From NCBI RefSeq assembly GCF_014647915.1, contig NZ_BMQC01000014.1, positions 1-64,000 of the forward strand: a DNA stretch of 64,000 bases, read 5' to 3'. Source of the stretch: Pilimelia terevasa (GTDB lineage: Bacteria; Actinomycetota; Actinomycetes; Mycobacteriales; Micromonosporaceae). Of the stretch, positions 1-64,000 are shown in pieces. Below the pieces are notes generated by a model that was given only the letters and a program-made list of their open reading frames with translations, was not told the DNA's origin and ran no database searches. Made by a program: the position numbers and the translations under genes. Position 1 is the first letter of the stretch. Each line of letters opens with the position of its first letter.

Positions 1-14
1 AAACTCTCCAACAA
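1..14 (-). rRNA. rrs: 5' end of a 16S rRNA gene, cut by the window edge
   Basis: The reverse complement of the first bases reads TTGTTGGAGAGTTT, the usual opening of an actinobacterial 16S rRNA just before the universal GATCCTGGCTCAG. The rest of the gene lies outside the window. The reading is supported by the adjoining leader with its boxA-like element. The exact mature 5' end is an estimate made by aligning to the known start of bacterial 16S rRNA. Confidence 0.82.
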
Positions 15-137
15 AACTTGGAAAATCATCCCGACAACATGATGTTGCCAAAGGAATCACACCATCAAAACACCCACACACAGTGAATGCCGACGGGGTA
101 AAAAATAACTTGGCACTGGCATTACTTGAAGCACCCT

Positions 138-156
138 GTTGAGTTCTCAAAGAACA
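138..156 (-). promoter_or_regulatory. boxA-like antitermination element in the rrn leader
   Basis: On the minus strand this reads TGTTCTTTGAGAACTCAAC, closely matching the boxA of actinobacterial rRNA leaders, which recruits the Nus antitermination complex. It lies about 125 bases upstream of the 16S start, and the following leader also has the AT-rich stretch typical of these operons. Assignment is by motif recognition only. Confidence 0.7.
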
Positions 157-216
157 AACACACACCGTCGAAACCGCCAGTTTACCAGCGCATTTTTCCG
201 GGGCTGTTATTTGCTT

Positions 217-246
217 AGCTTATTCGGTCAATTTCGCGCCTGTCAA
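217..246 (-). promoter_or_regulatory. candidate rrn promoter
   Basis: On the minus strand a consensus -35 TTGACA (241-246) is followed after 18 bases by TAAGCT (217-222), a TAnnnT-type -10. It sits upstream of boxA and the 16S start and is correctly oriented for the rRNA operon. Other rrn promoters probably exist further upstream but I could not pick them out convincingly. Confidence 0.5.
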
Positions 247-700
247 ATCCGCTTTTTGCGTTTTGCTGCGCCTTGCCCGAGTCGGTGCAAACTGTTTCGG
301 CTGGAGCCTAGCAGTTCGAGTTTCTGGCAGACCGGCCGGCCTCGTCGCTCCCGCGCCCGTGTCGGTCGCGTTTCGCGGTGGCCCGCCCGGCTCCTGCCGG
401 CCTAGCTACCTTACTCGGTCGGTCCCGCGTTGGCAAATCTAGTTTCGATCTACCTTCGCACCGCCCGTGAGGTGGGGAAACTCTAGCACAGTAGTGCCGA
501 CTTTGCCCTGAACCTCATGCCTGCGTGGTTCGTACACTTTCCGGCTGACCGGCTGTTTTGTCCGTTCCCTGCTGGCAGAGAGAAAGTTACGCGGCTGGCC
601 ACCGCGGCGTCAAATCGCGGACATGTGGCCTGGGCCACACCTAGACAGGGCCGCCCGGCCCTGCCGTGCTGACCTGCACTTTCCCCACCTGACAGCAAAG

Positions 701-737
701 ACGGGTGCCCGGACACTGACCATGTCCGGGCACCCGT
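701..737 (-). terminator. intrinsic terminator of the clp operon
   Basis: Perfect 15-bp inverted repeat (701-715 and 723-737) with a 7-base loop, 17 bases past the clpX stop. There is no long U tract, which is usual for actinobacterial hairpin terminators. It probably separates clpX from the rRNA operon transcribed in the same direction. Confidence 0.75.
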
Positions 738-753
738 GCCGTACGTCGCCGCG

Positions 754-2040
754 TCAGGCGGACTTCTCCTCACGGTCCCGGCGTGCCCGCCGGCCCACGA
801 AATCCCGCGGCACGATGGTGGGGTAGACGTTCTCCAACACGACCTCGCGGGTGACGAGCACCCGGGCGGCATCAGGGTTGCTCGGTACCTCGTACATGAC
901 GCTCAGGAGCACTTCCTCCATGATCGCCCGCAGGCCGCGCGCACCGGTGCCGCGCAGCAACGCCTGGTCGGCGATCGCCTCCAGCGCGTCCGCCTCGAAC
1001 TCCAGTTCCACGCCGTCCAGCTCGAACAGCCGCTGGTACTGCTTCACCAGCGCGTTGCGCGGCGCGGTGAGGATCTGGACCAGCGCCTCGCGGTCGAGGC
1101 TGCGCACGTTCGTGAGAACCGGCAACCGACCCACGAACTCGGGTATCAGGCCGAACTTGAGCAGGTCCTCCGGCATCACCTGACCGAAGATGTCGTCGGT
1201 CGACCGCTCCGATATCGCCCGCAGGTGGGCGCCGAAGCCGACGCCGCCCTTGCCCGTGCGGGATTCGATGATCTGGTCCAGGCCGGCGAACGCGCCGCCG
1301 CAGATGAACAGCACGTTCGTGGTGTCGATCTGGATGAACTCCTGGTGGGGGTGCTTACGTCCGCCCTGCGGCGGGACGTTGGCCACCGTGCCCTCCAGGA
1401 TCTTCAGCAGGGCCTGCTGCACACCTTCGCCCGACACGTCACGGGTGATCGACGGGTTCTCCGACTTGCGTGCGATCTTGTCGACCTCATCGATGTAGAT
1501 GATGCCGGTCTCAGCACGCTTCACGTCGTAGTCCGCGGCCTGTATCAACTTCAACAGGATGTTCTCGACATCCTCGCCGACGTAGCCCGCCTCGGTCAGC
1601 GCCGTGGCGTCCGCGATTGCGAAGGGCACGTTGAGCATCCGCGCCAGGGTCTGGGCCAGGTGCGTCTTGCCGCAGCCGGTGGGACCGATGAGCAGGATGT
1701 TGGACTTCGCCAGCTCGACGGCGTCGGCGCCGCTGGAGCCCGCCTCGGCCTGGATGCGCTTGTAGTGGTTGTAGACCGCGACGGCCAAGGCCTTCTTCGC
1801 CGAGTCCTGGCCCACGACGTACGAGTCGAGGAACTGGCAGATCTCCCGGGGCTTGGGCAGCTCGTCCCATTTGACCTCGCCGGACTCGGCCAGCTCCTCC
1901 TCGATGATCTCGTTGCACAGATCGATGCACTCGTCGCAGATGTAGACCCCGGGGCCTGCGATGAGCTTCTTGACCTGCTTCTGCGACTTGCCGCAGAAGG
2001 AGCACTTCAGTAGGTCGCCGCCGTCTCCGATCCGTGCCAC
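754..2040 (-). CDS. clpX: ATP-dependent Clp protease ATP-binding subunit ClpX
   Basis: AAA+ unfoldase that delivers substrates to the ClpP peptidase in the cytosol. The 428-residue protein is normal length. An N-terminal C4 zinc-binding domain is visible (Cys13, 16, 35, 38), followed by Walker A GPTGCGKT near residue 120, the pore loop GYVGED, Walker [11 protein letters not shown], and the sensor-2 region [14 protein letters not shown]. The start is GTG at 2040, preceded by GGGAG eight bases away. It follows clpP2 on the same strand after a 267-base gap, so it may be read both with clpP and from its own promoter. A strong hairpin terminator follows the stop. Confidence 0.97.
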
Positions 2041-2307
2041 CTACGCATCTCCCTGCACTCGGCGCCGCGCGAACGCATCGGCGTGCGGATGGTCCGTCAC
2101 ACACATCCCTATCGTCAGGGGCCGCCCGCGATCCGAGAACACCCCGTGGGCGGGTGTTCGCCGACCCGACGGTGTCCCGGCGGACGACTCCGATTCGACG
2201 TTACCCGTTCCCGTGGAATTCTCCGACCCCTGGCGGCGGTGTGTCCGCGGCCCGGCCGGCGCCCCGCACCAGCCGACCGGCCCGCGAAAACCGGACAACC
2301 GACGTGG

Positions 2308-2958
2308 TCAGGCGGGCACAAGGCCCTTCTTGCGGCTGGCCAGGACGGTGTCGACCAGGCCGTAGTCCAGCGCCTCGGGCGCCGTCATGATCTTATCCCG
2401 ATCGATATCCTTGCGGACCTTCTCGATCGGCTGCTTCGAGTGCTGGGCGAGCAGCGTCTCCAGCATTGTCCGCATTCGCAGTATTTCGCGCGCCTGGATC
2501 TCGATGTCCGAGCCCTGGCCGTAGCCGCCCTCGGTGGCCGGCTGGTGGATGATGATCCGCGAGTTCGGCAGCGCCATCCGCTTGCCCGGGGTCCCCGCCG
2601 CCAGCAGGACCGCGGCGGCCGAGGCCGCCTGTCCCAGGCACACGGTCATGATGTCGGGCCGGACGTACTGCATCGTGTCGTAGATCGCCGTCATCGCGGT
2701 GAACGAGCCGCCCGGCGAGTTGATGTACATGATGATGTCGCGCTCCGGGTCGGTGCCCTCCAGCGTCAGGAGCTGCGCCATCACGTCGTTGGCGGACGCG
2801 TCGTCGACCTGGACGCCGAGGAAGATGATCCGGTCCTCGAACATCTTGTTGTACGGGTTCGACTCCTTGATCCCGTACGAGGTGCGCTCCACGAACGAAG
2901 GGAGCACGTACCGGTTGTGCACCGGCGCGAACCGCGGGGGCAGGTTGAGATCCGTCAT
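2308..2958 (-). CDS. clpP2: ATP-dependent Clp protease proteolytic subunit ClpP2
   Basis: Second ClpP serine peptidase subunit (216 residues). In actinobacteria ClpP1 and ClpP2 form a mixed double-ring tetradecamer that works with ClpX or ClpC. The nucleophile serine lies in [11 protein letters not shown], the active-site histidine in RIIIHQP, and an N-terminal MTDLNLP parallels ClpP1. A GTG two codons upstream (2964) is possible, but the Shine-Dalgarno GAGGAT at 2967-2972 is well spaced only for the ATG at 2958. It lies 12 bases after clpP1 (6 if the GTG is used), so the pair is certainly co-transcribed. Confidence 0.96.
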
Positions 2959-2970
2959 GTGCACCTATCC

Positions 2971-3603
2971 TCAGCTCAGCGTGCCGGCGCCCTGCGGAAC
3001 CTGGTTGGCTCCGGTGATCAGCTTGTCGATGAAGCCGTAGTCCAGCGCCTCCTGGGCGGTGAACCAACGGTCGCGGTCCGAGTCGGCCTCGATCTGGTCC
3101 GCGGTCTGTCCGGTGTGGAAGGCGACCCGCTCCTGGAACATCTTCTTGGTGTACAGCATCTGCTCGGCCTGGATGGCGATGTCCGCCGCCGTGCCGCCGA
3201 CGCCGCCCGAGGGCTGGTGCATCATGATCCGGGCGTGCGGCAGCGCGTACCGCTTGCCCTTCGCGCCGGCGCACAGCAGGAGCTGGCCCATCGAGGCCGC
3301 CATGCCCATCGCGCAGGTGGCGACGTCGTTCTTGACGTACTGCATGGTGTCGTAGATCGCCATGCCGGAGTACACCGAGCCGCCCGGCGAGTTGATGTAC
3401 AGGAAGATGTCGCGGTCCGAGTCCTCCGCGGCCAGCAGCAGGAGCTGGGCGCAGATGCGGTTCGCGACCTGGTCGGTCACCTCGCTGCCGAGGAGGATGA
3501 TCCGCTCCTTGAGCAGCCGGTTGAAGACGGAGTCATCCAGGCTCGCGAGCTGGTCACCGCCGCCGCGGAGCTGCGGGGAGGCGGGGAGGTGTAGGTCAGT
3601 CAT
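2971..3603 (-). CDS. clpP1: ATP-dependent Clp protease proteolytic subunit ClpP1
   Basis: First ClpP subunit, 210 residues, partner of ClpP2 in the heteromeric Clp protease. Catalytic serine is in GMAASMGQLLL and histidine in RIMMHQPSGG. It starts with ATG at 3603 and is the first gene of clpP1-clpP2-clpX. The upstream 180 bases contain the tig terminator and a possible TAGGGT -10 box at 3696-3701 on the minus strand without a clear -35, so a promoter here is likely but not proved. Confidence 0.96.
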   Translation of the reverse strand: MTDLHLPASPQLRGGGDQLASLDDSVFNRLLKERIILLGSEVTDQVANRICAQLLLLAAEDSDRDIFLYINSPGGSVYSGMAIYDTMQYVKNDVATCAMGMAASMGQLLLCAGAKGKRYALPHARIMMHQPSGGVGGTAADIAIQAEQMLYTKKMFQERVAFHTGQTADQIEADSDRDRWFTAQEALDYGFIDKLITGANQVPQGAGTLS

Positions 3604-3731
3604 GGCAGCCCTTCGCCGTCACGCTGCCGACCCGGGCCGGCGGCGCCCGGAGGGGCCGCGAGGCGGTGAGCCGACGCTACGTCTGTCGTACGTCGACCCT
3701 AGCCGGTCGGGACCGGCCGGCGGGGCGCCAT

Positions 3732-3772
3732 CGGGGCCTGTTCGCTCAAAGCGCACGGCGGAACAGGCCCCG
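3732..3772 (-). terminator. terminator after tig
   Basis: Inverted repeat CGGGGCCTGTT / AACAGGCCCCG with 11-bp perfect arms (3732-3742 and 3762-3772), just past the stop of tig and before clpP1. The loop also holds a short CGC/GCG pairing. It probably makes the clp genes an independent unit. Confidence 0.65.
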
Positions 3773-3783
3773 TCGGACGTCGG

Positions 3784-5124
3784 TCAGCCCTGCGCCCCGT
3801 CGCCACCGTCGGCCCGGACCGCGGCCAGGTCGATGACCTCGCCGGCCGAGTCGGTCAGGGTCGCCTTCTCCATGAGCGTGGTCAGCGCCTTGCCGCGGCG
3901 CACGTCGCCGTACACGGCGCCGGCGGTGCCGCTGCGGGCGAGCTGGTCGTAGTACTGCTGCGGCTGCATCCCGGCCCGCTGCGCCCGCTGGACGATCTCG
4001 CGGCCGAACTCGTCGTCGCTGACCTCGACCTTCTCGGCCTCGGCCAGCGCGTCGAGGATGATCTGGATCTTGACGGCCTCGACGGCGGCCTCGTGCAGCT
4101 CAGCGTCGAGCTGCTCCTCGGTCTTCTCCTCGGCGGCCAGGTAGCCGGTCAGGTTGGCGCCCATGCGCTCAAGCTGGTCGACCATCGCCTGCTTGCGGTG
4201 CTCGACCTCCTCGCGCACGACGCCCTCGGGCGCCGGGACCTCGGTGGCGGCGACGAGCGCCTCCAGCACCTTGTCGCGGGCGGCGTAGACCTGCTCGACG
4301 CGCTTGACCCGGGTGAGCCGCTCGCGGCTGTCGGCGCGCAGCTCGTCCAGGGTGTCGAACTCGCTGGCGAGCTGGGCGAACTCGTCGTCCAGCGCAGGCA
4401 GGTCCTTCTCCTTGACGGTCCGCACCGTCACCGACACGTCCGCCGTCCGGCCGGCGAACTCGCCGCCGACGAGCGCGGTCTGGAAGGTCGCCGTGTCGCC
4501 GGCCGACATGCCGACCAGGGCGTCGTCCAGGCCCTCCAGGAGCTGCTTGCTGCCGACCTCGTGCGAGATGTTCTCCGCGCTGCCGCCGGGGACCTCCTTG
4601 CCGTCCACCGCGGCCGACAGGTCGATCTGCACGTAGTCACCCTCGACCGCGGACCGCTCGACGCCCTTGAGCGTGGCGAACCGCTGGCGCAGCCCGTCGA
4701 CCTGCTCGTCGACGTCGGCGTCGGTGACCTCCAGCGCGTCGACGGTGACCTTCAGGTCCGCCGGGTCCGGCAGGTCGACCTGCGGACGCACGTCGACCTC
4801 GGCCGTGAACTTCAGCGGCTCGCCGTCGTTGAGGTCGGTGACCTCGACGTCCGGCCGGCCGAGGACCTTGAGGTCGTGCTCCTGGTACGCGGCGACGAGC
4901 TGCTGGGGGATCGCCTCCTGGACGGCCTCGTTGAGCACGGCGCCCCGGCCCACCCGCTGGTCGATGACCGCGGTGGGCACCTTGCCGCGCCGGAAGCCCG
5001 GGATGCTCACCTGCTGGGCGATCGCCCGGTACGCCTTCTTCAGGCTCGGCTCCAGGTCAGCCCACGGCACCTCGATGGCGAGCCGCACGCGGGTCGCGCT
5101 GAGAGTCTCGACGGTGCTGTTCAC
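3784..5124 (-). CDS. tig: trigger factor (ribosome-bound peptidyl-prolyl isomerase and chaperone)
   Basis: Chaperone that binds ribosomal protein L23 at the exit tunnel and shields nascent chains. The 446-residue protein has the ribosome-docking signature GFRRGKVP at residues 43-50, a central FKBP-type domain (EGDYVQIDL onwards) and the helical C-terminal chaperone arms. The open frame runs further upstream through tRNA-Pro. The true start is taken as GTG at 5124 because AAGGAG lies 7 bases upstream and the N-terminus MNSTVETLSATRV matches the family. The tig-clpP1-clpP2-clpX order is conserved in many bacteria. Confidence 0.96.
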   Translation of the reverse strand: MNSTVETLSATRVRLAIEVPWADLEPSLKKAYRAIAQQVSIPGFRRGKVPTAVIDQRVGRGAVLNEAVQEAIPQQLVAAYQEHDLKVLGRPDVEVTDLNDGEPLKFTAEVDVRPQVDLPDPADLKVTVDALEVTDADVDEQVDGLRQRFATLKGVERSAVEGDYVQIDLSAAVDGKEVPGGSAENISHEVGSKQLLEGLDDALVGMSAGDTATFQTALVGGEFAGRTADVSVTVRTVKEKDLPALDDEFAQLASEFDTLDELRADSRERLTRVKRVEQVYAARDKVLEALVAATEVPAPEGVVREEVEHRKQAMVDQLERMGANLTGYLAAEEKTEEQLDAELHEAAVEAVKIQIILDALAEAEKVEVSDDEFGREIVQRAQRAGMQPQQYYDQLARSGTAGAVYGDVRRGKALTTLMEKATLTDSAGEVIDLAAVRADGGDGAQG

Positions 5125-5240
5125 AGACGTACTCCTTGCAGATCGGGGTCGGTCTTTGTGGTGCCCGCAGGCGCGGGTACCCCGGGGACGGGCCATGCGG
5201 GCCCGGCCAACCAGACGCACCGACAGCGGGTGACGGACAG

Positions 5241-5314
5241 TCGGGGTGGCGGGATTTGAACCCACGGCCCCTCGCTCCCAAAGCGAGTGCGCTACCAAGC
5301 TGCGCCACACCCCG
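5241..5314 (-). tRNA. tRNA-Pro (TGG)
   Basis: A complete cloverleaf is visible on the minus strand: acceptor CGGGGTG pairing with CACCCCG, anticodon loop TTTGGGA giving anticodon TGG, and the T-loop GTTCAAATCC. CCA is not encoded. It lies directly upstream of tig on the same strand, with 116 bases between them. Confidence 0.95.
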
Positions 5315-5483
5315 TGGCGAGGAGCAGTCTATGTGCTGGGTCCGCGCGGCCGTGGGTCGGCCCGACCCGGTGGGGCGGCCGGGTGCGCGGGGCGGGACGA
5401 GATTCAGTAGGCTGGTGCTCTCGTGGGCCGTTCCGCCGGTGCGCGAGGGGCCCGTAACGGGCCCGGGTCCCGCAACAGGGCCC

Positions 5484-5554
5484 GCGGGCGTAGCTCAATG
5501 GTAGAGCCTCAGTCTTCCAAACTGATTACGCGAGTTCGATTCTCGTCGCCCGCT
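5484..5554 (+). tRNA. tRNA-Gly (TCC), integration site of the AICE
   Basis: Acceptor GCGGGCG pairs with CGCCCGC, the anticodon loop CTTCCAA gives TCC, and the T-loop is GTTCGATTC. The discriminator T is followed by an encoded CCA (5555-5557). The 3' part from the anticodon onward is repeated exactly near 15.3 kb, so this is the attachment site, with the intact tRNA kept at the left end. Confidence 0.95.
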
Positions 5555-5561
5555 CCACACG
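5513..5561. repeat. attL (49-bp direct repeat with attR)
   Basis: Identical to 15268-15316 over 49 bases, starting TCTTCCAAACTG and ending CCGCTCCACACG. It covers the anticodon arm, T arm and acceptor 3' half of tRNA-Gly plus the encoded CCA and a few flanking bases. The identity ends sharply on both sides, as expected for the core of a tyrosine-recombinase crossover. Confidence 0.95.
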
Positions 5562-5608
5562 AAGAAGGCCCAGGTCAGCGGCAAGATTTCCGCTACTGGG
5601 CCTTCTTC
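5561..5608. terminator. hairpin between tRNA-Gly and int
   Basis: Perfect 12-bp inverted repeat GAAGAAGGCCCA (5561-5572) and its complement (5597-5608), with a smaller inner stem AGCGG/CCGCT. It ends 42 bases before the int stop codon and just after attL, so it can end transcription of both convergent units: tRNA-Gly rightward and int leftward. It moves with the element. Confidence 0.7.
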
Positions 5609-5649
5609 GCATCTTGAGCTTTCTGATCTTGCGTGCCATTCCCGTGCCA

Positions 5650-6831
5650 CTACCCGCCGGCCGACCCCTCGGACTCCCCTTCCGGGGGCTGAAGCTCGGA
5701 CTTCTGCGTGCCCTTGGCCTGGGTGATGCGCCGCTCGATCTCGCGGGCGATCTCCTGGTCCCGCTCCCGGGTCGCGTGCTGGTAGATGAGCGCGGCCCGC
5801 ATGCTGGCGTGACCCATCCGGTGCATCAGCTCGCGGGTGCTGGCGCCCGTGGTGGACGCCAGCGTGTTGCCCGTGTGCCTCAGGTCGTGGAAATGGAACT
5901 TCTCCGGGAATCCGAGCCGGTCCAACGTCTTGCGCCAGGACACCGCACTGGCCCAACTCCCGGACCGCAGGAGAGCGTTCTTGGCCCCGGTGAAGACCAG
6001 GCCCTCGACGCCGTCCTGCACGAATCCCCCGTCAAAGTGCTGTTGAAGTGCCGCCACGGCCGATGCCGGTAGCGCCACCGTGCGGACCCCGCTGTCGGTC
6101 TTCGGCGGCCCGAACTCCGTCTTGCCGCTGCGGAGCGTGGCGAGCTTGCGCTGAACCCGCACCGTGCCTGTCTTAAGGTCGAGGTCGCTGCGGCGCAGCG
6201 CGATCAACTCGCCCCAACGCAGGCCGGAGAGCGCAGCGAGCAGCACCAAGGCCCGGAACCGTTTGGGCATCGCGTCGGCCAGCTCGTAGACCTTGACGAT
6301 GTCGACCGTAGGCCGCTCAGGGGTGTGGTATCGGTCGTATCCGCGGATTCGACACGGGTTGTCCCGGATAATGCCGTCTTCCTTCATGGCCGTGTTCAGG
6401 ACCGCGCGTAGCACGCAGTACGCCTTCACCGCCTGCGGCTCCGGGTGACCGTCGTCAAGCAGTTGTTTGCGCCAGCTTCGGATGGTCGCCGGACGGATGG
6501 CGCCGAGAGCGACCTTGCCGAGATATGGGGCAGTGTGCAGCCGATAGAGGTCCTCGTAGTTCTCCCGGGTGCGCGACGACAGCTTGCGCTCAGCGATCCA
6601 CCGCGGCGCGTACTCATCCAGGGTGATCCCGCCGGCCTCGGGGGCGACCCACTCCCCCCGGATGACTGCGGCCTCCTCCAGGGTCAGCCACTTGCTGGCC
6701 TTCTTCTCCGACTCGAACGTCAACGGCGCGGTGCGGGTCAGCCCGTCCGGCCCCTGGTAGCGGACCTGCCAGCGGCCCGAGGGAAGCTGACGGACGCTGC
6801 CGAAACGTCGACGCCCAGGCTTGTTAGCCAT
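5650..6831 (-). CDS. int: site-specific tyrosine recombinase (AICE integrase)
   Basis: Integrates and excises the element at tRNA-Gly. The 393-residue protein has an N-terminal arm-binding region, a SAM-like core-binding domain (about 70-165) and a catalytic domain with the full catalytic set visible: Arg205 in LSGLRWGEL, His315 and Arg318 in HFHDLRHT, His341 in RMGHAS and the nucleophile Tyr350 in ALIYQHAT. The C-terminus is charged and probably disordered. ATG at 6831 overlaps the xis stop by one base, so the two are translationally coupled. It lies next to attL, as usual. Confidence 0.95.
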   Translation of the reverse strand: MANKPGRRRFGSVRQLPSGRWQVRYQGPDGLTRTAPLTFESEKKASKWLTLEEAAVIRGEWVAPEAGGITLDEYAPRWIAERKLSSRTRENYEDLYRLHTAPYLGKVALGAIRPATIRSWRKQLLDDGHPEPQAVKAYCVLRAVLNTAMKEDGIIRDNPCRIRGYDRYHTPERPTVDIVKVYELADAMPKRFRALVLLAALSGLRWGELIALRRSDLDLKTGTVRVQRKLATLRSGKTEFGPPKTDSGVRTVALPASAVAALQQHFDGGFVQDGVEGLVFTGAKNALLRSGSWASAVSWRKTLDRLGFPEKFHFHDLRHTGNTLASTTGASTRELMHRMGHASMRAALIYQHATRERDQEIAREIERRITQAKGTQKSELQPPEGESEGSAGG

Positions 6832-7082
6832 CAGGCGGCCACCTCGCCGCGCAGGAACGCCAGCCGCAGCTCGGCGCGGCTGAGCGGGGCCACCCGCTGA
6901 CGCCCGACGTACTCCACGACTGCTGACTCCTCGAACCGCACGCTGCGGCCCACCTTCACGAAGGCGATCCGGCGGTCCGCGACCAGGCGACGCACGAACC
7001 GAGTCGTGCAGCGCAACCGGGCCGCCACCTCATCCGGCGTGAGCAGGCCCGAACCGATACGCACCACTCCCCCGCTGCTCAC
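6831..7082 (-). CDS. xis: excisionase / helix-turn-helix DNA-binding protein
   Basis: Small (83 residues) basic protein with a MerR-type winged helix: the stretch LLTPDEVAARL, then RFVRRLVADRRI and KVGRSVRFEES is the typical excisionase fold. It probably acts as recombination directionality factor for the adjacent integrase. The start is GTG at 7082, inside a GTGA overlap with the end of rep, and its stop overlaps the start of int, so rep-xis-int form one coupled unit. Length and position match AICE excisionases. Confidence 0.88.
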   Translation of the reverse strand: MSSGGVVRIGSGLLTPDEVAARLRCTTRFVRRLVADRRIAFVKVGRSVRFEESAVVEYVGRQRVAPLSRAELRLAFLRGEVAA

Positions 7083-8818
7083 GCTGCCTTCCCTTCCTCC
7101 GTTGCCGAGAGCTCGGCTTGTCGTTGTTTTGCCTGTTCGAGGCTTTGGCGCCATTGGCTGCGGGTGGCGATGGCGGTCATGAGCCGTACGCGTAGTGGTG
7201 GCACGTCGGCGTCGGTGTTCTTGGCGAACTCGTAGACGTACTGGCCGTCGGTGCGCACCGGGCCGTCGGGGATCTCGCCGTCGGTATCGGCCAGCAGCGC
7301 CCGGACCCACGCGCGGTTGTCTTCGCGGATGTCGGTCAGGGTTTTGTCGGCCCACTGCCGGGAGATGAGCACTCGCCGTCCGGTGAACCCGAGCGTTTCC
7401 CGCCGGTGGACCTTCCCCCTGCACAGGCCGGGCCGCTTCTCGGTACCGTCGCAGTTGGCCGGCTGGATGCCGTAGAGCAGCCAGTTCGGGCAGCTCGGCG
7501 TGCAGGGCAGGTGCACCAGTTCGGCGTGGAGCCGGTCGAAGTGCTGCCGTGCCCGGTCGTTGCCCGGCTTCACGGTGTCGGTGAGGTCCTTGGCGATGTA
7601 CTTGGTGACGTAGCGGATGGTGCGTTCGGCGTCTTGGCTGCCGGCGTTGACGCCCTTGGCGTCGATTTTGCCGAGCCAGACGACGTGCGCGGGTTCGGCG
7701 TCGGCGCCCTGGGCGTCGAGGTCGTCCATGGCCTGGTCCCAGGTGGGTAGTAGGTCACCGGTGCGGGGGTCGACGTAGCCGCCGGCCTGGTTGTTCCAGG
7801 TCGGCGCGTCCTGCGCGGAGTAGACCGGCTGATCGTGGGGCGGCCACCAGACTTGGTGGTAGGTGGCGGCGGCGACCTGGGCGAGCAGCCGGCGGGGGAA
7901 GGTGCCGCGCATGGCGAAGTGCCAGTGCGGCGCCAGGCGGCGTTGTAGTTCGATGGAGCCGGCGTACTGGACGTTGATACCGGTGGCGCGGCGGAGGTTC
8001 TGCCAGAACCGGTCCACGATCTTCGCCCCGTGGATGGCGTCCAGGGCGGCGCGTCGGTAGTCGTAGGTGTCGGGGTCCAGGGGTGTGCCGACGGTGGGGT
8101 CATCGCGGTGGTGCATGACCCCGCACCCGCATTCAGGCCGCCCCGGCCGGCGCCGGGTGTGGACGGGGCCGTAGCTGTCGAGGGTCAGGGTCAGGAACAT
8201 CGAGGGCCGGAACGTGCGCCCGTCCGGGGTGGTGAACGCCCGGCCGATGGTCCGTCCCCGGTCCACGGTCAGCGACGGCAGTTCGGGGGCGTCTTCACGG
8301 CGTCGGGTGGTGCGCTTCTTGCGCTCCTTGCTCTGCCGCTCTCGTTCGGTGGTGGGGCCGGCGGTGCCGCGCAGGCCGACGCCGGACATCAGGTTTTCAA
8401 CCTCGGCGATGGCTTCGTCGCAGGCGGTGACTTCGGGCCAGTCTGATGTGGCTCCGGCGTGGGCTCGGGCGTGTTCCAGATCGGCGCGCAGGGTGACCAG
8501 GGCGCGCATCTCATCGTCGGCGGGTTCCGGCGGGGGGATGGGTTCGGTGTCGAGGTGCCAGCCGCCGCGGATCTGTTGAAGCCGGATGCGGCGGTTGCGT
8601 TCGGCGCAGGGGGTGCACTTGGAGGCCAGGCGCGCCCCGCAGGGGATTTCGATGATGGAGGCGACGCCGGTGGTGGTGTCGATCCGGCGCAGTAGAACGG
8701 GTTTGAGGCAGACGCCAAGCTCGCGGGCGTAGTCGCGTAGGACGTCGACTTTCAGGGGGATGGTCAGCCGGGCGGCCCGGGATCCGGGTCGGGGGGTCTG
8801 GTCTGCGGTGACGGGCAT
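7079..8818 (-). CDS. RepSA-like replication initiator
   Basis: Rolling-circle type initiator of AICEs (579 residues), expected to nick the double-strand origin of the excised circle. Features: an N-terminal Cys cluster (CGARLASKCTPCAERNRRIR), a histidine motif PHWHFAMRG near residue 300 of the kind used for metal binding in Rep relaxases, and a YVTKYIAKDL stretch near 403 typical for the catalytic region. A second Cys-rich patch follows (HLPCTPSCPNW). AAGGAG overlaps the stop of the upstream gene 5 bases before the ATG at 8818. It is followed by xis with GTGA overlap. Confidence 0.9.
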   Translation of the reverse strand: MPVTADQTPRPGSRAARLTIPLKVDVLRDYARELGVCLKPVLLRRIDTTTGVASIIEIPCGARLASKCTPCAERNRRIRLQQIRGGWHLDTEPIPPPEPADDEMRALVTLRADLEHARAHAGATSDWPEVTACDEAIAEVENLMSGVGLRGTAGPTTERERQSKERKKRTTRRREDAPELPSLTVDRGRTIGRAFTTPDGRTFRPSMFLTLTLDSYGPVHTRRRPGRPECGCGVMHHRDDPTVGTPLDPDTYDYRRAALDAIHGAKIVDRFWQNLRRATGINVQYAGSIELQRRLAPHWHFAMRGTFPRRLLAQVAAATYHQVWWPPHDQPVYSAQDAPTWNNQAGGYVDPRTGDLLPTWDQAMDDLDAQGADAEPAHVVWLGKIDAKGVNAGSQDAERTIRYVTKYIAKDLTDTVKPGNDRARQHFDRLHAELVHLPCTPSCPNWLLYGIQPANCDGTEKRPGLCRGKVHRRETLGFTGRRVLISRQWADKTLTDIREDNRAWVRALLADTDGEIPDGPVRTDGQYVYEFAKNTDADVPPLRVRLMTAIATRSQWRQSLEQAKQRQAELSATEEGKAA

Positions 8819-8820
8819 GG

Positions 8821-9138
8821 CTACTCCTTCCCAGCGCCGGTGGATGAAGCGGCGGCGAGGACTGTGCGGACGGCGGTGTCGAGGGTGGGGACCAGGGCGC
8901 GGGCGGCCTGCCGGTAGCGGTCGGGGTCCAGCCGGATCACGGTGGTGACCTCAATCCGGGGACTACCGGTCAGCGGTGCGACGGCGGCGACGTGGATAGC
9001 GCCATACCGGGTGTGCCAGATGATCGGGGCCGACCGGTGTTCACCGGAGGGGTAGCCGTGTCGGGCGGTGCACCGGTGATCCTGCGGGCACCAGGGCGGG
9101 CAGGTGCGGGGCGGGCGACGCCAGCGGCGGCCGGTCAT
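8821..9138 (-). CDS. DUF6907-like conserved AICE protein
   Basis: 105-residue protein with an N-terminal CPPWCPQDH motif and a following GEHRSAPI segment, resembling the DUF6907 family found on actinobacterial plasmids and phages. Function is unknown. The Cys/His pattern could bind metal. It starts in an ATGA overlap with the preceding small membrane protein and ends 3 bases before rep, whose ribosome-binding site lies in its last codons, so it is co-translated with the replication gene. Confidence 0.75.
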   Translation of the reverse strand: MTGRRWRRPPRTCPPWCPQDHRCTARHGYPSGEHRSAPIIWHTRYGAIHVAAVAPLTGSPRIEVTTVIRLDPDRYRQAARALVPTLDTAVRTVLAAASSTGAGKE

Positions 9139-9398
9139 GACTTCACCTCGCTCTTGTGTGCGGCGGCTGCTGCTTGGCGGTTGCGGGCGATGGTGCGGTG
9201 CAGGTTGCGGGCGTGGACGGCGCCGTAGGCGAAGACCGAGACCAGGAACCCCCACTGCCCGGTGGTAACCGAGTAGGCCAGCCACAGCAGTTGGGAGGCC
9301 AGGCCGACGGCCCAGCCGGTCCAGGAGTTGCGTCCGGCGAGGTAGAGGCCGGTGACGCCGACGGCGGTGAGGAGCCAGGACCACAGTTGGTAGCTCAT
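9135..9398 (-). CDS. small membrane protein of the AICE
   Basis: 87 residues with three hydrophobic segments (about 4-18, 25-45 and 48-62) and a basic C-terminal tail. Similar small proteins occur in AICEs between the transfer and replication genes, where Spd proteins assist plasmid spread in mycelium, but no specific match can be made. ATG at 9398 overlaps the upstream stop (ATGA) and the stop overlaps the next gene in the same way. A GTG three codons earlier is an alternative start. Confidence 0.7.
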   Translation of the reverse strand: MSYQLWSWLLTAVGVTGLYLAGRNSWTGWAVGLASQLLWLAYSVTTGQWGFLVSVFAYGAVHARNLHRTIARNRQAAAAAHKSEVKS

Positions 9399-9580
9399 GC
9401 CGCCCACCCGATCCCGTAGCCCTCGGTGTCCTCGGCGGCCAGGTCGACGGCGTGCCGGCGGACAGCGGTGATGATCGGATCGCGGGTGGGGTCGCAGACC
9501 GAGCAGCCGTCACCGACACAGGCGGCACACGGGTCGGCGGCGGGAAGTCGGCGGAGTTTGCGGGTTCCGATGGTGCTCAT
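9395..9580 (-). CDS. small cysteine-rich hypothetical protein
   Basis: 61 residues with CAACVGDGCSVC, a possible zinc-binding or redox cluster, in the N-terminal half. The ATG at 9580 is chosen because GGAG lies 6 bases upstream. The open frame extends further but without signals. It is linked by an ATGA overlap to the next gene of the replication module. No function is recognised. Confidence 0.65.
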   Translation of the reverse strand: MSTIGTRKLRRLPAADPCAACVGDGCSVCDPTRDPIITAVRRHAVDLAAEDTEGYGIGWAA

Positions 9581-9651
9581 GGGGTGCTCCAAGGTGGTGT
9601 GTGGGCGCCGTGCGCCAGGCCCCGGACACGCGGGGCCGAACGGAAGGAAGA

Positions 9652-9945
9652 TCAGCGGGGGGTGGGGCGGATGTGGACCTGGATCCAGTCCGGAGGGCTG
9701 CCGGTGGAGGCGACAGCTTCGGACAGGCACCGCCACAGCGCCCACGCCTCATCCACGCTCAAACCCATCCGCCGCCGGCCCGAACCCACCGCCAGGTAGA
9801 CGCCCTCCCCGGGGGTCACCCGCACCGTCACGGCGGTGGAGGTCCGTTCGATGTCGGGGGCGCGTAGCCGGTAGAAGCGGCGCGGTTCGGGGTCGGGTTC
9901 GTCGGCGAACGGGGGCCGGCGGGGCGGGTCAAGTTCGGGGATCAT
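9652..9945 (-). CDS. conserved hypothetical AICE protein
   Basis: 97 residues with a proline-rich N-terminus and a compact C-terminal half (VTVRVTPGEGVYLAVGSG, then DEAWALWRCLSEAV). It starts inside an ATGA overlap with the end of the FtsK-like translocase gene and is therefore co-expressed with transfer. No recognised domain. The amphipathic C-terminal helix suggests a protein-protein role, which is only inference. Confidence 0.65.
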   Translation of the reverse strand: MIPELDPPRRPPFADEPDPEPRRFYRLRAPDIERTSTAVTVRVTPGEGVYLAVGSGRRRMGLSVDEAWALWRCLSEAVASTGSPPDWIQVHIRPTPR

Positions 9946-11564
9946 GCCGACTCCCCCAGCTCGTCACGAGGATTCACGACGCCCATGAGGCTGTCGGGCA
10001 GCAGCGGCCGGGGCCGCTTACCGGGCCGATACGTCGTCCGCATGCCGCCGTCGATCCCGCTGGCCTGTTTCGGGGCCACGACCGCCGCCGGCAACGGGGC
10101 CGGGTAGGTAGCGGCCATCTCCTGGATCAAGTCGTCGTCGATGAAGGAGAACCGGAGCCGGACCGGTTCGGGGCGGTGTTCGACCACGACGTAGCCGGTT
10201 CCGGCCATCGACCGGGGGATGTGATCGGCCACCGCACCCCGACCACGGGCACCCAGCCCGAGAGACATGTCCACGTGATCGGCCTCGTTGAGACGCAACG
10301 CAATCCGGGTGGGGAACAGATCCCGCAGCGACAGAACCTCCTTGCGGGGGTCCTGGGTGGCACCCACGACCAGGACGCCAAGTCCGGCGCCTTGGCAGAG
10401 CAGGACCGCCATCGACTGAGTGATCCGATCACGAAGCCGGTTGTCTTGCAGGTACGCCAGCAGCGCGGCCAGCTCATCAATCACGATCAGGATCAGCGGC
10501 TCATCGGTGGTCGGGGTGTGGACCCGCACCTTGCCCCGCAGCCTGGTCTTACGCCGGTTCATCTCCCCGATCGCATCATCGAGCAGATCAGCCATGGCGA
10601 CGAAATCGGAGTCCTCATAGCGGGTGAACATGTCCTCACCCAGCGCCAACTCCATGCCGCCCTTGGGATCGATCACCCACAGCCGCACCAAACCCGAAGC
10701 CACCCCGGCGGCCACCGAACGGATCAGCGACCAGATCACCGACCCCTTCCCGGCCCGGGTAGCGCCGACGATCAGGACGTGGGTGGCCAGCAGCCGCAGC
10801 CGGTAAAGGGCCAGGTCCTCACACAACCCCAACCCCAACCGCGTGAAGTCCGGGACCGACGGCACCGGCAGCGGCGCCACCACCGCGGTCAGCGGGTCAC
10901 GGCGGATCAACACCAACGTGATCAGCCGAGGCCGGTCCCGGAACCGCGCCCAGTCCACCGGCTTCCACAACCACGCCAGCCGACCCGCACGCACCGGAGC
11001 GGGGTCGCGGCGGGTGGAGAACACCCGACAATGCCGGGTACCGAACGACAGGGCCAGGGCGTGGGCCTGCTTGTGCCACACCTCCGGGACCTGACCGCGC
11101 GGCATCCGAACCCGTACGACATCGGTGGCGTCCGTGCACCGCACCGACAGCAACGCCGGAACCTTCCGCCCGCCCTCATACGTCTTGACCAGCCCGGTCA
11201 AGGTCAGGGTTTCGTCCCACTGACGGCGGTACACCCAGCAACGCCGCCACCGACCCAACAGCGGCCACACCACCAACCGCCGACACGACGCCCGCCACCG
11301 CCACCACCAGCCGGCAAGCACCGAACCGAGGAAGACGGCGCCCAGGGCGACCGGCTGCCAGCCGTACCGGTCGACCGCCCACACCAGCAGCAGCCCCGCC
11401 GCCACCTCAGGCAGGGCACGGCGGTAGCGGACCATCGCGACCAGGAGCCCGACGACCAGCCGGACGACCACCACGACCGCGTACAGGGCGATGACGAAGA
11501 TGACCAGGTACCACGGGACCGGGACCGCCAGCCGCCGGACGTTGACCAACGGCATGCCCTTCAC
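9942..11564 (-). CDS. FtsK/SpoIIIE-type DNA translocase (TraSA/TraB-like conjugation protein)
   Basis: Single-protein DNA pump used by AICEs for transfer of double-stranded DNA between mycelia. The 540-residue protein has two N-terminal membrane segments (about 15-40 and 55-85), a Walker A GATRAGKG near residue 264, and Walker B LILIVIDELAALL near residue 356, as in TraSA. A TGATQDP-type sensor motif follows. GTG at 11564 overlaps the stop of the upstream zinc-ribbon gene (GTGA). An ATG three codons later is possible. The C-terminus is expected to read 8-bp clt repeats on the element. Confidence 0.92.
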   Translation of the reverse strand: MKGMPLVNVRRLAVPVPWYLVIFVIALYAVVVVVRLVVGLLVAMVRYRRALPEVAAGLLLVWAVDRYGWQPVALGAVFLGSVLAGWWWRWRASCRRLVVWPLLGRWRRCWVYRRQWDETLTLTGLVKTYEGGRKVPALLSVRCTDATDVVRVRMPRGQVPEVWHKQAHALALSFGTRHCRVFSTRRDPAPVRAGRLAWLWKPVDWARFRDRPRLITLVLIRRDPLTAVVAPLPVPSVPDFTRLGLGLCEDLALYRLRLLATHVLIVGATRAGKGSVIWSLIRSVAAGVASGLVRLWVIDPKGGMELALGEDMFTRYEDSDFVAMADLLDDAIGEMNRRKTRLRGKVRVHTPTTDEPLILIVIDELAALLAYLQDNRLRDRITQSMAVLLCQGAGLGVLVVGATQDPRKEVLSLRDLFPTRIALRLNEADHVDMSLGLGARGRGAVADHIPRSMAGTGYVVVEHRPEPVRLRFSFIDDDLIQEMAATYPAPLPAAVVAPKQASGIDGGMRTTYRPGKRPRPLLPDSLMGVVNPRDELGESA

Positions 11565-11746
11565 CGGGCACCCCCGGCAGGAACGAACCGGCCCCGAGCA
11601 TCCCGCACCGGCGCGACCGGCGGGAACGGAAGGATCAACTGGTTCTCGCACAGGTCACAGACCTCGGACGGGTCACCGGGGGCCGTGGGAGTGAACAGGC
11701 CCCGACACTGCGGACACCGCGTTTTGCGCACACGCTTGGAAGGCAT
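11561..11746 (-). CDS. small zinc-ribbon protein
   Basis: 61 residues with two Cys pairs, CPQC and CDLC, spaced as a C4 zinc ribbon, and a basic N-terminus (MPSKRVRKTR). It may bind nucleic acid or be a transfer accessory. It directly precedes the translocase with a GTGA overlap, so the two are coupled. No family name is known to me. Confidence 0.65.
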   Translation of the reverse strand: MPSKRVRKTRCPQCRGLFTPTAPGDPSEVCDLCENQLILPFPPVAPVRDARGRFVPAGGAR

Positions 11747-11789
11747 GATGAGGACGCCCTTTCAGGCTGTAGAAGGTTCGGGAGGGGTA

Positions 11790-11831
11790 GCGGGGCGGTC
11801 CGGCTTCCTACGGCCTTACGGACCGCCCCGC
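11790..11831 (-). terminator. internal hairpin between two AICE gene groups
   Basis: Perfect 13-bp inverted repeat GCGGGGCGGTCCG (11790-11802) and complement (11819-11831) with a 16-base loop, placed in the 95-base gap after the 117-residue protein gene and before the zinc-ribbon/translocase group. It can act as terminator or attenuator and would separate regulation of transfer from that of the promoter-proximal genes. Confidence 0.6.
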
Positions 11832-11841
11832 GTCACAACAC

Positions 11842-12195
11842 TCAGCAAGACCTACGCAGCGGCGGCGGCTCCGCCTCGACCGGCAGACTGCACAGCAGCC
11901 GCACCGTCCACCCCTCGTAGATCGCCTCGCTGGACACGCTCACCCGCGCCGTGCCGTCGTTGTCCCAGATGAACCGCAGCCGCTCCACCGCATCCAGCAG
12001 CACCCGCCACCGCTCATACACAGCCGCGTCGTTGAACTGCACCGTCAACGACGGGCAACGCAGCGAGAAGTCGAAACAGACCGGCGACCCCAGACCCAGC
12101 CCCAGCCAGCCCGACAGCAGCGCCATCACCTGCACCACCGTCGCCGTCTGCTCACCGACACGCGGCCCAGGAACAGCCGTCACCGCCGTCGTCAT
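11842..12195 (-). CDS. conserved hypothetical AICE protein
   Basis: 117 residues, beginning MTTAVTAVPGPRVGEQTATV and containing a moderately hydrophobic stretch ALLSGWLGLGLG followed by a compact alpha/beta region with many Trp and Leu. Its start overlaps the stop of the upstream gene by one base, so it belongs to the first transcription unit of the element. No function can be assigned. Confidence 0.65.
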   Translation of the reverse strand: MTTAVTAVPGPRVGEQTATVVQVMALLSGWLGLGLGSPVCFDFSLRCPSLTVQFNDAAVYERWRVLLDAVERLRFIWDNDGTARVSVSSEAIYEGWTVRLLCSLPVEAEPPPLRRSC

Positions 12196-12620
12196 CAGGC
12201 ACCCGCCTTCGCAGCCGGCTTACCCTCAGCCGCACGAACCTCGCCGGCCGACCGCGGAGCACGCATCCCGGTCGCCCGGATCGAGTACTGCTGACGGCCC
12301 TTGTCGTTCACCCACGGCGTCACCGTCAACCCCTCGAACTCCACCGGCTGGAACGCGCCCACCGGCGGAACCGGCTGCACCGGAGCCGAAATCTTGACCA
12401 CCACCTCACGGGAGCGGCCTTCCAGGTCCGGGTCCAGGTCGATCACCCGGACCGACCACACCCGCAGGTTCGTCTGCTTGTCGATGTCCTGATCGTCGGC
12501 CTTCCCCTTCTTCTCGAAGTCCGTCACCTTGCTGACCAGCGCATCCGCGCTCATCGCACACCCCGACGGGAACATGTCCTCGAACCGGACCGCGAACCGC
12601 CATCCACCCTTGAGAGCCAT
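12195..12620 (-). CDS. conserved hypothetical AICE protein, first gene of the leftward operon
   Basis: 141 residues (MALKGGWRFAVRFEDMFPSG). A strand-rich middle (LRVWSVRVIDLDPD, EVVVKISAPVQPVPP, VEFEGLTVTPW) would fit an OB-like or similar beta fold, and the tail is Ala/Lys-rich. Comparable proteins stand upstream of the transfer genes in other AICEs. The function is unknown. A strong AGGAGGT precedes the ATG. It is divergent from the GntR regulator and is the most likely target of its repression. Confidence 0.7.
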   Translation of the reverse strand: MALKGGWRFAVRFEDMFPSGCAMSADALVSKVTDFEKKGKADDQDIDKQTNLRVWSVRVIDLDPDLEGRSREVVVKISAPVQPVPPVGAFQPVEFEGLTVTPWVNDKGRQQYSIRATGMRAPRSAGEVRAAEGKPAAKAGA

Positions 12621-12737
12621 GAGTTACCTCCTCGTTGCGACCGAGCCGTCCGGTTCGGTCGTGGCACTCATAGTTATAACAACACTGAGTACGACAGCGG
12701 TAGACTGTAGCCAAGATTTTTGGAGGGAGATCCAGTG
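12621..12737. promoter_or_regulatory. divergent promoter/operator region of the AICE
   Basis: This 117-base spacer separates the leftward transfer/replication genes from the rightward GntR gene and is the most AT-rich part of the element. It holds the perfect palindrome GTTATAAC (12673-12680) and a looser dyad ACAG-N8-CTGT near 12694-12709, both plausible operators for the GntR protein. TATAAC on the minus strand could be a -10 box. Exact promoters are not clear. Confidence 0.5.
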
Positions 12738-13499
12738 ATGGCCCGGACGCCGCAGTACGCGGAGATCGCCAACGACATCCGCGCAGAGATCACCGAAGGG
12801 CGCCTGCCACCAGGCGCGAAGCTGCTGACCGAGCGTGAGCTGATGGACCGCTACGACGTGTCGGTCACCGTGGCGCGCAACGCGATCGCCCAGCTTCGCG
12901 GCGAGGGTCTGGTGGAGTCGCGGCAAGGGAAGGGCAGCTTCGTCCGAGAGCGACGCGAGCTTGTCCGGTATGCCAGCAGGCGATACAGGAGGACCGGCCT
13001 GGCGCCCAACCGCGCAGAGGCGGCTCGTGGCGGGTGGAACGACACTGTGTCCGATGAACGGCGGGTGGTCAGCGCAACCCCCGACGTGGCCGAACGACTC
13101 GCCATCGAGCCGGGTGACATGGTGTCCGAAGCGGTCTACCGCTGGCGTGCTGACAATGAGCTGATCCAGATCAGCCGACAGTGGGAACCGCTGAAGCTGA
13201 CCGCCGGAACTCCGATCGAAAAGCCATCTTCTGGCGAGCGGGGCCAACCAGATGTCATCACTCGGTTCGACTCTATCGGCATGAAGGTCACTCACGTACA
13301 GGAGTACATCCGAGCGCGGATGCCACGGCCAGATGAGAGTCGGGAATTGTCGCTCTCTAGCGGCGTACCCGTGCTCCACATCATCCGTACGCACTTCGCG
13401 GGTGACCTACCTTTAGAAACTGCCGACATCGTGATCCGAGCGGACCGCATGGTAATCGAGAACATCAACGACGTTGCGCCGGAGGATGCGGATGCCTAG
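12738..13499 (+). CDS. GntR-family transcriptional regulator with UTRA domain (KorSA-like)
   Basis: 253-residue regulator. An N-terminal GntR winged helix is clear (YAEIANDIRAEITEGRLPPG, then LLTERELMDRYDVSVTVARNAIAQL and VESRQGKGSFV), followed by a UTRA effector domain (about 95-245). In pSAM2, KorSA of this family represses transfer and activator genes, and the divergent position here suggests the same job. The ATG at 12738 is 8 bases after GGAGGGAG, with a GTG one codon upstream as alternative. Its last 8 bases overlap the cargo gene. Confidence 0.88.
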   Translation: MARTPQYAEIANDIRAEITEGRLPPGAKLLTERELMDRYDVSVTVARNAIAQLRGEGLVESRQGKGSFVRERRELVRYASRRYRRTGLAPNRAEAARGGWNDTVSDERRVVSATPDVAERLAIEPGDMVSEAVYRWRADNELIQISRQWEPLKLTAGTPIEKPSSGERGQPDVITRFDSIGMKVTHVQEYIRARMPRPDESRELSLSSGVPVLHIIRTHFAGDLPLETADIVIRADRMVIENINDVAPEDADA

Positions 13500-14235
13500 G
13501 ACCCTCTCGATCATCACCGCCGCCCATGCCCCAAGCGCCTCATACCTAAAGGAAGCGTACGAGTCGCTGTCAGCCCAGGAGTTGCCCGATGGCTGGCAAT
13601 GGGAATGGCTCGTACAGGAAGACGGCGAGACGGGCACCGTCGCGGCAGCCCTCCCCGCTGACGAGCGCATCAAGGCAGCTTCCGCCCGGCCAGGGGGACC
13701 TGGAGTCGCCCGCACCGTAGCTCTTTCTCGAGCAACCGGTGAGCTGATCAAGAACTTCGACGCCGACGACAAGCTGCTCCCTGGCGCCCTGGCGCGTGAC
13801 ATCAAGAAGCTTGACGAACTCCCTGAGATTGGCTGGACCACCTCACGCGTACTCGACCTGTTACCTAATGGTGAAGTCGTCAGTTGGGAACATGAAGACC
13901 CAGCCGAGGGGCTTATCCCACGCGGACAGACACTTCGCGAGTGGCGCGAGAACGCCTGGCGCCTCCCTATTCATCCTGTGACGATGTGTATGCGTCGTGA
14001 CCTGTGCATCGCTCTTGGGGGCTGGATGGCCCTCACTAGTGCCGAAGACACAGGACTACTCATCCCCGCGAGCGTCCTGCGCGATGGCTATTTCATCCAC
14101 GAACCCAGCATGCTCTACCGCAAGCACCCCGAACAGGTAACCGTACAGCAGTACCATGTGGACGAGATCGAACGGGAGCGAAGGCGTCTACTAATCGCTA
14201 GCCGTGCCGATGCCTTGGCCCAGCTCTGCGGTTGA
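13492..14235 (+). CDS. family 2-like glycosyltransferase, AICE cargo
   Basis: 247-residue GT-A fold protein: N-terminal RTLSIITAAHAPSASYLKEAYESL matches the nucleotide-binding strand and helix of GT2 enzymes, and FDADDKLLPG near residue 88 carries the DxD-type metal/UDP-sugar motif. The donor and acceptor are unknown. It has no membrane segment or signal peptide. GGAGG is 6 bases before the ATG, and the start lies inside the GntR gene (8-base overlap), so it is expressed with the regulator. Base composition is lower in GC than the chromosomal genes, in keeping with acquisition on the element. Confidence 0.8.
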   Translation: MPRTLSIITAAHAPSASYLKEAYESLSAQELPDGWQWEWLVQEDGETGTVAAALPADERIKAASARPGGPGVARTVALSRATGELIKNFDADDKLLPGALARDIKKLDELPEIGWTTSRVLDLLPNGEVVSWEHEDPAEGLIPRGQTLREWRENAWRLPIHPVTMCMRRDLCIALGGWMALTSAEDTGLLIPASVLRDGYFIHEPSMLYRKHPEQVTVQQYHVDEIERERRRLLIASRADALAQLCG

Positions 14236-14725
14236 TCGGCAACCATGTTCGGGCGAAGTTTGACCTGCATGAGCAGCGAGGCGTCATCTACTAGACGGTT
14301 GCCTAGTCGGAGATGTGGGTCCGTCAGCGAGCATGCGTGCAGTCCGCGACGGCGTCGCCCATGTCGTGATGCACCGACGTACGCGCGGGGCATCCTGCGA
14401 TCACCGCGTCTCAGCACCGATTGACTGCCGAATTGTTCTCTTAGGGATCAAGGCGCCGCGCTTCGCGCGACGCACGAGGGGGCGTGGCCGGTGCCTGCGG
14501 CCCGCCCCGCCCGCGCCCTGCGGGGGCGCGGACGGGGGACGCCGCAGCCACCGGTTCGCCACCTCGTTCGACTCGACACTGAGCCCCGAGCCGACAGAAC
14601 ATCCCGGCATCCCACCTCCGCATGGACGCAGCTCATCCCGAATGCCCCGCACCCATCGTCGTGCACCCGCCCAGCCATCGACAGTCGAGGACAGCACCGC
14701 GCCGGCCGCCACACCGATCCACGAA

Positions 14726-14750
14726 GGGTGGGATGGGGGTGAAGGAGGGG
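14726..14750 (+). repeat. G-quadruplex motif
   Basis: Four runs of at least three guanines separated by loops of 1, 2 and 7 bases, fitting the G3+N1-7 consensus on the plus strand, and followed by further GGTGG and GGATGG runs to about 14770. The strand asymmetry is striking inside an otherwise mixed GC region. Confidence 0.7.
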
Positions 14751-15017
14751 TGGTGGATGGTTGAGGCGGGACGGAAGCTGTGGGTGGCTGAGGTCCGTCG
14801 TGGTTCCGGCTTCCGGCTGCCGCACCAGTCCTACGGACTGGCTTGCCCTCGTGCCCGTGGTCACCGCAGTCGACACCACAGCCGCCACCGACCGATTGCC
14901 GGGAGTTTGGGCCGGCGTCGCCTCAGCCAGACCGGTCCGGCTAGAAGAGCGAGCCTCCGGCGGGGGTGCTCCAACTCCGGGATATCCCGTCTACCGACGC
15001 CCCAGGCAAGCCGAGCA

Positions 15018-15084
15018 GAGCTGCCCCAGGCCGGCAAGGTCGTACGTCCGCAGGGCGCTCCACCTTGCCGGCCTGGGGCAGCTC
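15018..15084. repeat. 23-bp perfect inverted repeat (long hairpin)
   Basis: Arms 15018-15040 and 15062-15084 are exactly complementary over 23 bases, beginning GAGCTGCCCCAGG, with a 21-base loop. It is one of the two longest perfect stems I found in the window, equal to the one behind pepN, but here it does not follow a gene. It could be a single-strand origin, a protein-binding cruciform, a structured RNA or a terminator against readthrough from the element into the chromosome. Confidence 0.9.
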
Positions 15085-15267
15085 CGCACCCCTCACGGGT
15101 GGGACGACGGCAGACGGGATGACAGGCGGCGGATAGGTGGAGCTGGCTAATTTCGTGCCAGCTACGTGCCACTAACCCGTTCCGCGGGCGGTCACGAACG
15201 GGCACGAGACGATCCGTTGGCAGGCCGCTGACCAGGAATTTCCGGCACATCGATCAACCACGGACGT

Positions 15268-15316
15268 TCTTCCAAACTGATTACGCGAGTTCGATTCTCG
15301 TCGCCCGCTCCACACG
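15268..15316. repeat. attR (49-bp direct repeat with attL)
   Basis: Exact copy of 5513-5561 containing the 3' half of tRNA-Gly without the 5' half. It marks the right end of the element. Excision between the two copies would restore one tRNA-Gly followed directly by the DUF6226 gene region. Confidence 0.95.
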
Positions 15317-15354
15317 TCCGGTCGGATGCGACTCAGGCCCGGCCGGGGTGCAGG

Positions 15355-15891
15355 TCAGGCCCGGCGTGGCCAGGGCGCCCAGTCGATCCGGGCGGCCGGC
15401 CCCAGGCGCGTCGCCTCGGCCCGGGACAGAGCCGTCCATCCCCAGGCGCTCTCGGGCAGGTGCGTCCGTCCCCAGCTCTGCCGTGCCGCGCGGCCGTGGG
15501 TCAGCCGCTCCGAGAAGGTGCCGTCGACCAGCGTCGCCACCTCGGTGCCCAGCTCTTCGACCAGGTCAGCCGGCTGCTCGTCGCAGGCGTCGCAGCCGCA
15601 GGACGGGAGACTCAGGTCCCGCCACCGGCCCAGGGTGACGCGTAGGCCCGGAAAGTCGCTGAAGACGACGCGCAGCGGGCCGGCCGCGGGCACGACCGGC
15701 ACCAGCGCGACGGCTGGGACCGCGCGGCCGGCCGGCCCGGGGTCGGGCGCGCGGTGGTCCCGGCGCCGGACGTCGTACGTCGCCGCGAGCGCGTCCAGGA
15801 GTCGGGACGCGGCGGCGTGCAGGGGCCGGTACCGCTCGGGGTCGGTCACCGTGCCGTACGCCTCGGGCGGCGGCTCCTGCCAGTCGTCCAC
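15355..15891 (-). CDS. DUF6226 family protein
   Basis: 178 residues, first chromosomal gene right of the element. It has an internal CGCDACDEQP motif (possible metal site) and a C-terminal SWGRTHLPESAWGWTALSRAEA segment, features I associate with the actinobacterial DUF6226 family. Cytosolic, function unknown. It stands alone between attR and a convergent-strand neighbour of the same orientation 45 bases upstream. Confidence 0.72.
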   Translation of the reverse strand: MDDWQEPPPEAYGTVTDPERYRPLHAAASRLLDALAATYDVRRRDHRAPDPGPAGRAVPAVALVPVVPAAGPLRVVFSDFPGLRVTLGRWRDLSLPSCGCDACDEQPADLVEELGTEVATLVDGTFSERLTHGRAARQSWGRTHLPESAWGWTALSRAEATRLGPAARIDWAPWPRRA

Positions 15892-15935
15892 GCGCCGAGC
15901 CTAGAGGTCGCGGGGCACCGGGGGCGGCCCGCGCG

Positions 15936-16574
15936 TCAGCCGAGGCCGCGCAGGAAGCGCAGCACCTCGACGAACCACGTCGTCTGCCCGAGGTAGGCCA
16001 CGCCGGTGGCCACGCAGAACGCGCCGGCGGCCAGGTGCGCTCCCCAGGCGCTGGACCGGGCGCGGCCCAGGCCCCGCTCCAGGACGACGGCCCCGAGCAG
16101 CCGGGCCAGGCCGAAGACCCCCGCCGCCACGGCCACCATGGTAAGCAGGCCCAGCGCCGGTACGGCGATGCTGCCCCCGCGCACCGAGATCGCCCAGACG
16201 CCCCAGCAGACGAACGCGAAGATCCCGCCGAACCAGCTCCAGCCGCCGCCGCGGCGGAGCTGCTGGCGGCGCACCGACCGGGGCGGCCGGGCGGGGCCGA
16301 GGACCCGTTCGGCGTGCTCGCGCAGCTCGGGCGGGTACTCCGACGTGGTCTGCATAGGTGGCTGGACGGTCGCCGCGCCGATGACGGCCCGGCCCGGGTG
16401 GTACGCCGGGAGGGCCGGCACGGGTGGGTTCCAGGCCCCGCCGGCCGGGGGCGTGGCGCCCGCGGCTGCCGGGCCGGTCACCCGGAACGCCCCCCGGGCG
16501 CCGGGCGTGGGCGCCGCCGCCCACGGATCCGCCGCCGGTGGCAGGTCGCCCGCCGGCCTCGTGCCCTCCGCCAT
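15936..16574 (-). CDS. four-helix membrane protein with a proline-rich cytosolic N-terminus
   Basis: 212 residues. The first 90 are low-complexity and rich in Pro, Ala and Gly, followed by a basic turn (RSVRRQQLRRGGG) and four predicted membrane helices (about 105-125, 128-150, 160-183 and 188-207). No known family is recognised. The ATG at 16574 is preceded by AGGAG at good spacing. The protein may be a small DUF-type actinobacterial membrane protein. No role is implied by the neighbours. Confidence 0.68.
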   Translation of the reverse strand: MAEGTRPAGDLPPAADPWAAAPTPGARGAFRVTGPAAAGATPPAGGAWNPPVPALPAYHPGRAVIGAATVQPPMQTTSEYPPELREHAERVLGPARPPRSVRRQQLRRGGGWSWFGGIFAFVCWGVWAISVRGGSIAVPALGLLTMVAVAAGVFGLARLLGAVVLERGLGRARSSAWGAHLAAGAFCVATGVAYLGQTTWFVEVLRFLRGLG

Positions 16575-16889
16575 GCTCGTGACTCCTGTTCCGCCGACCG
16601 GGACCGGGACCGGGTCGGCGACCCGCCCGCACTGACGATGCGCCCGCCCTGTCGGACGCCGCGCCCGCGTGGAACAACGCGCGAGGCCGGGCTCCGGTAC
16701 CGCGGACCCGGCCCGGCAGTCGCGCCGGCGGGACCGGACCTGGCCGACCGGAGCCGGCATCGATGCCCGAACTCGACGATAACCGGGCAGGCCCACCCGG
16801 TGCCTCCGCCGCCGGGGCGGTGCCGCCGGCCGGACGACGCCGGTCCCGCTCCGGGTGACAGGCCCCGGTGCCCGGCGTACGGTCGCCGG

Positions 16890-17294
16890 ATGGACGAGCC
16901 GCCGGCCCCCGCTCCCCCGCCTCGCCCCGTACCGGTGCCGCCGCCCTCGGCCGTCCGGCCCCGGCCTCGACCGCGCGGGCGGCCGGACGCCGGCCGCGCG
17001 GCACCGACGGGCGACGCCGACGGCCGGGTGGCCGACGCGGACCGGGCCGCGCGCCCGCCGGCCGACACCCGCCGGGGCGACGGCCGGGGGCTGCCGAGCC
17101 GGGACGCCGGGGTCGAGCCCGGCCTGCGGGCGCTGGTCGGCGCCGGCCCTAGCCAGGTGAGCCTCAGCGCCGCGCTGCGGGCCCGGGACGCCTGCCGGCC
17201 CACGGCCGCCGACCTCGCGGCCGCCGACCGCGAGCTGCCGATCGTGCGCCGCGGCTGGCGACCCGACAGCGCGCTGCCCGGCCACCGCGCCTGA
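16890..17294 (+). CDS. proline-rich actinobacterial hypothetical protein
   Basis: 134 residues. The first 75 are disordered and made mostly of Pro, Ala, Arg and Asp. The conserved-looking end SLSAALRARDACRPTAADLAAADRELPIVRRGW forms a short helical module seen in other actinobacteria. No signal peptide or membrane segment. The ribosome-binding site is weak, so the start is uncertain. The coding case rests on the C-terminal sequence and is moderate. Confidence 0.55.
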   Translation: MDEPPAPAPPPRPVPVPPPSAVRPRPRPRGRPDAGRAAPTGDADGRVADADRAARPPADTRRGDGRGLPSRDAGVEPGLRALVGAGPSQVSLSAALRARDACRPTAADLAAADRELPIVRRGWRPDSALPGHRA

Positions 17295-17301
17295 CGCCCG
17301 C

Positions 17302-17321
17302 GGGAGCCCGGCCGGGCTCCC
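17302..17321. terminator. short palindrome between convergent genes
   Basis: Perfect 20-bp palindrome GGGAGCCCGG/CCGGGCTCCC right after the stop of the plus-strand gene and 29 bases past the stop of rpiB on the other strand. Its position fits a bidirectional terminator. There is no spacer loop, so the two central pairs would open. Confidence 0.5.
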
Positions 17322-17349
17322 ACCCGCAGCGCCCCGGCACGTCCCGCGC

Positions 17350-17817
17350 TCAGGGCAGCGGCGGCAGTTCGCCCGACTTCTCGTACTGCGTGATCTGGCC
17401 GATGCGGCGCGAGTGCCGGTCCCCGGCGCTGAACGTGGTCGTCAGGAACGCCTCCACGATCGCCGCCGCCTCGTCCAGCGTGTGCTGGCGGGCACCGACG
17501 CCGACGACGTTGGCGTCGTTGTGCTCGCGGGCCAGCCGGGCGGTCTCGGTGCTCCAGGCCAGCGCCGCGCGGACCCCGGAGACCTTGTTCGCCGCGATCT
17601 GCTCACCGTTGCCCGAGCCGCCGATGACGACCCCGAGGCTGCCGGGGTCGGCGACGACCCGGGCGCCCGCGTGCAGGCAGAACGCCGGGTAGTCGTCGTC
17701 CGGGTCGAACTCGGCCGGCCCGACGTCCACCACGTCGTAGCCGCCCGCGGCGAGGTGGCGGGCGAGGTGGACCTTCAACTCGTAGCCGGCGTGGTCGGCT
17801 GCCAGGTAGACGCGCAT
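17350..17817 (-). CDS. rpiB: ribose-5-phosphate isomerase B
   Basis: Interconverts ribose 5-phosphate and ribulose 5-phosphate in the pentose phosphate pathway. The 155-residue protein has the family signature: MRVYLAADHAGYELK at the N-terminus (Asp8, His9), the phosphate-binding loop GGSGNGEQIAANKV, AALAWSTETARLAREHNDANV and a C-terminal DRHSRRIGQI. The GSGNGEQ form is the actinobacterial variant of the usual GTGIG loop. It is separated from the upstream DUF1015 gene by 48 bases on the same strand. Confidence 0.95.
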   Translation of the reverse strand: MRVYLAADHAGYELKVHLARHLAAGGYDVVDVGPAEFDPDDDYPAFCLHAGARVVADPGSLGVVIGGSGNGEQIAANKVSGVRAALAWSTETARLAREHNDANVVGVGARQHTLDEAAAIVEAFLTTTFSAGDRHSRRIGQITQYEKSGELPPLP

Positions 17818-17865
17818 ACCGCGCAGTCTGTCAGGCGCCCGCGGCCGGCGGTCGCGCCGCCCCGG

Positions 17866-19071
17866 TCACCGCTGGGCGATGACGAGGCCGGCGCGCGCCT
17901 TGGGGGTGAACCAGGTGCTCTTGCGCGGCAGCTTGTGCCGGGCGAGGTTCACCGCCAGGAAGTCCTCGACCGTCACCGGGGCGATGAGGATCGCCAGGTC
18001 GGCGCGGCCGGCGTCGACCTCCCCGCACAGCCAGGACGCCGGGTAGTCGCCGCCGACGTAGGTGACCCGCTTGTCGCCCGGGTCCAGGCCCAGCGGCGTG
18101 GCCAGGACGAGGCGCTCGACGAGCGCGTGGTCCAGGTTGTCCACGTCGCTCGCGCCGGGCGTCGCGGGCAGCCGCACGGCCCAGCCCCGCCCGGCCGCGT
18201 ACAGGTGGACGGTGCCGCGGGCCGCGGGCGGGCCGGGCCGGCCGGGCAGCGGCGTGACCTGCGCGCCGCCGGCCACCAGGCGGTTGACCAGCTCGGCGGG
18301 CGAGATCGGCAGGGGGCCGACGAGGCGGTGGTACCCGTCGATGGTGACCGACTCGGGCGTGGTCACCACCGCGAGGAACCGGTCGAGCCGGCCGAGCTGG
18401 GCGGCGAGGCTGCGGTGGTTGCCGTCGGCGACGACCAGCTCGCCGTCGCCGGCCAGGGCGCACAGGCGGTCGGTGTCGGGGCCGGGCGGCAGGGGCCAGA
18501 CGGCGTGGGTGCGGCCGGCGTGGTCGACGTCGACGGCGGCCGGGGCGCCCGCGGCGTCGCAGGCGGCGGCGAGCGCCGCGTGCAGGCGGGACGGCCCGGC
18601 TCCGCGGTCGGCCTTGAGCAGCAGGACCGGCGACAGCAGGTGCCCGGTGGCCTCGGCGAGGGCGACCCGTTCGCGGACCTTGTGCGGGAACACGTCCTCG
18701 TTGCGGATCACCGCGCCGGGCTCGTCGGCGGAGGCGGAGATCTGGTCGGTGTCGACGGCGCAGAACAGGCCGTAGGAGGCGCTGCGCTCGCCGCCGGAGA
18801 TGCGGTACAGCACGGCGGCGGCGCCCACGTCCCGGTAGGCGCCGGCGTGCTTGGCCTGGTCCAGGCGCGCCACGGCGTCGGGCAGGCAGGCGTGGAAGTC
18901 CCGCCCGTGCGCGCCGGGGGCGCAGTGCGGCATCTCGACGGCGAGCGCGCTGTACGGGTTCTCCTCGATGATCGCGGTGATCTCACCGTCGGAGGCGAAC
19001 TCGTCGTAGTTGCGGGCGCCGGTGCCGCCGGTGGTCAGCCAGGCGTGCGGGACGGGGTGCACGACGGTCAT
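17866..19071 (-). CDS. DUF1015 family protein
   Basis: 401 residues from ATG at 19071 (MTVVHPVPHAWLTTGG). Diagnostic parts include NYDEFASDGEITAIIEENPYSALAVEMPH, LYRISGGERSASYGLFCAVD, VADGNHRSLAA and YVGGDYPASWL, all typical for DUF1015. The molecular function is unknown. The frame stays open to ATG 19338, which has a good GAGGAAGGG site and would add 89 residues without family resemblance. That longer form cannot be excluded. The start region faces pepN, transcribed divergently. Confidence 0.85.
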   Translation of the reverse strand: MTVVHPVPHAWLTTGGTGARNYDEFASDGEITAIIEENPYSALAVEMPHCAPGAHGRDFHACLPDAVARLDQAKHAGAYRDVGAAAVLYRISGGERSASYGLFCAVDTDQISASADEPGAVIRNEDVFPHKVRERVALAEATGHLLSPVLLLKADRGAGPSRLHAALAAACDAAGAPAAVDVDHAGRTHAVWPLPPGPDTDRLCALAGDGELVVADGNHRSLAAQLGRLDRFLAVVTTPESVTIDGYHRLVGPLPISPAELVNRLVAGGAQVTPLPGRPGPPAARGTVHLYAAGRGWAVRLPATPGASDVDNLDHALVERLVLATPLGLDPGDKRVTYVGGDYPASWLCGEVDAGRADLAILIAPVTVEDFLAVNLARHKLPRKSTWFTPKARAGLVIAQR

Positions 19072-19562
19072 GGTGGCTGACGGTACCTCCCGCGGCTCCC
19101 CGGGCGCGCCGGCCCGGGCGTGCCGGCCCGCCCGGCGGGGTCGGACGATCGCCGGCACGGCCGGGCGGGCCGCGGGGTCGGCGCCGTGGCGGGGCAGGGG
19201 CTCGGCGCTGACGACGATGGCCGGGGCGAGGTGGGCGGAGCCCGGTTCGGCGACGGCGACGGCCCAGCGGCGCGGCCAGCCGCGGTCGATGGCGGGCTCG
19301 GTGCGGGGCGCGCGGGGCGCGGGGTCGTACGTCGACATCGTGGGGCCCTTCCTCGACCCGGGGGGCCGGCCCGCCACCCGGTGTCCGATTCGGGTTATCT
19401 TTCGCCGCTTGCCCGCATCTGGCAATCATCCTCGCCCGACCGAGGTGCCCCGGCGCGCGGCAAGTCGGACAGGCGCCGCGTCGGCGCGCCGGCAATGGCA
19501 GGATGACCGGACGGGCCGGCCACCGGTGGGGTGTCGGCGCTGGAACGCGGATGGAGACACCG

Positions 19563-22121
19563 GTGGCCGGAGTGCGCAACCTGACCCAGTTGGAGGCGGC
19601 GGAGCGGGCGCGCCTGCTCGCGGTCGACAGCTACGACATCAACCTGGACCTGACCGACGGCGCGGGCGGGGCGGGCGCGGACACGTTCCGGGGCGTGACG
19701 CGGGTGCGGTTCCGCTGCACCGAGCCCGGCGCGTCCACGTTCGTCGAGGTGGCGGCGGACTCGGTCCGGTCGGCGACCCTCAACGGCGCGCCGGTCGACA
19801 TCGGCGGCTGGTCCGCGGACTCCGGGCTGGCGCTGCCGGGCCTGGCCGCCGACAACGAGTTGGTCGTCGAGGCCGACTTCGCGTACTCGACCAGCGGGCA
19901 GGGCCTGCACCGGCTGGTCGACCCGGTCGACGGCGAGGTGTACCTGTACAGCCAGTTCGAGACCAACGACGCCCAGCGGGTGTTCGCCTGCTTCGACCAG
20001 CCCGACCTCAAGAGCGTCTACACCTGGCACGTGACGGCGCCCGGGCACTGGAAGCTCATCTCCAACGCGCCGGTCGCCGGCAGCGAGCCCGCCGCGGGCG
20101 GCGCCCAGGTCGTCCACTTCGCCGAGTCGGCGACGATGAGCACGTACATCACGGCGCTGTGCGGCGGGCCGTACCACGAGGTGCGGCGGGACCACGACGG
20201 GATCGCCATGGGCTACTACTGCCGGGCGAGCATGGCCGCGCACATGGACGTCGACGACCTGCACCTGGTCACGACGCAGGGCTTCGACTTCTACCACGCG
20301 CAGTTCGGCATCCGGTACCCGCTGCCCAAGTACGACCAGGTGTGGACGCCGGAGTTCAACGCCGGGGCGATGGAGAACTTCGGCTGCGTGGTGCACGCCG
20401 AGGAGCACTACATCTTCCGCTCGCAGGTCACCGACTTCGAGTACGAGCAGCGGGCCAACACGATCCTGCACGAGCTGGCCCACATGTGGTTCGGCGACCT
20501 GGTGACCATGCGCTGGTGGAACGACCTGTGGCTGAACGAGTCGTTTGCCGAGTGGGCGAGCCACTGGTGCAACAGCGAGGCGACGCGGTTCACCGACGCG
20601 TGGGTGACGTTCCTGTCGCTGCGCAAGGCGTGGGGGTACCGGCAGGACCAGATGTCCTCGACCCACCCCGTGTACTGCGAGATCCCCGACGTCGCGGCGG
20701 TCGAGGTCAACTTCGACGGCATCACGTACGCCAAGGGCGCGAGCGTGATCAAGCAGCTCGTGGCGTACGTCGGCATCGACGCCTTCGTCGCCGGCCTGCG
20801 CACCTACTTCCAGAAGTACCAGTGGGGCAACGCCACGTTCGACGACCTGCTGACGGAGCTGGAGGCGGCCTGCGGCCGGGAGCTGCGCAAGTTCGCGGCG
20901 CAGTGGCTGGAGACGGCGCAGGTCAACACGCTGCGCCCGGAGCTGACCATCGGCGCCGACGGCACGTACGGGGCGGTGACGGTGCTCCAGCAGGCGCCGG
21001 CCGGGTACCCGACGCTGCGCACCCACCGGATCGGCGTGGGCCTGTACGACCTGGTGGACGGGCGGCTGCGCCGCCGGGAGCACCTCCAGGTCGACGTCGG
21101 CGGCGAGCGCACGGTGCTGGACGAGCTGGCCGGCCGGCGCGCCGCGGACGTCCTGCTGCTCAACGACGAGGACCTGACGTACGCCAAGCTGCGCCTGGAC
21201 CCGCGCTCGATGGCGACGGTCGTCACCCACCTGGCGACGCTGGAGGCGCCGCTGGGCCGGGCCCTGGTCTGGGCGGCGGCGTGGGACATGGTGCGCGACG
21301 CCGAGCTGGCCACCCGCGACTACCTCGACCTCGTCGTGGGCGCGCTGCCGGCCGAGGAGGACATCAACCTGATCACGGCGACGCTGCGCCAGGCGGCGTC
21401 GGCCCTGACGTTCTACGCCGACCCGCAGTGGGCGGCGCAGGGCTGGGAGACGCTGGCGGCCACGGCCCGGCGGACGCTGGCGGCCGCGCCGGCCGGCAGC
21501 GGCGCGCAGCTCGCCTGGGCGCGGGCGTACGCGTCGGCGGCGCGGACGGACGGCGATGTCGCCGTCCTGCGGGGCTGGCTCGCCGGCCAGGATGTCGCCC
21601 CCGGCCTGGTGGTCGACGCCGAGCTGCGGTGGAGCGTCCTGCAGTCCCTCGCGGCCGTCGGCGGCGCGGGTGCCGCGGAGATCGCGCAGGAGCTGAAGGG
21701 CGACCCGACCAACAGCGGCGAGCGGGAGGCCGCCCTGGCCGAGGCGTTGCTGCCCGAGGCGGCCGCCAAGGAGCGGGTCTGGCAGCAGCTCGTCGGCCCC
21801 GACAGCCTGCCGAACTGGAAGCAGCGCGCGCTGCTGCAGGGCTTCCAGCACCCGACGCAGGTGGCGCTGACCGCGCCGTACGCGGACCGGTTCTTCGAGT
21901 CCGCCGCGCGGATCTGGGCGGAGCAGGACAGCGAGACGGCGCAGGCGTTCGTCGGCCTGGGCTACCCGGCGTTCCAGGTCACCGATGCGGCGATTGCCGC
22001 GGCCGAGGCGTGGCTGGCGGCGAACGAGGACCAGCCGGCGCCGCTGCGGCGGCTGGTCGCGGAGGGCCGGGACGGCGCGGTGCGCGCCCGCGCGGCCCGC
22101 GCGCGCGACACGGCCGCCTGA
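19563..22121 (+). CDS. pepN: aminopeptidase N (M1 family zinc metallopeptidase)
   Basis: Cytosolic aminopeptidase releasing N-terminal residues during peptide turnover, 852 residues. The exopeptidase motif GAMEN lies near residue 267 and the zinc site HELAHMWFGDLVT near 303 with the third ligand Glu in NESFAEW. A C-terminal ERAP-like helical domain follows (about 520-840). GTG at 19563 is chosen because GGAG lies 6 bases upstream and the N-terminus MAGVRNLTQLEA fits the family. An ATG at 19551 is possible. A very strong terminator follows. Confidence 0.96.
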   Translation: MAGVRNLTQLEAAERARLLAVDSYDINLDLTDGAGGAGADTFRGVTRVRFRCTEPGASTFVEVAADSVRSATLNGAPVDIGGWSADSGLALPGLAADNELVVEADFAYSTSGQGLHRLVDPVDGEVYLYSQFETNDAQRVFACFDQPDLKSVYTWHVTAPGHWKLISNAPVAGSEPAAGGAQVVHFAESATMSTYITALCGGPYHEVRRDHDGIAMGYYCRASMAAHMDVDDLHLVTTQGFDFYHAQFGIRYPLPKYDQVWTPEFNAGAMENFGCVVHAEEHYIFRSQVTDFEYEQRANTILHELAHMWFGDLVTMRWWNDLWLNESFAEWASHWCNSEATRFTDAWVTFLSLRKAWGYRQDQMSSTHPVYCEIPDVAAVEVNFDGITYAKGASVIKQLVAYVGIDAFVAGLRTYFQKYQWGNATFDDLLTELEAACGRELRKFAAQWLETAQVNTLRPELTIGADGTYGAVTVLQQAPAGYPTLRTHRIGVGLYDLVDGRLRRREHLQVDVGGERTVLDELAGRRAADVLLLNDEDLTYAKLRLDPRSMATVVTHLATLEAPLGRALVWAAAWDMVRDAELATRDYLDLVVGALPAEEDINLITATLRQAASALTFYADPQWAAQGWETLAATARRTLAAAPAGSGAQLAWARAYASAARTDGDVAVLRGWLAGQDVAPGLVVDAELRWSVLQSLAAVGGAGAAEIAQELKGDPTNSGEREAALAEALLPEAAAKERVWQQLVGPDSLPNWKQRALLQGFQHPTQVALTAPYADRFFESAARIWAEQDSETAQAFVGLGYPAFQVTDAAIAAAEAWLAANEDQPAPLRRLVAEGRDGAVRARAARARDTAA

Positions 22122-22127
22122 CGGCGA

Positions 22128-22177
22128 CAGCACAGGGTGAGGGGCGACGGGATTCCGTCGCCCCTCACCCTGTGCTG
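22128..22177. terminator. strong bidirectional terminator
   Basis: Perfect 23-bp inverted repeat (22128-22150 and 22155-22177) with a GATT loop between the convergent pepN and DUF5130 genes. The very long stem with a tetraloop should stop transcription from both sides. Confidence 0.85.
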
Positions 22178-22208
22178 GAAGAGTGCCGGCCGTGGGCCGG
22201 CGGGCCGG

Positions 22209-22595
22209 TCAGTCGCGGCCGGCGTGGGTGACGAGCTGGTCGAGGCCGAGGATGATGCCGCCGGCCAGGTCGCCGCCGCCGAACGCCGCGACCATCGACA
22301 GGGCGGCCAGCTTGGCGTCGCGGTCGCTGAGCCGCTTGCGCGCCTGGCCGCCGGTCACGATCTCCAGCAGGCGCTGCCCGGGCGAGACCGCGATGAGGAC
22401 CGACTGGGCCGGCGCCGGCAGCTCCCGGTGCAGCCGCTGGGCGGTCTCGCGGGCGGGCGCGGCGAGGTCGCCGACGTACACCGAGAAGGTCAGGCCGGTG
22501 CTGCTGTCGGCCGTCCGCAGCGCCTTGTCCAGGCGCAGGAGCTGGCGGGTCGTGAAGGGGTTCTCCCGCACCTCGGTCGCGTTACCAGCGGTCAC
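22209..22595 (-). CDS. DUF5130 (TPM-domain-like) protein
   Basis: 128 residues. The segments GLTFSVYVGDLAAPARETAQRLH, SVLIAVSPGQRLLEIVTG and LSDRDAKLAALSMVAAF match the DUF5130 branch of the TPM fold. No signal peptide. It overlaps the preceding small membrane protein gene by 14 bases, so the two are co-transcribed and perhaps interact at the membrane. The biochemical role is unknown. Confidence 0.82.
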   Translation of the reverse strand: MTAGNATEVRENPFTTRQLLRLDKALRTADSSTGLTFSVYVGDLAAPARETAQRLHRELPAPAQSVLIAVSPGQRLLEIVTGGQARKRLSDRDAKLAALSMVAAFGGGDLAGGIILGLDQLVTHAGRD

Positions 22596-22830
22596 TAGCG
22601 CCTCCCGTCACACCGGCGGCCGGCAGGGCCGCGCGTCCCGCGATGGCCGGGGTCGCGTCGCGGTCCTCCGCGGCGACGAACCAGACCGGCTCCGCCTCGT
22701 ACGGCCGGCCCGGGCGGTACCGCTGGCCGCCGGCCGGGGCGCGCTCCCCCAGGTAGGCGAGGCCGCCGACGACCAGGATGACCAACGCCGGGAGCCCGAC
22801 GAAGACGAGCACCGTCTCGGAAACAGTCAC
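22582..22830 (-). CDS. small single-pass membrane protein
   Basis: 82 residues with one N-terminal membrane helix (about residues 6-27, VLVFVGLPALVILVVGGLAYL) followed by a charged soluble tail with a conserved-looking AEPVWFVAAEDR. Such proteins stand beside DUF5130 genes in other actinobacteria and may anchor the partner. Its 3' end overlaps the DUF5130 start by 14 bases. Confidence 0.75.
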   Translation of the reverse strand: MTVSETVLVFVGLPALVILVVGGLAYLGERAPAGGQRYRPGRPYEAEPVWFVAAEDRDATPAIAGRAALPAAGVTGGASDRW

Positions 22831-22993
22831 TTCACAGCCCTCTACCGCGTCTCAGGTTTCCTCTGCCGCGCCGGAGCCGGCCCCGCGGACCCTTCTCCGC
22901 CGGCGTCGCGCGCCGGAATGCCCACCCGCCGGCGCGAACGTCCCGGCGTCTGTCACGGTAGCCCAGACAGGTGTCTCCACGGGCGTCGGGGGC

Positions 22994-23527
22994 TCAGGCC
23001 GCCTGGTCGAGCATGGCCGGATCCAGGTCCAGCCAGCCGGCCCAGCGCGGGTCGGCCGCCCGGTGCCCGAGCACCCGCCAGGCGGTGCCGCGGGGGCTGG
23101 CGGGGGCGGTGTGCAGGCGCCAGCCCAGCTCGGCCGGGGTGCGGTCGCTCTTGGTGTGGTTGCACCGGGCGCAGGCGGCCACGACGTTGTCCCACGTGTG
23201 CCCGCCGCCGCGGGACCGGGGCAGGACGTGGTCGACGGTCTCGGCGGGGCCGCGGCAGTACGCGCACCGGCCGCCGTCGCGGGCGAACAGGGCCCGGCGG
23301 GACAGCCCGACGTGGCCGCGGTACGGGACGCGGACGTAGCGGTGCAGGCGGACCACGCACGGCACGGGGATGCGGTGGCGCGCCGAGTGCAGGACGCCCT
23401 CGCCGTCGGTGACGCAGCTCGCCTTGGCGGTGAGGACGAGGATCGCCGCGCGGCGTACCGACACCACGCACAGGGGCTCGTAGGTCGCGTTGAGTACCAG
23501 AGCGACGCCTAAGTGGGCTCCATCCAT
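22994..23527 (-). CDS. HNH endonuclease family protein
   Basis: 177 residues. The HNH core is visible: CAYC, TVDHVLPRSRGGGHTWDNVVAACARCNHTKSDRTP, where two CxxC pairs bind the structural zinc and DH plus N and H form the beta-beta-alpha metal site. The N-terminal half (LVLNATYEPLCVVSVRRA) is typical for the broadly conserved bacterial HNH protein of this length. Its physiological substrate is not known. The ATG at 23527 has GGGAGGT 6 bases upstream. A single gene, apparently not part of a restriction system. Confidence 0.9.
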   Translation of the reverse strand: MDGAHLGVALVLNATYEPLCVVSVRRAAILVLTAKASCVTDGEGVLHSARHRIPVPCVVRLHRYVRVPYRGHVGLSRRALFARDGGRCAYCRGPAETVDHVLPRSRGGGHTWDNVVAACARCNHTKSDRTPAELGWRLHTAPASPRGTAWRVLGHRAADPRWAGWLDLDPAMLDQAA

Positions 23528-23754
23528 CGGCGGACCTCCCGCGATCGGCCGCCGGCCGCACCGCGCCGTCGGCACCCGGGCCACGCGGCACCCGGGCATA
23601 CATAGTCCCTGATAGATCGGCCTGGCGCATCCCCGAAAACGGTCAGTTCACCGACCGCCGCCCGGCCGTGGCCCACCTGTCACCCGCCGGACGCCCGACG
23701 CGCCCCCGGACGCCCCGTCCGCCGCCGCCGGGCCCCATGCGGTAGTAAGGACCG

Positions 23755-24732
23755 GTGACGACGCCGAGCCCCTCGCCGAACTGCCTGAAGTCGACCTTCT
23801 GCTCCCAGGTCTACGAGTGGACCGACAACGTCTGGCTGTCCGACACGGCGGACTGGGTGCTGACCAGGCCGGTCTGGATCGCCGCGGTCATCGCGGGCGC
23901 GACGCTCGTCCGCCTGGTCCTGCACCGGATCATCGACCGGTTCGTCCGGCGCCGCGGCGGCGACGCCGGGCGCGGCTTCCTGCGCCCCGCCCGCCAGCGG
24001 CCCGAGGAGCCGGTCGACCCGCTGCAGCCCGAGCGCCGCCAGCAGCGCGCCGCGGCGGTCGGCTCGGTACTCAAGATCGCAATCAGCGGGATGATCTACG
24101 CGATCGTCACGCTGTGGTCCCTGGACCGGCTCGGCTTCAACCTGGCCCCGCTGCTCACCAGTGCCGGCATCATCGGCCTGGCGCTGGGCTTCGGCGCGCA
24201 GCAGCTCGTCCGGGACCTGATCGCCGGGGTGTGCATGCTGCTGGAGGACCAGTACGGCGTCGGCGACGTCGTGGACGTCGGCCCGTTCAGCGGCGTGGTG
24301 GAGGCGGTCGGCTGGCGGATCACCACCGTGCGCGACGCCGCCGGGGTGATCTGGCACATCCGCAACGGCGAGATCACCCGGGTCGGCAACAAGAGCCAGG
24401 GCTGGGCGATGGCGGTGGTGGACGTGCCGATCGGCTTCGCCAGCGTCGAGCAGGCGACCCGGGTACTGGAGGAGGCGGCCGCCGCGCTGGCCCGGGACCC
24501 GGCGTTCAAGAGCGAGTTCATCGAACCCCCGGCCGTGGTCGGCGTCGAGGCGCTGACGGTCGACGGCGCGGTACTGCGGGCGACGGCCAAGACGACGGTG
24601 GACGCGCACGTGTCGGTCGTCCGGGAGCTGCGCCGCCGGCTGGCGGAGGCGCTGGACGACGCGGGCCTGGAGGTGCGCGGCGCCGCGCGGACCAACGGCG
24701 ACCCGGTGACCGAGCCCGGCGGAGCCACCTGA
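23755..24732 (+). CDS. MscS-family small-conductance mechanosensitive channel
   Basis: 325-residue membrane protein. Three helices are expected (about 37-57, 103-125 and 130-152), with the pore-lining helix TSAGIIGLALGFGAQQLVRDLIAGV containing the Gly/Ala packing pattern of MscS TM3. The following beta domain has QYGVGDVVDVGPFSGVVEAVGWRIT and an alpha/beta C-terminal vestibule. It opens under membrane tension to release solutes on osmotic downshock. The GTG start lies after weak signals, so it could be slightly shorter. Confidence 0.92.
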   Translation: MTTPSPSPNCLKSTFCSQVYEWTDNVWLSDTADWVLTRPVWIAAVIAGATLVRLVLHRIIDRFVRRRGGDAGRGFLRPARQRPEEPVDPLQPERRQQRAAAVGSVLKIAISGMIYAIVTLWSLDRLGFNLAPLLTSAGIIGLALGFGAQQLVRDLIAGVCMLLEDQYGVGDVVDVGPFSGVVEAVGWRITTVRDAAGVIWHIRNGEITRVGNKSQGWAMAVVDVPIGFASVEQATRVLEEAAAALARDPAFKSEFIEPPAVVGVEALTVDGAVLRATAKTTVDAHVSVVRELRRRLAEALDDAGLEVRGAARTNGDPVTEPGGAT

Positions 24733-25018
24733 GCATCCGAATCGTCTGGTAAATCAGCAATTGCGGCGTAGGCGCGGTGGCTGATCGCACTAGCGTACGG
24801 TCAGTCGATCGGGCACAATTCTCGACGCCGCCGCAATTTCGCGAGCAATCCCCACCAGCGGCCTTGACACACCGTCGATGCGCGAACTATGCGCAACCAG
24901 TCACCCGAAGACGCGCCGGTGGGGCACCTACGAGCCGGAGCACCGGCGCGCCCACGGTGGGGACCACGCCCGCCCCCGGCGCGACCGACCCGGCCGCCGC
25001 CGTACGACGGAGGGTTGA

Positions 25019-26332
25019 GTGACCGACGACGCGCGTCGCGCCGACCGACCGGCCAGCTTCGGCGAGGTCTTCCGGGTCCGCGAGTTCCGCGCGATCTTCA
25101 CCGCCAACTCGCTGTCCTGGTGGGGCGACTACGTCGCCAAGGCCGCGGTGGCGGCGCTCGTCTTCCAGACCACGCGGTCCATCGGCCTGGCGGGCGCGAC
25201 GTTCGCGCTGAGCTACCTGCCCTGGCTGGTCGGCGGCCCGCTGCTGACGGCGCTCGCCGACCGGGTCCCGTACCGGCGGGTCATGATCCTGTGCGACCTC
25301 GCGCGGATGGTGACGATGGCGCTGGTGGCGATCCCGGGCATCCCGATCCCGCTGATGCTGCTCCTGCTGTTCCTCACCAGCCTGGCCACCCCGCCGGCCC
25401 AGGCCGCCCGGTCGGCGACCCTGCCCGAGATCCTGAACCGCGACCAGCTCGTGGTCGGAATCGCGCTGGCGAGCACGTTCGGGCAGGTCATGCAGATCGC
25501 CGGGTACGTGGCCGGCGGGCTGCTGTCCTCGGTCGCCGCGCGGGAGGCGATCGTGCTGAACGCGGCGACCTTCGGGCTCTCGGCGCTGATCATCTGGCGC
25601 GGCGTGCGCCTGCGCCCCGCCGCCCCGCAGGAGCGCCGGCACCTGCTGCGGGAGACCGCCGCGGGCTTCCGGCTGGTGTTCGGCCGGCCGACGCTGCGGG
25701 CGATCGCGCTGGTGGTCTTCGGCACCGCGCTGTTCTCCGTCGTCCCCGAGGGCCTGGCGCCCGGCTGGGCCGGGCACCTGTCCGCCGACGCGACCGGGTA
25801 CGGCGTCGCCCAGTCGGTGATCATGGCGGCGAACCCGATCGGCTTCGTCATCGGCAGCCTCGTGGTGACCCGGACCCTGCGCCCGCACCTGCGCGAGACC
25901 CTGGTCCCGGTCTTCGCGGTCCTGACCCCGGCCTGCCTGGTGCCGGCGCTGATCGATCCGTCGCTGACCTGGGTCGCGGTGATGACGCTGCTGTGCGGGT
26001 TCGCCACCGCGGCGCTGCTGCCGACGGCGAACGGCCTGTTCGTCCAGATGCTGCCGCCCGCCTACCGGGCGCGGGCGTTCGGGGTCATGCAGACCGGCCT
26101 CCAGGCCAGCCAGGGCCTCGGCGTCCTGATCACCAGCGCGCTCGCGGAGTCCTACGCCCTGCCGCGGGTGGTCGGCCTGTGGGGGCTGGCGGGGGTGGGG
26201 CTGCTCCTGCTCGCGGCGGCCGTGTGGCCGAGCCGGGAGATGTTCGCCCGCGCCATCGCCGCCACCACGGCGACCGCCGACGCCCCCGCGCCGGCGGCGG
26301 GCCGCCGCGTGCGGACCCGCGCCGCCGCCTGA
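25019..26332 (+). CDS. MFS transporter, probable efflux permease
   Basis: 437 residues with about 12 membrane helices. FGEVFRVREFRAIFTANSLSWWGDYVAKAAVAALVF at the N-terminus and the loop ADRVPYRRVMILCDLARM between helices 2 and 3 are typical of the EntS/MFS_3 exporter group. Substrate unknown. GTG at 25019 follows GGAGGG by 4 bases. The C-terminal 35 residues are Ala-rich and positively charged. It stands alone, about 290 bases after the MscS gene, so it has its own promoter region. Confidence 0.88.
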   Translation: MTDDARRADRPASFGEVFRVREFRAIFTANSLSWWGDYVAKAAVAALVFQTTRSIGLAGATFALSYLPWLVGGPLLTALADRVPYRRVMILCDLARMVTMALVAIPGIPIPLMLLLLFLTSLATPPAQAARSATLPEILNRDQLVVGIALASTFGQVMQIAGYVAGGLLSSVAAREAIVLNAATFGLSALIIWRGVRLRPAAPQERRHLLRETAAGFRLVFGRPTLRAIALVVFGTALFSVVPEGLAPGWAGHLSADATGYGVAQSVIMAANPIGFVIGSLVVTRTLRPHLRETLVPVFAVLTPACLVPALIDPSLTWVAVMTLLCGFATAALLPTANGLFVQMLPPAYRARAFGVMQTGLQASQGLGVLITSALAESYALPRVVGLWGLAGVGLLLLAAAVWPSREMFARAIAATTATADAPAPAAGRRVRTRAAA

Positions 26333-26437
26333 GCCACCCCGCCGACAGCGCGCGGGCGGGTGGGAGACCGCGGCCCCGGCGCCGTACCGTGGGGGCGGGC
26401 GCCCCGGGGCGCCGGTCGGCGGCGGAGGCGGGGTGCG

Positions 26438-26845
26438 ATGGGCGAGCAGGTGACGTTCTTCGAGGCGGTCGGCGGCGAGCCGACGTTCCGCCGCCTCGTC
26501 GGCGAGTTCTACGCGGGCGTCGCGCACGACCCGCTGCTGCGCCCCATGTACCCCGAGGACCAGCTCGGCCCGGCCGCCGACCGGCTCACCCTGTTCCTCA
26601 TGCAGTACTGGGGCGGCCCGCGCACCTACGGCGAGACGCGCGGCCACCCGCGGCTGCGGATCCGGCACGCCCCGTTCCGGGTGGACGCGGCGGCGCGCGA
26701 CGCCTGGCTGCACCACATGCGCCGGGCGCTGGACGCGGTCGCGCTGCCGCCGGACCAGGCGGCCACCCTGTGGGAGTACCTGGAGCGGGCGGCGCACTTC
26801 CTCGTCAACACCGAGGATGACGTACAGCCCCCGATAGCGGGTTAA
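26438..26845 (+). CDS. group II truncated haemoglobin
   Basis: 135-residue haem protein binding O2 or NO. Signatures are FFEAVGGEPTFRRLVGEFYAGVAHDPLLRPMYPE (Phe/Tyr B9-B10 region), the CD segment LFLMQYWGGPRTYGETRGHPRLRIRH with the proximal His (F8) in RIRHAPFRV, and WLHHMRRAL with Trp G8 as expected for group II. Likely role is oxygen or NO chemistry in the cytosol. The start ATG has GGAGG about 9 bases upstream. Confidence 0.93.
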   Translation: MGEQVTFFEAVGGEPTFRRLVGEFYAGVAHDPLLRPMYPEDQLGPAADRLTLFLMQYWGGPRTYGETRGHPRLRIRHAPFRVDAAARDAWLHHMRRALDAVALPPDQAATLWEYLERAAHFLVNTEDDVQPPIAG

Positions 26846-26926
26846 CTGCCCCAAAGATCGCGCTATCGGTCGTAATCGGGCATCGTGGTGGATCTCGACA
26901 TCCGAACCGCGAAGGAACGACCGACC

Positions 26927-28189
26927 ATGCGACGACGTCTCACCGCCACCGTCCTCTCCGGGGTGCTCGGCGCCGCGGGCCTGGTGGCCGCGCAGCCGGC
27001 CCGGGCCAACTTCCCGCTGCCCGCCGTGGTCGGCACCAACCCCGTCGACTACACGCCGCACGTCACCAACGGCACCGTCTGGGCCGTGGCCGTCGTCGGC
27101 GACGTGGTCGTCGTCGGGGGCGACTTCACGGGGGTCACCGACGGCGCGGGCCGGCTGCGGTACCCGCGCAGGAACCTGTTCGCCTACCGGCTCACCACGG
27201 GCGCGGTGCTGCCCTGGACCCCCGCGGTGGACCGGCCCGTGTACGCGCTGGCAGCCGGCGCCGACCAGAGCGTGTACGCCGGGGGCTGGTTCCGGACCGT
27301 CAACGGGGTCGCCCAGCGCGGCCTCGCCCGCCTGTCGCTGCGCGACGGCCAGCGGGTGGCCGGCTTCGCCGCGAGCATCAACTGGGGCGACGTGCGGGCG
27401 CTCGCGGTGCACGGCAACCGGCTGTACGTCGGGGGCACCTTCTCGATGGTCAACGGCTGGGCGCGCGCCGCGCTGGCCCGGATCGACGCCCGCAGCGGCG
27501 CCGTGGACCGCCAGTTCAACGCCCGGATCACGGCGCCGGGGCTCCAGCGGCCCCGGATCGAGGACTTCGCGCTCTCCCCCGACGGCGGCCGGCTGGTGGT
27601 GGTCGGGGCGATGCGGTTCGTGGCCGGCTGGGGGCGCAACAGCCTGGCGGTACTGAACACGGCCGGGCCGACGGCGCTGGTGCACAACTGGTACACCAAC
27701 GTCTACGTGCCCCCCTGCCTCGTCGGCTTCGACACCTACGTGCGGGGGGTGGACTTCGCGCCGGGCGGCGACTACTTCGTCGTGGTGACCACCGGGCGGG
27801 CCTCGGGGCCGACGGCGATGTGCGACTCGGCGGCGCGGTTCAACGTCCGCGGGACCGGACCGCAGCGGCCGGTCTGGGTGAACCGGACCGGCGGCGACTC
27901 GCTGTACGCCGTGGCGGTCACGCCCGCGGCCGTCTACGTGGGCGGCCACCAGCGCTGGATGGACAACCCGTACGGGCGGGAGACCGCCGGCCCGGGCGCG
28001 CAGCCCCGCTCCGGCATCGCGGCCCTCCACCCCGTGACCGGGCGGGCGCTGGCCTGGAATCCCGGCAAGTCGCGGGGCGTCGGCACGCGCGCGCTCCTCG
28101 CCACGCCGGCCGGCCTGCTGGTCGGCAGCGACACCGAGCGGCTGGCCGCCGAGCGGCACGCCCGGCTGGGGATGTTCCCGACCCCCTGA
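26927..28189 (+). CDS. secreted propeller-like protein with repeated GGxFxxVNG blades
   Basis: 420 residues with a signal peptide (MRRRLTATVLSGVLGAAGLVAAQPARA, cleavage after ARA near residue 27). The mature part has repeats of the type VVVGGDFTGV, VYAGGWFRTVNG and LYVGGTFSMVNG, followed by blades ending NRTGGD and VYVGGHQRWMDN, i.e. a beta-propeller resembling delta-60 or PQQ-like repeats. It is probably extracellular and of unknown function. GAAGGA lies 10 bases before the chosen ATG, and an earlier in-frame GTG would hide the signal peptide. Confidence 0.85.
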   Translation: MRRRLTATVLSGVLGAAGLVAAQPARANFPLPAVVGTNPVDYTPHVTNGTVWAVAVVGDVVVVGGDFTGVTDGAGRLRYPRRNLFAYRLTTGAVLPWTPAVDRPVYALAAGADQSVYAGGWFRTVNGVAQRGLARLSLRDGQRVAGFAASINWGDVRALAVHGNRLYVGGTFSMVNGWARAALARIDARSGAVDRQFNARITAPGLQRPRIEDFALSPDGGRLVVVGAMRFVAGWGRNSLAVLNTAGPTALVHNWYTNVYVPPCLVGFDTYVRGVDFAPGGDYFVVVTTGRASGPTAMCDSAARFNVRGTGPQRPVWVNRTGGDSLYAVAVTPAAVYVGGHQRWMDNPYGRETAGPGAQPRSGIAALHPVTGRALAWNPGKSRGVGTRALLATPAGLLVGSDTERLAAERHARLGMFPTP

Positions 28190-28197
28190 GCCGCGCG

Positions 28198-28244
28198 GAC
28201 GACGGATCCCCCGCGGTAGACCAGGGTGGGGGGTATCCGTCGTC
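28198..28244. terminator. terminator between convergent genes
   Basis: Stem GACGACGGAT-CCCCC paired with GGGGG-T-ATCCGTCGTC (one bulged base) around a purine-rich loop, 8 bases after the propeller gene and close to the end of the YbjN-type gene on the other strand. Confidence 0.75.
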
Positions 28245-28266
28245 CGACGGCGCGGACCGGTGCGGC

Positions 28267-28806
28267 CTAGAGGAGGCCGCCCTCGTCGTGGAGCCAGTCC
28301 ACGAACGAGGTGGCCACCGCGGCGGCGCAGTCGACCAGCTCGACCAGGAGCTGGTCGTGCACGCCCGCGGCCAGGGGCACCTGGAGTTCGGCGTAGATCG
28401 GCAACTGGCCGCGCTCGGTCGGGTCGCCGATGTACGCCTTGCAGAACCGGCGCGTGTGGTTCCACTCGTTGACCACGCGGTAGGCGCGGTCCGCCCAGTC
28501 CGGCGGGACCGTGGCATGCGGCCGGGCCCGGATGACCAGGATCTCGTCGTCCGGCCCCTCGACGGTGAACAGCACCGCGTGCCGCTCCCACATCGCCAGC
28601 AGGCTGCCGTCGCCGTCCGCCAGGAACCGCACGTCCAGCTTGTCGAGCGCCTGCCCGATCCGCGGCAGCGTCACCGGTCCGACACTGACCGTCGTCGCCA
28701 CCATCATCTCGACGGCCGCCGGCCCGGCCTGCGCCGGGATCGACCGTCCACGTACGACCTCCGCCGCCGCTGCCGGCGGCGGATCACTCTTGGTATCGGT
28801 CTCCAT
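28267..28806 (-). CDS. YbjN domain-containing protein
   Basis: 179 residues. After an Ala/Pro-rich leader, the stretch LPRIGQALDKLDVRFLADGDGSLLAMWERHAVLFTVEG, then YRVVNEWNHTRRFCKAYIGD and LPIYAELQVPLAAGVHDQLL is the YbjN fold, related to type III secretion chaperones. Actinobacteria have several copies and the role is unclear, possibly as protein-binding modules. ATG at 28806 is chosen for the protein start. A longer frame has no support. Confidence 0.85.
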   Translation of the reverse strand: METDTKSDPPPAAAAEVVRGRSIPAQAGPAAVEMMVATTVSVGPVTLPRIGQALDKLDVRFLADGDGSLLAMWERHAVLFTVEGPDDEILVIRARPHATVPPDWADRAYRVVNEWNHTRRFCKAYIGDPTERGQLPIYAELQVPLAAGVHDQLLVELVDCAAAVATSFVDWLHDEGGLL

Positions 28807-28963
28807 TCCGGTCTCACCCGGACGCCATGACCACCAGGACATCGCCTACGCCACCTCGCTCCCAGCGGAAATCCCCGCCCAGTCCCGGCCGCGTTCGGCC
28901 CGTCGCCGGGGGGAGGGGTTCCGCCGCACGACCGTACCCACACTGCCGCCCGTAGACACAGCC

Positions 28964-29731
28964 CTAAGTCCACTGCCGGACAGAAGAGGCTAGCTGGCCG
29001 TGTCCTAACGTATGAACAAACTGTGTATTCAGTGTGAACCCACCCGATCTTGGCAGCCACGCCGTTCCGTACGGCGCTGCCAGCCCGACCCAGGTACCGC
29101 TCACACACACGTCCACGGACCGCTCCGCAATGCCGTTCAGGGCTCCCAGGAAACCCATCCGTACGACAGCTTGGATCAACCTTTGCGGTACCGCCACAGG
29201 TTCACCGGGAGGACTCCGAAAGTCGTCCGGTTTGCCCGGTGTGTGCGGGGCATCGACGGTGATCGTCACGTGGTCCAGCAGGGCGTCGCGCAGGACCCGC
29301 TCCCCCGCGGTACCCCGGTCGCGGGCCTCGCGCAGCGCCGCGGCGGCCGCCTCGGCGGTCGCCGCCAGCGCCGCGGCCGGGACCCGCTCCAGCACGACCG
29401 CCGCGGCGGTCGGCAGCGGCCACCGCCACCGGGTGTCGGCCCGGGCGGGCAGCTCCTCCCGCCCCGCGGCCAGGACCTCGCGCAGGTCGGCCGCGCCGAC
29501 CGTGGCGTCGGCGGCCGCCCCCTCGGGCGTCGCCGGCCCCGGGCCGGCCACCGCCCGGGTGACCAGCACCCGCCACGGCAGCGGCGCCCACAGCGCCGTG
29601 GCCGCCCCCCGCCGCGGGTCCGGCGGGGCCGGGCGCAGCCGGACCAGCGCCGCGCGGTCCACCCGCAGCAGCCGGGTGAGGAACACCCCGGCGTCGGCGA
29701 CGCCGTCCAGGCCGTGCGCCGCCGGGTTCAC
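28964..29731 (-). CDS. actinobacterial conserved hypothetical protein
   Basis: 255 residues, starting with GTG in a GTGA overlap with the thioesterase gene. No known domain. It has an N-terminal helix-rich half (GLDGVADAGVFLTRLLRVDRAALVRLRP) and a conserved-looking C-terminus (VVRMGFLGALNGIAERSVDVCVSGTWVGLAAPYGTAWL, then GGFTLNTQFVHTLG). No signal peptide. The tight coupling with the thioesterase suggests a shared pathway, but nothing more can be said. Confidence 0.7.
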   Translation of the reverse strand: MNPAAHGLDGVADAGVFLTRLLRVDRAALVRLRPAPPDPRRGAATALWAPLPWRVLVTRAVAGPGPATPEGAAADATVGAADLREVLAAGREELPARADTRWRWPLPTAAAVVLERVPAAALAATAEAAAAALREARDRGTAGERVLRDALLDHVTITVDAPHTPGKPDDFRSPPGEPVAVPQRLIQAVVRMGFLGALNGIAERSVDVCVSGTWVGLAAPYGTAWLPRSGGFTLNTQFVHTLGHGQLASSVRQWT

Positions 29732-30255
29732 TCCCCGCCCGCCGGGACCTCCGCCGGCACCCCCGGCGCCGCGGTGCCGGCCGCGCCGTCGGCGGCCGAG
29801 CGGTGCAGGAACAGCAGTTCGTCGTCGGTCAGCCGGCGCGGCCGCTCCGCCGCCACGTCGTAGGCCACCAGCACCGACCGGGCGCGGCTGACGAGGGTGT
29901 CGCCGTCGTGCATCTCGTACCGCACCGCGAAGCTGGCCTGGCGGACGTCCTCCGGCCACAGCGTGATCCGCACCGTCGCCGGGGCCGCGGCCGCCGCCTT
30001 GGTGTCGTAGGTGACCGGCCGCAGGTAGTCGACCTCCTGGCGGGCGATCACCACGCCGGCCGTGAACAGCGGCCGCCCCTGCACCCGGGCGTCGACGAAC
30101 ATCATCGCCACCCGCGCCTCCTCGTACAGGGTGAGGAAGCGGGCGTTGTTCACGTGGCCGTACGCGTCCATGTCCGACCAGCGCAGCGGGCAGTCGTACG
30201 CGAACCGCCCCGGCGGCGGCGCTGCCGGGGCGGTCGGGAGGGCGTCGTCAGTCAC
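29728..30255 (-). CDS. acyl-CoA thioesterase (4HBT hotdog fold)
   Basis: 175 residues. The motif PLRWSDMDAYGHVNNARFLTLYEEAR contains the catalytic Asp and the GHVNN turn of 4-hydroxybenzoyl-CoA-type thioesterases, and VIARQEVDYLRPVTYD forms the next hotdog strand. It should hydrolyse acyl-CoA. The acyl chain is unknown. The GTG start overlaps the ettA stop by 8 bases, and its own stop overlaps the following gene, so ettA, thioesterase and the hypothetical are one unit. Confidence 0.9.
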   Translation of the reverse strand: MTDDALPTAPAAPPPGRFAYDCPLRWSDMDAYGHVNNARFLTLYEEARVAMMFVDARVQGRPLFTAGVVIARQEVDYLRPVTYDTKAAAAAPATVRITLWPEDVRQASFAVRYEMHDGDTLVSRARSVLVAYDVAAERPRRLTDDELLFLHRSAADGAAGTAAPGVPAEVPAGGE

Positions 30256-31924
30256 GGGTGAGCTTGCGGTACGTCACCCGGTGCGGCCGGGCCGCCTCGG
30301 CGCCCAGCCGGTCGACCTTGTTCTTCTCGTACGCGTCGTAGTTGCCCTCGAACCAGAACCACTTCGCCGGGTTGGCGTCCTCGCCCTCCCAGGCCAGGAT
30401 GTGCGTGGCCACCCGGTCGAGGAACATCCGGTCGTGGGAGATGACCACGGCGCAGCCCGGGAACTCCAGGAGCGCGTTCTCCAGCGACGACAGCGTCTCG
30501 ACGTCCAGGTCGTTGGTCGGCTCGTCGAGGAGCAGCACGTTGCCGCCGATCTTCAGCGTCAGCGCCAGGTTGAGCCGGTTGCGCTCGCCGCCGGAGAGCA
30601 CCTTGGTCGGCTTCTGCTGGTCCGGGCCCTTGAAGCCGAACGCGGCCACGTACGCCCGCGACGGCATCTCGACCTTGCCGACCATCAGGAAGTCCAGGCC
30701 GTCGGAGACGACCTCCCAGACGCTCTTGTCCCCGTCGAGCCCGGCACGGTTCTGGTCGACGTAGGACAGCTTGACCGTCTCGCCCACCTTGACGTCTCCG
30801 GCGTCCGGCTTCTCCATGCCCACGATCGTCTTGAACAGCGTCGTCTTGCCGACGCCGTTCGGGCCGATGATGCCGACGATGCCGTTGCGCGGCAGGGAGA
30901 AGTTCAGGTGGTCGATCAGGGTCCGGTCGTCGAAGCCCTTGACCAGGTCCCTGACCTCGATCACGGTGTTGCCCAGGCGCGGCCCCGGCGGGATCTGGAT
31001 CTCCTCGAAGTCCAGCTTCCGGGTCTTCTCGGCCTCGTTGGCCATCTCCTCGTACCGCTCCAGGCGGGCCTTGCTCTTGGTCTGCCGGGCCTTGGCGTTG
31101 GAGCGCACCCACTCCAGCTCCTCGGTCAGGCGCTTCTGCATCTTGGCGTCCTTGCGGCCCGCCACCGCCAGCCGGGCGGCCTTCTTGTCGAGGTACGTGG
31201 AGTAGTTGCCCTCGTACGGGTAGGTGCGGCCGCGGTCCAGTTCGAGGATCCAGGTGGCGACGTTGTCCAGGAAGTACCGGTCGTGCGTGATCGCGATGAC
31301 GGTGCCCTCGTACTTGGACAGGTGCTGCTCCAGCCAGTGCACGCTCTCGGCGTCGAGGTGGTTCGTCGGCTCGTCGAGCAGCAGCAGGTCCGGCTTCTCC
31401 AGCAGCAGCCGGCACAGCGCCACCCGGCGGCGCTCGCCGCCGGAGAGCTGGGTGACGTCGGCGTCCGGCGGCGGACAGCGCAGGGCGTCCATCGCCAGTT
31501 CCAGCTTGGAGTCGATGTCCCAGGCGTCGGCGTGGTCCAGCTCCTCCTGGAGCCTGCCCATCTCGGCCATCAGCTCGTCGGAGTAGTCCGTCCCGAGCTT
31601 CTCGGCGATCTCGTTGAACTTCGCCAGCTTGTCCTTGACGTCGCTGACGGCCTCCTCGATGTTGCCGAGGACCGTCTTGGACTCGTTCAGCGGCGGCTCC
31701 TGCGCCAGCATCCCCACCGTGTGGCCCGGCATCAGCTTGGCCTCGCCGTTGCTGGGGCGGTCCTGGCCCGCCATGATCCGCAGGAGGCTGGACTTACCGG
31801 CGCCGTTCGGGCCGACGACGCCGATCTTGGCGCCGGGGAGGAAGTTCAGCGTCACGTCGTCCAGCACGACCTTGTCGCCGTGCGCCTTGCGCGCCTTCTC
31901 CAACACGTAGATGAACTGCGCCAC
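30248..31924 (-). CDS. ettA: energy-dependent translational throttle protein EttA (ABC-F)
   Basis: 558 residues, cytosolic. ABC-F ATPase that binds the ribosomal E site and gates entry into the elongation cycle according to energy state. It has two ABC cassettes (Walker [12 protein letters not shown] and [11 protein letters not shown], signatures [12 protein letters not shown] and [12 protein letters not shown], Walker [13 protein letters not shown] and [12 protein letters not shown]) joined by the linker region [23 protein letters not shown] at 31924 gives the conserved N-terminus [18 protein letters not shown], and GGAAGG lies about 9 bases before it. First gene of a three-gene unit. Confidence 0.96.
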
Positions 31925-32217
31925 AGGTAAGCGACCTTCCGGGAGTACGGCATACTCGTCGCCGCCATTGTCCCAGCCCCGCCGCGCGCGCCGCGCACCG
32001 GCCACGCCCCGCGCCGGCCGCGCCGCGACCGTTCCGGGCCGGAGGCCGGCGCGGCCGCCGGGCGGCGGCGCGGCGCCGGGGCGGAAACGCCGCCGGATCT
32101 TGGTTTGAGCCAGGTCGGGCGGGGTATGGGCGCCGCGCGTCTGCCGTGCCTCGCACCTGTCGCCGGGGCGGTTCAGTAGGCTCGTTCCAGACCCACTCGC
32201 CCCCGGAGGTGCATCCC

Positions 32218-33602
<1,385 letters not shown>

Positions 33603-33606
<4 letters not shown>

Positions 33607-36182
33607 GCAACCTGATGACCGAGCTGGACGCCGAGGTGCGGGTGGCGATCGGGCGCATCGCCCGGTCCCCGCACCTGCTCGTCGCGTGCGACTACGACGG
33701 GACGCTCGCGCCGATCGTCGCCGACCCGACCAAGGCGGTGCCGCTGCCGGAGTCGGTGGCCGCGGTCCGGGCGCTGGCCGCCCTGCCGCAGACCACCGTG
33801 GCGGTGGTGTCCGGGCGGGCGCTGCGGGACCTGGCCGCGCTGTCCCGGCTGCCCAGCGAGGTGCACCTGGTCGGCTCGCACGGCTCGGAGTTCGACATCG
33901 GCTTCGTGGAGCGGCTGCCCGCGGACCTGGTGGCCCTGCGCGCCCGGCTGCTGACCGAGCTGGAGAAGCTGATCCAGGGCCACGAGGGCATCCGGCTGGA
34001 GGTCAAGCCGGCCAGCGTGGCGGTCCACACCCGCGGGGCGGTGCCGGCGGTCGGCGCGCACGTCGTCGCCGAGGTCAGGGCCGGCGTGGCGAGCTGGCCG
34101 GACGTCCACGTCACGCACGGCAAGGAGGTCGTCGAGCTGTCCGTGGTCGCCACCCACAAGGGGACGGCGCTGGACGCCCTGCGGATGCAGCTCTCGGCGA
34201 GCGCCGTGCTGTTCCTCGGCGACGACGTGACCGACGAGAACGCGTTCGCCCACCTGCACGGCCCGGACGTCGGGGTGAAGATCGGCGGCGGCGACACCCG
34301 GGCGCACTACCGCGTCGCCTCCCCGCTGGACGCCGCCCGCCTGCTGGGCCTGCTGCTGGACACCCGGCGTAGCTGGCTGTACGGCGAGCGCGCGACCCCG
34401 ATCCAGCGCCACTCGATGCTCTCCAACGGCCGGACCGTCGCCCTGCTGACCCCGGAGGCGCGGGTGAGCTGGCTGTGCCACCCCAAGCCGGACTCCCCGG
34501 CGATCTTCGCCGACCTGCTGGGCGGCCCCCAGGCCGGGCACTTCACCATCACCCCGGAGCGCGGCGGCCTGCCGCTGGGGCAGCGGTACCGGCCGGGCAC
34601 GATGACGGTGGAGACCCGCTGGTCCGGCCTGACCGTCACCGACTGGCTCGGCGGGGCGGCGCAGACCGCGCGGGGCGACGACGCCCAGAGCGGCCGCTCG
34701 GGCCTGGACTCGACGCTGCACCGCACCCTCCAGGGCACCGCGACCGCGCGGCTGGACTACGCGCCGCGGCCGGACTTCGGCCAGATCGGCGTCCACCTGG
34801 AGGCGGCCCCCGGCGGGCTGCTCGTGGTCGGCTCCAGCGAGCCCGTGGCGCTGCACTCCCCCGGGGTGACCTGGGAGATCGTGCACGAGGCGTCCGGCGA
34901 CAGCGCCCACGCCCTCGTGGACCTGCAGGCGCACGGCGGGGAGCTGACGCTGGAGCTGCGGTTCGGGGCGCACAGCCTGGAGACCAACCCGGATCCGATC
35001 GCCGACCGGCTCGCCGACCAGGAGGGGCCGTCCAAGGAGTGGGCGGCGTCGCTGCGGCTGCCGAAGCTGGCCCGCGAGCACGTCCTGCGCAGCGCGCTGA
35101 CGCTGCGGGGCCTGTGCCACACACCCTCGGGGGCGATCCTGGCGGCGGCGACGACCTCGCTGCCCGAGGAGCTGGGCGGCATCCGCAACTGGGACTACCG
35201 CTACTGCTGGCCGCGGGACGCGTCGATGACGGCGCGGGCGCTGGTCGACCTGGGCTCGCTGGCCGAGGCCGAGGCCCTGCTGCGCTGGGTGGACGGGTGT
35301 GTGGAGCGCACCGGCGGCCACCCGGAGCGGCTGCACCCGCTGTACACGCTGGACGGCTACGAGCTGGGCCCCGAGGCCGTGATCGAGACGCTGCCGGGGT
35401 ACGCCGGCTCACGGCCGGTCCGGGTCGGGAACCTGGCCAACCGGCAGCTCCAGCTCGACGTCTTCGGACCGGTCGCCGACCTCATGGCGGCCGTGGCGCA
35501 GGCGCGCGGCGGGGTCCGGGAGGAGGAGTGGCGGGTCCTGGAGGCGATGGTCCAGGCGGTCCAGCGGCGCTGGCACGAGCCCGACCACGGCCTGTGGGAG
35601 GCGCGGCTGCCGCCGCGGCACCACGTGTACTCGAAGGTGATGTGCTGGGTCACGGTCGACCGGGCGCTGCGGGTCGTCCGCGCGTTCGGCGACGGCGACA
35701 GGCCGGACTGGGTCGCCCTACGCGACCAGATCGGCAAGGACGTACTGGACCGGGGGTGGAACCCGGAGGTCGGCGCGTACACGGTCGCGTACGGCGACCC
35801 GGACCTGGACGCGTCCTCGCTGTGGATCGGCCTGTCCGGCCTGCTGGCCGACGACGACCCGCGCTTCCTGGCGACCGTGCTGGCCGTCGAGGCGGAGCTG
35901 CGCTCCGGGCCGGTGGTCTACCGGTACCGCTGGGACGACGGCCTGCCGGGCCGCGAGGGCGGCTTCCACATCTGCACCTCGTGGCTCATCGAGGCGTACC
36001 TGCGCACGGGCCGGCGCAGCGACGCCGAGGAGCTGTTCCAGCAGATGGTCGACACGGCCGGGCCGACGGGGCTGCTGCCCGAGCAGTACGACCCGCTGGC
36101 GGAGTCGGGCCTGGGCAACCACCCCCAGGCGTACAGCCACCTGGGTCTGATCCGCTGCGCCGTCCTGCTGGACACCGACTGA
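33603..36182 (+). CDS. otsB: trehalose-6-phosphate phosphatase fused to a GH15 glucoamylase/trehalase-type domain
   Basis: 859-residue fusion. Residues 1-245 are a HAD-type Ots[10 protein letters not shown] with the nucleophile Asp, [19 protein letters not shown] and [10 protein letters not shown]. Residues about 255-855 are a GH15 family catalytic domain, with [23 protein letters not shown], the (alpha/alpha)6 barrel signature [15 protein letters not shown] and LLPEQYDP holding the expected base Glu. GH15 includes glucoamylases and actinobacterial trehalases, so the same protein could make and cut trehalose, or the second domain could act on glucans. Only one GTG start in the otsA overlap fits. 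I see no frameshift between domains. Confidence 0.92.
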
Positions 36183-36199
36183 CTCCGCCCGCGACCCGC

Positions 36200-36530
36200 T
36201 CACGTCATCGGCTGCTGCCTGCGCGGCGGACGCGGTTGTCCCTTCTCTGACCTCGTTTCGCCGCCGGGCACCGCCGACCGACCACGGACACCAGGGATCG
36301 AGATGGATCTGATCTCGATGAACCTGGTGTCCGGCCGGGCACGCCAGGTTGTCTGCGCGCACGTCACCGGCAGCCAGTAGCCGTCGGCGTGCGGCGAGCC
36401 GACCGCGTACTCCCTCACCGACGAACCGGGCGTGGTCTCCGCGGGCGGGACAGCCTTCGCGCGGGCGTGGACGTTGTCCGTGGACCATGCCGTCCACCGG
36501 TCGTCGTAGCGGGACGCCTCCTGCGCGGTG
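36200..36530 (-). pseudogene. coding-like tail without a start, probably frameshifted end of the next gene
   Basis: Frame from about 36534 to a stop at 36200-36202 gives a natural-looking sequence (RYDDRWTAWSTDNVHARAKAV, then SSVREYAVGSPHADGYW and WRARPDTRFIEI) with high GC at codon third positions in its first two thirds. It lacks a start codon and ribosome-binding site. The secreted-protein gene 36531-37109 stops exactly where this frame begins, in another phase. A frameshift or degraded C-terminal domain explains it best. A sequencing error is equally possible. Confidence 0.4.
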
Positions 36531-37109
36531 TCACCAGCAGGTGCCGCAGACGCCGCCGCCGTCGGGGATCCCGGTCTCGTCGAACCGGTACCGGACCGGC
36601 GCCGGCCGCCCCACGTGGATCTGCGGCTCCGCGCCCTCGACCAGCACGACCCGCACGCCCCAGCAGTGCAGCGACACGCTGTCGGCGTGCAGGCACACGT
36701 GGTCCACGCCACCCGGGCCGAGATCCAGCAGCGTCGAGAACCGCCGCACCTCCCGCTCGTCGACGTACCGCTGGTACCCCATCCGGCTGGGCTGCGCCCC
36801 CGTCCGCGAGTGCATCCCGAACGCGTACCAGCTCCACGGCGACGCGTCCTCCAGCGCGGGCCGGCAGTGCCGGCTCCACCCGTCGAGCCGGATCCAGCCC
36901 GGGTTGTCGGGCGCGGGCACGACGGAGGTGAGGACACCGCTGTTGCCCTCCCGGGGCAGGCAGCCGAGGCCCGCGCCGCGCAACGCGGCGTCGGCCGGCC
37001 CCGCCGGGGCGGCCGCGACCCCGAGGGCGACGGCGAACCCCAGTGCCGCGCGCAGCCACCGCGCGCGGCGACCGGACGGTCGACCCTCGCCTGTGGACGG
37101 TGTCGTCAT
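36531..37109 (-). CDS. secreted protein of unknown function
   Basis: 192 residues with a signal peptide (basic start MTTPSTGEGRPSGRRARWLRAAL, hydrophobic core, cleavage near AGPADA/ALRGAG, about residue 41). The mature part is rich in Trp and has six cysteines, including CLP, HCRP, VCLHAD, HCWG and a terminal CGTCW, suggesting disulfides in the exported form. No family recognised. The C-terminus may be truncated by the frameshift described for the neighbouring tail. ATG start. The gene is isolated. Confidence 0.68.
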   Translation of the reverse strand: MTTPSTGEGRPSGRRARWLRAALGFAVALGVAAAPAGPADAALRGAGLGCLPREGNSGVLTSVVPAPDNPGWIRLDGWSRHCRPALEDASPWSWYAFGMHSRTGAQPSRMGYQRYVDEREVRRFSTLLDLGPGGVDHVCLHADSVSLHCWGVRVVLVEGAEPQIHVGRPAPVRYRFDETGIPDGGGVCGTCW

Positions 37110-37177
37110 TCCGGCAGGTTAGCAAGATCGCGCGAGCGCGGCGGCTCGGCGCCCGGCCCGGCCGTCCCCGCCGGCAC

Positions 37178-37918
37178 TCAGCGGTCCAGCGCCGCCACCA
37201 CGGGGCCGACGACCGTGACCGCGGGCGGTCGGATGCCGGCGGAGGCCGCCGCGGCCGCGACCGTGTCGAGGGTCGCGCGGACGGTCCGCTGCGCCGCCAG
37301 CGTGCCCTCCTGCACCACCGCCACGGGGGTGTCGGCCGGCCGGCCGTGGGCCCGCAGCACCGCGGCGATGGCCGCCAGGTTGCGCACCCCCATCAGCACC
37401 ACCAGCGTCCCCCGGAGCCGGGCCAGCGCGGGCCAGTCCACCAGGGACTCGGGGTGCTCGGGCGCCAGGTGTCCGGACACGACGGTGAACTCGTGGGCCA
37501 CCCCGCGGTGGGTCAGCGGCACCCCGGCCGCGGCCGGGACCGCGAGCGCGCTGCTGACGCCCGGGACGACGGTGACCGGTACCCCCGCCTCGGCGCAGGC
37601 CAGCAGCTCCTCCCCGCCGCGGCCGAAGACGTATGGGTCGCCGCCCTTGAGCCGGACCACCCGCAGGCCGGCGCGGGCCCGCTCGACGAGGGTCCGGTTG
37701 ATCTCCTCCTGGGCGACCGACGGGCCGTAGGGAATCTTGGACACGTCGACGATCTCCACGTCCGGCGCCAGCTCGTCCAGCAGCGGGCCGGGGACGAGGC
37801 GGTCCATGACGACGACCTGCGCCGCGCGCAGCAGCCGCAGGCCCTTGACCGTGATCAGTTCGGGGTCGCCCGGTCCCGCGCCGACGAGCGCGACCTCCCC
37901 GACCGGTACGCCGCTCAC
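37178..37918 (-). CDS. cobA: uroporphyrinogen-III C-methyltransferase
   Basis: 246 residues. SAM-dependent enzyme that makes precorrin-2, the branch point to cobalamin and sirohaem. The signature elements are VGAGPGDPELITVKG, the second glycine loop RLKGGDPYVFGRGGEE, PGVSSALAVPAAAGVPLTHRG and LVVLMGV. GTG at 37918 lies in a GTGA overlap with the stop of cobT, so it is the last gene of a coupled cobC-cobT-cobA operon. There is no fused CobA-HemD or CysG module. Confidence 0.95.
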   Translation of the reverse strand: MSGVPVGEVALVGAGPGDPELITVKGLRLLRAAQVVVMDRLVPGPLLDELAPDVEIVDVSKIPYGPSVAQEEINRTLVERARAGLRVVRLKGGDPYVFGRGGEELLACAEAGVPVTVVPGVSSALAVPAAAGVPLTHRGVAHEFTVVSGHLAPEHPESLVDWPALARLRGTLVVLMGVRNLAAIAAVLRAHGRPADTPVAVVQEGTLAAQRTVRATLDTVAAAAASAGIRPPAVTVVGPVVAALDR

Positions 37919-38985
37919 TTCTCGGTCACACCCGCGCTGTCGAAGGTGGCGACCTCGCGCAGCGCCCGGACCGCCGCCGCGACCACCGGCAGGGCCAGGA
38001 CGGCGCCGGTGCCCTCGCCCAGGCGCAGCCCCAGGTCCAGCACCGGCGCGAGCCCCAGGTGGGCGAGCGCGACGCCGGCCCCCGGCTCGACGGACAGGTG
38101 CCCGGCGACCATCGCGTCCACGGCGGCCGGCGCGAGCGCGGCGGCGGCCAGCGCGGCGGCGGCGGCGATGACGCCGTCGACCACGACCGGAACCCGGCGG
38201 GCGGCCGCGGCGAGCAGGTACCCCGCCAGCGCCGCGTGCTCCAGGCCGCCGACCGCCGCCAGGACCCCCACCGGGTCGGCCGGGTCGGGCCGGTGCCGCG
38301 CCAGCGCGGCGGCGACGACCTCGACCTTGCGGGCGTACGTGGCGTCGTCCACGCCGGTACCCCGACCGGTCACCGCGCCCGGCGCCGTCCCGGTGAACGC
38401 GGCGACCAGCGCCGCCGAGGGCGTCGTGTTGGCGATGCCCATGTCGCCGCAGAGCAGGATCCGGGCGCCGCCGTCGCACAGCTCGCCGGCGACCGTGATG
38501 CCCGCGGCCAGCGCCTGGACGGCCTCGTCCCGGGACATCGCCGGTCCGGTCAGCAGGTTGCCGGTACCGGGGCGGACCCGCAGGTCGCGCAGGTCGGGCG
38601 CCGCGGGCAGTGGGCCGGCCACCCCGACGTCGACCACCGTCACCGCAGCGCCGACCTGCCGGGCGAACGCGTTGACGACGGCGCCCCCGGCGAGGAAGTT
38701 GGCGACCATCTGGCCGGTCACCTCCTGCGGCCACGGCGTGACGCCCGCGGCGTGGACGCCGTGGTCCCCGGCGAAGATCGCGAGGGCGGCCGGCTCGGGC
38801 AGCGGCGGCGGGCAGACGCCCGCGATGCCGGCCAGGCGCACGGAGAGGTCCTCCAGGGCGCCGAGCGAGCCCGGCGGCTTGGTCAGCCGCGCCTGCCGCT
38901 GCCGGGCGGCCGCCATGGCCGCGGCGTCGGCGGGCCGGACGGCGGCCACCGTCGCGGCCACCCGCTCCTCGAACGATCCGGTCAC
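37915..38985 (-). CDS. cobT: nicotinate-nucleotide--dimethylbenzimidazole phosphoribosyltransferase
   Basis: 356 residues. Makes alpha-ribazole phosphate for the lower ligand of cobalamin. It shows LTKPPGSLGALEDL, AIFAGDHGVHAAGVTPWPQEVTGQMVANF, LLCGDMGIANTTPSAAL and a C-terminal HLSVEPGAGVALAHLGL that carries the catalytic Glu region. GTG at 38985 has AGGAG 6 bases upstream and overlaps the cobC stop. The Ala-rich stretch IAAAAALAAAALAPAAV is unusually repetitive but in frame. Confidence 0.95.
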   Translation of the reverse strand: MTGSFEERVAATVAAVRPADAAAMAAARQRQARLTKPPGSLGALEDLSVRLAGIAGVCPPPLPEPAALAIFAGDHGVHAAGVTPWPQEVTGQMVANFLAGGAVVNAFARQVGAAVTVVDVGVAGPLPAAPDLRDLRVRPGTGNLLTGPAMSRDEAVQALAAGITVAGELCDGGARILLCGDMGIANTTPSAALVAAFTGTAPGAVTGRGTGVDDATYARKVEVVAAALARHRPDPADPVGVLAAVGGLEHAALAGYLLAAAARRVPVVVDGVIAAAAALAAAALAPAAVDAMVAGHLSVEPGAGVALAHLGLAPVLDLGLRLGEGTGAVLALPVVAAAVRALREVATFDSAGVTEK

Positions 38986-40115
38986 GCGGCACTCCTGATG
39001 GTCTCTGTCAGCACGGCGACGAACGCATCCGTCGTGGCAGTGTCCCGCACCGCCACGCGCAGCCAGTCGGCGCCCAGCCCGGGGAAGGTGTCCCCCCGCC
39101 GCACCGCCCACCCGCGCTCCCGCAGCGCCAGCCGGATCCGGTCCGCGCCGGCACACCGGATCAGGACGAACGCGCTGGCGGGGTGCCCGGCGACCCCGAC
39201 GCCCGGGACGCCGCGCAGGCCCGCGACCAGGTGCGCCCGCGCGGCGGCCAGCTCCGCGGCGAGCACGCGCTCCGCGGCGACGGCGGCGGGCGTCGCGCAG
39301 GCCGCGGCCGCGGCGCAGGCGGGGCCGGAGACCGACCACCGCGGCTGGGCGTCGGCGAGCGCCGCCAGCAGGTCCGGCTCGCCGAGGACGTAGCCGACCC
39401 GCAGCCCGGCCAGCCCCCACGTCTTGGTGAGGCTGCGCACGACCAGCAGGCCCGGCAGGTCCCGCCGCCCGGCCAGCGACTCCGGCTCGCCGTCCGCCGG
39501 CGGCCCGGCGGCGGACGGCCCGGCGGCGGGCGGCCTGGGGGCGGGCGGCCCGGGGGTCGGGCCGGCGGGCCGGCAGGTGGTGTCGGCGAAGGCCTCGTCG
39601 ACGACGAGGATCCGGCCGGGGCGGGCCAGCGCGGCCACCGCCGCCGCGGGGTGCAGCACCGACGTGGGGTTGGTGGGGTTGCCGAGCACGACGAGGTCCG
39701 CGGAGGCCGGGACGCGGTCGGGGTCGAGGGCGAAGTCCTCGTCCGGGTGCAGCAGGAGCCGGTCCACGGGGTGCCCGGCCTGGCGCAGCGCGCGCTCCGG
39801 CTCGGTGAACTGCGGGTGCACGACCACGGCGTGGCGGGGGCGCGCGGTACGCGCCAGGAGCACGAAAGCTTCGGCCGCACCCGCGGTCAGCAACGCCTCG
39901 TTAGGAGGTCTAGCGTGCCGCCGCGCCAGCGCGTCGCGGGCGGGACGCGGGTCAGGGTAGCTGGCGAGGCGCGCCAGCGACGCGGCGATCGACGCGGCCA
40001 GCCACGCCGGCGGGCCGGGTCGGACGTTGACGGCCAGGTCCACCAGTCCGGGACCGACCTCGGCGTCGCCGTGGTGGTCCAGATCCGGCCCGACCGTGTA
40101 CTCCGGCTCGGTCAT
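38982..40115 (-). CDS. cobC: PLP-dependent aminotransferase-like protein of cobalamin synthesis (CobC/CobD type)
   Basis: 377 residues. Fold-type I PLP protein of the histidinol-phosphate aminotransferase family, here beside cobT and cobA, so it likely acts as threonine-phosphate decarboxylase or the CobC partner for the aminopropanol arm. Lys in RSLTKTWGLAGLRVGYV should bind PLP, and LGNPTNPTSV and VVDEAFAD are family motifs. A 35-residue Pro/Ala/Gly insert (around residues 180-215) separates the DEAFADT strand from the rest and is encoded by near-tandem repeats. ATG at 40115 has GGGAGG 5 bases before it. Confidence 0.88.
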   Translation of the reverse strand: MTEPEYTVGPDLDHHGDAEVGPGLVDLAVNVRPGPPAWLAASIAASLARLASYPDPRPARDALARRHARPPNEALLTAGAAEAFVLLARTARPRHAVVVHPQFTEPERALRQAGHPVDRLLLHPDEDFALDPDRVPASADLVVLGNPTNPTSVLHPAAAVAALARPGRILVVDEAFADTTCRPAGPTPGPPAPRPPAAGPSAAGPPADGEPESLAGRRDLPGLLVVRSLTKTWGLAGLRVGYVLGEPDLLAALADAQPRWSVSGPACAAAAACATPAAVAAERVLAAELAAARAHLVAGLRGVPGVGVAGHPASAFVLIRCAGADRIRLALRERGWAVRRGDTFPGLGADWLRVAVRDTATTDAFVAVLTETIRSAA

Positions 40116-40200
40116 GGGCGCCTCCCGTGGTCGCCCCATCATCCCCTCCGCGTCACCCCCGCGGTACCTCCACCACCCCCTGTTGGTCGATTCACACCTC

Positions 40201-40229
40201 TTGGACGGTTTCTCCTGTGCGGATATGGT
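40201..40229 (+). promoter_or_regulatory. promoter of the penicillin-binding protein gene
   Basis: TTGGAC (40201-40206), 17 bases, then TATGGT (40224-40229), a good actinobacterial housekeeping promoter. Transcription would begin near 40236, 14 bases before the GTG at 40250. This supports that start over upstream in-frame codons. The leader then contains ACATAC-TTTCT-GTATGT. Confidence 0.65.
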
Positions 40230-40249
40230 CGTTGACATACTTTCTGTAT

Positions 40250-42397
40250 GTGTTCACCCGCGCCTTGGCCTCGCTTCGGATCAGTTCCCACGTCCTGCGT
40301 ACGGGCGTCATAGCCGGCGTCGCGCTGGCCGCCGTCGCCTACCCGATCGCCGCGGTCGGCGGGCTGGCGCTGAAGGCCGGCGCCGAGAAGCTGGACGCGC
40401 TGCCCCGCGAGATGCACATCACCTCGCCGGCCCAGACCACGTACGTCTACGCGGCCGACGGCAAGACGCTGGTGACGATGTTCTACGAGGAGCACCGGCG
40501 GTACACCTCGATCACCAAGATGTCGCCGTACATGCGGCAGGCGATCCTGGCCGCCGAGGACAACCGGTTCTACGAGCACGGCGGCGTCGACCCCAAGGGC
40601 GTGGCCCGGGCGTTCGTCGCCAACCAGCAGGCCGGCGGTGTCTCGCAGGGGGCGTCGACGCTCACCATGCAGTACGTGCGGATGGCCCTGCGCGACGGCG
40701 CCCGCACGCCGCACGAGGTGCTGGCCGCCACCGAGCAGACCAGCGGCCGCAAGGTCCGGGAGATGCGGCTGGCGCTGCTGCTGGAGAAGAAGCTGAACAA
40801 GGACCAGATCCTGGAGCGGTACCTCAACGCCGCGTACTTCGGGCACCGGGCGTTCGGCGTCTTCGCCGCCTCGGAGGTCTTCTTCTCCAAGTCGCCCCGC
40901 GACCTGACCCTGGTCGAGGCCGCCACGCTCGCCGGCCTGGTGCAGGCGCCGTCGGCGTACGACCCGGCGGCGCACAACCGCAAGGCCGCCGCGACCCGGC
41001 GCAACTACGTGATCGACCGGATGGCGGCGCTGCACTTCATCACCCCGCAGCAGGCGGCCCAGTCGAAGAAGCAGCCGATCGTGCTCAAGCTGACCGACCC
41101 GCCCAACGACTGCACGTCGATCCCGAAGTCGCACAACGACTGGGGCTTCTACTGCGACTTCTTCAAGGGCTGGTGGCTCAACAACCCGGCGTTCGGCAGC
41201 AACCCGGCCGACCGGGAGGACAACCTGCGCCGCGGCGGCTACCGGATCACCCTGGCGCTGGACCCGACGCTGCAGGCCCGCACCCAGCGGCACGTGCTCA
41301 ACAAGCAGGAGGCGCGCAGCAAGTTCGCGCACGGGGTCGTCGCGGTCCAGCCGGGCACCGGGCGGGTGCGGGCGATGGGCGTCAACCGGGTGTACTCGCT
41401 GGACCAGGACGGCAACGGCGAGCACAGCGACCCGGGCAAGCGGGGCGAGGCGCGCGGCAACTACCCGAACACGGTGAACAAGCTGCTCGGCGGCGGCGAC
41501 CTGCCCGGGTACCAGGCCGGTTCGACGTTCAAGATGTTCACGATGCTCGCCGCCCTCGACCGGGGCATGAGCCTGGACACGAGCTTCTACGCGCCGTACA
41601 AGTACCGGTCGAAGTACCACACCGGGTGGAATGACCCGAAGTCCTGCGGCGGGCGGTGGTGCCCGTCGAACGCGAGCAAGGGCATGACCGGTACCCAGAC
41701 CATGTGGTCGGGCTTCGGCAAGTCGGTGAACACGTACTTCGTCCAGCTCGAACAGAAGGTCGGCGCCGAGCGCGCGGTCCGCATGGCGGAGAAGCTGGGC
41801 CTCCAGTGGCGGACGGACATCGACCAGCAGCAGGCGTCCCCCGCCAAGGCCGACACCTGGGGCGCCTTCACCCTCGGCGTCGCCGACACCACGCCGCTGG
41901 AGATGGCCAACGCGTACGCGACCATCGGCGCGGAGGGCGTGTACTGCAAGCCGCTGCCGGTCCTCAGCGTCAAGCGGACGACGGGCGCGGACCTGGCCAA
42001 GCAGGGCGTGAAGGTGGCCGCGCCGCAGTGCCACCGGGTGTTCAGCCAGGACGTGGCGCGCGCCGCCTCGGACGCCGCGAGCTGCGTCACGGGCTCCGGC
42101 GCGCAGCGCGGCGGGTGCGGCGGCTGGTCGACGGCCCCGGAGGTGCGCGGCATCGTCGGGCGGCCCGTGGCCGGCAAGACCGGCACCACCGACAACACCC
42201 GGGCGGCCTGGTTCGTCGGCTACACCCCGCAGCTCGCGGCGGCCAGCTTCATCGCCGACCCCGACAACCCGTTCAACAACGTCGGCGACTGGAACTCCTG
42301 GAAGCCCATCCAGACCGCGGCGCAGACCCTGCGCGACGGCCTGGCGGGCGCCCGGACGGTCAACTTCCGGCCGCCGTCGCGGGACATCGTCTACTGA
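40250..42397 (+). CDS. bifunctional penicillin-binding protein (transglycosylase/transpeptidase)
   Basis: 715-residue class A PBP that polymerises and cross-links peptidoglycan. It has a short cytosolic tail, a membrane anchor (VLRTGVIAGVALAAVAYPIAAVGGLAL), a GT51 domain (ILAAEDNRFYEHGGVDPKG with catalytic Glu, GASTLTMQYVRMAL, KKLNKDQILERYLNAAYFG) and a transpeptidase domain with SxxK in AGSTFKMF, SxN in GKSVNTYF and KTG in AGKTGTTDN. GTG at 40250 fits the promoter just upstream and the family N-terminus. The ribosome-binding site is absent or weak, suggesting a near-leaderless transcript. Confidence 0.93.
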   Translation: MFTRALASLRISSHVLRTGVIAGVALAAVAYPIAAVGGLALKAGAEKLDALPREMHITSPAQTTYVYAADGKTLVTMFYEEHRRYTSITKMSPYMRQAILAAEDNRFYEHGGVDPKGVARAFVANQQAGGVSQGASTLTMQYVRMALRDGARTPHEVLAATEQTSGRKVREMRLALLLEKKLNKDQILERYLNAAYFGHRAFGVFAASEVFFSKSPRDLTLVEAATLAGLVQAPSAYDPAAHNRKAAATRRNYVIDRMAALHFITPQQAAQSKKQPIVLKLTDPPNDCTSIPKSHNDWGFYCDFFKGWWLNNPAFGSNPADREDNLRRGGYRITLALDPTLQARTQRHVLNKQEARSKFAHGVVAVQPGTGRVRAMGVNRVYSLDQDGNGEHSDPGKRGEARGNYPNTVNKLLGGGDLPGYQAGSTFKMFTMLAALDRGMSLDTSFYAPYKYRSKYHTGWNDPKSCGGRWCPSNASKGMTGTQTMWSGFGKSVNTYFVQLEQKVGAERAVRMAEKLGLQWRTDIDQQQASPAKADTWGAFTLGVADTTPLEMANAYATIGAEGVYCKPLPVLSVKRTTGADLAKQGVKVAAPQCHRVFSQDVARAASDAASCVTGSGAQRGGCGGWSTAPEVRGIVGRPVAGKTGTTDNTRAAWFVGYTPQLAAASFIADPDNPFNNVGDWNSWKPIQTAAQTLRDGLAGARTVNFRPPSRDIVY

Positions 42398-42404
42398 CGC
42401 CCGC

Positions 42405-42440
42405 GGTCGCCGCCGGCCTCAGCGCAGGTCGGCGGCGACC
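42405..42440. terminator. hairpin at the convergent ends of the PBP and GNAT genes
   Basis: Inverted repeat GGTCGCCGCCG (42405-42415) and its complement (42430-42440). The right arm lies inside the last codons of the acetyltransferase gene. The position between convergent genes fits a bidirectional terminator. Confidence 0.45.
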
Positions 42441-42985
42441 ATCGACCAGACCTCCAGGTCCACCCGGCCGCTGTGGGTGAAGCCGGCGTCGCGCAGCAGG
42501 CCCTCGTACGAGAACCCCGCCTTCTCGACCACCCGCCGCGACGCCAGGTTGCCCGGCGCCACCCGCACCTCGACCCGGTGGAAGCCGTGCTCCAGCACCA
42601 GCGCGACCGTCAGCGCGTCCAGCGCCTCGGCGGCCAGCCCGAACCCGCGCACGTCGCTGGCGACGGCGCAGCTCAGCTCCGTGGAGCGGGCGCCCCAGTC
42701 GGTGCGCTTGGCCCAGACGCAGCCGACCACCCGGTCGTCCTCCCGGCGCACCACCGCGTAGTGGTCGCCGGCCCCGGCGTCGCGGCGCTCGTCGGCCAGC
42801 TCGGTGCACCAGGCCAGGCCCTCCGCGCGGTCGAAGCCGGCGGAGAACGGCAGCCAGCGCTGGGTCAGCTTGTCGGCGAACACGGCGGCGATCGCGGCCG
42901 CGTCCTCCTCCACCACGCGGCGCACGTGCAGCCGCGGCGCGGAGACCGTCAACAGCGGGAACCGGCGGACCGCGATCCGGGTCAC
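42419..42985 (-). CDS. GNAT-family N-acetyltransferase
   Basis: 188 residues, RimJ/RimL-like. The acetyl-CoA fold is seen in LSCAVASDVRGFGLAAEALDALTVALVLEHGFHRVEVRVAPGNLASRRVVEKAGFSYEGLLRD, where VRGFGLA is the R/Q-x-x-G-x-A pyrophosphate loop (here RGFGLA) and the tail NLASRRVVEKAGF is characteristic. The substrate may be a ribosomal protein or a small amine. The GTG start at 42985 follows a GAGGTGG site. Confidence 0.88.
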   Translation of the reverse strand: MTRIAVRRFPLLTVSAPRLHVRRVVEEDAAAIAAVFADKLTQRWLPFSAGFDRAEGLAWCTELADERRDAGAGDHYAVVRREDDRVVGCVWAKRTDWGARSTELSCAVASDVRGFGLAAEALDALTVALVLEHGFHRVEVRVAPGNLASRRVVEKAGFSYEGLLRDAGFTHSGRVDLEVWSMVAADLR

Positions 42986-43142
42986 AACCACCTCGCTCGA
43001 TCGGTGCGCGAACGCTCCGGGCGGAGCGCCGGGTGGGGACAATACCGGCTGTTCCCGGCCGCCGCGCCGACCGCCCGGGGCCGACCGGGGTGGTGCGGAT
43101 CACAGCGGGAGCCGCGGCGGGCGGGCAGGTTAGCCTCGGCGG

Positions 43143-43949
43143 GTGTACCGGTTCCTGCTGAGCCCGCGGTGGCTCGGATACGCCGCGCTGACCGTGCTCG
43201 CCTCGGCACTCATGGTGCTCGCCGGGGTGTGGCAGTACGAGCGCTACGCCCAGCGGACGGCCAGCAACGCCCGCGTCGCCGCCGCCGAGGCCACCGTCCC
43301 CGCCCCGGTGGCCGCCGTGCTGCCCGTTCCCGGCGCCGCGGCCGGCGCGGTCGGAGCGGCCCCGCCCGCGGCCCGGCAGTGGGCGCGCGTCACCGCCACC
43401 GGCCGCTACGACGCCGCCCACCAGGTCCTGGTGCGCGGCCGCAACCGGGACGGCGCCCGCGGCTTCGAGGTCCTGACCCCGCTGCGGCTCCCCGGCGGCG
43501 CCGGCCTGCTCGTGGACCGCGGCTGGATCGCCGCCGTCGGCGGCGACGCGCGCGCCCGCCCCGCGGTACCGCCGCCCCCGCCCGGCGAGGTGACCGTCGT
43601 CGGGCGGGTCGCGCCGCCGGAGTCCGGCGCGGGGCCGGTCGACCGGGTCGACGGGCGCCCCGAGGTGCGCCGGATCTCCCCGGCGCACCTGGCGCCGCTG
43701 CTGCCGTACCCCACCTTCGGGGCGTACCTGCTGCGCGACGCCGACTCCCCCGACCCGGGCGGCGACCCGCTGGCGGCGGTGGAGTCGCCGCGGCAGCGCA
43801 CCTGGCAGAACGCCGGGTACGTGGTCCAGTGGTGGCTGTTCGCAGTGATGACCTGGGTGGGCTTCGTCTGGCTGGTCCGCCGGGAGGCCCACGCGCCGCC
43901 GCGCCCGGCGCCGCCGTCCCCGGCGCCCGCTCCGGCACCGGCCCGCTGA
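43143..43949 (+). CDS. SURF1 family protein (cytochrome oxidase assembly)
   Basis: 268 residues with an N-terminal helix (SPRWLGYAALTVLASALMVLAGVWQYERY, about 7-35) and a C-terminal helix (YVVQWWLFAVMTWVGFVWLVRRE, about 223-245) and a periplasm-facing middle domain beginning RVTATGRYDAAHQVLVRGRNRDGARGFEVLTPL, as in actinobacterial SURF1 proteins that help insert haem a into the terminal oxidase. The Pro/Ala-rich tail is probably unstructured. GTG start. It is monocistronic here. Confidence 0.9.
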   Translation: MYRFLLSPRWLGYAALTVLASALMVLAGVWQYERYAQRTASNARVAAAEATVPAPVAAVLPVPGAAAGAVGAAPPAARQWARVTATGRYDAAHQVLVRGRNRDGARGFEVLTPLRLPGGAGLLVDRGWIAAVGGDARARPAVPPPPPGEVTVVGRVAPPESGAGPVDRVDGRPEVRRISPAHLAPLLPYPTFGAYLLRDADSPDPGGDPLAAVESPRQRTWQNAGYVVQWWLFAVMTWVGFVWLVRREAHAPPRPAPPSPAPAPAPAR

Positions 43950-43957
43950 CCGCGCTC

Positions 43958-43977
43958 GCGGGCCGGTGCCGGCCCGC
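43958..43977. terminator. hairpin after the SURF1 gene
   Basis: Perfect 9-bp arms GCGGGCCGG and complement with a 2-base loop, 8 bases past the stop. A near-copy of the block CGCTCGCGGGCC-GTGCCGGCCC returns about 70 bases downstream (44024-44046), so the convergent gap before the M20 peptidase holds a duplicated hairpin. Confidence 0.6.
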
Positions 43978-44052
43978 TGGCACTCCCGGGCCGGCAGCCG
44001 GACCGGCCGGTAGCGGACCGCTGACGCTCGCGGGCCGTGCCGGCCCCCGGGG

Positions 44053-45447
44053 TCAGGTGCCGGGCGTCGCCGAGGACGCCGGCTGCGGCGCCGCCGCGGC
44101 GGCGGGGCGCAGCGCGTGCAGCAGGAGCGCCTCGGCCAGGCAGGCGCGGTGGAACTCCGCCAGGTGCAGGCTCTCGTTCGGGCCGTGCGCCGCCGACTGG
44201 GGGTCCTCGACGCCGGTGACCAGGATCGCCGCGTCGGGGAACATCTCCTGGAAGGTGGCGATGAACGGAATCGACCCGCCGACGCCGATGTCGACCGGGT
44301 CCACGCCGTCCCACGCCGACCGGAACGCCGCGCGCACCGCGTCGTAGACCGGACCGCGGGCGTCGATGACGCACGGCGCGCCGTCCTGCTCCAGGGTCAC
44401 CGTCGGCCGCACCCCCCACGGCGCGTGCCGCTCCAGGTGCGCGCACAGCGCCGCGTACGCGGCCTTCGGGTCCTGCCCGGGCGCCAGCCGGAGGTTGATC
44501 TTCGCGCGCGCGGCGGGGACCAGCGCGTTGGGGGCGCCCTCGGTGGACGGGGCGTCGATGCCGAGCACCGCGACCGACGGCTTGGTCCACAGCCGGTCCA
44601 CCAGCCGCCCGGTACCGATGAACTCCAGTCCGCCGACCACGCCGGCCTCGCGGCGCAGCCGCTCCCCGGGCAGGTCCAGCGGCGCCGCCGCGGTTGCCGT
44701 CAGGCCCTCGACAGCGACGTCGCCGGCCTCGTCGTGCAGGCTGGCGATCAGCCGCGACAGGACCGTCAGGGCGTCGGGGATCGGCCCGCCGAACATGCCC
44801 GAGTGGACCGCCGACTCCAGCACCCGGACCTCGACGAAGCAGTTCACGATCCCGCGCAGCGAGGTGGTCAGGGCGGGCACCCCGATGTCCCAGTTGCCCG
44901 AGTCCGCGATCACGATGACGTCCGCCGCGAGGGTCTCGCGGTGCGCGGCGAGCAGCGGCTCCAGGGATTCGGAACCGTACTCCTCCTCGCCCTCGACGAA
45001 GACCACCACGCCGACCGGCAGGTCGGGGCCGAGGGCCCGCAGGGCGGCCACGTGCACCATGATGCCGGCCTTGTCGTCGGCTGCGCCCCGCGCGTACAGC
45101 CGGCCGTTGCGCTCGGTCGGCGTGAACGGGTCGCTGTCCCACAGCGCGGTGTCGCCGGTGGGCTGCACGTCGTGGTGGGCGTAGAGCAGCACCGTCGGCG
45201 CGCCGGGCGGACCCGGGCGGCGGCCGATGACGGCGGGCTGGCCGCCCGCACGGACGATCTCCACCGCGAGGCCGCAGCCGCGCAGCAGGGCGGCCGTGGC
45301 CTCGGCGCTGCGGTCGAGTTCGTTGTGGTCGAAGCCCGGGAAGGCGATGCCGGGGATGCGGATCAGGCGCTCCAGGTCCGCCCGGACGCCGGGCAGCTCA
45401 CGCGCGATCGCGGCGCGCACGTCGGTGTCGCTCGTCGGTGGGGTCAT
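44053..45447 (-). CDS. M20/M25/M40 family dipeptidase/deacylase-like metallohydrolase
   Basis: 464 residues. Zinc-dependent hydrolase of the M20 group, probably a dipeptidase. Zinc ligands are visible in order: YAHHDVQPTGD (His), GAADDKAGIMV (bridging Asp), EGEEEYGSES (catalytic Glu and ligand) and the C-terminal AAHGPNESLHLAEF. The lid/dimerisation insert lies around residues 200-320. It starts with ATG at 45447 and is separated by 53 bases from cobQ on the same strand. No pathway link to cobalamin is evident. Confidence 0.9.
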   Translation of the reverse strand: MTPPTSDTDVRAAIARELPGVRADLERLIRIPGIAFPGFDHNELDRSAEATAALLRGCGLAVEIVRAGGQPAVIGRRPGPPGAPTVLLYAHHDVQPTGDTALWDSDPFTPTERNGRLYARGAADDKAGIMVHVAALRALGPDLPVGVVVFVEGEEEYGSESLEPLLAAHRETLAADVIVIADSGNWDIGVPALTTSLRGIVNCFVEVRVLESAVHSGMFGGPIPDALTVLSRLIASLHDEAGDVAVEGLTATAAAPLDLPGERLRREAGVVGGLEFIGTGRLVDRLWTKPSVAVLGIDAPSTEGAPNALVPAARAKINLRLAPGQDPKAAYAALCAHLERHAPWGVRPTVTLEQDGAPCVIDARGPVYDAVRAAFRSAWDGVDPVDIGVGGSIPFIATFQEMFPDAAILVTGVEDPQSAAHGPNESLHLAEFHRACLAEALLLHALRPAAAAAPQPASSATPGT

Positions 45448-45500
45448 AGCCGTGATGGTAGGCCGCGGCGCCCCTGCCCGCGGCCCCGGCGGGCAGGCCG

Positions 45501-47030
45501 TCAATCGGGGGCTCCGGGCGGGACGAACGGCAGGCCCCGCGGCGGGCCGTCGGTGACGAGGCGCCACAGCGCCCCGGTGTCCAGGTGCTCCTCCACCAGG
45601 TCGGCCAGCAGGTCCAGGGTGGCCTCCCGGGCGGCGCCGAAACGCGTGTCGGGCGCCACCGCGAACCCGCCGCGGCCGGCGGCGCGGGCGGCCTCGGCCA
45701 GGAACCGCCGCCGGAACCCGTCGGACTCGAACGCGCCGTGCCAGTGGGTACCCACGACGTCGCCGGCCCGCGCGCCCTCGGCCGCCCCGTCGTCGCACCG
45801 GATGAACGGCGCCGCCGCACTGGCGCTGACCTGCCCGTGGTGGATCTCGTACCCCGTTACCGGCACCCCGTCGTACGCCGCGCCCGCCACCGGCCGCACC
45901 GTCTTGCGGGGCGCGAAGGTCACCTCCACCGGCAGCAGCCCGAGCCCCTCGACCGTCCCCCGGCCGCTCTCCACGTCGTCGTGGATCCGCCTGCCCAGCA
46001 TCTGGAACCCGCCGCAGATGCCCAGCAGCGGCCGGCCGGCGCGGGCGTGCGCGACGACGGCGTCGGCGAGCCCCGTGCGGCGCAGCCACGCCAGATCGTC
46101 CACAGTCGCCTTGCTGCCCGGCAGCACGACGAGGTCGGCGTCGGCGACCTCGGCCGGCTCGGTGACCAGGCGGACCCGGACGCCCGGCTCGGCCGCGAGC
46201 GCCTCGACGTCGGTGGAGTTCGAGATCCGCGGCAGCCGTACCGCGGCGACGCGCAGCCACTGGCTGCCCACCGGCGGCCCGGGCCGCCCGACGACCGCGC
46301 CGTAGGCCAGCGAGTCCTCGCCGTCGAGCCAGAGGTCGGCGGCGTAGGGCAGGACGCCGAGCGTGGGCCGGCCGGTCCGCTCCCGCAGCAGGTCGAGGCC
46401 CGGCCGGAGCAGGTCGAGGTGCCCGCGGAACTTGTTGACGACGAACCCGGCCACCAGCGCCTGGTCCGCGGCCGACAGCAGCGCGAGGGTGCCGAAGAAC
46501 GCGGCGAACACGCCGCCCCGGTCGATGTCGCCGACGACGACCGTAGGGAGCCCCGCGTGCCGGGCCAGCCCCATGTTGACGAAGTCGTCCGCGCGCAGGT
46601 TGACCTCGGCCGGGCTGCCGGCGCCCTCGCAGACCACGACGTCGAAGTCCCGCCGCAGCGCCTCGTACGTGTCGAAGACCGTGCCGGCCAGTCGCCGCTT
46701 CCAGACCCGGTAGTCGCGGCCGGCCGCGGTGCCCACCGCCTCGCCGAGGACGACGACCTGGCTCGTCATGTCGCCGCCGGGCTTGAGCAGCACCGGGTTG
46801 AACCGCACGTCCGGCGCCAGGCCGCAGGCCGCGGCCTGCATGGCCTGCGCGCGCCCGATCTCCCCGCCGCCGCGCGCCGTGACCGCGACCACCGAGTTGT
46901 TGGACATGTTCTGCGCCTTGAACGGCGCCACGGCCACGCCGCGGCGGCGCAGCCACCGGCAGATGCCGGCGGTGACGACGCTCTTGCCGGCATCGGAGGT
47001 CGTGCCCGCGACGAGCAGGCCGCCGCTCAC
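45501..47030 (-). CDS. cobQ: cobyric acid synthase
   Basis: 509-residue ATP- and glutamine-dependent amidase that amidates four side chains of the corrin ring (adenosylcobyrinic diamide to cobyric acid). N-terminal P-loop-like domain: [16 protein letters not shown] and [11 protein letters not shown]-terminal class I glutamine amidotransferase: [11 protein letters not shown] with the nucleophile Cys and [12 protein letters not shown] with the catalytic His. GTG at 47030 overlaps the cbiB stop (GTGA). Length fits the family. Confidence 0.96.
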
Positions 47031-48130
47031 CGCTGCCGCCCGGCCGCGACGGCCCGCCGCCGCGACGCGGGCACCTCCTCCGGTGGGGCCGCCCGGCCGC
47101 CGGTGCGGTCGGGCGGCCCGACACCGGCGGGACGCCCTCGGCGCCCCAGGATCCGGGCCAGCGCGCCGCCGGCCCCGACCGCGGCGACGGCGCACAGGAC
47201 ACCGGCCAGCCCGACCAGGCCGGAGAGCCGCGCGGCGCGGCGGGCCGCGTCGGCGCCGGGCGCGGGCCCGTCGCCCAGCAGCGGCCGGGTCTCGGTCCGC
47301 CCGGCGTACGCGTTGCGGCCGCCCAGGCGCACGCCCAGCGCGCCGGCCATGGCGGCCTCGCACTGGCCGGCGTTGGGGCTCGGGTGGTCGGCGCGGTCGC
47401 GGCGGAACACCCGCCACGCCTGCGCCCGGTCCGCGCCCGCCAGGGGCGCCACCGCCACGATCAGCAGGCCGGTCAGCCGGGACGCCGCGAGGTTGGCGAG
47501 GTCGTCGAGCCGGGCGGCCGGGGTGCCGAACCGGGCGTACCGGGGCGACCGGTGGCCGACCATCGCGTCGAGGGTGTTGACGGCGCGGTACCCCAGCAGG
47601 CCCGGCAGTCCGGCGACGGCCCCCCAGCACAGGGGCGCGACGACCGCGTCGGAGGTGTTCTCGGCGACCGACTCGACGGTGGCCCGGGCCAGGCCGGCCG
47701 CGTCCAGCGCCGCCGGATCCCGGCCGCACAGGTGTCCCAGCCGGGCGCGGGCGCGGTCCAGGTCCCCCGCGTCGAGGGCGTCGGCCATGACGGTGGCCTC
47801 CCGCCGCAGGGTCCGGCCGCCGAGGACGGCCCAGGTACCCGCCGCGACCGCGACCCCGCGCAGCACAGGCCGGCGCCGCGTCGCCCGCTGGACGGCGACG
47901 CCGACCAGCACGGGGGCCGCGACGGCGAGGCCCGCGAACACGGCGCCGGCGCCTCGGCCCGGCCGGTACGTGGCGCGCTCCAGGAACGCGGCGAACCGGC
48001 CGAACCCCGCGACCGGGTGCCCGCGTCGCGGATCGCCGTACGCCGCGTCCAGGGCGAAGCCGGCCACGAGCCCGCCGGCCTGCGCCACGAACGCGGCCCA
48101 CGGCGAGGACGGCCGGTACTCCCTGGTCAT
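47027..48130 (-). CDS. cbiB: adenosylcobinamide-phosphate synthase CbiB (membrane)
   Basis: 367-residue integral membrane enzyme joining the aminopropanol (phosphate) arm to cobyric acid. Family hallmarks: [21 protein letters not shown] at the N-terminus, [41 protein letters not shown] and [22 protein letters not shown] near residue 255, with several hydrophobic segments between. The C-terminal Pro/Arg-rich tail is extra. ATG at 48130 with GGGAGG 4 bases before. First gene of the cbiB-cobQ unit. Confidence 0.95.
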
Positions 48131-48232
48131 GTCGCCTCCCTGCGCAGTTGTCGACGCCGGCACCCTGTCGCGGACGGGCGCCGCCTCGACGGCGCGCCGA
48201 ATGTCACCGCAGCCTAGACCGCGGGGACGTCC

Positions 48233-49000
48233 CTAGATCGAAGCTGCCCAGGGACCGGCCACGGGCGTGACCCCCGGGGCGCTGGCCGGCCCGGCCGGCC
48301 CGTCGTCGTCCGGCTCGTCGTCCAGCGGGTCGGCGTCGGCCGGGTCGTGATCCCGCGGACCGTCGTGGACCTCCCGGCGACCGTCGGCGGCGAACCCCCC
48401 GCCGCGCAGCGCGCGGACGGCGTCGTCCGGGGACTCGTCCGGGACCGGGCCCTCCTCGGGCGCCCCGACCCCGCGCGCGTAGGAGCCACCGCCCCCGTAC
48501 CGCCCGGGGTTGTACCCGTCCCCGCCGTCGGGGCCGACCCACCGCCCCCCGCCGGGCGGCGGCACCGCGAGGGCGGACTCCCCGCGGACCCGGCCGTCGT
48601 GCTCCGGCCCGGCGACCTCGCTCGTACCGGGCACCGGCCGGTTGCGGGTGAACGCGCTACGCCCGCGGGCCAGGTCGTGGCCGACCGACACCGCCTCCAG
48701 TTCGTACGTCGTCCGGTTCACGCCGTCGGCGTCGGTCCAGTCGCGCGTGTACAGCCGGCCCACCACGACGACCGGGTCCCCCACCATCACCGAGGCGGCC
48801 ACGCCCTCGGCCAGCCTGCGCCAGCAGTTGACGCGCACGCGCAGACTGTCGCCGTCGACCCAGGCGCCGGTCTCCCGGTCGAAGCGGCGGGAGGTGGAGG
48901 CCACCTTGAAGTTGGCCACGAGGGCCTGGGTGCGCTGGGTCCGCCGCCAGGTCGGCGCCACCAGGACGTTCCCGGTGATGGTCAGGTAGGTGTCGAACAC
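48233..49000 (-). CDS. single-stranded DNA-binding protein with unusual C-terminus
   Basis: 255 residues. The OB-fold N-terminus is clear (MFDTYLTITGNVLVAPTWRRTQRTQALVANFKVASTSRRFDRETGAW, then VNCWRRLAEGVAASVMVGDPVVVVGRLYTRDW). After residue 125 comes a long Gly, Pro and Asp-rich linker, but the protein ends in PVAGPWAASI instead of the acidic DDDIPF-like tip used to recruit partners. It may be the secondary Ssb of actinobacteria. GTG start with GGAGGAGG 5 bases upstream. No replication genes flank it. Confidence 0.88.
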   Translation of the reverse strand: MFDTYLTITGNVLVAPTWRRTQRTQALVANFKVASTSRRFDRETGAWVDGDSLRVRVNCWRRLAEGVAASVMVGDPVVVVGRLYTRDWTDADGVNRTTYELEAVSVGHDLARGRSAFTRNRPVPGTSEVAGPEHDGRVRGESALAVPPPGGGRWVGPDGGDGYNPGRYGGGGSYARGVGAPEEGPVPDESPDDAVRALRGGGFAADGRREVHDGPRDHDPADADPLDDEPDDDGPAGPASAPGVTPVAGPWAASI

Positions 49001-49184
49001 GTGGGCCTCCTCCGCTGGGAGCGCCCACCTTCGCCCCGGTGCCGCGCCGACCGCCACCGCCGCGGCGACTCGCCTGTGGATACCGGTCCGGCTGTGGATA
49101 TCAGGGCGTCCCACATGGAGACCTGATACGGAGGGGGCCGCCGAAGCGGGAGCCGGCGGGGCAATTCGGTCGTACGATCCGGGA

Positions 49185-50132
49185 ATGGAGATGGACCTGC
49201 TCGGCCCGCCGTACGAGAAGACCACCATCACGCTGCCCCCCGACGACGAGGGCCCCGTCGTCGCCACCCTCGTCCGCCGCCGGGCCGCCCGGCCCACCAC
49301 CCGCGCCGTCCTCTACGTCCACGGCTTCGTCGACTACTTCTTCCAGACCCACCTCGCCGACTACTACGCCGACCGCGGCTGGGACTTCTACGCCCTGGAC
49401 CTGCGCAAGTACGGCCGCAGCCTGCTCCCCCACCAGACCCCGAACTTCTGCCGCAGCCTCACCGAGTACCGCCCCGAACTCGATGCCGCCGCCCGCCTCA
49501 TCCGCGACGACGACGGCCACGACCGGCTCCTGCTCCTCGGCCACTCCACCGGCGGCCTCATCGGCGCGCTGTGGGCCCACGCCCGGCGCGCCGAGCGGAT
49601 CGTCGACGGACTCGTCCTGAACAGCCCGTTCTTCGACTTCCAGGCGCCGTGGCTGCTGCGCCGGCCGGTGCTGGGCGCGCTCGCGGGCGTGGGGCGGGCC
49701 CGGCCCGGCCAGGTGTTCCTGCCGGGCCTGACCCCGCACTACGGCGAGAGCATCCACGCCTCGCGGCGCGGCACCTGGGCGTACGACCTCGCCTGGAAGC
49801 CGCTGCGCGGCTTCCCGATCCGCGCCGGCTGGCTCGGCGCGATCCGGGCCGGCCAGCGGCGGCTGCGCGCCGGGCTGGCGATCGACGTGCCGGTCCTGCT
49901 GACCATGTCGGACCGCAGCTACCTGGGCTCGCGCTGGCACGACGACGTCACCAGCAGCGACGCCGTGCTCAACGTCGCGCACATGGCCCGCTGGGCGCCG
50001 CAGCTCGGCCGGCACGTGACCCTCGTGCGGATCGCCGGCGGGCTGCACGACCTGACGCTGTCCGCGCCGCCGGTGCAGGCCGAGGTGTTCGCGGAGTGGG
50101 GGCGCTGGCTGGGCGCCTACCTGGAGGCGTGA
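49185..50132 (+). CDS. alpha/beta hydrolase (serine aminopeptidase/lipase-like)
   Basis: 315 residues. The fold is recognisable by YVHGFVDYFFQTHLADYYADRGWDFYALDLRKYGRSL, the nucleophile elbow LLLGHSTGGLIGALW (Ser in GHSTGG) and a late His in IAGGLHDLTLSAPP. It resembles monoacylglycerol lipase-like (Hydrolase_4) enzymes. Substrate unknown, cytosolic. ATG at 49185, ribosome-binding site weak, an alternative ATG two codons later. Divergent from ssb across a 184-base gap. Confidence 0.88.
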   Translation: MEMDLLGPPYEKTTITLPPDDEGPVVATLVRRRAARPTTRAVLYVHGFVDYFFQTHLADYYADRGWDFYALDLRKYGRSLLPHQTPNFCRSLTEYRPELDAAARLIRDDDGHDRLLLLGHSTGGLIGALWAHARRAERIVDGLVLNSPFFDFQAPWLLRRPVLGALAGVGRARPGQVFLPGLTPHYGESIHASRRGTWAYDLAWKPLRGFPIRAGWLGAIRAGQRRLRAGLAIDVPVLLTMSDRSYLGSRWHDDVTSSDAVLNVAHMARWAPQLGRHVTLVRIAGGLHDLTLSAPPVQAEVFAEWGRWLGAYLEA

Positions 50133-50202
50133 CGGGCGCCCGGACGGCGGCGTGCCGGGCGCGGCGCGAAAGGGTAACCTGCTCACGGCCACGCGGCCGC
50201 AG

Positions 50203-50275
50203 GCGCCCGTAGCTCAGCGGATAGAGCAGCTGCCTTCTAAGCAGTTGGTCGCAGGTTCGAATCCTGCCGGGCGCG
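50203..50275 (+). tRNA. tRNA-Arg (TCT)
   Basis: Acceptor GCGCCCG pairs with CGGGCGC, anticodon loop CTTCTAA gives TCT, T-loop GTTCGAATC. No CCA is encoded. No second copy of its 3' end exists in the window, so no element is inserted here now. Confidence 0.95.
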
Positions 50276-50367
50276 CCTGGCGAGAATGCGATCGACAACA
50301 GCCGTCTGTCCGCAGAATGCGCCCCCCACGCACTCGCATAACGCGGGACACATTGTCCAGATCTAGA

Positions 50368-51261
50368 TCACCGTGACGAATCGCGCGCGATTTCGAGAAT
50401 TCGCTGTATTGCGCCAATCACAAGCTTGGGCTGCTCTGTTTGGATGTAGTGACCCGAGTCGACGAACCGCAGCTCGCCGCGCGGAAATTGCGCCGTGAAT
50501 TCCCGCAGGGCCTTCTTCCTCGCGGCCACGACGTCGGCTGCCGGCCAACCCGGCGGCACAGCACCCCCTCTGGTCGAGGCCAGGACGCAGACTGGGATAG
50601 TCACGGCCTTGGGCACGAGTACCTCCGCCTGCCGAAGCGTGTCGAAGAAGTCGACACGCTCGGGGTTCCGTTCTTCCTGCGCCATCGCCGAAATCCGCTC
50701 CCGCTCCGGGATCAGACGGTATGTCTCGACATCAGCCGGCAGGGAGGGGTCAACCAGCACGAGCCCCGTCACCGCAGCGGGGTAGGTGCCGGCGTACATG
50801 GCCGCCAGCAGGCCCCCGAACGAGTGGCCGACCAGCACACGAGGCGCCGGCGTGGCGGTCACCGTCATGATCTTGTGCAACTCGCGGACACTGTCCCTGC
50901 CCGTGTGCCTCGTCGGGACGCGATCACTCGTGCCCGTGTTCACCCGGTCGTAGGCGCAGGTGCGGACGAGCGGAAAGGCGGGGGCCACCCCGGTCTCGAA
51001 CCACGTACCCAGATTGTCGCCCAACCCGTTCTCGAACACGATCGCGGGTGAGCCGCCGCCCCTGCAGTTGACGTTGAGCATGTGTCCGCCCGCATCGACC
51101 CGCGAGACGACCCAACCGGTGGTGGCCTGGAGCGATGCGACATCTGTCCCACTCCCGGCGGCCCGCTCCGAAGGGCTGGATTGACATCCGACCAGGATCC
51201 CCAGCAACGCCACACACCAGACCGTTGTCAAGTGGCGACGCCCGATCACGATCATCGACAC
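50368..51261 (-). CDS. lipoprotein alpha/beta hydrolase
   Basis: 297 residues with a lipoprotein signal peptide ending in the lipobox LVGC (about residues 21-25) and then a hydrolase domain: IVFENGLGDNLGTW, DRVNTGTSD, nucleophile elbow LVGHSFGGLLAAMY with Ser, ASLP Asp region and the late His in FVDSGHYIQTEQP. Probably anchored to the outer face of the membrane. GTG at 51261 is preceded by GGGAGG 7 bases upstream. The base composition is lower in GC than most neighbours, which hints at more recent acquisition near tRNA-Arg. Confidence 0.83.
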   Translation of the reverse strand: MSMIVIGRRHLTTVWCVALLGILVGCQSSPSERAAGSGTDVASLQATTGWVVSRVDAGGHMLNVNCRGGGSPAIVFENGLGDNLGTWFETGVAPAFPLVRTCAYDRVNTGTSDRVPTRHTGRDSVRELHKIMTVTATPAPRVLVGHSFGGLLAAMYAGTYPAAVTGLVLVDPSLPADVETYRLIPERERISAMAQEERNPERVDFFDTLRQAEVLVPKAVTIPVCVLASTRGGAVPPGWPAADVVAARKKALREFTAQFPRGELRFVDSGHYIQTEQPKLVIGAIQRILEIARDSSR

Positions 51262-51469
51262 AGCCGATCCTCCCTGTGGGTCGCCCACGTTGGCAGACGC
51301 TTCAGTCTCTCGAACGACTCACGATCTCGCCGGTCCCCGGCAGGGAATCGCACTCTATTCCCGGCACGCAAACGCCGCTGGGCGTGGCACGGCCTGCCGA
51401 AAACGCAGTCGTAGCGCGACGCTGCGTTCCGACAACGGCCGGATAAGCGAGCATCTGCCCCGCGCCCGG

Positions 51470-52198
51470 TCAGGAACCCGCGCCGGTCTGGCGGCCGGGC
51501 AGTACACAGAACTCGTTGCCGTCCGGATCGGCCAGCACGACGGCGCCGTCCGCGCCGACCTCGACCCTGGTGGCCCCGGCGGAGACCAGCCGTTCGACCT
51601 CCGCCCGGTGGTCGCCGCCGACAGGCGGGGCGAGTACGAAGCGCTGCCGGTTCCTGCCGTGCCTCGGGGCCACCGGCGGGCCTCCCCACGCGATCTTCGT
51701 ACCGCCGTGCGGCGACTGGATCGCCGTCTCTTCGTCCTGGTCCCACACCAGCGGCCAGTCCAGCGCCGCGCTCCAGAAGAGGCCGACCGCCCGGCTGCCG
51801 TCGCAGGCGACCTCGCCGAGGAGGCCGCACCCCGCGAGGAAGGCGTTGCCGAACTCGATCACGCAGAACTCGTTGCCTTCGGGGTCGGCCAGGACCGCGT
51901 GCCCCTCCTCGGGCCGCTGCCCCACGTCCAGGTGCCCGGCCCCGAGCCGCAGCGCGGTCGCCACCGTGCGCTCCTGGTCGGGTGGCTCGGCGCTGGTCAG
52001 GTGCAGGTGTACGCGGTTGGGGCCCACCCCCTGCGCTCCGCCCGGAACGAACCGGAGGCCCGGCCGGGTGTCCCCGCCAGGCAGGAGCACACCACCGGCG
52101 TCCTCGACGACCTCCCGGCCGAGCAGGCCGGCCCAGAACCGCGCGAGGTGCCGCGGTCGGGTCGCGTCGAAGCAGACCGCGAACAGTCGACACGTCAT
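51470..52198 (-). CDS. two-domain VOC (glyoxalase-like) protein
   Basis: 242 residues forming two VOC modules. The first is LFAVCFDATRPRHLARFWAGLLGREVVED through LADPEGNEFCVIEFGN, and the second ends in VVLADPDGNEFCVLPG. The ADPxGNEFC elements and conserved His in HLHLTSAE are metal/ligand positions. Function may be antibiotic binding or a dioxygenase-like activity. No specific substrate. The ATG at 52198 is chosen over an in-frame GTG three codons upstream. Confidence 0.85.
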   Translation of the reverse strand: MTCRLFAVCFDATRPRHLARFWAGLLGREVVEDAGGVLLPGGDTRPGLRFVPGGAQGVGPNRVHLHLTSAEPPDQERTVATALRLGAGHLDVGQRPEEGHAVLADPEGNEFCVIEFGNAFLAGCGLLGEVACDGSRAVGLFWSAALDWPLVWDQDEETAIQSPHGGTKIAWGGPPVAPRHGRNRQRFVLAPPVGGDHRAEVERLVSAGATRVEVGADGAVVLADPDGNEFCVLPGRQTGAGS

Positions 52199-52370
52199 CG
52201 CAGACACCCCCGGTCAGTAACTCACCGCCCGCCGTGAGCCTGTCCGCCCCCGGCCGGGCGAGGGTACGGGAGCGTCGGCAGTACCCACAGCCGATTATCC
52301 GCCGCCGTCGGTCGGACCGTCGGCGAGCCGCCGGGCCTGGGGCACAGACACCCCCGCCGGGCCGCGACCG

Positions 52371-52403
52371 CCGCGCCGCGCCGCGCCGCGCCGCGCCGCG
52401 CCG
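52371..52403. repeat. pentanucleotide microsatellite (CCGCG)n
   Basis: Six uninterrupted CCGCG units plus a partial seventh (33 bp), flanked by non-repeat sequence. Such a tract is prone to slippage. It is not inside a supported gene. Confidence 0.85.
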
Positions 52404-52785
52404 AGAAAATCTGTGTGCTGACCGGTAGACATCCTGGTTGTGTCCAGATATTCTTTCCCACATCCCAGAAGCAGTTCCGCGAAGACGCAGACGGAGTGCC
52501 CGCGCCTGACGGGCCAGCGGGCCGGGTCCTTGGGGCCCGCCCGCACCAGCACCACATGCCTTCCCAGGCACCGCGGCCAGAGCGGTAAGGGCCGTCGCCG
52601 GAGGGCAGTAGCACCGAAGTCACAGGAAACAGAGGGAAAGGGAGGGCCACACCGTTGGATCGCCCGCCCCCGGCCGCACGCGAAGGGTCAGGCGCGGACG
52701 CCGCAGTTTCCATCGTACGAAAGGTGGTTCTCCGGTCACGTTTTACGCGGTCCCCGCATGCGAGGCACTCTCGCCCGGTGCGGAC

Positions 52786-52813
52786 TTGACAAGCCGACAC
52801 TGTCGGTGAAGGT
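52786..52813 (+). promoter_or_regulatory. candidate promoter with a dyad operator in the spacer
   Basis: A consensus -35 TTGACA (52786-52791) is followed by the perfect palindrome CCGACA-C-TGTCGG (52794-52806) and then GAAGGT (52808-52813) as possible -10. The dyad lies between the two elements as in classic MerR promoters. The gene 64 bases downstream encodes a MerR-type helix-turn-helix protein, so autoregulation is likely. Confidence 0.5.
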
Positions 52814-52876
52814 GTTTTGACCCGTCAGCCCTGGGCCCCGGTGCTTCCGCGCCGGGGCCCCCGTTCTGGAGGTGGC

Positions 52877-53176
52877 ATGGGCCGATCCGACGACATGATG
52901 GACGACGAGAACCATCCCGCCTACACGATGGGGCGCGCCGCCGAGATCGTCGGCTGTACCCAGGATTTCCTGCGCCGGCTCGGCGCGGCGGGACTGATCG
53001 ATCCGCACCGCTCCGCGGGCGGCCACCGGCGCTACTCCCGCGGCCAGCTACGCCTGGCCGCGCGCGCCCAGCAGATGTGCGCGCAGGGCACCGATCTGGC
53101 GGCCGCCTGCCGCATCATCGCCCTCGAAGACCAGCTCGCCGAGGCGCAGCGGCGCCCGTCGCGCCCACACTCCTGA
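52877..53176 (+). CDS. small MerR-like helix-turn-helix regulator
   Basis: 99 residues. The MerR winged helix is nearly the whole protein: YTMGRAAEIVGCTQDFLRRLGAAGLIDPHRSAGGHRRYSRGQL, followed by a helix LAARAQQMCAQGTDLAAACRIIALEDQLAEAQ, which may dimerise. It has no effector-binding domain and only two scattered Cys, so it is a stand-alone DNA-binding protein of the type common in streptomycetes and relatives. GGAGGTGGC precedes the ATG directly. An upstream dyad suggests autoregulation. Confidence 0.82.
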   Translation: MGRSDDMMDDENHPAYTMGRAAEIVGCTQDFLRRLGAAGLIDPHRSAGGHRRYSRGQLRLAARAQQMCAQGTDLAAACRIIALEDQLAEAQRRPSRPHS

Positions 53177-53203
53177 CCCGGCGCGGCGCCCGGCACAGCC
53201 CGC

Positions 53204-53713
53204 TCAGGTCGCCGTGGCCTCGCGGAGCGCGGCGACGGCGGCGGGGGCGTCCGGCACGGTGACGGTCACGGTCCGGCCGGTGCGCAGCGTCAGCCGCAGC
53301 GTCGGCCCCGACCGGACGGTGCAGCAGGTGCGGCGCGGGGTCCACCAGAACCCGTAGGCGACGCGCCACAGCGGCAGGTCGATCACCTCGGCGTGCGCGA
53401 TCTGGTCGAGGCGGTAGGTGCAGCGCGGCCAGCCGAACAGTCCGAAGCGGACCGAGACGCCGTTGGGACCGGCCGTCGTGCGGACGCTGCCGGCGGTCAC
53501 CGCCTCGGCGAGCACCCCGACGACGACCAGCAGCAGCGGGACCGCCGCCGCGCGTCCGTCCGCGGGTTTCCCCATGATCAGCAGCGGTACGGCCAGCACG
53601 GCGCTCAACGCCACCACGGGCCAGTTGGTCGCCCGCCCGGTGTAGATCGCGTACCGGCCCGGTCCGGCCCACGCGGATGCGGTCATCGGAGACACCGTCC
53701 TTTCGGTGGTCAC
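53204..53713 (-). CDS. PH-domain-like membrane protein
   Basis: 169 residues with two membrane helices (about 30-47 and 55-75), then a bacterial PH-like domain: VSVRFGLFGWPRCTYRLDQIAHAEVIDLPLWRVAYGFWWTP and LRLTLRTGRTVTVTVPD. GTG at 53713 overlaps the stop of the GntR gene (GTGA), so the two are co-translated. Such pairs are frequent in actinobacteria. The regulator probably controls itself and this protein. Function unknown. Confidence 0.8.
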   Translation of the reverse strand: MTTERTVSPMTASAWAGPGRYAIYTGRATNWPVVALSAVLAVPLLIMGKPADGRAAAVPLLLVVVGVLAEAVTAGSVRTTAGPNGVSVRFGLFGWPRCTYRLDQIAHAEVIDLPLWRVAYGFWWTPRRTCCTVRSGPTLRLTLRTGRTVTVTVPDAPAAVAALREATAT

Positions 53714-54057
53714 GTCAACGCCTCGATGAGGCGGATCAGGTCACTGCGTCCGAGCCCGTGCTGGCGGGCGAGGGTCACCAGCAGCCGGGCCGCCTCGGTG
53801 ACCGGGGCGGGTTCCGGGGCGGCGGCCGCCACCCGCGCCCCCCGGCCGCGGCGAAACTCCAATACGCCCTCGTCGCGTAGCTGCCGGTAGGCGGCCAGCA
53901 CGGTGTTGCGGTCGACCGACAGGGCCGCGGCGAGCTCGACCGCCGGCGGAAGCTGTTCGCCGACGCGCAGCTCACCGGAGGCCACGCCCTGCCGCACGCA
54001 CCTGATGATCTGGCGCTGGAGCGACTCCCGGGCCGAATGATCAATTACCCACCTCAT
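53710..54057 (-). CDS. YtrA-type GntR regulator, likely leaderless
   Basis: 115 residues: only a GntR winged helix (ARESLQRQIIRCVRQGVASGELRVGEQLPPAVELAAALSVDRNTVLAAYRQLRDEGVLEFRRGRGARV) plus a short helical tail (about 85-115), as in the YtrA subfamily. The ATG at 54057 has no ribosome-binding site, but a -10 TATAGT ends 9 bases upstream, so the mRNA likely begins at the start codon. The downstream PH-domain gene is coupled by a GTGA overlap. Confidence 0.82.
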   Translation of the reverse strand: MRWVIDHSARESLQRQIIRCVRQGVASGELRVGEQLPPAVELAAALSVDRNTVLAAYRQLRDEGVLEFRRGRGARVAAAAPEPAPVTEAARLLVTLARQHGLGRSDLIRLIEALT

Positions 54058-54066
54058 AGTACTAGC

Positions 54067-54096
54067 ACTATAGGCACCATTTGGCAGTCCGGTCAA
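54067..54096 (-). promoter_or_regulatory. promoter and operator of the GntR/PH-domain pair
   Basis: On the minus strand TTGACC (54091-54096), an 18-base spacer and TATAGT (54067-54072). The start codon follows 9 bases later. Between -10 and ATG runs the imperfect palindrome AGTNCTAGNACT (about 54058-54069), suitable as GntR operator, which would give simple autorepression. Confidence 0.68.
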
Positions 54097-54263
54097 CCTG
54101 CGGGAAGGACGTCCACCCAGGTCGTGCTCAGGTCAGGCTGCTGTCGCAATGGCGACAGAGGGCTGGCAGGGACGGCGCGGGCTGGCAGCATCGACCGCTA
54201 CCGCCCGGCACCGGGACCACCGGCCGTGCGTCGTACCGCAGTCGCTGACGAGGGAGCCCCGCC

Positions 54264-55922
54264 ATGCCGCACCACCCCGTCCGGGTCAGCCGCCGGGCAC
54301 TGCTCGTCGCGGCCGGCGCGGGCGCCGGAGTCCTGCTCGCCGGCCGGGCGCACGCCGCCGGCCCGCCGCCGACCGGCGGCGCAGCGGCCCCGCCGCCGTT
54401 CGACGACATGGTCCTGCGGGCGCAGCGGTGGCTGAACGCGACCTACGCGGGGCGGGTGAACTGGAAGCCCGTGCCGGAGGACGGCCGCACCGGCCAACCG
54501 ACCGTGGAGGCTCTGGTCCGCGCCCTGCAGTACGAGGTCGGTCTCGATCCGACCCAGGTCAACGGAAACTTCGGGCCGACGACATTCCGGCTGGTGACCG
54601 AGAGGATCGGAATGCTGGCGGCCGGCAAGCCGGCCAACGTCATCAAGATCGCCCAGTGTGGGCTGTACTGCAAGGGCTACCCCGGCGAGGGAGTCAGCGG
54701 TGCGTGGGGGTCCGAGACCGGGCGGTCGGTCGGGGCGCTGCGCCGGGACATGGGCCTGGCCGAGCCGCGCAGCACGCTCGCGCCGACGGAGTTCCGCGCC
54801 CTGCTCACGATGGACGCCTACCAGTTGCTGGCGGGGGGAGCCGCCGCCGTCCGCGCGGTGCAGCAGTGGCTCAACCGGCGGTACGCCGCGCAGCCGTGGT
54901 ACCGCATCGTGGCCTGCGACGGCTACGCGTACCGCCCGTCGCTGGCCATGCTCGTCTCCGCCGTCCAGCGGGAACTGGGCATCGCCGAGCCCACCGGCGC
55001 GGTCAACGCGGCGACCCGGGCGGCGCTGCACCAGCGGCCGCCGATCGCGGTCGGCCAGGCCGACGGCGGCGCCGCGGGCTTCGTCCAGCTCTTTCTCGCC
55101 TCGCTGATCTTCAGCCGGTACGACGTGCCGTTCGGCGCCACGTTCACCGCGGCGGCCGCCGCGCAGGCGCGCGCGTTCCAGGAGTTCGCCGCGCTGCCTG
55201 CCAGCGGCACCGGGGACGCCTACACCTGGGCGTCGCTGCTGAGCGCCAACGGCGACCCGGGCCGGCCCGCCCACGCCGCCGACTGCAGCACCCGGGTGAC
55301 CCCGGCGCGGGCGGCGGCCCTGCGCGCCGCGGGCGTCGGCGTCGTGGGCCGGTACCTGACCAACGCGACCGAGGCATTCAACAAGAAGATCCAGCCCGGC
55401 GAGCTGGCCGACCTGTTCGCCGCCGGCCTGCGCGTGTTCCCCATCTACCAGACCAGCGCGGACAGCGCGCCCTACTTCACCGCCGCGCGCGGCCGCGCCG
55501 ACGGCGCCGCGGCGGTCGCCGCGGCGCGCGGGTACGGGTTCCGCAGCGACACGGTCATCTACTTCGCCGTGGACTTCGACGTGTTCGACCACCAGATCAC
55601 CGACGGGGTCGTCCCCTACTTCACCGCGGTCCGGGCGGCGGTCGACGCCGCGGGCGCGCCGTACCGCGTCGGCGTCTACGGCGTGCGCCACGCGTGCAGC
55701 CGACTGGCGGCGGCGGGCCTCACGGTGAGCAGCTTCGTCGCCGACACGGCCTACGGCTACACCGGCAACATCGGCTACCCGCTGCCGGCGAACTGGGCGT
55801 TCGACCAGTTCGCCAACGACGTGACGGTCGGCACGGGCGACGGCGCGATCGACATCGACAGGAACGCCGCCTCCGGCCGCGACCCGGGCCAGGCCGCCGT
55901 GGACCCGCCCGCCGCCGGCTAG
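54264..55922 (+). CDS. secreted DUF1906 glycoside-hydrolase-like protein with peptidoglycan-binding modules
   Basis: 552 residues. A Tat-type signal (VSRRALLVAAGAGAGVLLAG, then AHA) exports it. Two or three peptidoglycan-binding-like modules (DDMVLRAQRWLNATYAG, GRSVGALRRDMGLAE, AAVRAVQQWLNRRYA) precede a C-terminal DUF1906 domain (about 345-545) with ADCSTRVTPARAAALRAAGVGVVGRYL, VIYFAVDFDVFDHQI and YRVGVYGVRHACSRL, the lysozyme-like TIM-barrel fold of Rv2525c relatives. It likely binds or trims cell wall. ATG start. It stands alone. Confidence 0.9.
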   Translation: MPHHPVRVSRRALLVAAGAGAGVLLAGRAHAAGPPPTGGAAAPPPFDDMVLRAQRWLNATYAGRVNWKPVPEDGRTGQPTVEALVRALQYEVGLDPTQVNGNFGPTTFRLVTERIGMLAAGKPANVIKIAQCGLYCKGYPGEGVSGAWGSETGRSVGALRRDMGLAEPRSTLAPTEFRALLTMDAYQLLAGGAAAVRAVQQWLNRRYAAQPWYRIVACDGYAYRPSLAMLVSAVQRELGIAEPTGAVNAATRAALHQRPPIAVGQADGGAAGFVQLFLASLIFSRYDVPFGATFTAAAAAQARAFQEFAALPASGTGDAYTWASLLSANGDPGRPAHAADCSTRVTPARAAALRAAGVGVVGRYLTNATEAFNKKIQPGELADLFAAGLRVFPIYQTSADSAPYFTAARGRADGAAAVAAARGYGFRSDTVIYFAVDFDVFDHQITDGVVPYFTAVRAAVDAAGAPYRVGVYGVRHACSRLAAAGLTVSSFVADTAYGYTGNIGYPLPANWAFDQFANDVTVGTGDGAIDIDRNAASGRDPGQAAVDPPAAG

Positions 55923-55953
55923 CGCGGCAGGCGGGCGCCGTCGTGGAGCCCGG

Positions 55954-57114
55954 TCAGAGGGAGGTGCGGAACGGGCCGGAGACCTCGTAGGTGATGCCGC
56001 CGCTGGCCGACCCGGTCGTCCCGCGCTGCGACGAGAAGTACATCCGCGTCCCCGCCGGGTTGAAGGCCACGCCGCACAGCTCCGAGGAGTTCTGCCCGTT
56101 CACCCGCAGGAACGTCGCCACGACGTCGCCCGGCGTGATGAGGCAGATCTCCATGTCGCCGCCGTCCTCGCACACGTACAGGTCGCCGACGTGGGCGTCC
56201 CCGGTCACGTTGTCGACGCCGGTGAGCATGGCGCCGGGCACGTTGTCGTCGTACACGGTGTGCAGGGTGTGGGCCGCCGCGTCGTACGCCCAGACCTTGT
56301 TGTCGCCCTTGGTGGTGAAGAAGCACCGGTCGTTGCGGTAGTAGGCGCCCTCGCCGCCGTTGAAGACCTTCATGCCGGTGACCTGGTACCGGGTCGCGGT
56401 CGGCGAGCCGTCCGGGTCGGGGACGTTGGCCCAGGACAGCACGCCGCCGACCTGGCGCAGGACCTGGAGCGTGCCGGTGGCCAGGGCCGTGGCCCCGCCC
56501 CAGCCGGTCGGGACGTACCGGTAGAAGCCGCCGTCGGGCTTGTCCTCGGTCAGGTAGACGACCTGGCGGACCGGGTCGCAGGCGGCCGCCTCGTGGTTGA
56601 ACCGCCCCATCTGGGCCCGCTGGACCTTGGCGTTGACCCCCCACGGGTCCGTCTCGTAGACGTGCCCGTTGTCGACCTCCTCGCAGGTCAGCCAGGTGTT
56701 CCAGGGGGTCGTGCCGCCGGCACAGTTGCGGGCCATGCCCGCGCCGATGGCGTAGGCGGCGGTGATCACGGCGCCGCTGCTGAACTTCAGGGCGCTGACC
56801 TTGCCGTTGGGGCTGTTGTTCTCCGCGTTGGAGACGTAGATCCAGCCGGCGCCGTCGGCGAAGCAGGCGCCGCCGTCGGGGGCGCTGTGCCAGGTGTAGC
56901 CGGTGCCGGCGACGGTCTGGCCGGAGCGGGCGACGACGCGGGAGGTGAAGCCGGCCGGCAGCCGGATGCCGTTGGCGTCGGCGGCGCCGACCGGCCCGTA
57001 CGGGCTGGTCCCCGGGACGGCGGGGTAGGCGAGGGCGCGGGCGGGGAGGCTGAAGCCGAGGGTGGCGGCGCCACCGCCGAGAACGGCGGCGCGCAGCAGG
57101 TGACGGCGGTCCAT
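55954..57114 (-). CDS. PhoX-like secreted protein (DUF839)
   Basis: 386 residues with a Tat signal (MDRRHLLRAAVLGGGAATLGFSLPARALA, twin arginines at residues 3-4). DUF839 elements are NGIRLPAGFTSRVVARSG, HSAPDGGACF, WIYVSNAEN, TCEEVDNGHVYE, GRFNHEAAACDP and VYLTEDKPDGGFYRYVP, as in PhoX phosphatases that use Ca/Fe. Whether it is an active alkaline phosphatase is not certain, since shorter homologues differ. ATG at 57114 gives the proper Tat motif. Longer frames have no signal. Confidence 0.88.
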   Translation of the reverse strand: MDRRHLLRAAVLGGGAATLGFSLPARALAYPAVPGTSPYGPVGAADANGIRLPAGFTSRVVARSGQTVAGTGYTWHSAPDGGACFADGAGWIYVSNAENNSPNGKVSALKFSSGAVITAAYAIGAGMARNCAGGTTPWNTWLTCEEVDNGHVYETDPWGVNAKVQRAQMGRFNHEAAACDPVRQVVYLTEDKPDGGFYRYVPTGWGGATALATGTLQVLRQVGGVLSWANVPDPDGSPTATRYQVTGMKVFNGGEGAYYRNDRCFFTTKGDNKVWAYDAAAHTLHTVYDDNVPGAMLTGVDNVTGDAHVGDLYVCEDGGDMEICLITPGDVVATFLRVNGQNSSELCGVAFNPAGTRMYFSSQRGTTGSASGGITYEVSGPFRTSL

Positions 57115-57391
57115 GGGGCTCCGATCAGGCGTGGGTACCCGGATGCGAGCCTGGCGACTCGCAGTAACAGCAGAACCGCCCAGAGTGACAACTGTGCGTT
57201 CCACCGGCGAACCGTCCGCGAAACCTGCCCGCCTGTTCGGGACTCCGGCGTTCATCCCGTCGTCAGATCGATACCACTCGCATTCTTCTGTGTCGATACC
57301 TTGCCCGCGGCCCCGGTGGCCCGGCCGCCGCCGCCCTCCCGGTGCTGGCCTGCCGGAATGCGGCGCGCCGGCACCGGGAGGAGCGCGGGCG

Positions 57392-57607
57392 TCACTGCGA
57401 GGGCTTCGGAAGTACGCACTTCACCGCCGGGTTGGCGCCCACGTAGTTCAGCGGGCCGGCGACGATCGTCAGGGCGGTCGCGCCGAGCCGGTCGCAGGAG
57501 GCGTTGCTGCGCGACAGGTAGCCCCGCTGCCAGGCGGCGAGCAGCCCGATCAGAAGCCAGATCACCAGGAAGACGCTGATCGTGGCGTGGGAACGGCGGT
57601 ACCGCAT
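57392..57607 (-). CDS. small single-pass membrane protein
   Basis: 71 residues with one membrane helix (ISVFLVIWLLIGLLAAW, about 10-26) and a soluble tail with two Cys (SCDRLGATALTIVAGPLNYVGANPAVKCVLPKPSQ), which may form a disulfide outside. AGGAGG lies 6 bases before the ATG, giving a solid start. Similar small proteins are widespread in actinobacteria. Function unknown. The 277-base gap upstream towards PhoX has no gene. Confidence 0.78.
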   Translation of the reverse strand: MRYRRSHATISVFLVIWLLIGLLAAWQRGYLSRSNASCDRLGATALTIVAGPLNYVGANPAVKCVLPKPSQ

Positions 57608-57832
57608 GGCTGCCTCCTGGATGCGGGGCGGACGGGGGATGCGACCGGCCGGCCGCGTGATCGCGGCCGGCCGGTGACGCTGCTGCGACTCCGGTACCCG
57701 GACGGGCCGGCGGCCAATCCCGACCGGTGACCGCTTTCACACCACGCCGCGCGGGTGCTCGCCGCGCGGCCGAAGTACGGTCACACTCGGACGTTCGTCC
57801 CCCCACCCTGTGTTGTGTCAAGGAGAAACCGC

Positions 57833-58384
57833 GTGCTTACCGTCGGCGACCACTTCCCCGAGTACGACCTGACCGCCTGCGTCTCGCTCGACGCCGACCA
57901 GGCGTTCGCCCAGATCGACAACAAGAAGTACGAGGGCAAGTGGCGGGTCGTCTTCTTCTGGCCGAAGGACTTCACCTTCATCTGCCCGACCGAGATCGCC
58001 GAGTTCGGCCGGCTGAACGAGGAGTTCGCCGACCGCGACGCGCAGGTCCTGGGCGTGTCCACCGACAACGAGTTCGTCCACCACGCGTGGCGCAAGGCGC
58101 ACCCCGACCTGCGCGACCTGCCGTACCCGATGCTCTCGGACCTCAAGCGCGAGCTGAGCGAGGCGTGCGGCATCCTCGGCGAGGACGGCGTCGCCCAGCG
58201 CGCCACCTTCGTCGTGGACCCGAACAACGAGATCCAGTTCGCCATGGTCACCGCCGGCTCCGTGGGCCGCAACGTCGCCGAGGTGCTCCGGGTGCTCGAC
58301 GCCCTGCAGACCGACGAGCTGTGCCCGTGCAACTGGAGCAAGGGCGGCGACACGCTCGACGCCGCGGCGCTGCTGGCCGGCTGA
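57833..58384 (+). CDS. ahpC: alkyl hydroperoxide reductase AhpC (peroxiredoxin)
   Basis: 183 residues. Reduces peroxides with the peroxidatic Cys in FTFICPTEI (about residue 49) and the resolving Cys in TDELCPCNWSKGG near the C-terminus. GTG at 57833 with AAGGAG 7 bases before. An upstream open frame has no signal. It is followed two bases later by ahpD, forming the usual actinobacterial peroxide-defence operon. A palindrome-rich, GC-rich stretch upstream may be the control region, but no OxyR gene is nearby. Confidence 0.96.
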   Translation: MLTVGDHFPEYDLTACVSLDADQAFAQIDNKKYEGKWRVVFFWPKDFTFICPTEIAEFGRLNEEFADRDAQVLGVSTDNEFVHHAWRKAHPDLRDLPYPMLSDLKRELSEACGILGEDGVAQRATFVVDPNNEIQFAMVTAGSVGRNVAEVLRVLDALQTDELCPCNWSKGGDTLDAAALLAG

Positions 58385-58386
58385 GC

Positions 58387-58944
58387 ATGAGCGGCGACGG
58401 CGCGGGAATCGCGGGGATCAGGGCGGCGCTGCCGGCGTACGCCAAGGACATCAAGCTGAATCTCGGCGCCGTCCTCGACGCGACGACGCTGACCCCCACC
58501 CAGGCGTGGGGGTCGGCGCTCGCCTGCGCGGTGGCGGCCCGCAACGCGGCCCTGCTGCGCGCGGTCGCCGAGACGGCCGCCGCCCACGTCCCGCCGCCGG
58601 TACTGACGGCCGCCAAGGCGGCCGCCGCGGTGATGGCGATGAACAACATCTACTACCGCGCCACGCACCTGGTCGGCGACGCCGCCTACCAGGCGATCCC
58701 GGCCCGGCTGCGGATGCAGGCCATCGCCACGGCGCCGCGCGAGGCGGGGGTGGACAAGGCGGACTTCGAGCTGTGGTGCCTGGCGGTCTCCGCCGTCACC
58801 GGGTGCGGCACGTGCGTGGAGTCGCACGAGCGCACCGTCCGGGGCGCCGGGATGTCGCGCGAGCAGGTGCACGAGGCGCTGCGCATCGCGGCGGTCGTGC
58901 ACGCGGCGGCCGTCGTCCTCGACGCCGAGGCCGCCCTGGCCTGA
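58387..58944 (+). CDS. ahpD: alkylhydroperoxidase AhpD
   Basis: 185 residues. Reductant for AhpC, or peroxidase itself, with the redox motif in VTGCGTCVESHERTV (Cys-Gly-Thr-Cys). The core LAVSAVTGCGTC and MSREQVHEALRIAAVVHAAAVVLDAE match AhpD. It is a trimeric cytosolic protein linked to lipoamide and the Lpd/DlaT system in mycobacteria. Starts two bases after the ahpC stop. Confidence 0.96.
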   Translation: MSGDGAGIAGIRAALPAYAKDIKLNLGAVLDATTLTPTQAWGSALACAVAARNAALLRAVAETAAAHVPPPVLTAAKAAAAVMAMNNIYYRATHLVGDAAYQAIPARLRMQAIATAPREAGVDKADFELWCLAVSAVTGCGTCVESHERTVRGAGMSREQVHEALRIAAVVHAAAVVLDAEAALA

Positions 58945-58968
58945 ACCCGGCGCGGCGCGCGCCGGGTT
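58944..58968. terminator. terminator between ahpD and the glycosyltransferase gene
   Basis: Perfect 11-bp arms AACCCGGCGCG and complement with a GCG loop, at the stop of ahpD and before the end of the convergent gene. It suits termination from both sides. Confidence 0.72.
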
Positions 58969-58995
58969 CCACAGCCGGGCCGCTTCCCGTGCGGC

Positions 58996-60177
58996 TCAGG
59001 CCGGGCTCGTCGGACGCGCGGGACGCGATGCGGGAGACGGCCCGGTGACGGCGAGCACCGCCGGGTCGAACAGCGGCGCGCCCAGCGCGGCCCGCGGGTC
59101 CAGCGGCGCCAGCGGGTCGATCGGCGCCACCCGGCGCCGCGCCCAGCGGTACACGTGCTCGTACCCGCGCGCCATCTGGGCCGGCGAGAACCGCTCCCGC
59201 ACGTGCGCCACGCACGCCTGCGGGTCGATCTCGCCGATCCGGCCCAGCGCCTGCGCGAGCGCGCCGGGGTCGTCGCGGACGAAGCCGGTGACGCCGTCCA
59301 CCACCACCTCGGGCACGGCGCCGCGGCGCAGCGCGACGACGGGGGTGCCGGCGGCCATCGCCTCGATCAGCACCATCCCGAACGGCTCCTCCCAACGCAG
59401 GGGCAGGATCAGGGCGCGCGCCCGGGCGGTCAGGTCGGCGGTGACCTTGCGCTCCGCGTTGACGACCAGCTCGACGCCGTCGTGCAGCATCGGCCGGACG
59501 ACCTCCGCCAGGTACCGCTGCTCGCCGGGCTCCTGGCACTTGCCGGCCAGCACGAGCGGCACCCCGGCCGCGCGGCACGCCTCGATGGCCAGCTCGGGAG
59601 CCTTGTCGGCGCAGAACCGCGCCAACCACAGAGCCGGCCCGTCGCCCGGCGCGCTCCGGCTGGTTCCCGGTACCGGGATGCCGTGGTGGACGACCGCCGA
59701 CCAGGGCAGGTGCGGGGCCAGCCGGCGCTGGGCGTAGGAGATGGCGACCAGGGCGACCCGCCGGTCGAGGCGGGACAGGTAGGAGGCGAGCTGCCCGCGG
59801 GGCAGGTTGTGCACCGTGACGACGGTGGGCGCCCGGCGCAGGGCCGCGGTGAGCGGGCCGACGTTGGTGTGGTCGTGGACGACGTCGAAGCGGCCCCGGT
59901 CCAGCATCTCGTTGATCCGGGCGACGTGGTCCAGCTCCGGCAGCGCCCAGTTCATGTGGTCGTACTGGATCGGCCCGGTGCTGACGAAGCGCGCCTTCGT
60001 CGTCGACCGCTCGCCGGCCCCGAACAGCGTGACGTCGTGACCCCGGTCCACCAGGGCGTCGACCAGGTACGCCAGTACCTGCTCCAACCCGCCGTACCCG
60101 GCCGGCGGCACCTCGCACCAGGGCGGGGCGACCATCGCAATGCGCATCGGGCGGTCGTCGGCTTCGTCGGTCTCCAT
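58996..60177 (-). CDS. GT4-family glycosyltransferase
   Basis: 393 residues, GT-B fold. Near the N-terminus MRIAMVAPPWCEVPPAGYGGLEQVLAYLVDALV is the typical GT4 glycine loop; PLRWEEPFGMVLIEAMAAGTPVVALRRGAVPEVV carries the EX7E motif binding the nucleotide-sugar. No membrane segment. ATG at 60177 has AGGAGGT 7 bases before. Divergent from the debranching-type hydrolase gene across 178 bases, so the two probably act in one sugar pathway. Donor and acceptor unknown. Confidence 0.9.
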   Translation of the reverse strand: METDEADDRPMRIAMVAPPWCEVPPAGYGGLEQVLAYLVDALVDRGHDVTLFGAGERSTTKARFVSTGPIQYDHMNWALPELDHVARINEMLDRGRFDVVHDHTNVGPLTAALRRAPTVVTVHNLPRGQLASYLSRLDRRVALVAISYAQRRLAPHLPWSAVVHHGIPVPGTSRSAPGDGPALWLARFCADKAPELAIEACRAAGVPLVLAGKCQEPGEQRYLAEVVRPMLHDGVELVVNAERKVTADLTARARALILPLRWEEPFGMVLIEAMAAGTPVVALRRGAVPEVVVDGVTGFVRDDPGALAQALGRIGEIDPQACVAHVRERFSPAQMARGYEHVYRWARRRVAPIDPLAPLDPRAALGAPLFDPAVLAVTGPSPASRPARPTSPA

Positions 60178-60355
60178 CGTGGGCACCTCCTGTTGCCGCA
60201 ACCGTCCCCCCGGATGCGGCTGGCAAACCTCAAACTACGACGAATCTGGCGGCGCTCCGGGCCAGTTCCCCGAAAAGGGCACTTGGCCGGAATGGAACCC
60301 ACCCGGCAAGGTATGAAGTAGTACGGACCGCCCCCCGGCCGCCCAGGAGGACCCC

Positions 60356-62371
60356 GTGCCCGACCAGACGATCAGCATCCTGCAAGGCAGCGCCTTCGTC
60401 GTCTGCGACCGGCGCGGGGACTTCCGCGCCAGCCGCGACGACGCGGTGGGGCTGTTCTACCGCGACGTCCGGCACCTGTCCCGCTGGGAACTGCGCCTCA
60501 ACGGCCGCCAGCTCGACGTGCTCTCGGCCAAGACGATCGAGTACGACGAGGCCGCGTTCTTCCTCGTCGAGCCCACCGGCACGATCTACAAGAACCCGTC
60601 GCTGTCGGTGATCCGGCGGCGCGAGGTCGCCCGCGGGATGCGGGAGGAGCTGGAGCTGCAGAACCACGGCATCGAGCCCCTCCAGCTCGAACTGACGTTC
60701 CTGTTCGACGCCGACTTCGCCGACATCTTCGAGGTCAAGGACGGCCTCAACAAGAAGGGGACGCCCTACCGGTCCCAGCGGCAGGACACCCTGACCCTCG
60801 GCTACCGGCGGGACGGCTACTGCCGCGAGACCCACCTGCGGGCCCCGGGGGCGTACTTCACCGACGAGTCGCTGACCTTCCGCCTGACCCTGGAGCCGCG
60901 CGACGTCTGGCAGGGCGAGATCGAGGTGGCGGTGGCGCTGGCCGCCGACCAGCCGCTGGGCAAGCGCGCCCACTCCCCCGACATGCCGGCCTCGCTGCCG
61001 CAGTGGTTCGCGGCCGCGCCGCGGATCGAGACCGACTGGCACGACCTGAAGTCCACGTACCGGCGCAGCATCATCGACCTGGCCGCGCTGCGCTTCTACC
61101 CGTACCCGGACTCCTCGGCGTCGCTGCCGGCCGCCGGCCTGCCGTGGTTCATGGCGGTCTTCGGCCGGGACAGCCTCATCACCAGCTACCAGGCGCTGCC
61201 GTTCGTCCCCGAACTGGCCCGCACCACGCTGCGGGCGCTGGCCGCGCAGCAGGCGACCGCCGTGGACGACATGCGCGACGCCGAACCCGGCAAGATCCTG
61301 CACGAGCTGCGGCTCGGCGAGATGGCCCACTTCGGCGAGCGGCCGCAGTCGCCGTACTACGGGGCCGCGGACTCCACACCGCTGTTCCTCATCGTCCTCG
61401 ACGAGTACGAACGGTGGACCGGGGACGCGGAGACCATCCGCGAGCTGGAGCCGCACGCGCGGGCCGCGGTGACGTGGATGCAGCGGTACGGGGATCTCGA
61501 CGGCGACGGGTTCGTCGAGTACGAGACCCGCAACCCCGGCATCGGCCTGGAGAACCAGTGCTGGAAGGACTCGTGGAACTCGATCGTCCACCCCGACGCC
61601 ACGGTCGCCCGCACGCCGATCGCCACGTGCGAGATCCAGGGGTACTGCTACGACGCGCTGCGGCGCACGGCCCGGCTGGCCCGCTCGTTCTGGGGCGACC
61701 CGGCGTACGCCGACGCGCTGGACGCCGACGCCGAGAAGCTGCAGCGGCGGTTCGACCAGCAGTTCTGGCTGCCCGACCAGGGCTTCTACGCGGTGGCGCT
61801 GGACGGCGACAAGAACCCGGTCGCCACGCTCACCTCGAACATCGGCCACCTGCTGTGGAGCGGGATCGTGCCGGACGACCGGGTGGGCTCGCTCGTCACC
61901 CACCTGTGCGGGGAGCAGCTCTTCAGCGGGTGGGGCGTGCGCACGCTGGCCGACGGGCAGCGGCCGTACAACCCGATCGAGTACCACAACGGCACGATCT
62001 GGCCGCACGACACGGCGCTGATCGCCGCGGGCCTGTACCGCTACGGCCGGCGCCAGGAGGCCAACCGGCTCTCCGTCGCCCTGCTGGAGGCGGCCAAGCA
62101 CGTCGGGTTCCGGCTGCCGGAGGCCTTCGCGGGCTACCCGCGCCGCGCCACGGACGTGCCGGTGGTCTACCCGACGGCGTGCTCGCCCCAGGCGTGGGCG
62201 ACCGGCGCGCCGCTGCTGCTGCTGCGGATCCTGCTGGGTCTGGAGCCGACCGAGGAGGACGGCCTGCAGGTGGACCCGTACCTGCCGGACCGGATCGGGC
62301 ACCTGGCGCTGCGCGGGATCCCGGGCCGCTGGGGCCACGCCGACGCGGTGGGCCAGCACCCGACCCGCTGA
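60356..62371 (+). CDS. glycogen-debranching-like (GDE_N/amylo-alpha-1,6-glucosidase family) hydrolase
   Basis: 671 residues. The N-terminal domain ([43 protein letters not shown]) matches the bacterial GDE N-terminal beta domain; the C-terminal (alpha/alpha)6 barrel shows [21 protein letters not shown] (catalytic Asp region), [11 protein letters not shown] and [16 protein letters not shown]. Such enzymes cleave alpha-glucosidic bonds but many actinobacterial members have unknown substrates. GTG start. Divergent to the GT4 gene. Confidence 0.88.
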
Positions 62372-62434
62372 CCCGCGCCCGCCCCGCGCGCGCCGGGTGC
62401 GGGGTGCCGGGTGTCGGGTCCCGGGTGTCGCCGG

Positions 62435-62656
62435 TCAGTGCGCGCGCAGGCGGTGCGGGTCGATCTCGCGGGACGGGTGCCGGGCCAGGTACTCCGACTC
62501 CAGGTCGGCGGTCCGGCGCAGGTGGTTGGTCAGGGCGTGGCGGGCGCCGTGCCGCAGGGTGTCCAGCCGGGTGCGGTGCAGGCTGCGCAGCTCGCGGAGC
62601 AGGTCGTCCTCGCTCAGCATCGTCGGGTCGACCCCCAGCTCCAGCAACTCGACCAT
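62435..62656 (-). CDS. DUF6158 family small protein
   Basis: 73 residues, all helical: [49 protein letters not shown] is the DUF6158 pattern. Probably cytosolic. The function is unknown. The ATG at 62656 is chosen because GGAGG lies about 8 bases upstream. A GTG three codons earlier is possible. Confidence 0.8.
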
Positions 62657-62790
62657 CGCGCCCACCTCCGCGTCGTCGGCACCCGCGCGCGGGCGGCCCC
62701 GGTTCCCCTCCGCCTTCCCGCGGGGCGGTCCGCCGAAACCCGCGGGCGGCCCCGCGGGGGTGCGGGCGGGGCCGGGGTACCCTCGGGGCC

Positions 62791-63216
62791 ATGCGGCGGC
62801 TGCTCACACCCGCGTGGCTGGCCCGGCACGGGCTGGCCGCGGTCCTGGTGCCGGCCTTTCTCGGCCTGGGCTGGTGGCAGTTCCAGCGGGCGTCCTCCGG
62901 CAACGCGCTGAGCTGGGCCTACACCGTCCAGTGGCCGATCTTCGCCGGCTTCGTCGGGTTCATCTGGTGGCGCGAGGTGCGGCTCGCCCTGCGGCCCGGC
63001 GCCCCCGCACCCGCGCCCGCGCGGCGGACCGACGGCATCCGCCCGCCGGTCCTCCTCCCGCGGGGTGCGGCGGCCGCCGGCCGCGCCGGGGCGCGCGGGG
63101 ACGCGCCCGACGCGGCGCTGACGGCGTACAACGACTACCTGGCCTGGCTGGCCGCCCACCCGGGCGCGCGGCCGGGCGACTACCCCGGCCCGGCCGGGAG
63201 AGGAGAGACACCGTGA
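62791..63216 (+). CDS. two-helix membrane protein beside DUF3817
   Basis: 141 residues. Two membrane helices (about 13-28 and 42-60, the latter [20 protein letters not shown]) and a Pro/Ala-rich cytosolic tail containing [12 protein letters not shown]. The N-terminal half resembles the first and last helix of SURF1-like proteins ([11 protein letters not shown]). Its stop overlaps the next gene (GTGA), so the pair is co-translated. Function unknown. Confidence 0.76.
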
Positions 63217-63530
63217 CCGGAGCGCTGCTGAGGTACCGGGCGGTGGCCTGGGTCGTGGGCGTCGTGCTGATCGTGCTGGTGGTGGTCGGGATGCCGCTGA
63301 AGTACCTCGCCGACGACCCCGCGATCGTGGAGACGATCGGGCCGGCGCACGGCTTCCTGTACATGCTGTACCTGGTGGCCGCCTTCGACCTGGCCCGCCG
63401 GGCGAAGTGGAGCATGAAGCGGATGGTGCTCGTGATGCTCGCGGGGACTGTCCCGTTTGTCTCGTTCTGGGCAGAACGCGTCGTTACCGGCTGGGTCAGC
63501 ACCGCCGTACCGGAACTCGCCCGCTCCTGA
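63213..63530 (+). CDS. DUF3817 membrane protein
   Basis: 105 residues with three membrane helices (about 10-28, 45-62 and 70-88). Diagnostic are [41 protein letters not shown] and [16 protein letters not shown], typical for DUF3817 (YdzA-like) integral membrane proteins. GTG start in a GTGA overlap with the previous gene. Role unknown. Confidence 0.87.
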
Positions 63531-63762
63531 TTTCCTTCACCCGTAAGGGCTGTACTCGCTACGGAGCGTCCACGTTGGGGCAGATTTGCCGGATCGGGCC
63601 ACCCTCCTCGTACGTCCAGGCCCTGTGCGCGCGGCGGTCCGCGGGCTAGTTTTGCCCGCACTGGCCGCGGTCGTCAGTCGCCGGGGTGCCGGCGGCGCCG
63701 CGTCCCGTCCGGCCCTCCCGTGGTACCGGCCGGTCGCACAGCCCGAGAAGGATTCTTCCCCC

Positions 63763-64000
63763 GTGGCCCACGTGCACCCCCGCCGCCCGTCCCGGCGCGT
63801 CCTGACCGCCGCCCTCGCCGCCGGCCTCGCGCTGGCCGGTGCCGGCGCGGCACCCGCGGCCGCCGCGCCGACGAAAGCGGAGCTCCGCGAGAAGATCGCC
63901 AAGCAGTCCGCCACCCTCAAGCAGGTGAGCGAGGACTACAACGAGGCGCGCGAGCAGCTCACGGCGAACGAGAACAAGATCAAGGAAATCCGCACCCGGA
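63763..64000 (+). CDS. start of a secreted coiled-coil protein, probably NlpC/P60 hydrolase (cut by window end)
   Basis: Only the first 79 residues are present: a signal peptide (VLTAALAAGLALAGAGAAPAAA, cleavage about residue 36) and the beginning of a charged coiled coil (ELREKIAKQSATLKQVSEDYNEAREQL). This start is typical of RipA/CwlO-like peptidoglycan hydrolases whose catalytic NlpC/P60 domain lies at the C-terminus, here outside the window. GTG start with GAAGGA 10 bases upstream. The 232-base spacer before it has no gene. Confidence 0.7.
   Translation, partial: MAHVHPRRPSRRVLTAALAAGLALAGAGAAPAAAAPTKAELREKIAKQSATLKQVSEDYNEAREQLTANENKIKEIRTR

Follow-up and report, generated by a model that had tools for sequence, protein, structure and literature searches.

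In the window analysed here (the whole stretch of 64,000 nucleotides of Pilimelia terevasa DNA) otsA is followed by a gene that joins OtsB, a trehalose-6-phosphate (T6P) phosphatase domain, with a GH15 domain in one chain, and this joined protein is both real and widespread. Judging from sequence and genome context, it is fairly probable that the protein acts as a bifunctional T6P phosphatase/trehalase, producing trehalose and able to limit or recycle its pool. According to this scheme OtsA would make T6P, the N-terminal OtsB half would dephosphorylate it to trehalose, accumulating under stress, and the C-terminal GH15 half would hydrolyse this sugar to glucose at high trehalose levels, at low energy or once the stress is over. 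The fusion itself would add a fixed 1:1 ratio and shared expression with otsA, and channelling or allostery between the halves is possible.

A single reading frame behind otsA

The frame of the fusion is stop-free and uninterrupted from its GTG to its TGA codon, and the Pfam domains of its product follow one another with scores far over the cut-offs (Table 1). Third-codon-position G+C stays at 0.97–1.00 along the whole gene in one frame, which shows that the frame does not change from one domain to the next. The fusion is not the product of a frameshift or of an assembly join: relatives show the same joined architecture, which together with the constant frame G+C rules out an artefact. Thus, the presence of OtsB and GH15 in one polypeptide, put forward in an earlier sequence-only reading of this DNA, was confirmed by one frame with three Pfam domains. 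The coupling to otsA by GTGA, pointed out in the same reading, is likewise present: the start codon of the fusion (GTG, 33603–33605) overlaps the stop codon of otsA (TGA, 33604–33606), and the identical 4-base overlap was seen in several relatives. OtsA scored 534 bits with TIGR02400, the cut-off of which is 565 bits. A second, stand-alone OtsA is encoded elsewhere in the same genome (G000:C5:226727-228085, + strand).

Table 1. Features of the otsA–fusion locus (positions in the window)
Feature	Position	Strand	Basis
otsA, trehalose-6-phosphate synthase (GT20), 462 aa, first gene of the operon	32218..33606	+	PF00982 E 2.5e-143
GTGA overlap, start of the fusion and stop of otsA	33603..33606	+	sequence
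OtsB-TREH_N-GH15 fusion gene, 859 codons, 859 aa	33603..36182	+	frame, Pfam, relatives
OtsB (T6P phosphatase, HAD) domain, Trehalose_PPase, residues 29-219	33687..34259	+	PF02358, TIGR00685, residue counts
TREH_N, trehalase-like N-terminal beta domain, residues 254-470	34362..35012	+	PF19291 E 1.8e-80
GH15 catalytic domain, Glyco_hydro_15, residues 490-853, acid E666, base E827	35070..36161	+	PF00723 E 5.9e-57, fold match, residue alignment

The OtsB half was recognized by PF02358 (102 bits against a cut-off of 27) and by the T6P phosphatase equivalog model TIGR00685 (122.7 bits against 68.05); it carries DYDGT at residues 30–34 (DxDGT) and GDDVTDE at 206–212 (the GDDxTDE metal motif), and its structure matches are 5gvx, 6upb and 6qj6. 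The nucleophile D30 is kept in 104 of 106 aligned fusions and the acid/base D32 in 105 of 106. In the P. terevasa assembly the fusion is the only PF02358 match. If OtsA is used, the phosphatase must be the OtsB half of this protein, and T6P phosphatase activity of this half is therefore likely.

The GH15 half (193.9 bits against the PF00723 cut-off of 22) showed the (alpha/alpha)6 fold in comparison with GH15 structures (VIA Z 31–33). The single-protein search of the PDB returned OtsB structures only; GH15 entries were reached with a GH15 profile. No loss of GH15 catalytic residues was found: the general acid E666 and the general base E827 are invariant in all 106 fusions, and in the profile search they align with E178 and E335 of the Kribbella isomaltose glucohydrolase (5z3 entries), for which the PDB holds both E178A and E335A mutants. 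An offset of 20 in the numbering of the aligned chain was attributed to a tag. Conserved GH15 catalytic glutamates do not by themselves fix an inverting versus a retaining mechanism (PMC12446779). Matches of the GH15 profile to pentatricopeptide repeats, which fell on one short stretch of low information, were discarded. The fold model (mean pLDDT 78.6, with GH15 catalytic loops below 50 and a low-confidence linker near residues 263–265) supports OtsB and GH15 as separate modules.

Spread, selection and ancestry of the fusion

The survey of the domain pair in genomes, suggested in the sequence-only reading, detected the fusion in 155 of 201 genomes and 40 of 44 genera of the family sample, as well as in other actinobacterial families. 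The family count was made at E <= 1e-180, a threshold that in effect selects the fusion, and includes one split copy (G001). Among 24 other genera of the family (G001–G024) the near-full-length protein is unbroken in 20; in G001 its gene is split over two frames, and no full-length match was obtained for G005 (assembly 69% complete), G012 and G023. In the family sample the listed genomes of genus g280 are without the fusion. It is also present in a genome of a different family of the same order (G038), but is rare across the whole phylum, where an even draw registered it in 6 of 396 genomes, two more matches covering the GH15 half only. Named relatives with the fusion include Micromonospora, Salinispora, Plantactinospora, Catellatospora, Dactylosporangium, Stackebrandtia, Glycomyces, Saccharopolyspora, Amycolatopsis, Saccharothrix, Nocardia, Rhodococcoides, Skermania and others. 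In 70 of 80 named loci otsA lies directly 5' of the fusion on the same strand, with a gap of -4 to 473 bases; in the loci of Nocardia, Rhodococcoides and Skermania no otsA was found within the sequence stretch examined. What had been called an unusual metabolic design is, therefore, unusual in its one-chain arrangement but ordinary in this group, and unfused operons of otsB, GH15 and otsA occur elsewhere.

For pairs of Micromonospora/Salinispora sequences dN/dS was 0.03–0.11 in GH15, 0.09–0.17 in OtsB and 0.24–0.31 in TREH_N, the absolute values being rough because of the high G+C. Both the OtsB and the GH15 halves are under purifying selection, and TREH_N is less constrained. An inactive GH15 half was rejected on account of the low dN/dS and of the catalytic glutamates present in every fusion.

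Other phyla were sampled through plasmid records. One operon of overlapping otsB, GH15 and otsA genes is present in Paracoccus yeei; in Pseudosulfitobacter otsB-GH15 lies beside a divergent otsA, and in Bacteroides GH15 lies beside a bifunctional synthase/phosphatase gene. The GH15s of these neighbourhoods occupy a different tree branch from that of the fusion, so that GH15 has probably become linked to OtsB at least twice; a single inherited cassette uniting all otsB-linked GH15s is not supported by the tree. In genus g24 a single loss of the GH15 half seems to have occurred: in G023 otsA is followed by a short OtsB and then by an opposite-strand gene of siroheme/cobA type, which fusion loci also have, and this OtsB nests inside the fusion clade with moderate support. 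Directly upstream of a GH15 from the lineage sister to the fusion we also observed a gene for a 341-aa protein (L042:269-1294, + strand) with an FDNDGVL motif, which is OtsB-like by eye and has no Pfam match.

Substrate of the GH15 half and alternative roles

From family, operon context and genome content, an inverting alpha,alpha-trehalase is the most likely identity of the GH15 half. This half follows the trehalase-like TREH_N domain and scored 307 bits with TreH1 and 253 bits with TreH2, and 41 bits with the glucan-hydrolase model TIGR01577. Both TreH1 and TreH2 are archaeal equivalog models of NCBIfam and the sole archaeal anchors of this comparison; their cut-offs (820 and 1000 bits) exceed the scores of the GH15 half, placing it outside curated trehalase membership, and exceed those of the Mycobacterium relative L033 as well (373 and 335 bits; 35 bits with TIGR01577), the pattern of scores over the three models being alike in both proteins. 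We take L033 as the putative Mycobacterium trehalase from its MVLQ start, matching the published MSMEG_4535 primer (PMC5371599), and from family resemblance. In the GH15 tree all fusions form one clade (100/99), which two stand-alone GH15s of other actinobacterial classes join (100/100); L033, with 34% identity to the fusion GH15, joins next with moderate support (89/78) across a long branch.

Catalytic flanks reported for trehalases are WE[F/D/E/V] and [S/G/A]E[E/H], and the base motif of glucoamylases is [S/P/N]EQ (PMC10232917). The P. terevasa fusion has WEA and PEQ, which differ from the trehalase-type flanks. Within the fusion clade the acid motif ranges over WEA, WEE and WEI, and the base motif is PEQ in 59 proteins, PEE in 22, SEE in 19, AEE in 4, and AEQ and SEQ in 1 each. 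Since it varies inside one clade, the base-motif site is unlikely to track substrate. Many GH15s at a similar distance adjoin genes of sugar oxidation (glucose dehydrogenase-like, other SDR, gluconolactonase) rather than trehalose genes, so that substrates of the family are mixed or unsettled. Plasmids of bacteria and a haloarchaeon (L123, L125, L127-L129, L131-L133) often have an SDR/glucose 1-dehydrogenase or an SMP-30 gluconolactonase gene next to a stand-alone GH15, which suggests a cassette of GH15 and glucose oxidation.

Neither GH13 nor TreS, TreY or GH37 trehalase was found in the P. terevasa assembly, which is 98.8% complete; one or more GH13 proteins are present in each of the eight family members searched in parallel. 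With no GH13 found, neither an amylase nor a glycogen branching enzyme, nor a route through TreS or through TreY/TreZ, is known here, and in a genome that plainly makes trehalose the absence of a known glycogen/starch route argues for trehalose as the substrate. Near a second GH15 of this genome (L151:4147-6006, - strand, contig C17) lie two genes that by eye encode a GMC-type oxidoreductase and a TIM-barrel, sugar isomerase-like protein. The sequence-only reading had offered two options for the GH15 half, a trehalase and a glucan hydrolase feeding glucose units to OtsA. The former is the better supported one (family models, operon, genome content), its trehalase identity being a prediction, and the latter is disfavoured in this genome by the missing GH13.

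In the glucan variant the GH15 half would cut maltose, isomaltose or glucan ends, and phosphorylated glucose would feed OtsA. The solved GH15 structures matched by the fusion are indeed those of glucoamylase, glucodextranase, dextran dextrinase and isomaltose glucohydrolase, and PEQ is a base motif of glucoamylase type (PMC10232917). We nevertheless consider this role unlikely: the GH15 half scores much higher with the trehalase models than with the glucan-hydrolase one, it is locked to otsA/otsB and not to glucan genes, and no GH13 was found in this genome. The GH13 argument is limited by the completeness of the assembly (98.8%) and by other fusion carriers, which do have GH13. The tight linkage to OtsB and low identity to known trehalases would also be compatible with cleavage of some other alpha-glucoside linked to OtsAB, either T6P itself or a compound derived from trehalose, in clean-up or repair of by-products; to our knowledge no such substrate is known for GH15, nor does the sequence give a specific sign of it, and this explanation appears very improbable.

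There is, further, a slim chance that one of the two halves is catalytically dead and plays a regulatory or structural role, as would be an OtsB half sensing T6P and gating GH15. Two fusions, L016 of genome G009 (D30G) and L040 of genome G048 (D30N, D32G, D208A), do combine a degenerate OtsB with an intact GH15 in a retained chain, and each of these genomes carries a second OtsB gene. In G048 this gene lies directly behind otsA, and in G009 the degenerate fusion itself still occupies that place. Besides, the large OtsB1 of M. tuberculosis is without T6P phosphatase activity, its function being not known (PMC11046441). Against a dead half stand both intact catalytic sets of the P. terevasa fusion, the sole OtsB of its genome, and the near-complete conservation of the OtsB nucleophile and invariance of the GH15 glutamates among the fusions. 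A related, rather unlikely version is that binding of T6P or trehalose by the OtsB half gates the trehalase half, making the protein a set-point controller of the pool, in which case OtsB of G009 and G048 would be a pure sensor.

Two opposite activities, as in the preferred bifunctional phosphatase/trehalase, are not peculiar as such. Enzymes that make and break trehalose do coexist in one cell, as the cytoplasmic trehalase TreF does with OtsBA in E. coli. TreF is dealt with also in PMC10969515; for GH15 trehalases a higher Km towards trehalose is reported than for trehalases of other families (PMC10232917), and the trehalase of M. smegmatis is ATP-inhibited and active on resuscitation (PMC5371599). 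Given such Km and ATP inhibition, kinetic control could suffice without an intraprotein barrier, and the claim that making and destroying trehalose in the same protein requires allosteric or spatial separation was too strong. It is probably kinetics, through a high Km of the GH15 half or its inhibition, and not spatial separation that would limit futile cycling. Should the GH15 half prove to be a trehalase, one enzyme encoded beside otsA would make and remove a protectant sugar in a large actinobacterial group. Removal of T6P, osmoprotection and recycling would then be linked in one expressible protein, giving a test case for futile-cycle avoidance, for which the natural variants with dead OtsB would serve as a built-in control, and annotation of many genomes would be improved.

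Comparison with known systems

A survey of trehalose evolution (PMC1769515) describes, in the part available, synthase-phosphatase fusions and not an OtsB-GH15 fusion, and no paper on the latter was found in the open-access literature, subscription journals lying outside the search. Genetic coupling of GH15 to T6P synthesis is shared with Rhodobacterales (Paracoccus yeei, Pseudosulfitobacter) and Bacteroides, where, in contrast to the fusion, the genes are separate and GH15 belongs to a different lineage. The Kribbella flavida isomaltose glucohydrolase (5z3a-f, 7c24-27) has the same GH15 fold and both catalytic glutamates, but it has no TREH_N, acts on another substrate and is only about 22% identical to the fusion GH15. 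Closer is the Mycobacterium GH15 trehalase (MSMEG_4535/Rv2402 type), the nearest separate lineage of the tree, which shares the TREH_N-type GH15 and the catalytic glutamate pair; it is, however, the product of a stand-alone gene with about 34% identity, whereas the fusion has OtsB in front.

As to the phosphatase half, the OtsB tree places it next to the solo OtsB of Mycobacterium and apart from the OtsB1 type; OtsB2 (Rv3372 type) has no fused hydrolase. The nearest known architecture is nevertheless that of OtsB1 (Rv2006 type, Mycobacterium; HAD - T6P phosphatase - GH65), which likewise unites T6P phosphatase with a glycoside hydrolase-type domain in one chain. The order HAD-OtsB-GH65 was confirmed in L147 from a genome of the same order. 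Along with an OtsB-GH15 fusion, a Nocardia-type genome (G089) contains strong T6P phosphatase matches in three open frames, which at 1387-1457 aa are OtsB1-like in size. OtsB1 differs from the fusion in having GH65 in place of TREH_N-GH15, an extra HAD domain and a different OtsB lineage; accordingly, Pfam finds no GH65 in the fusion protein, which places it outside the OtsB1 type, and in the OtsB1-carrying genome G031 otsA is located elsewhere, unlike that of the fusion. The fusion is widespread and, apparently, an undescribed variant, the domains, activities and operon logic of which are each known.
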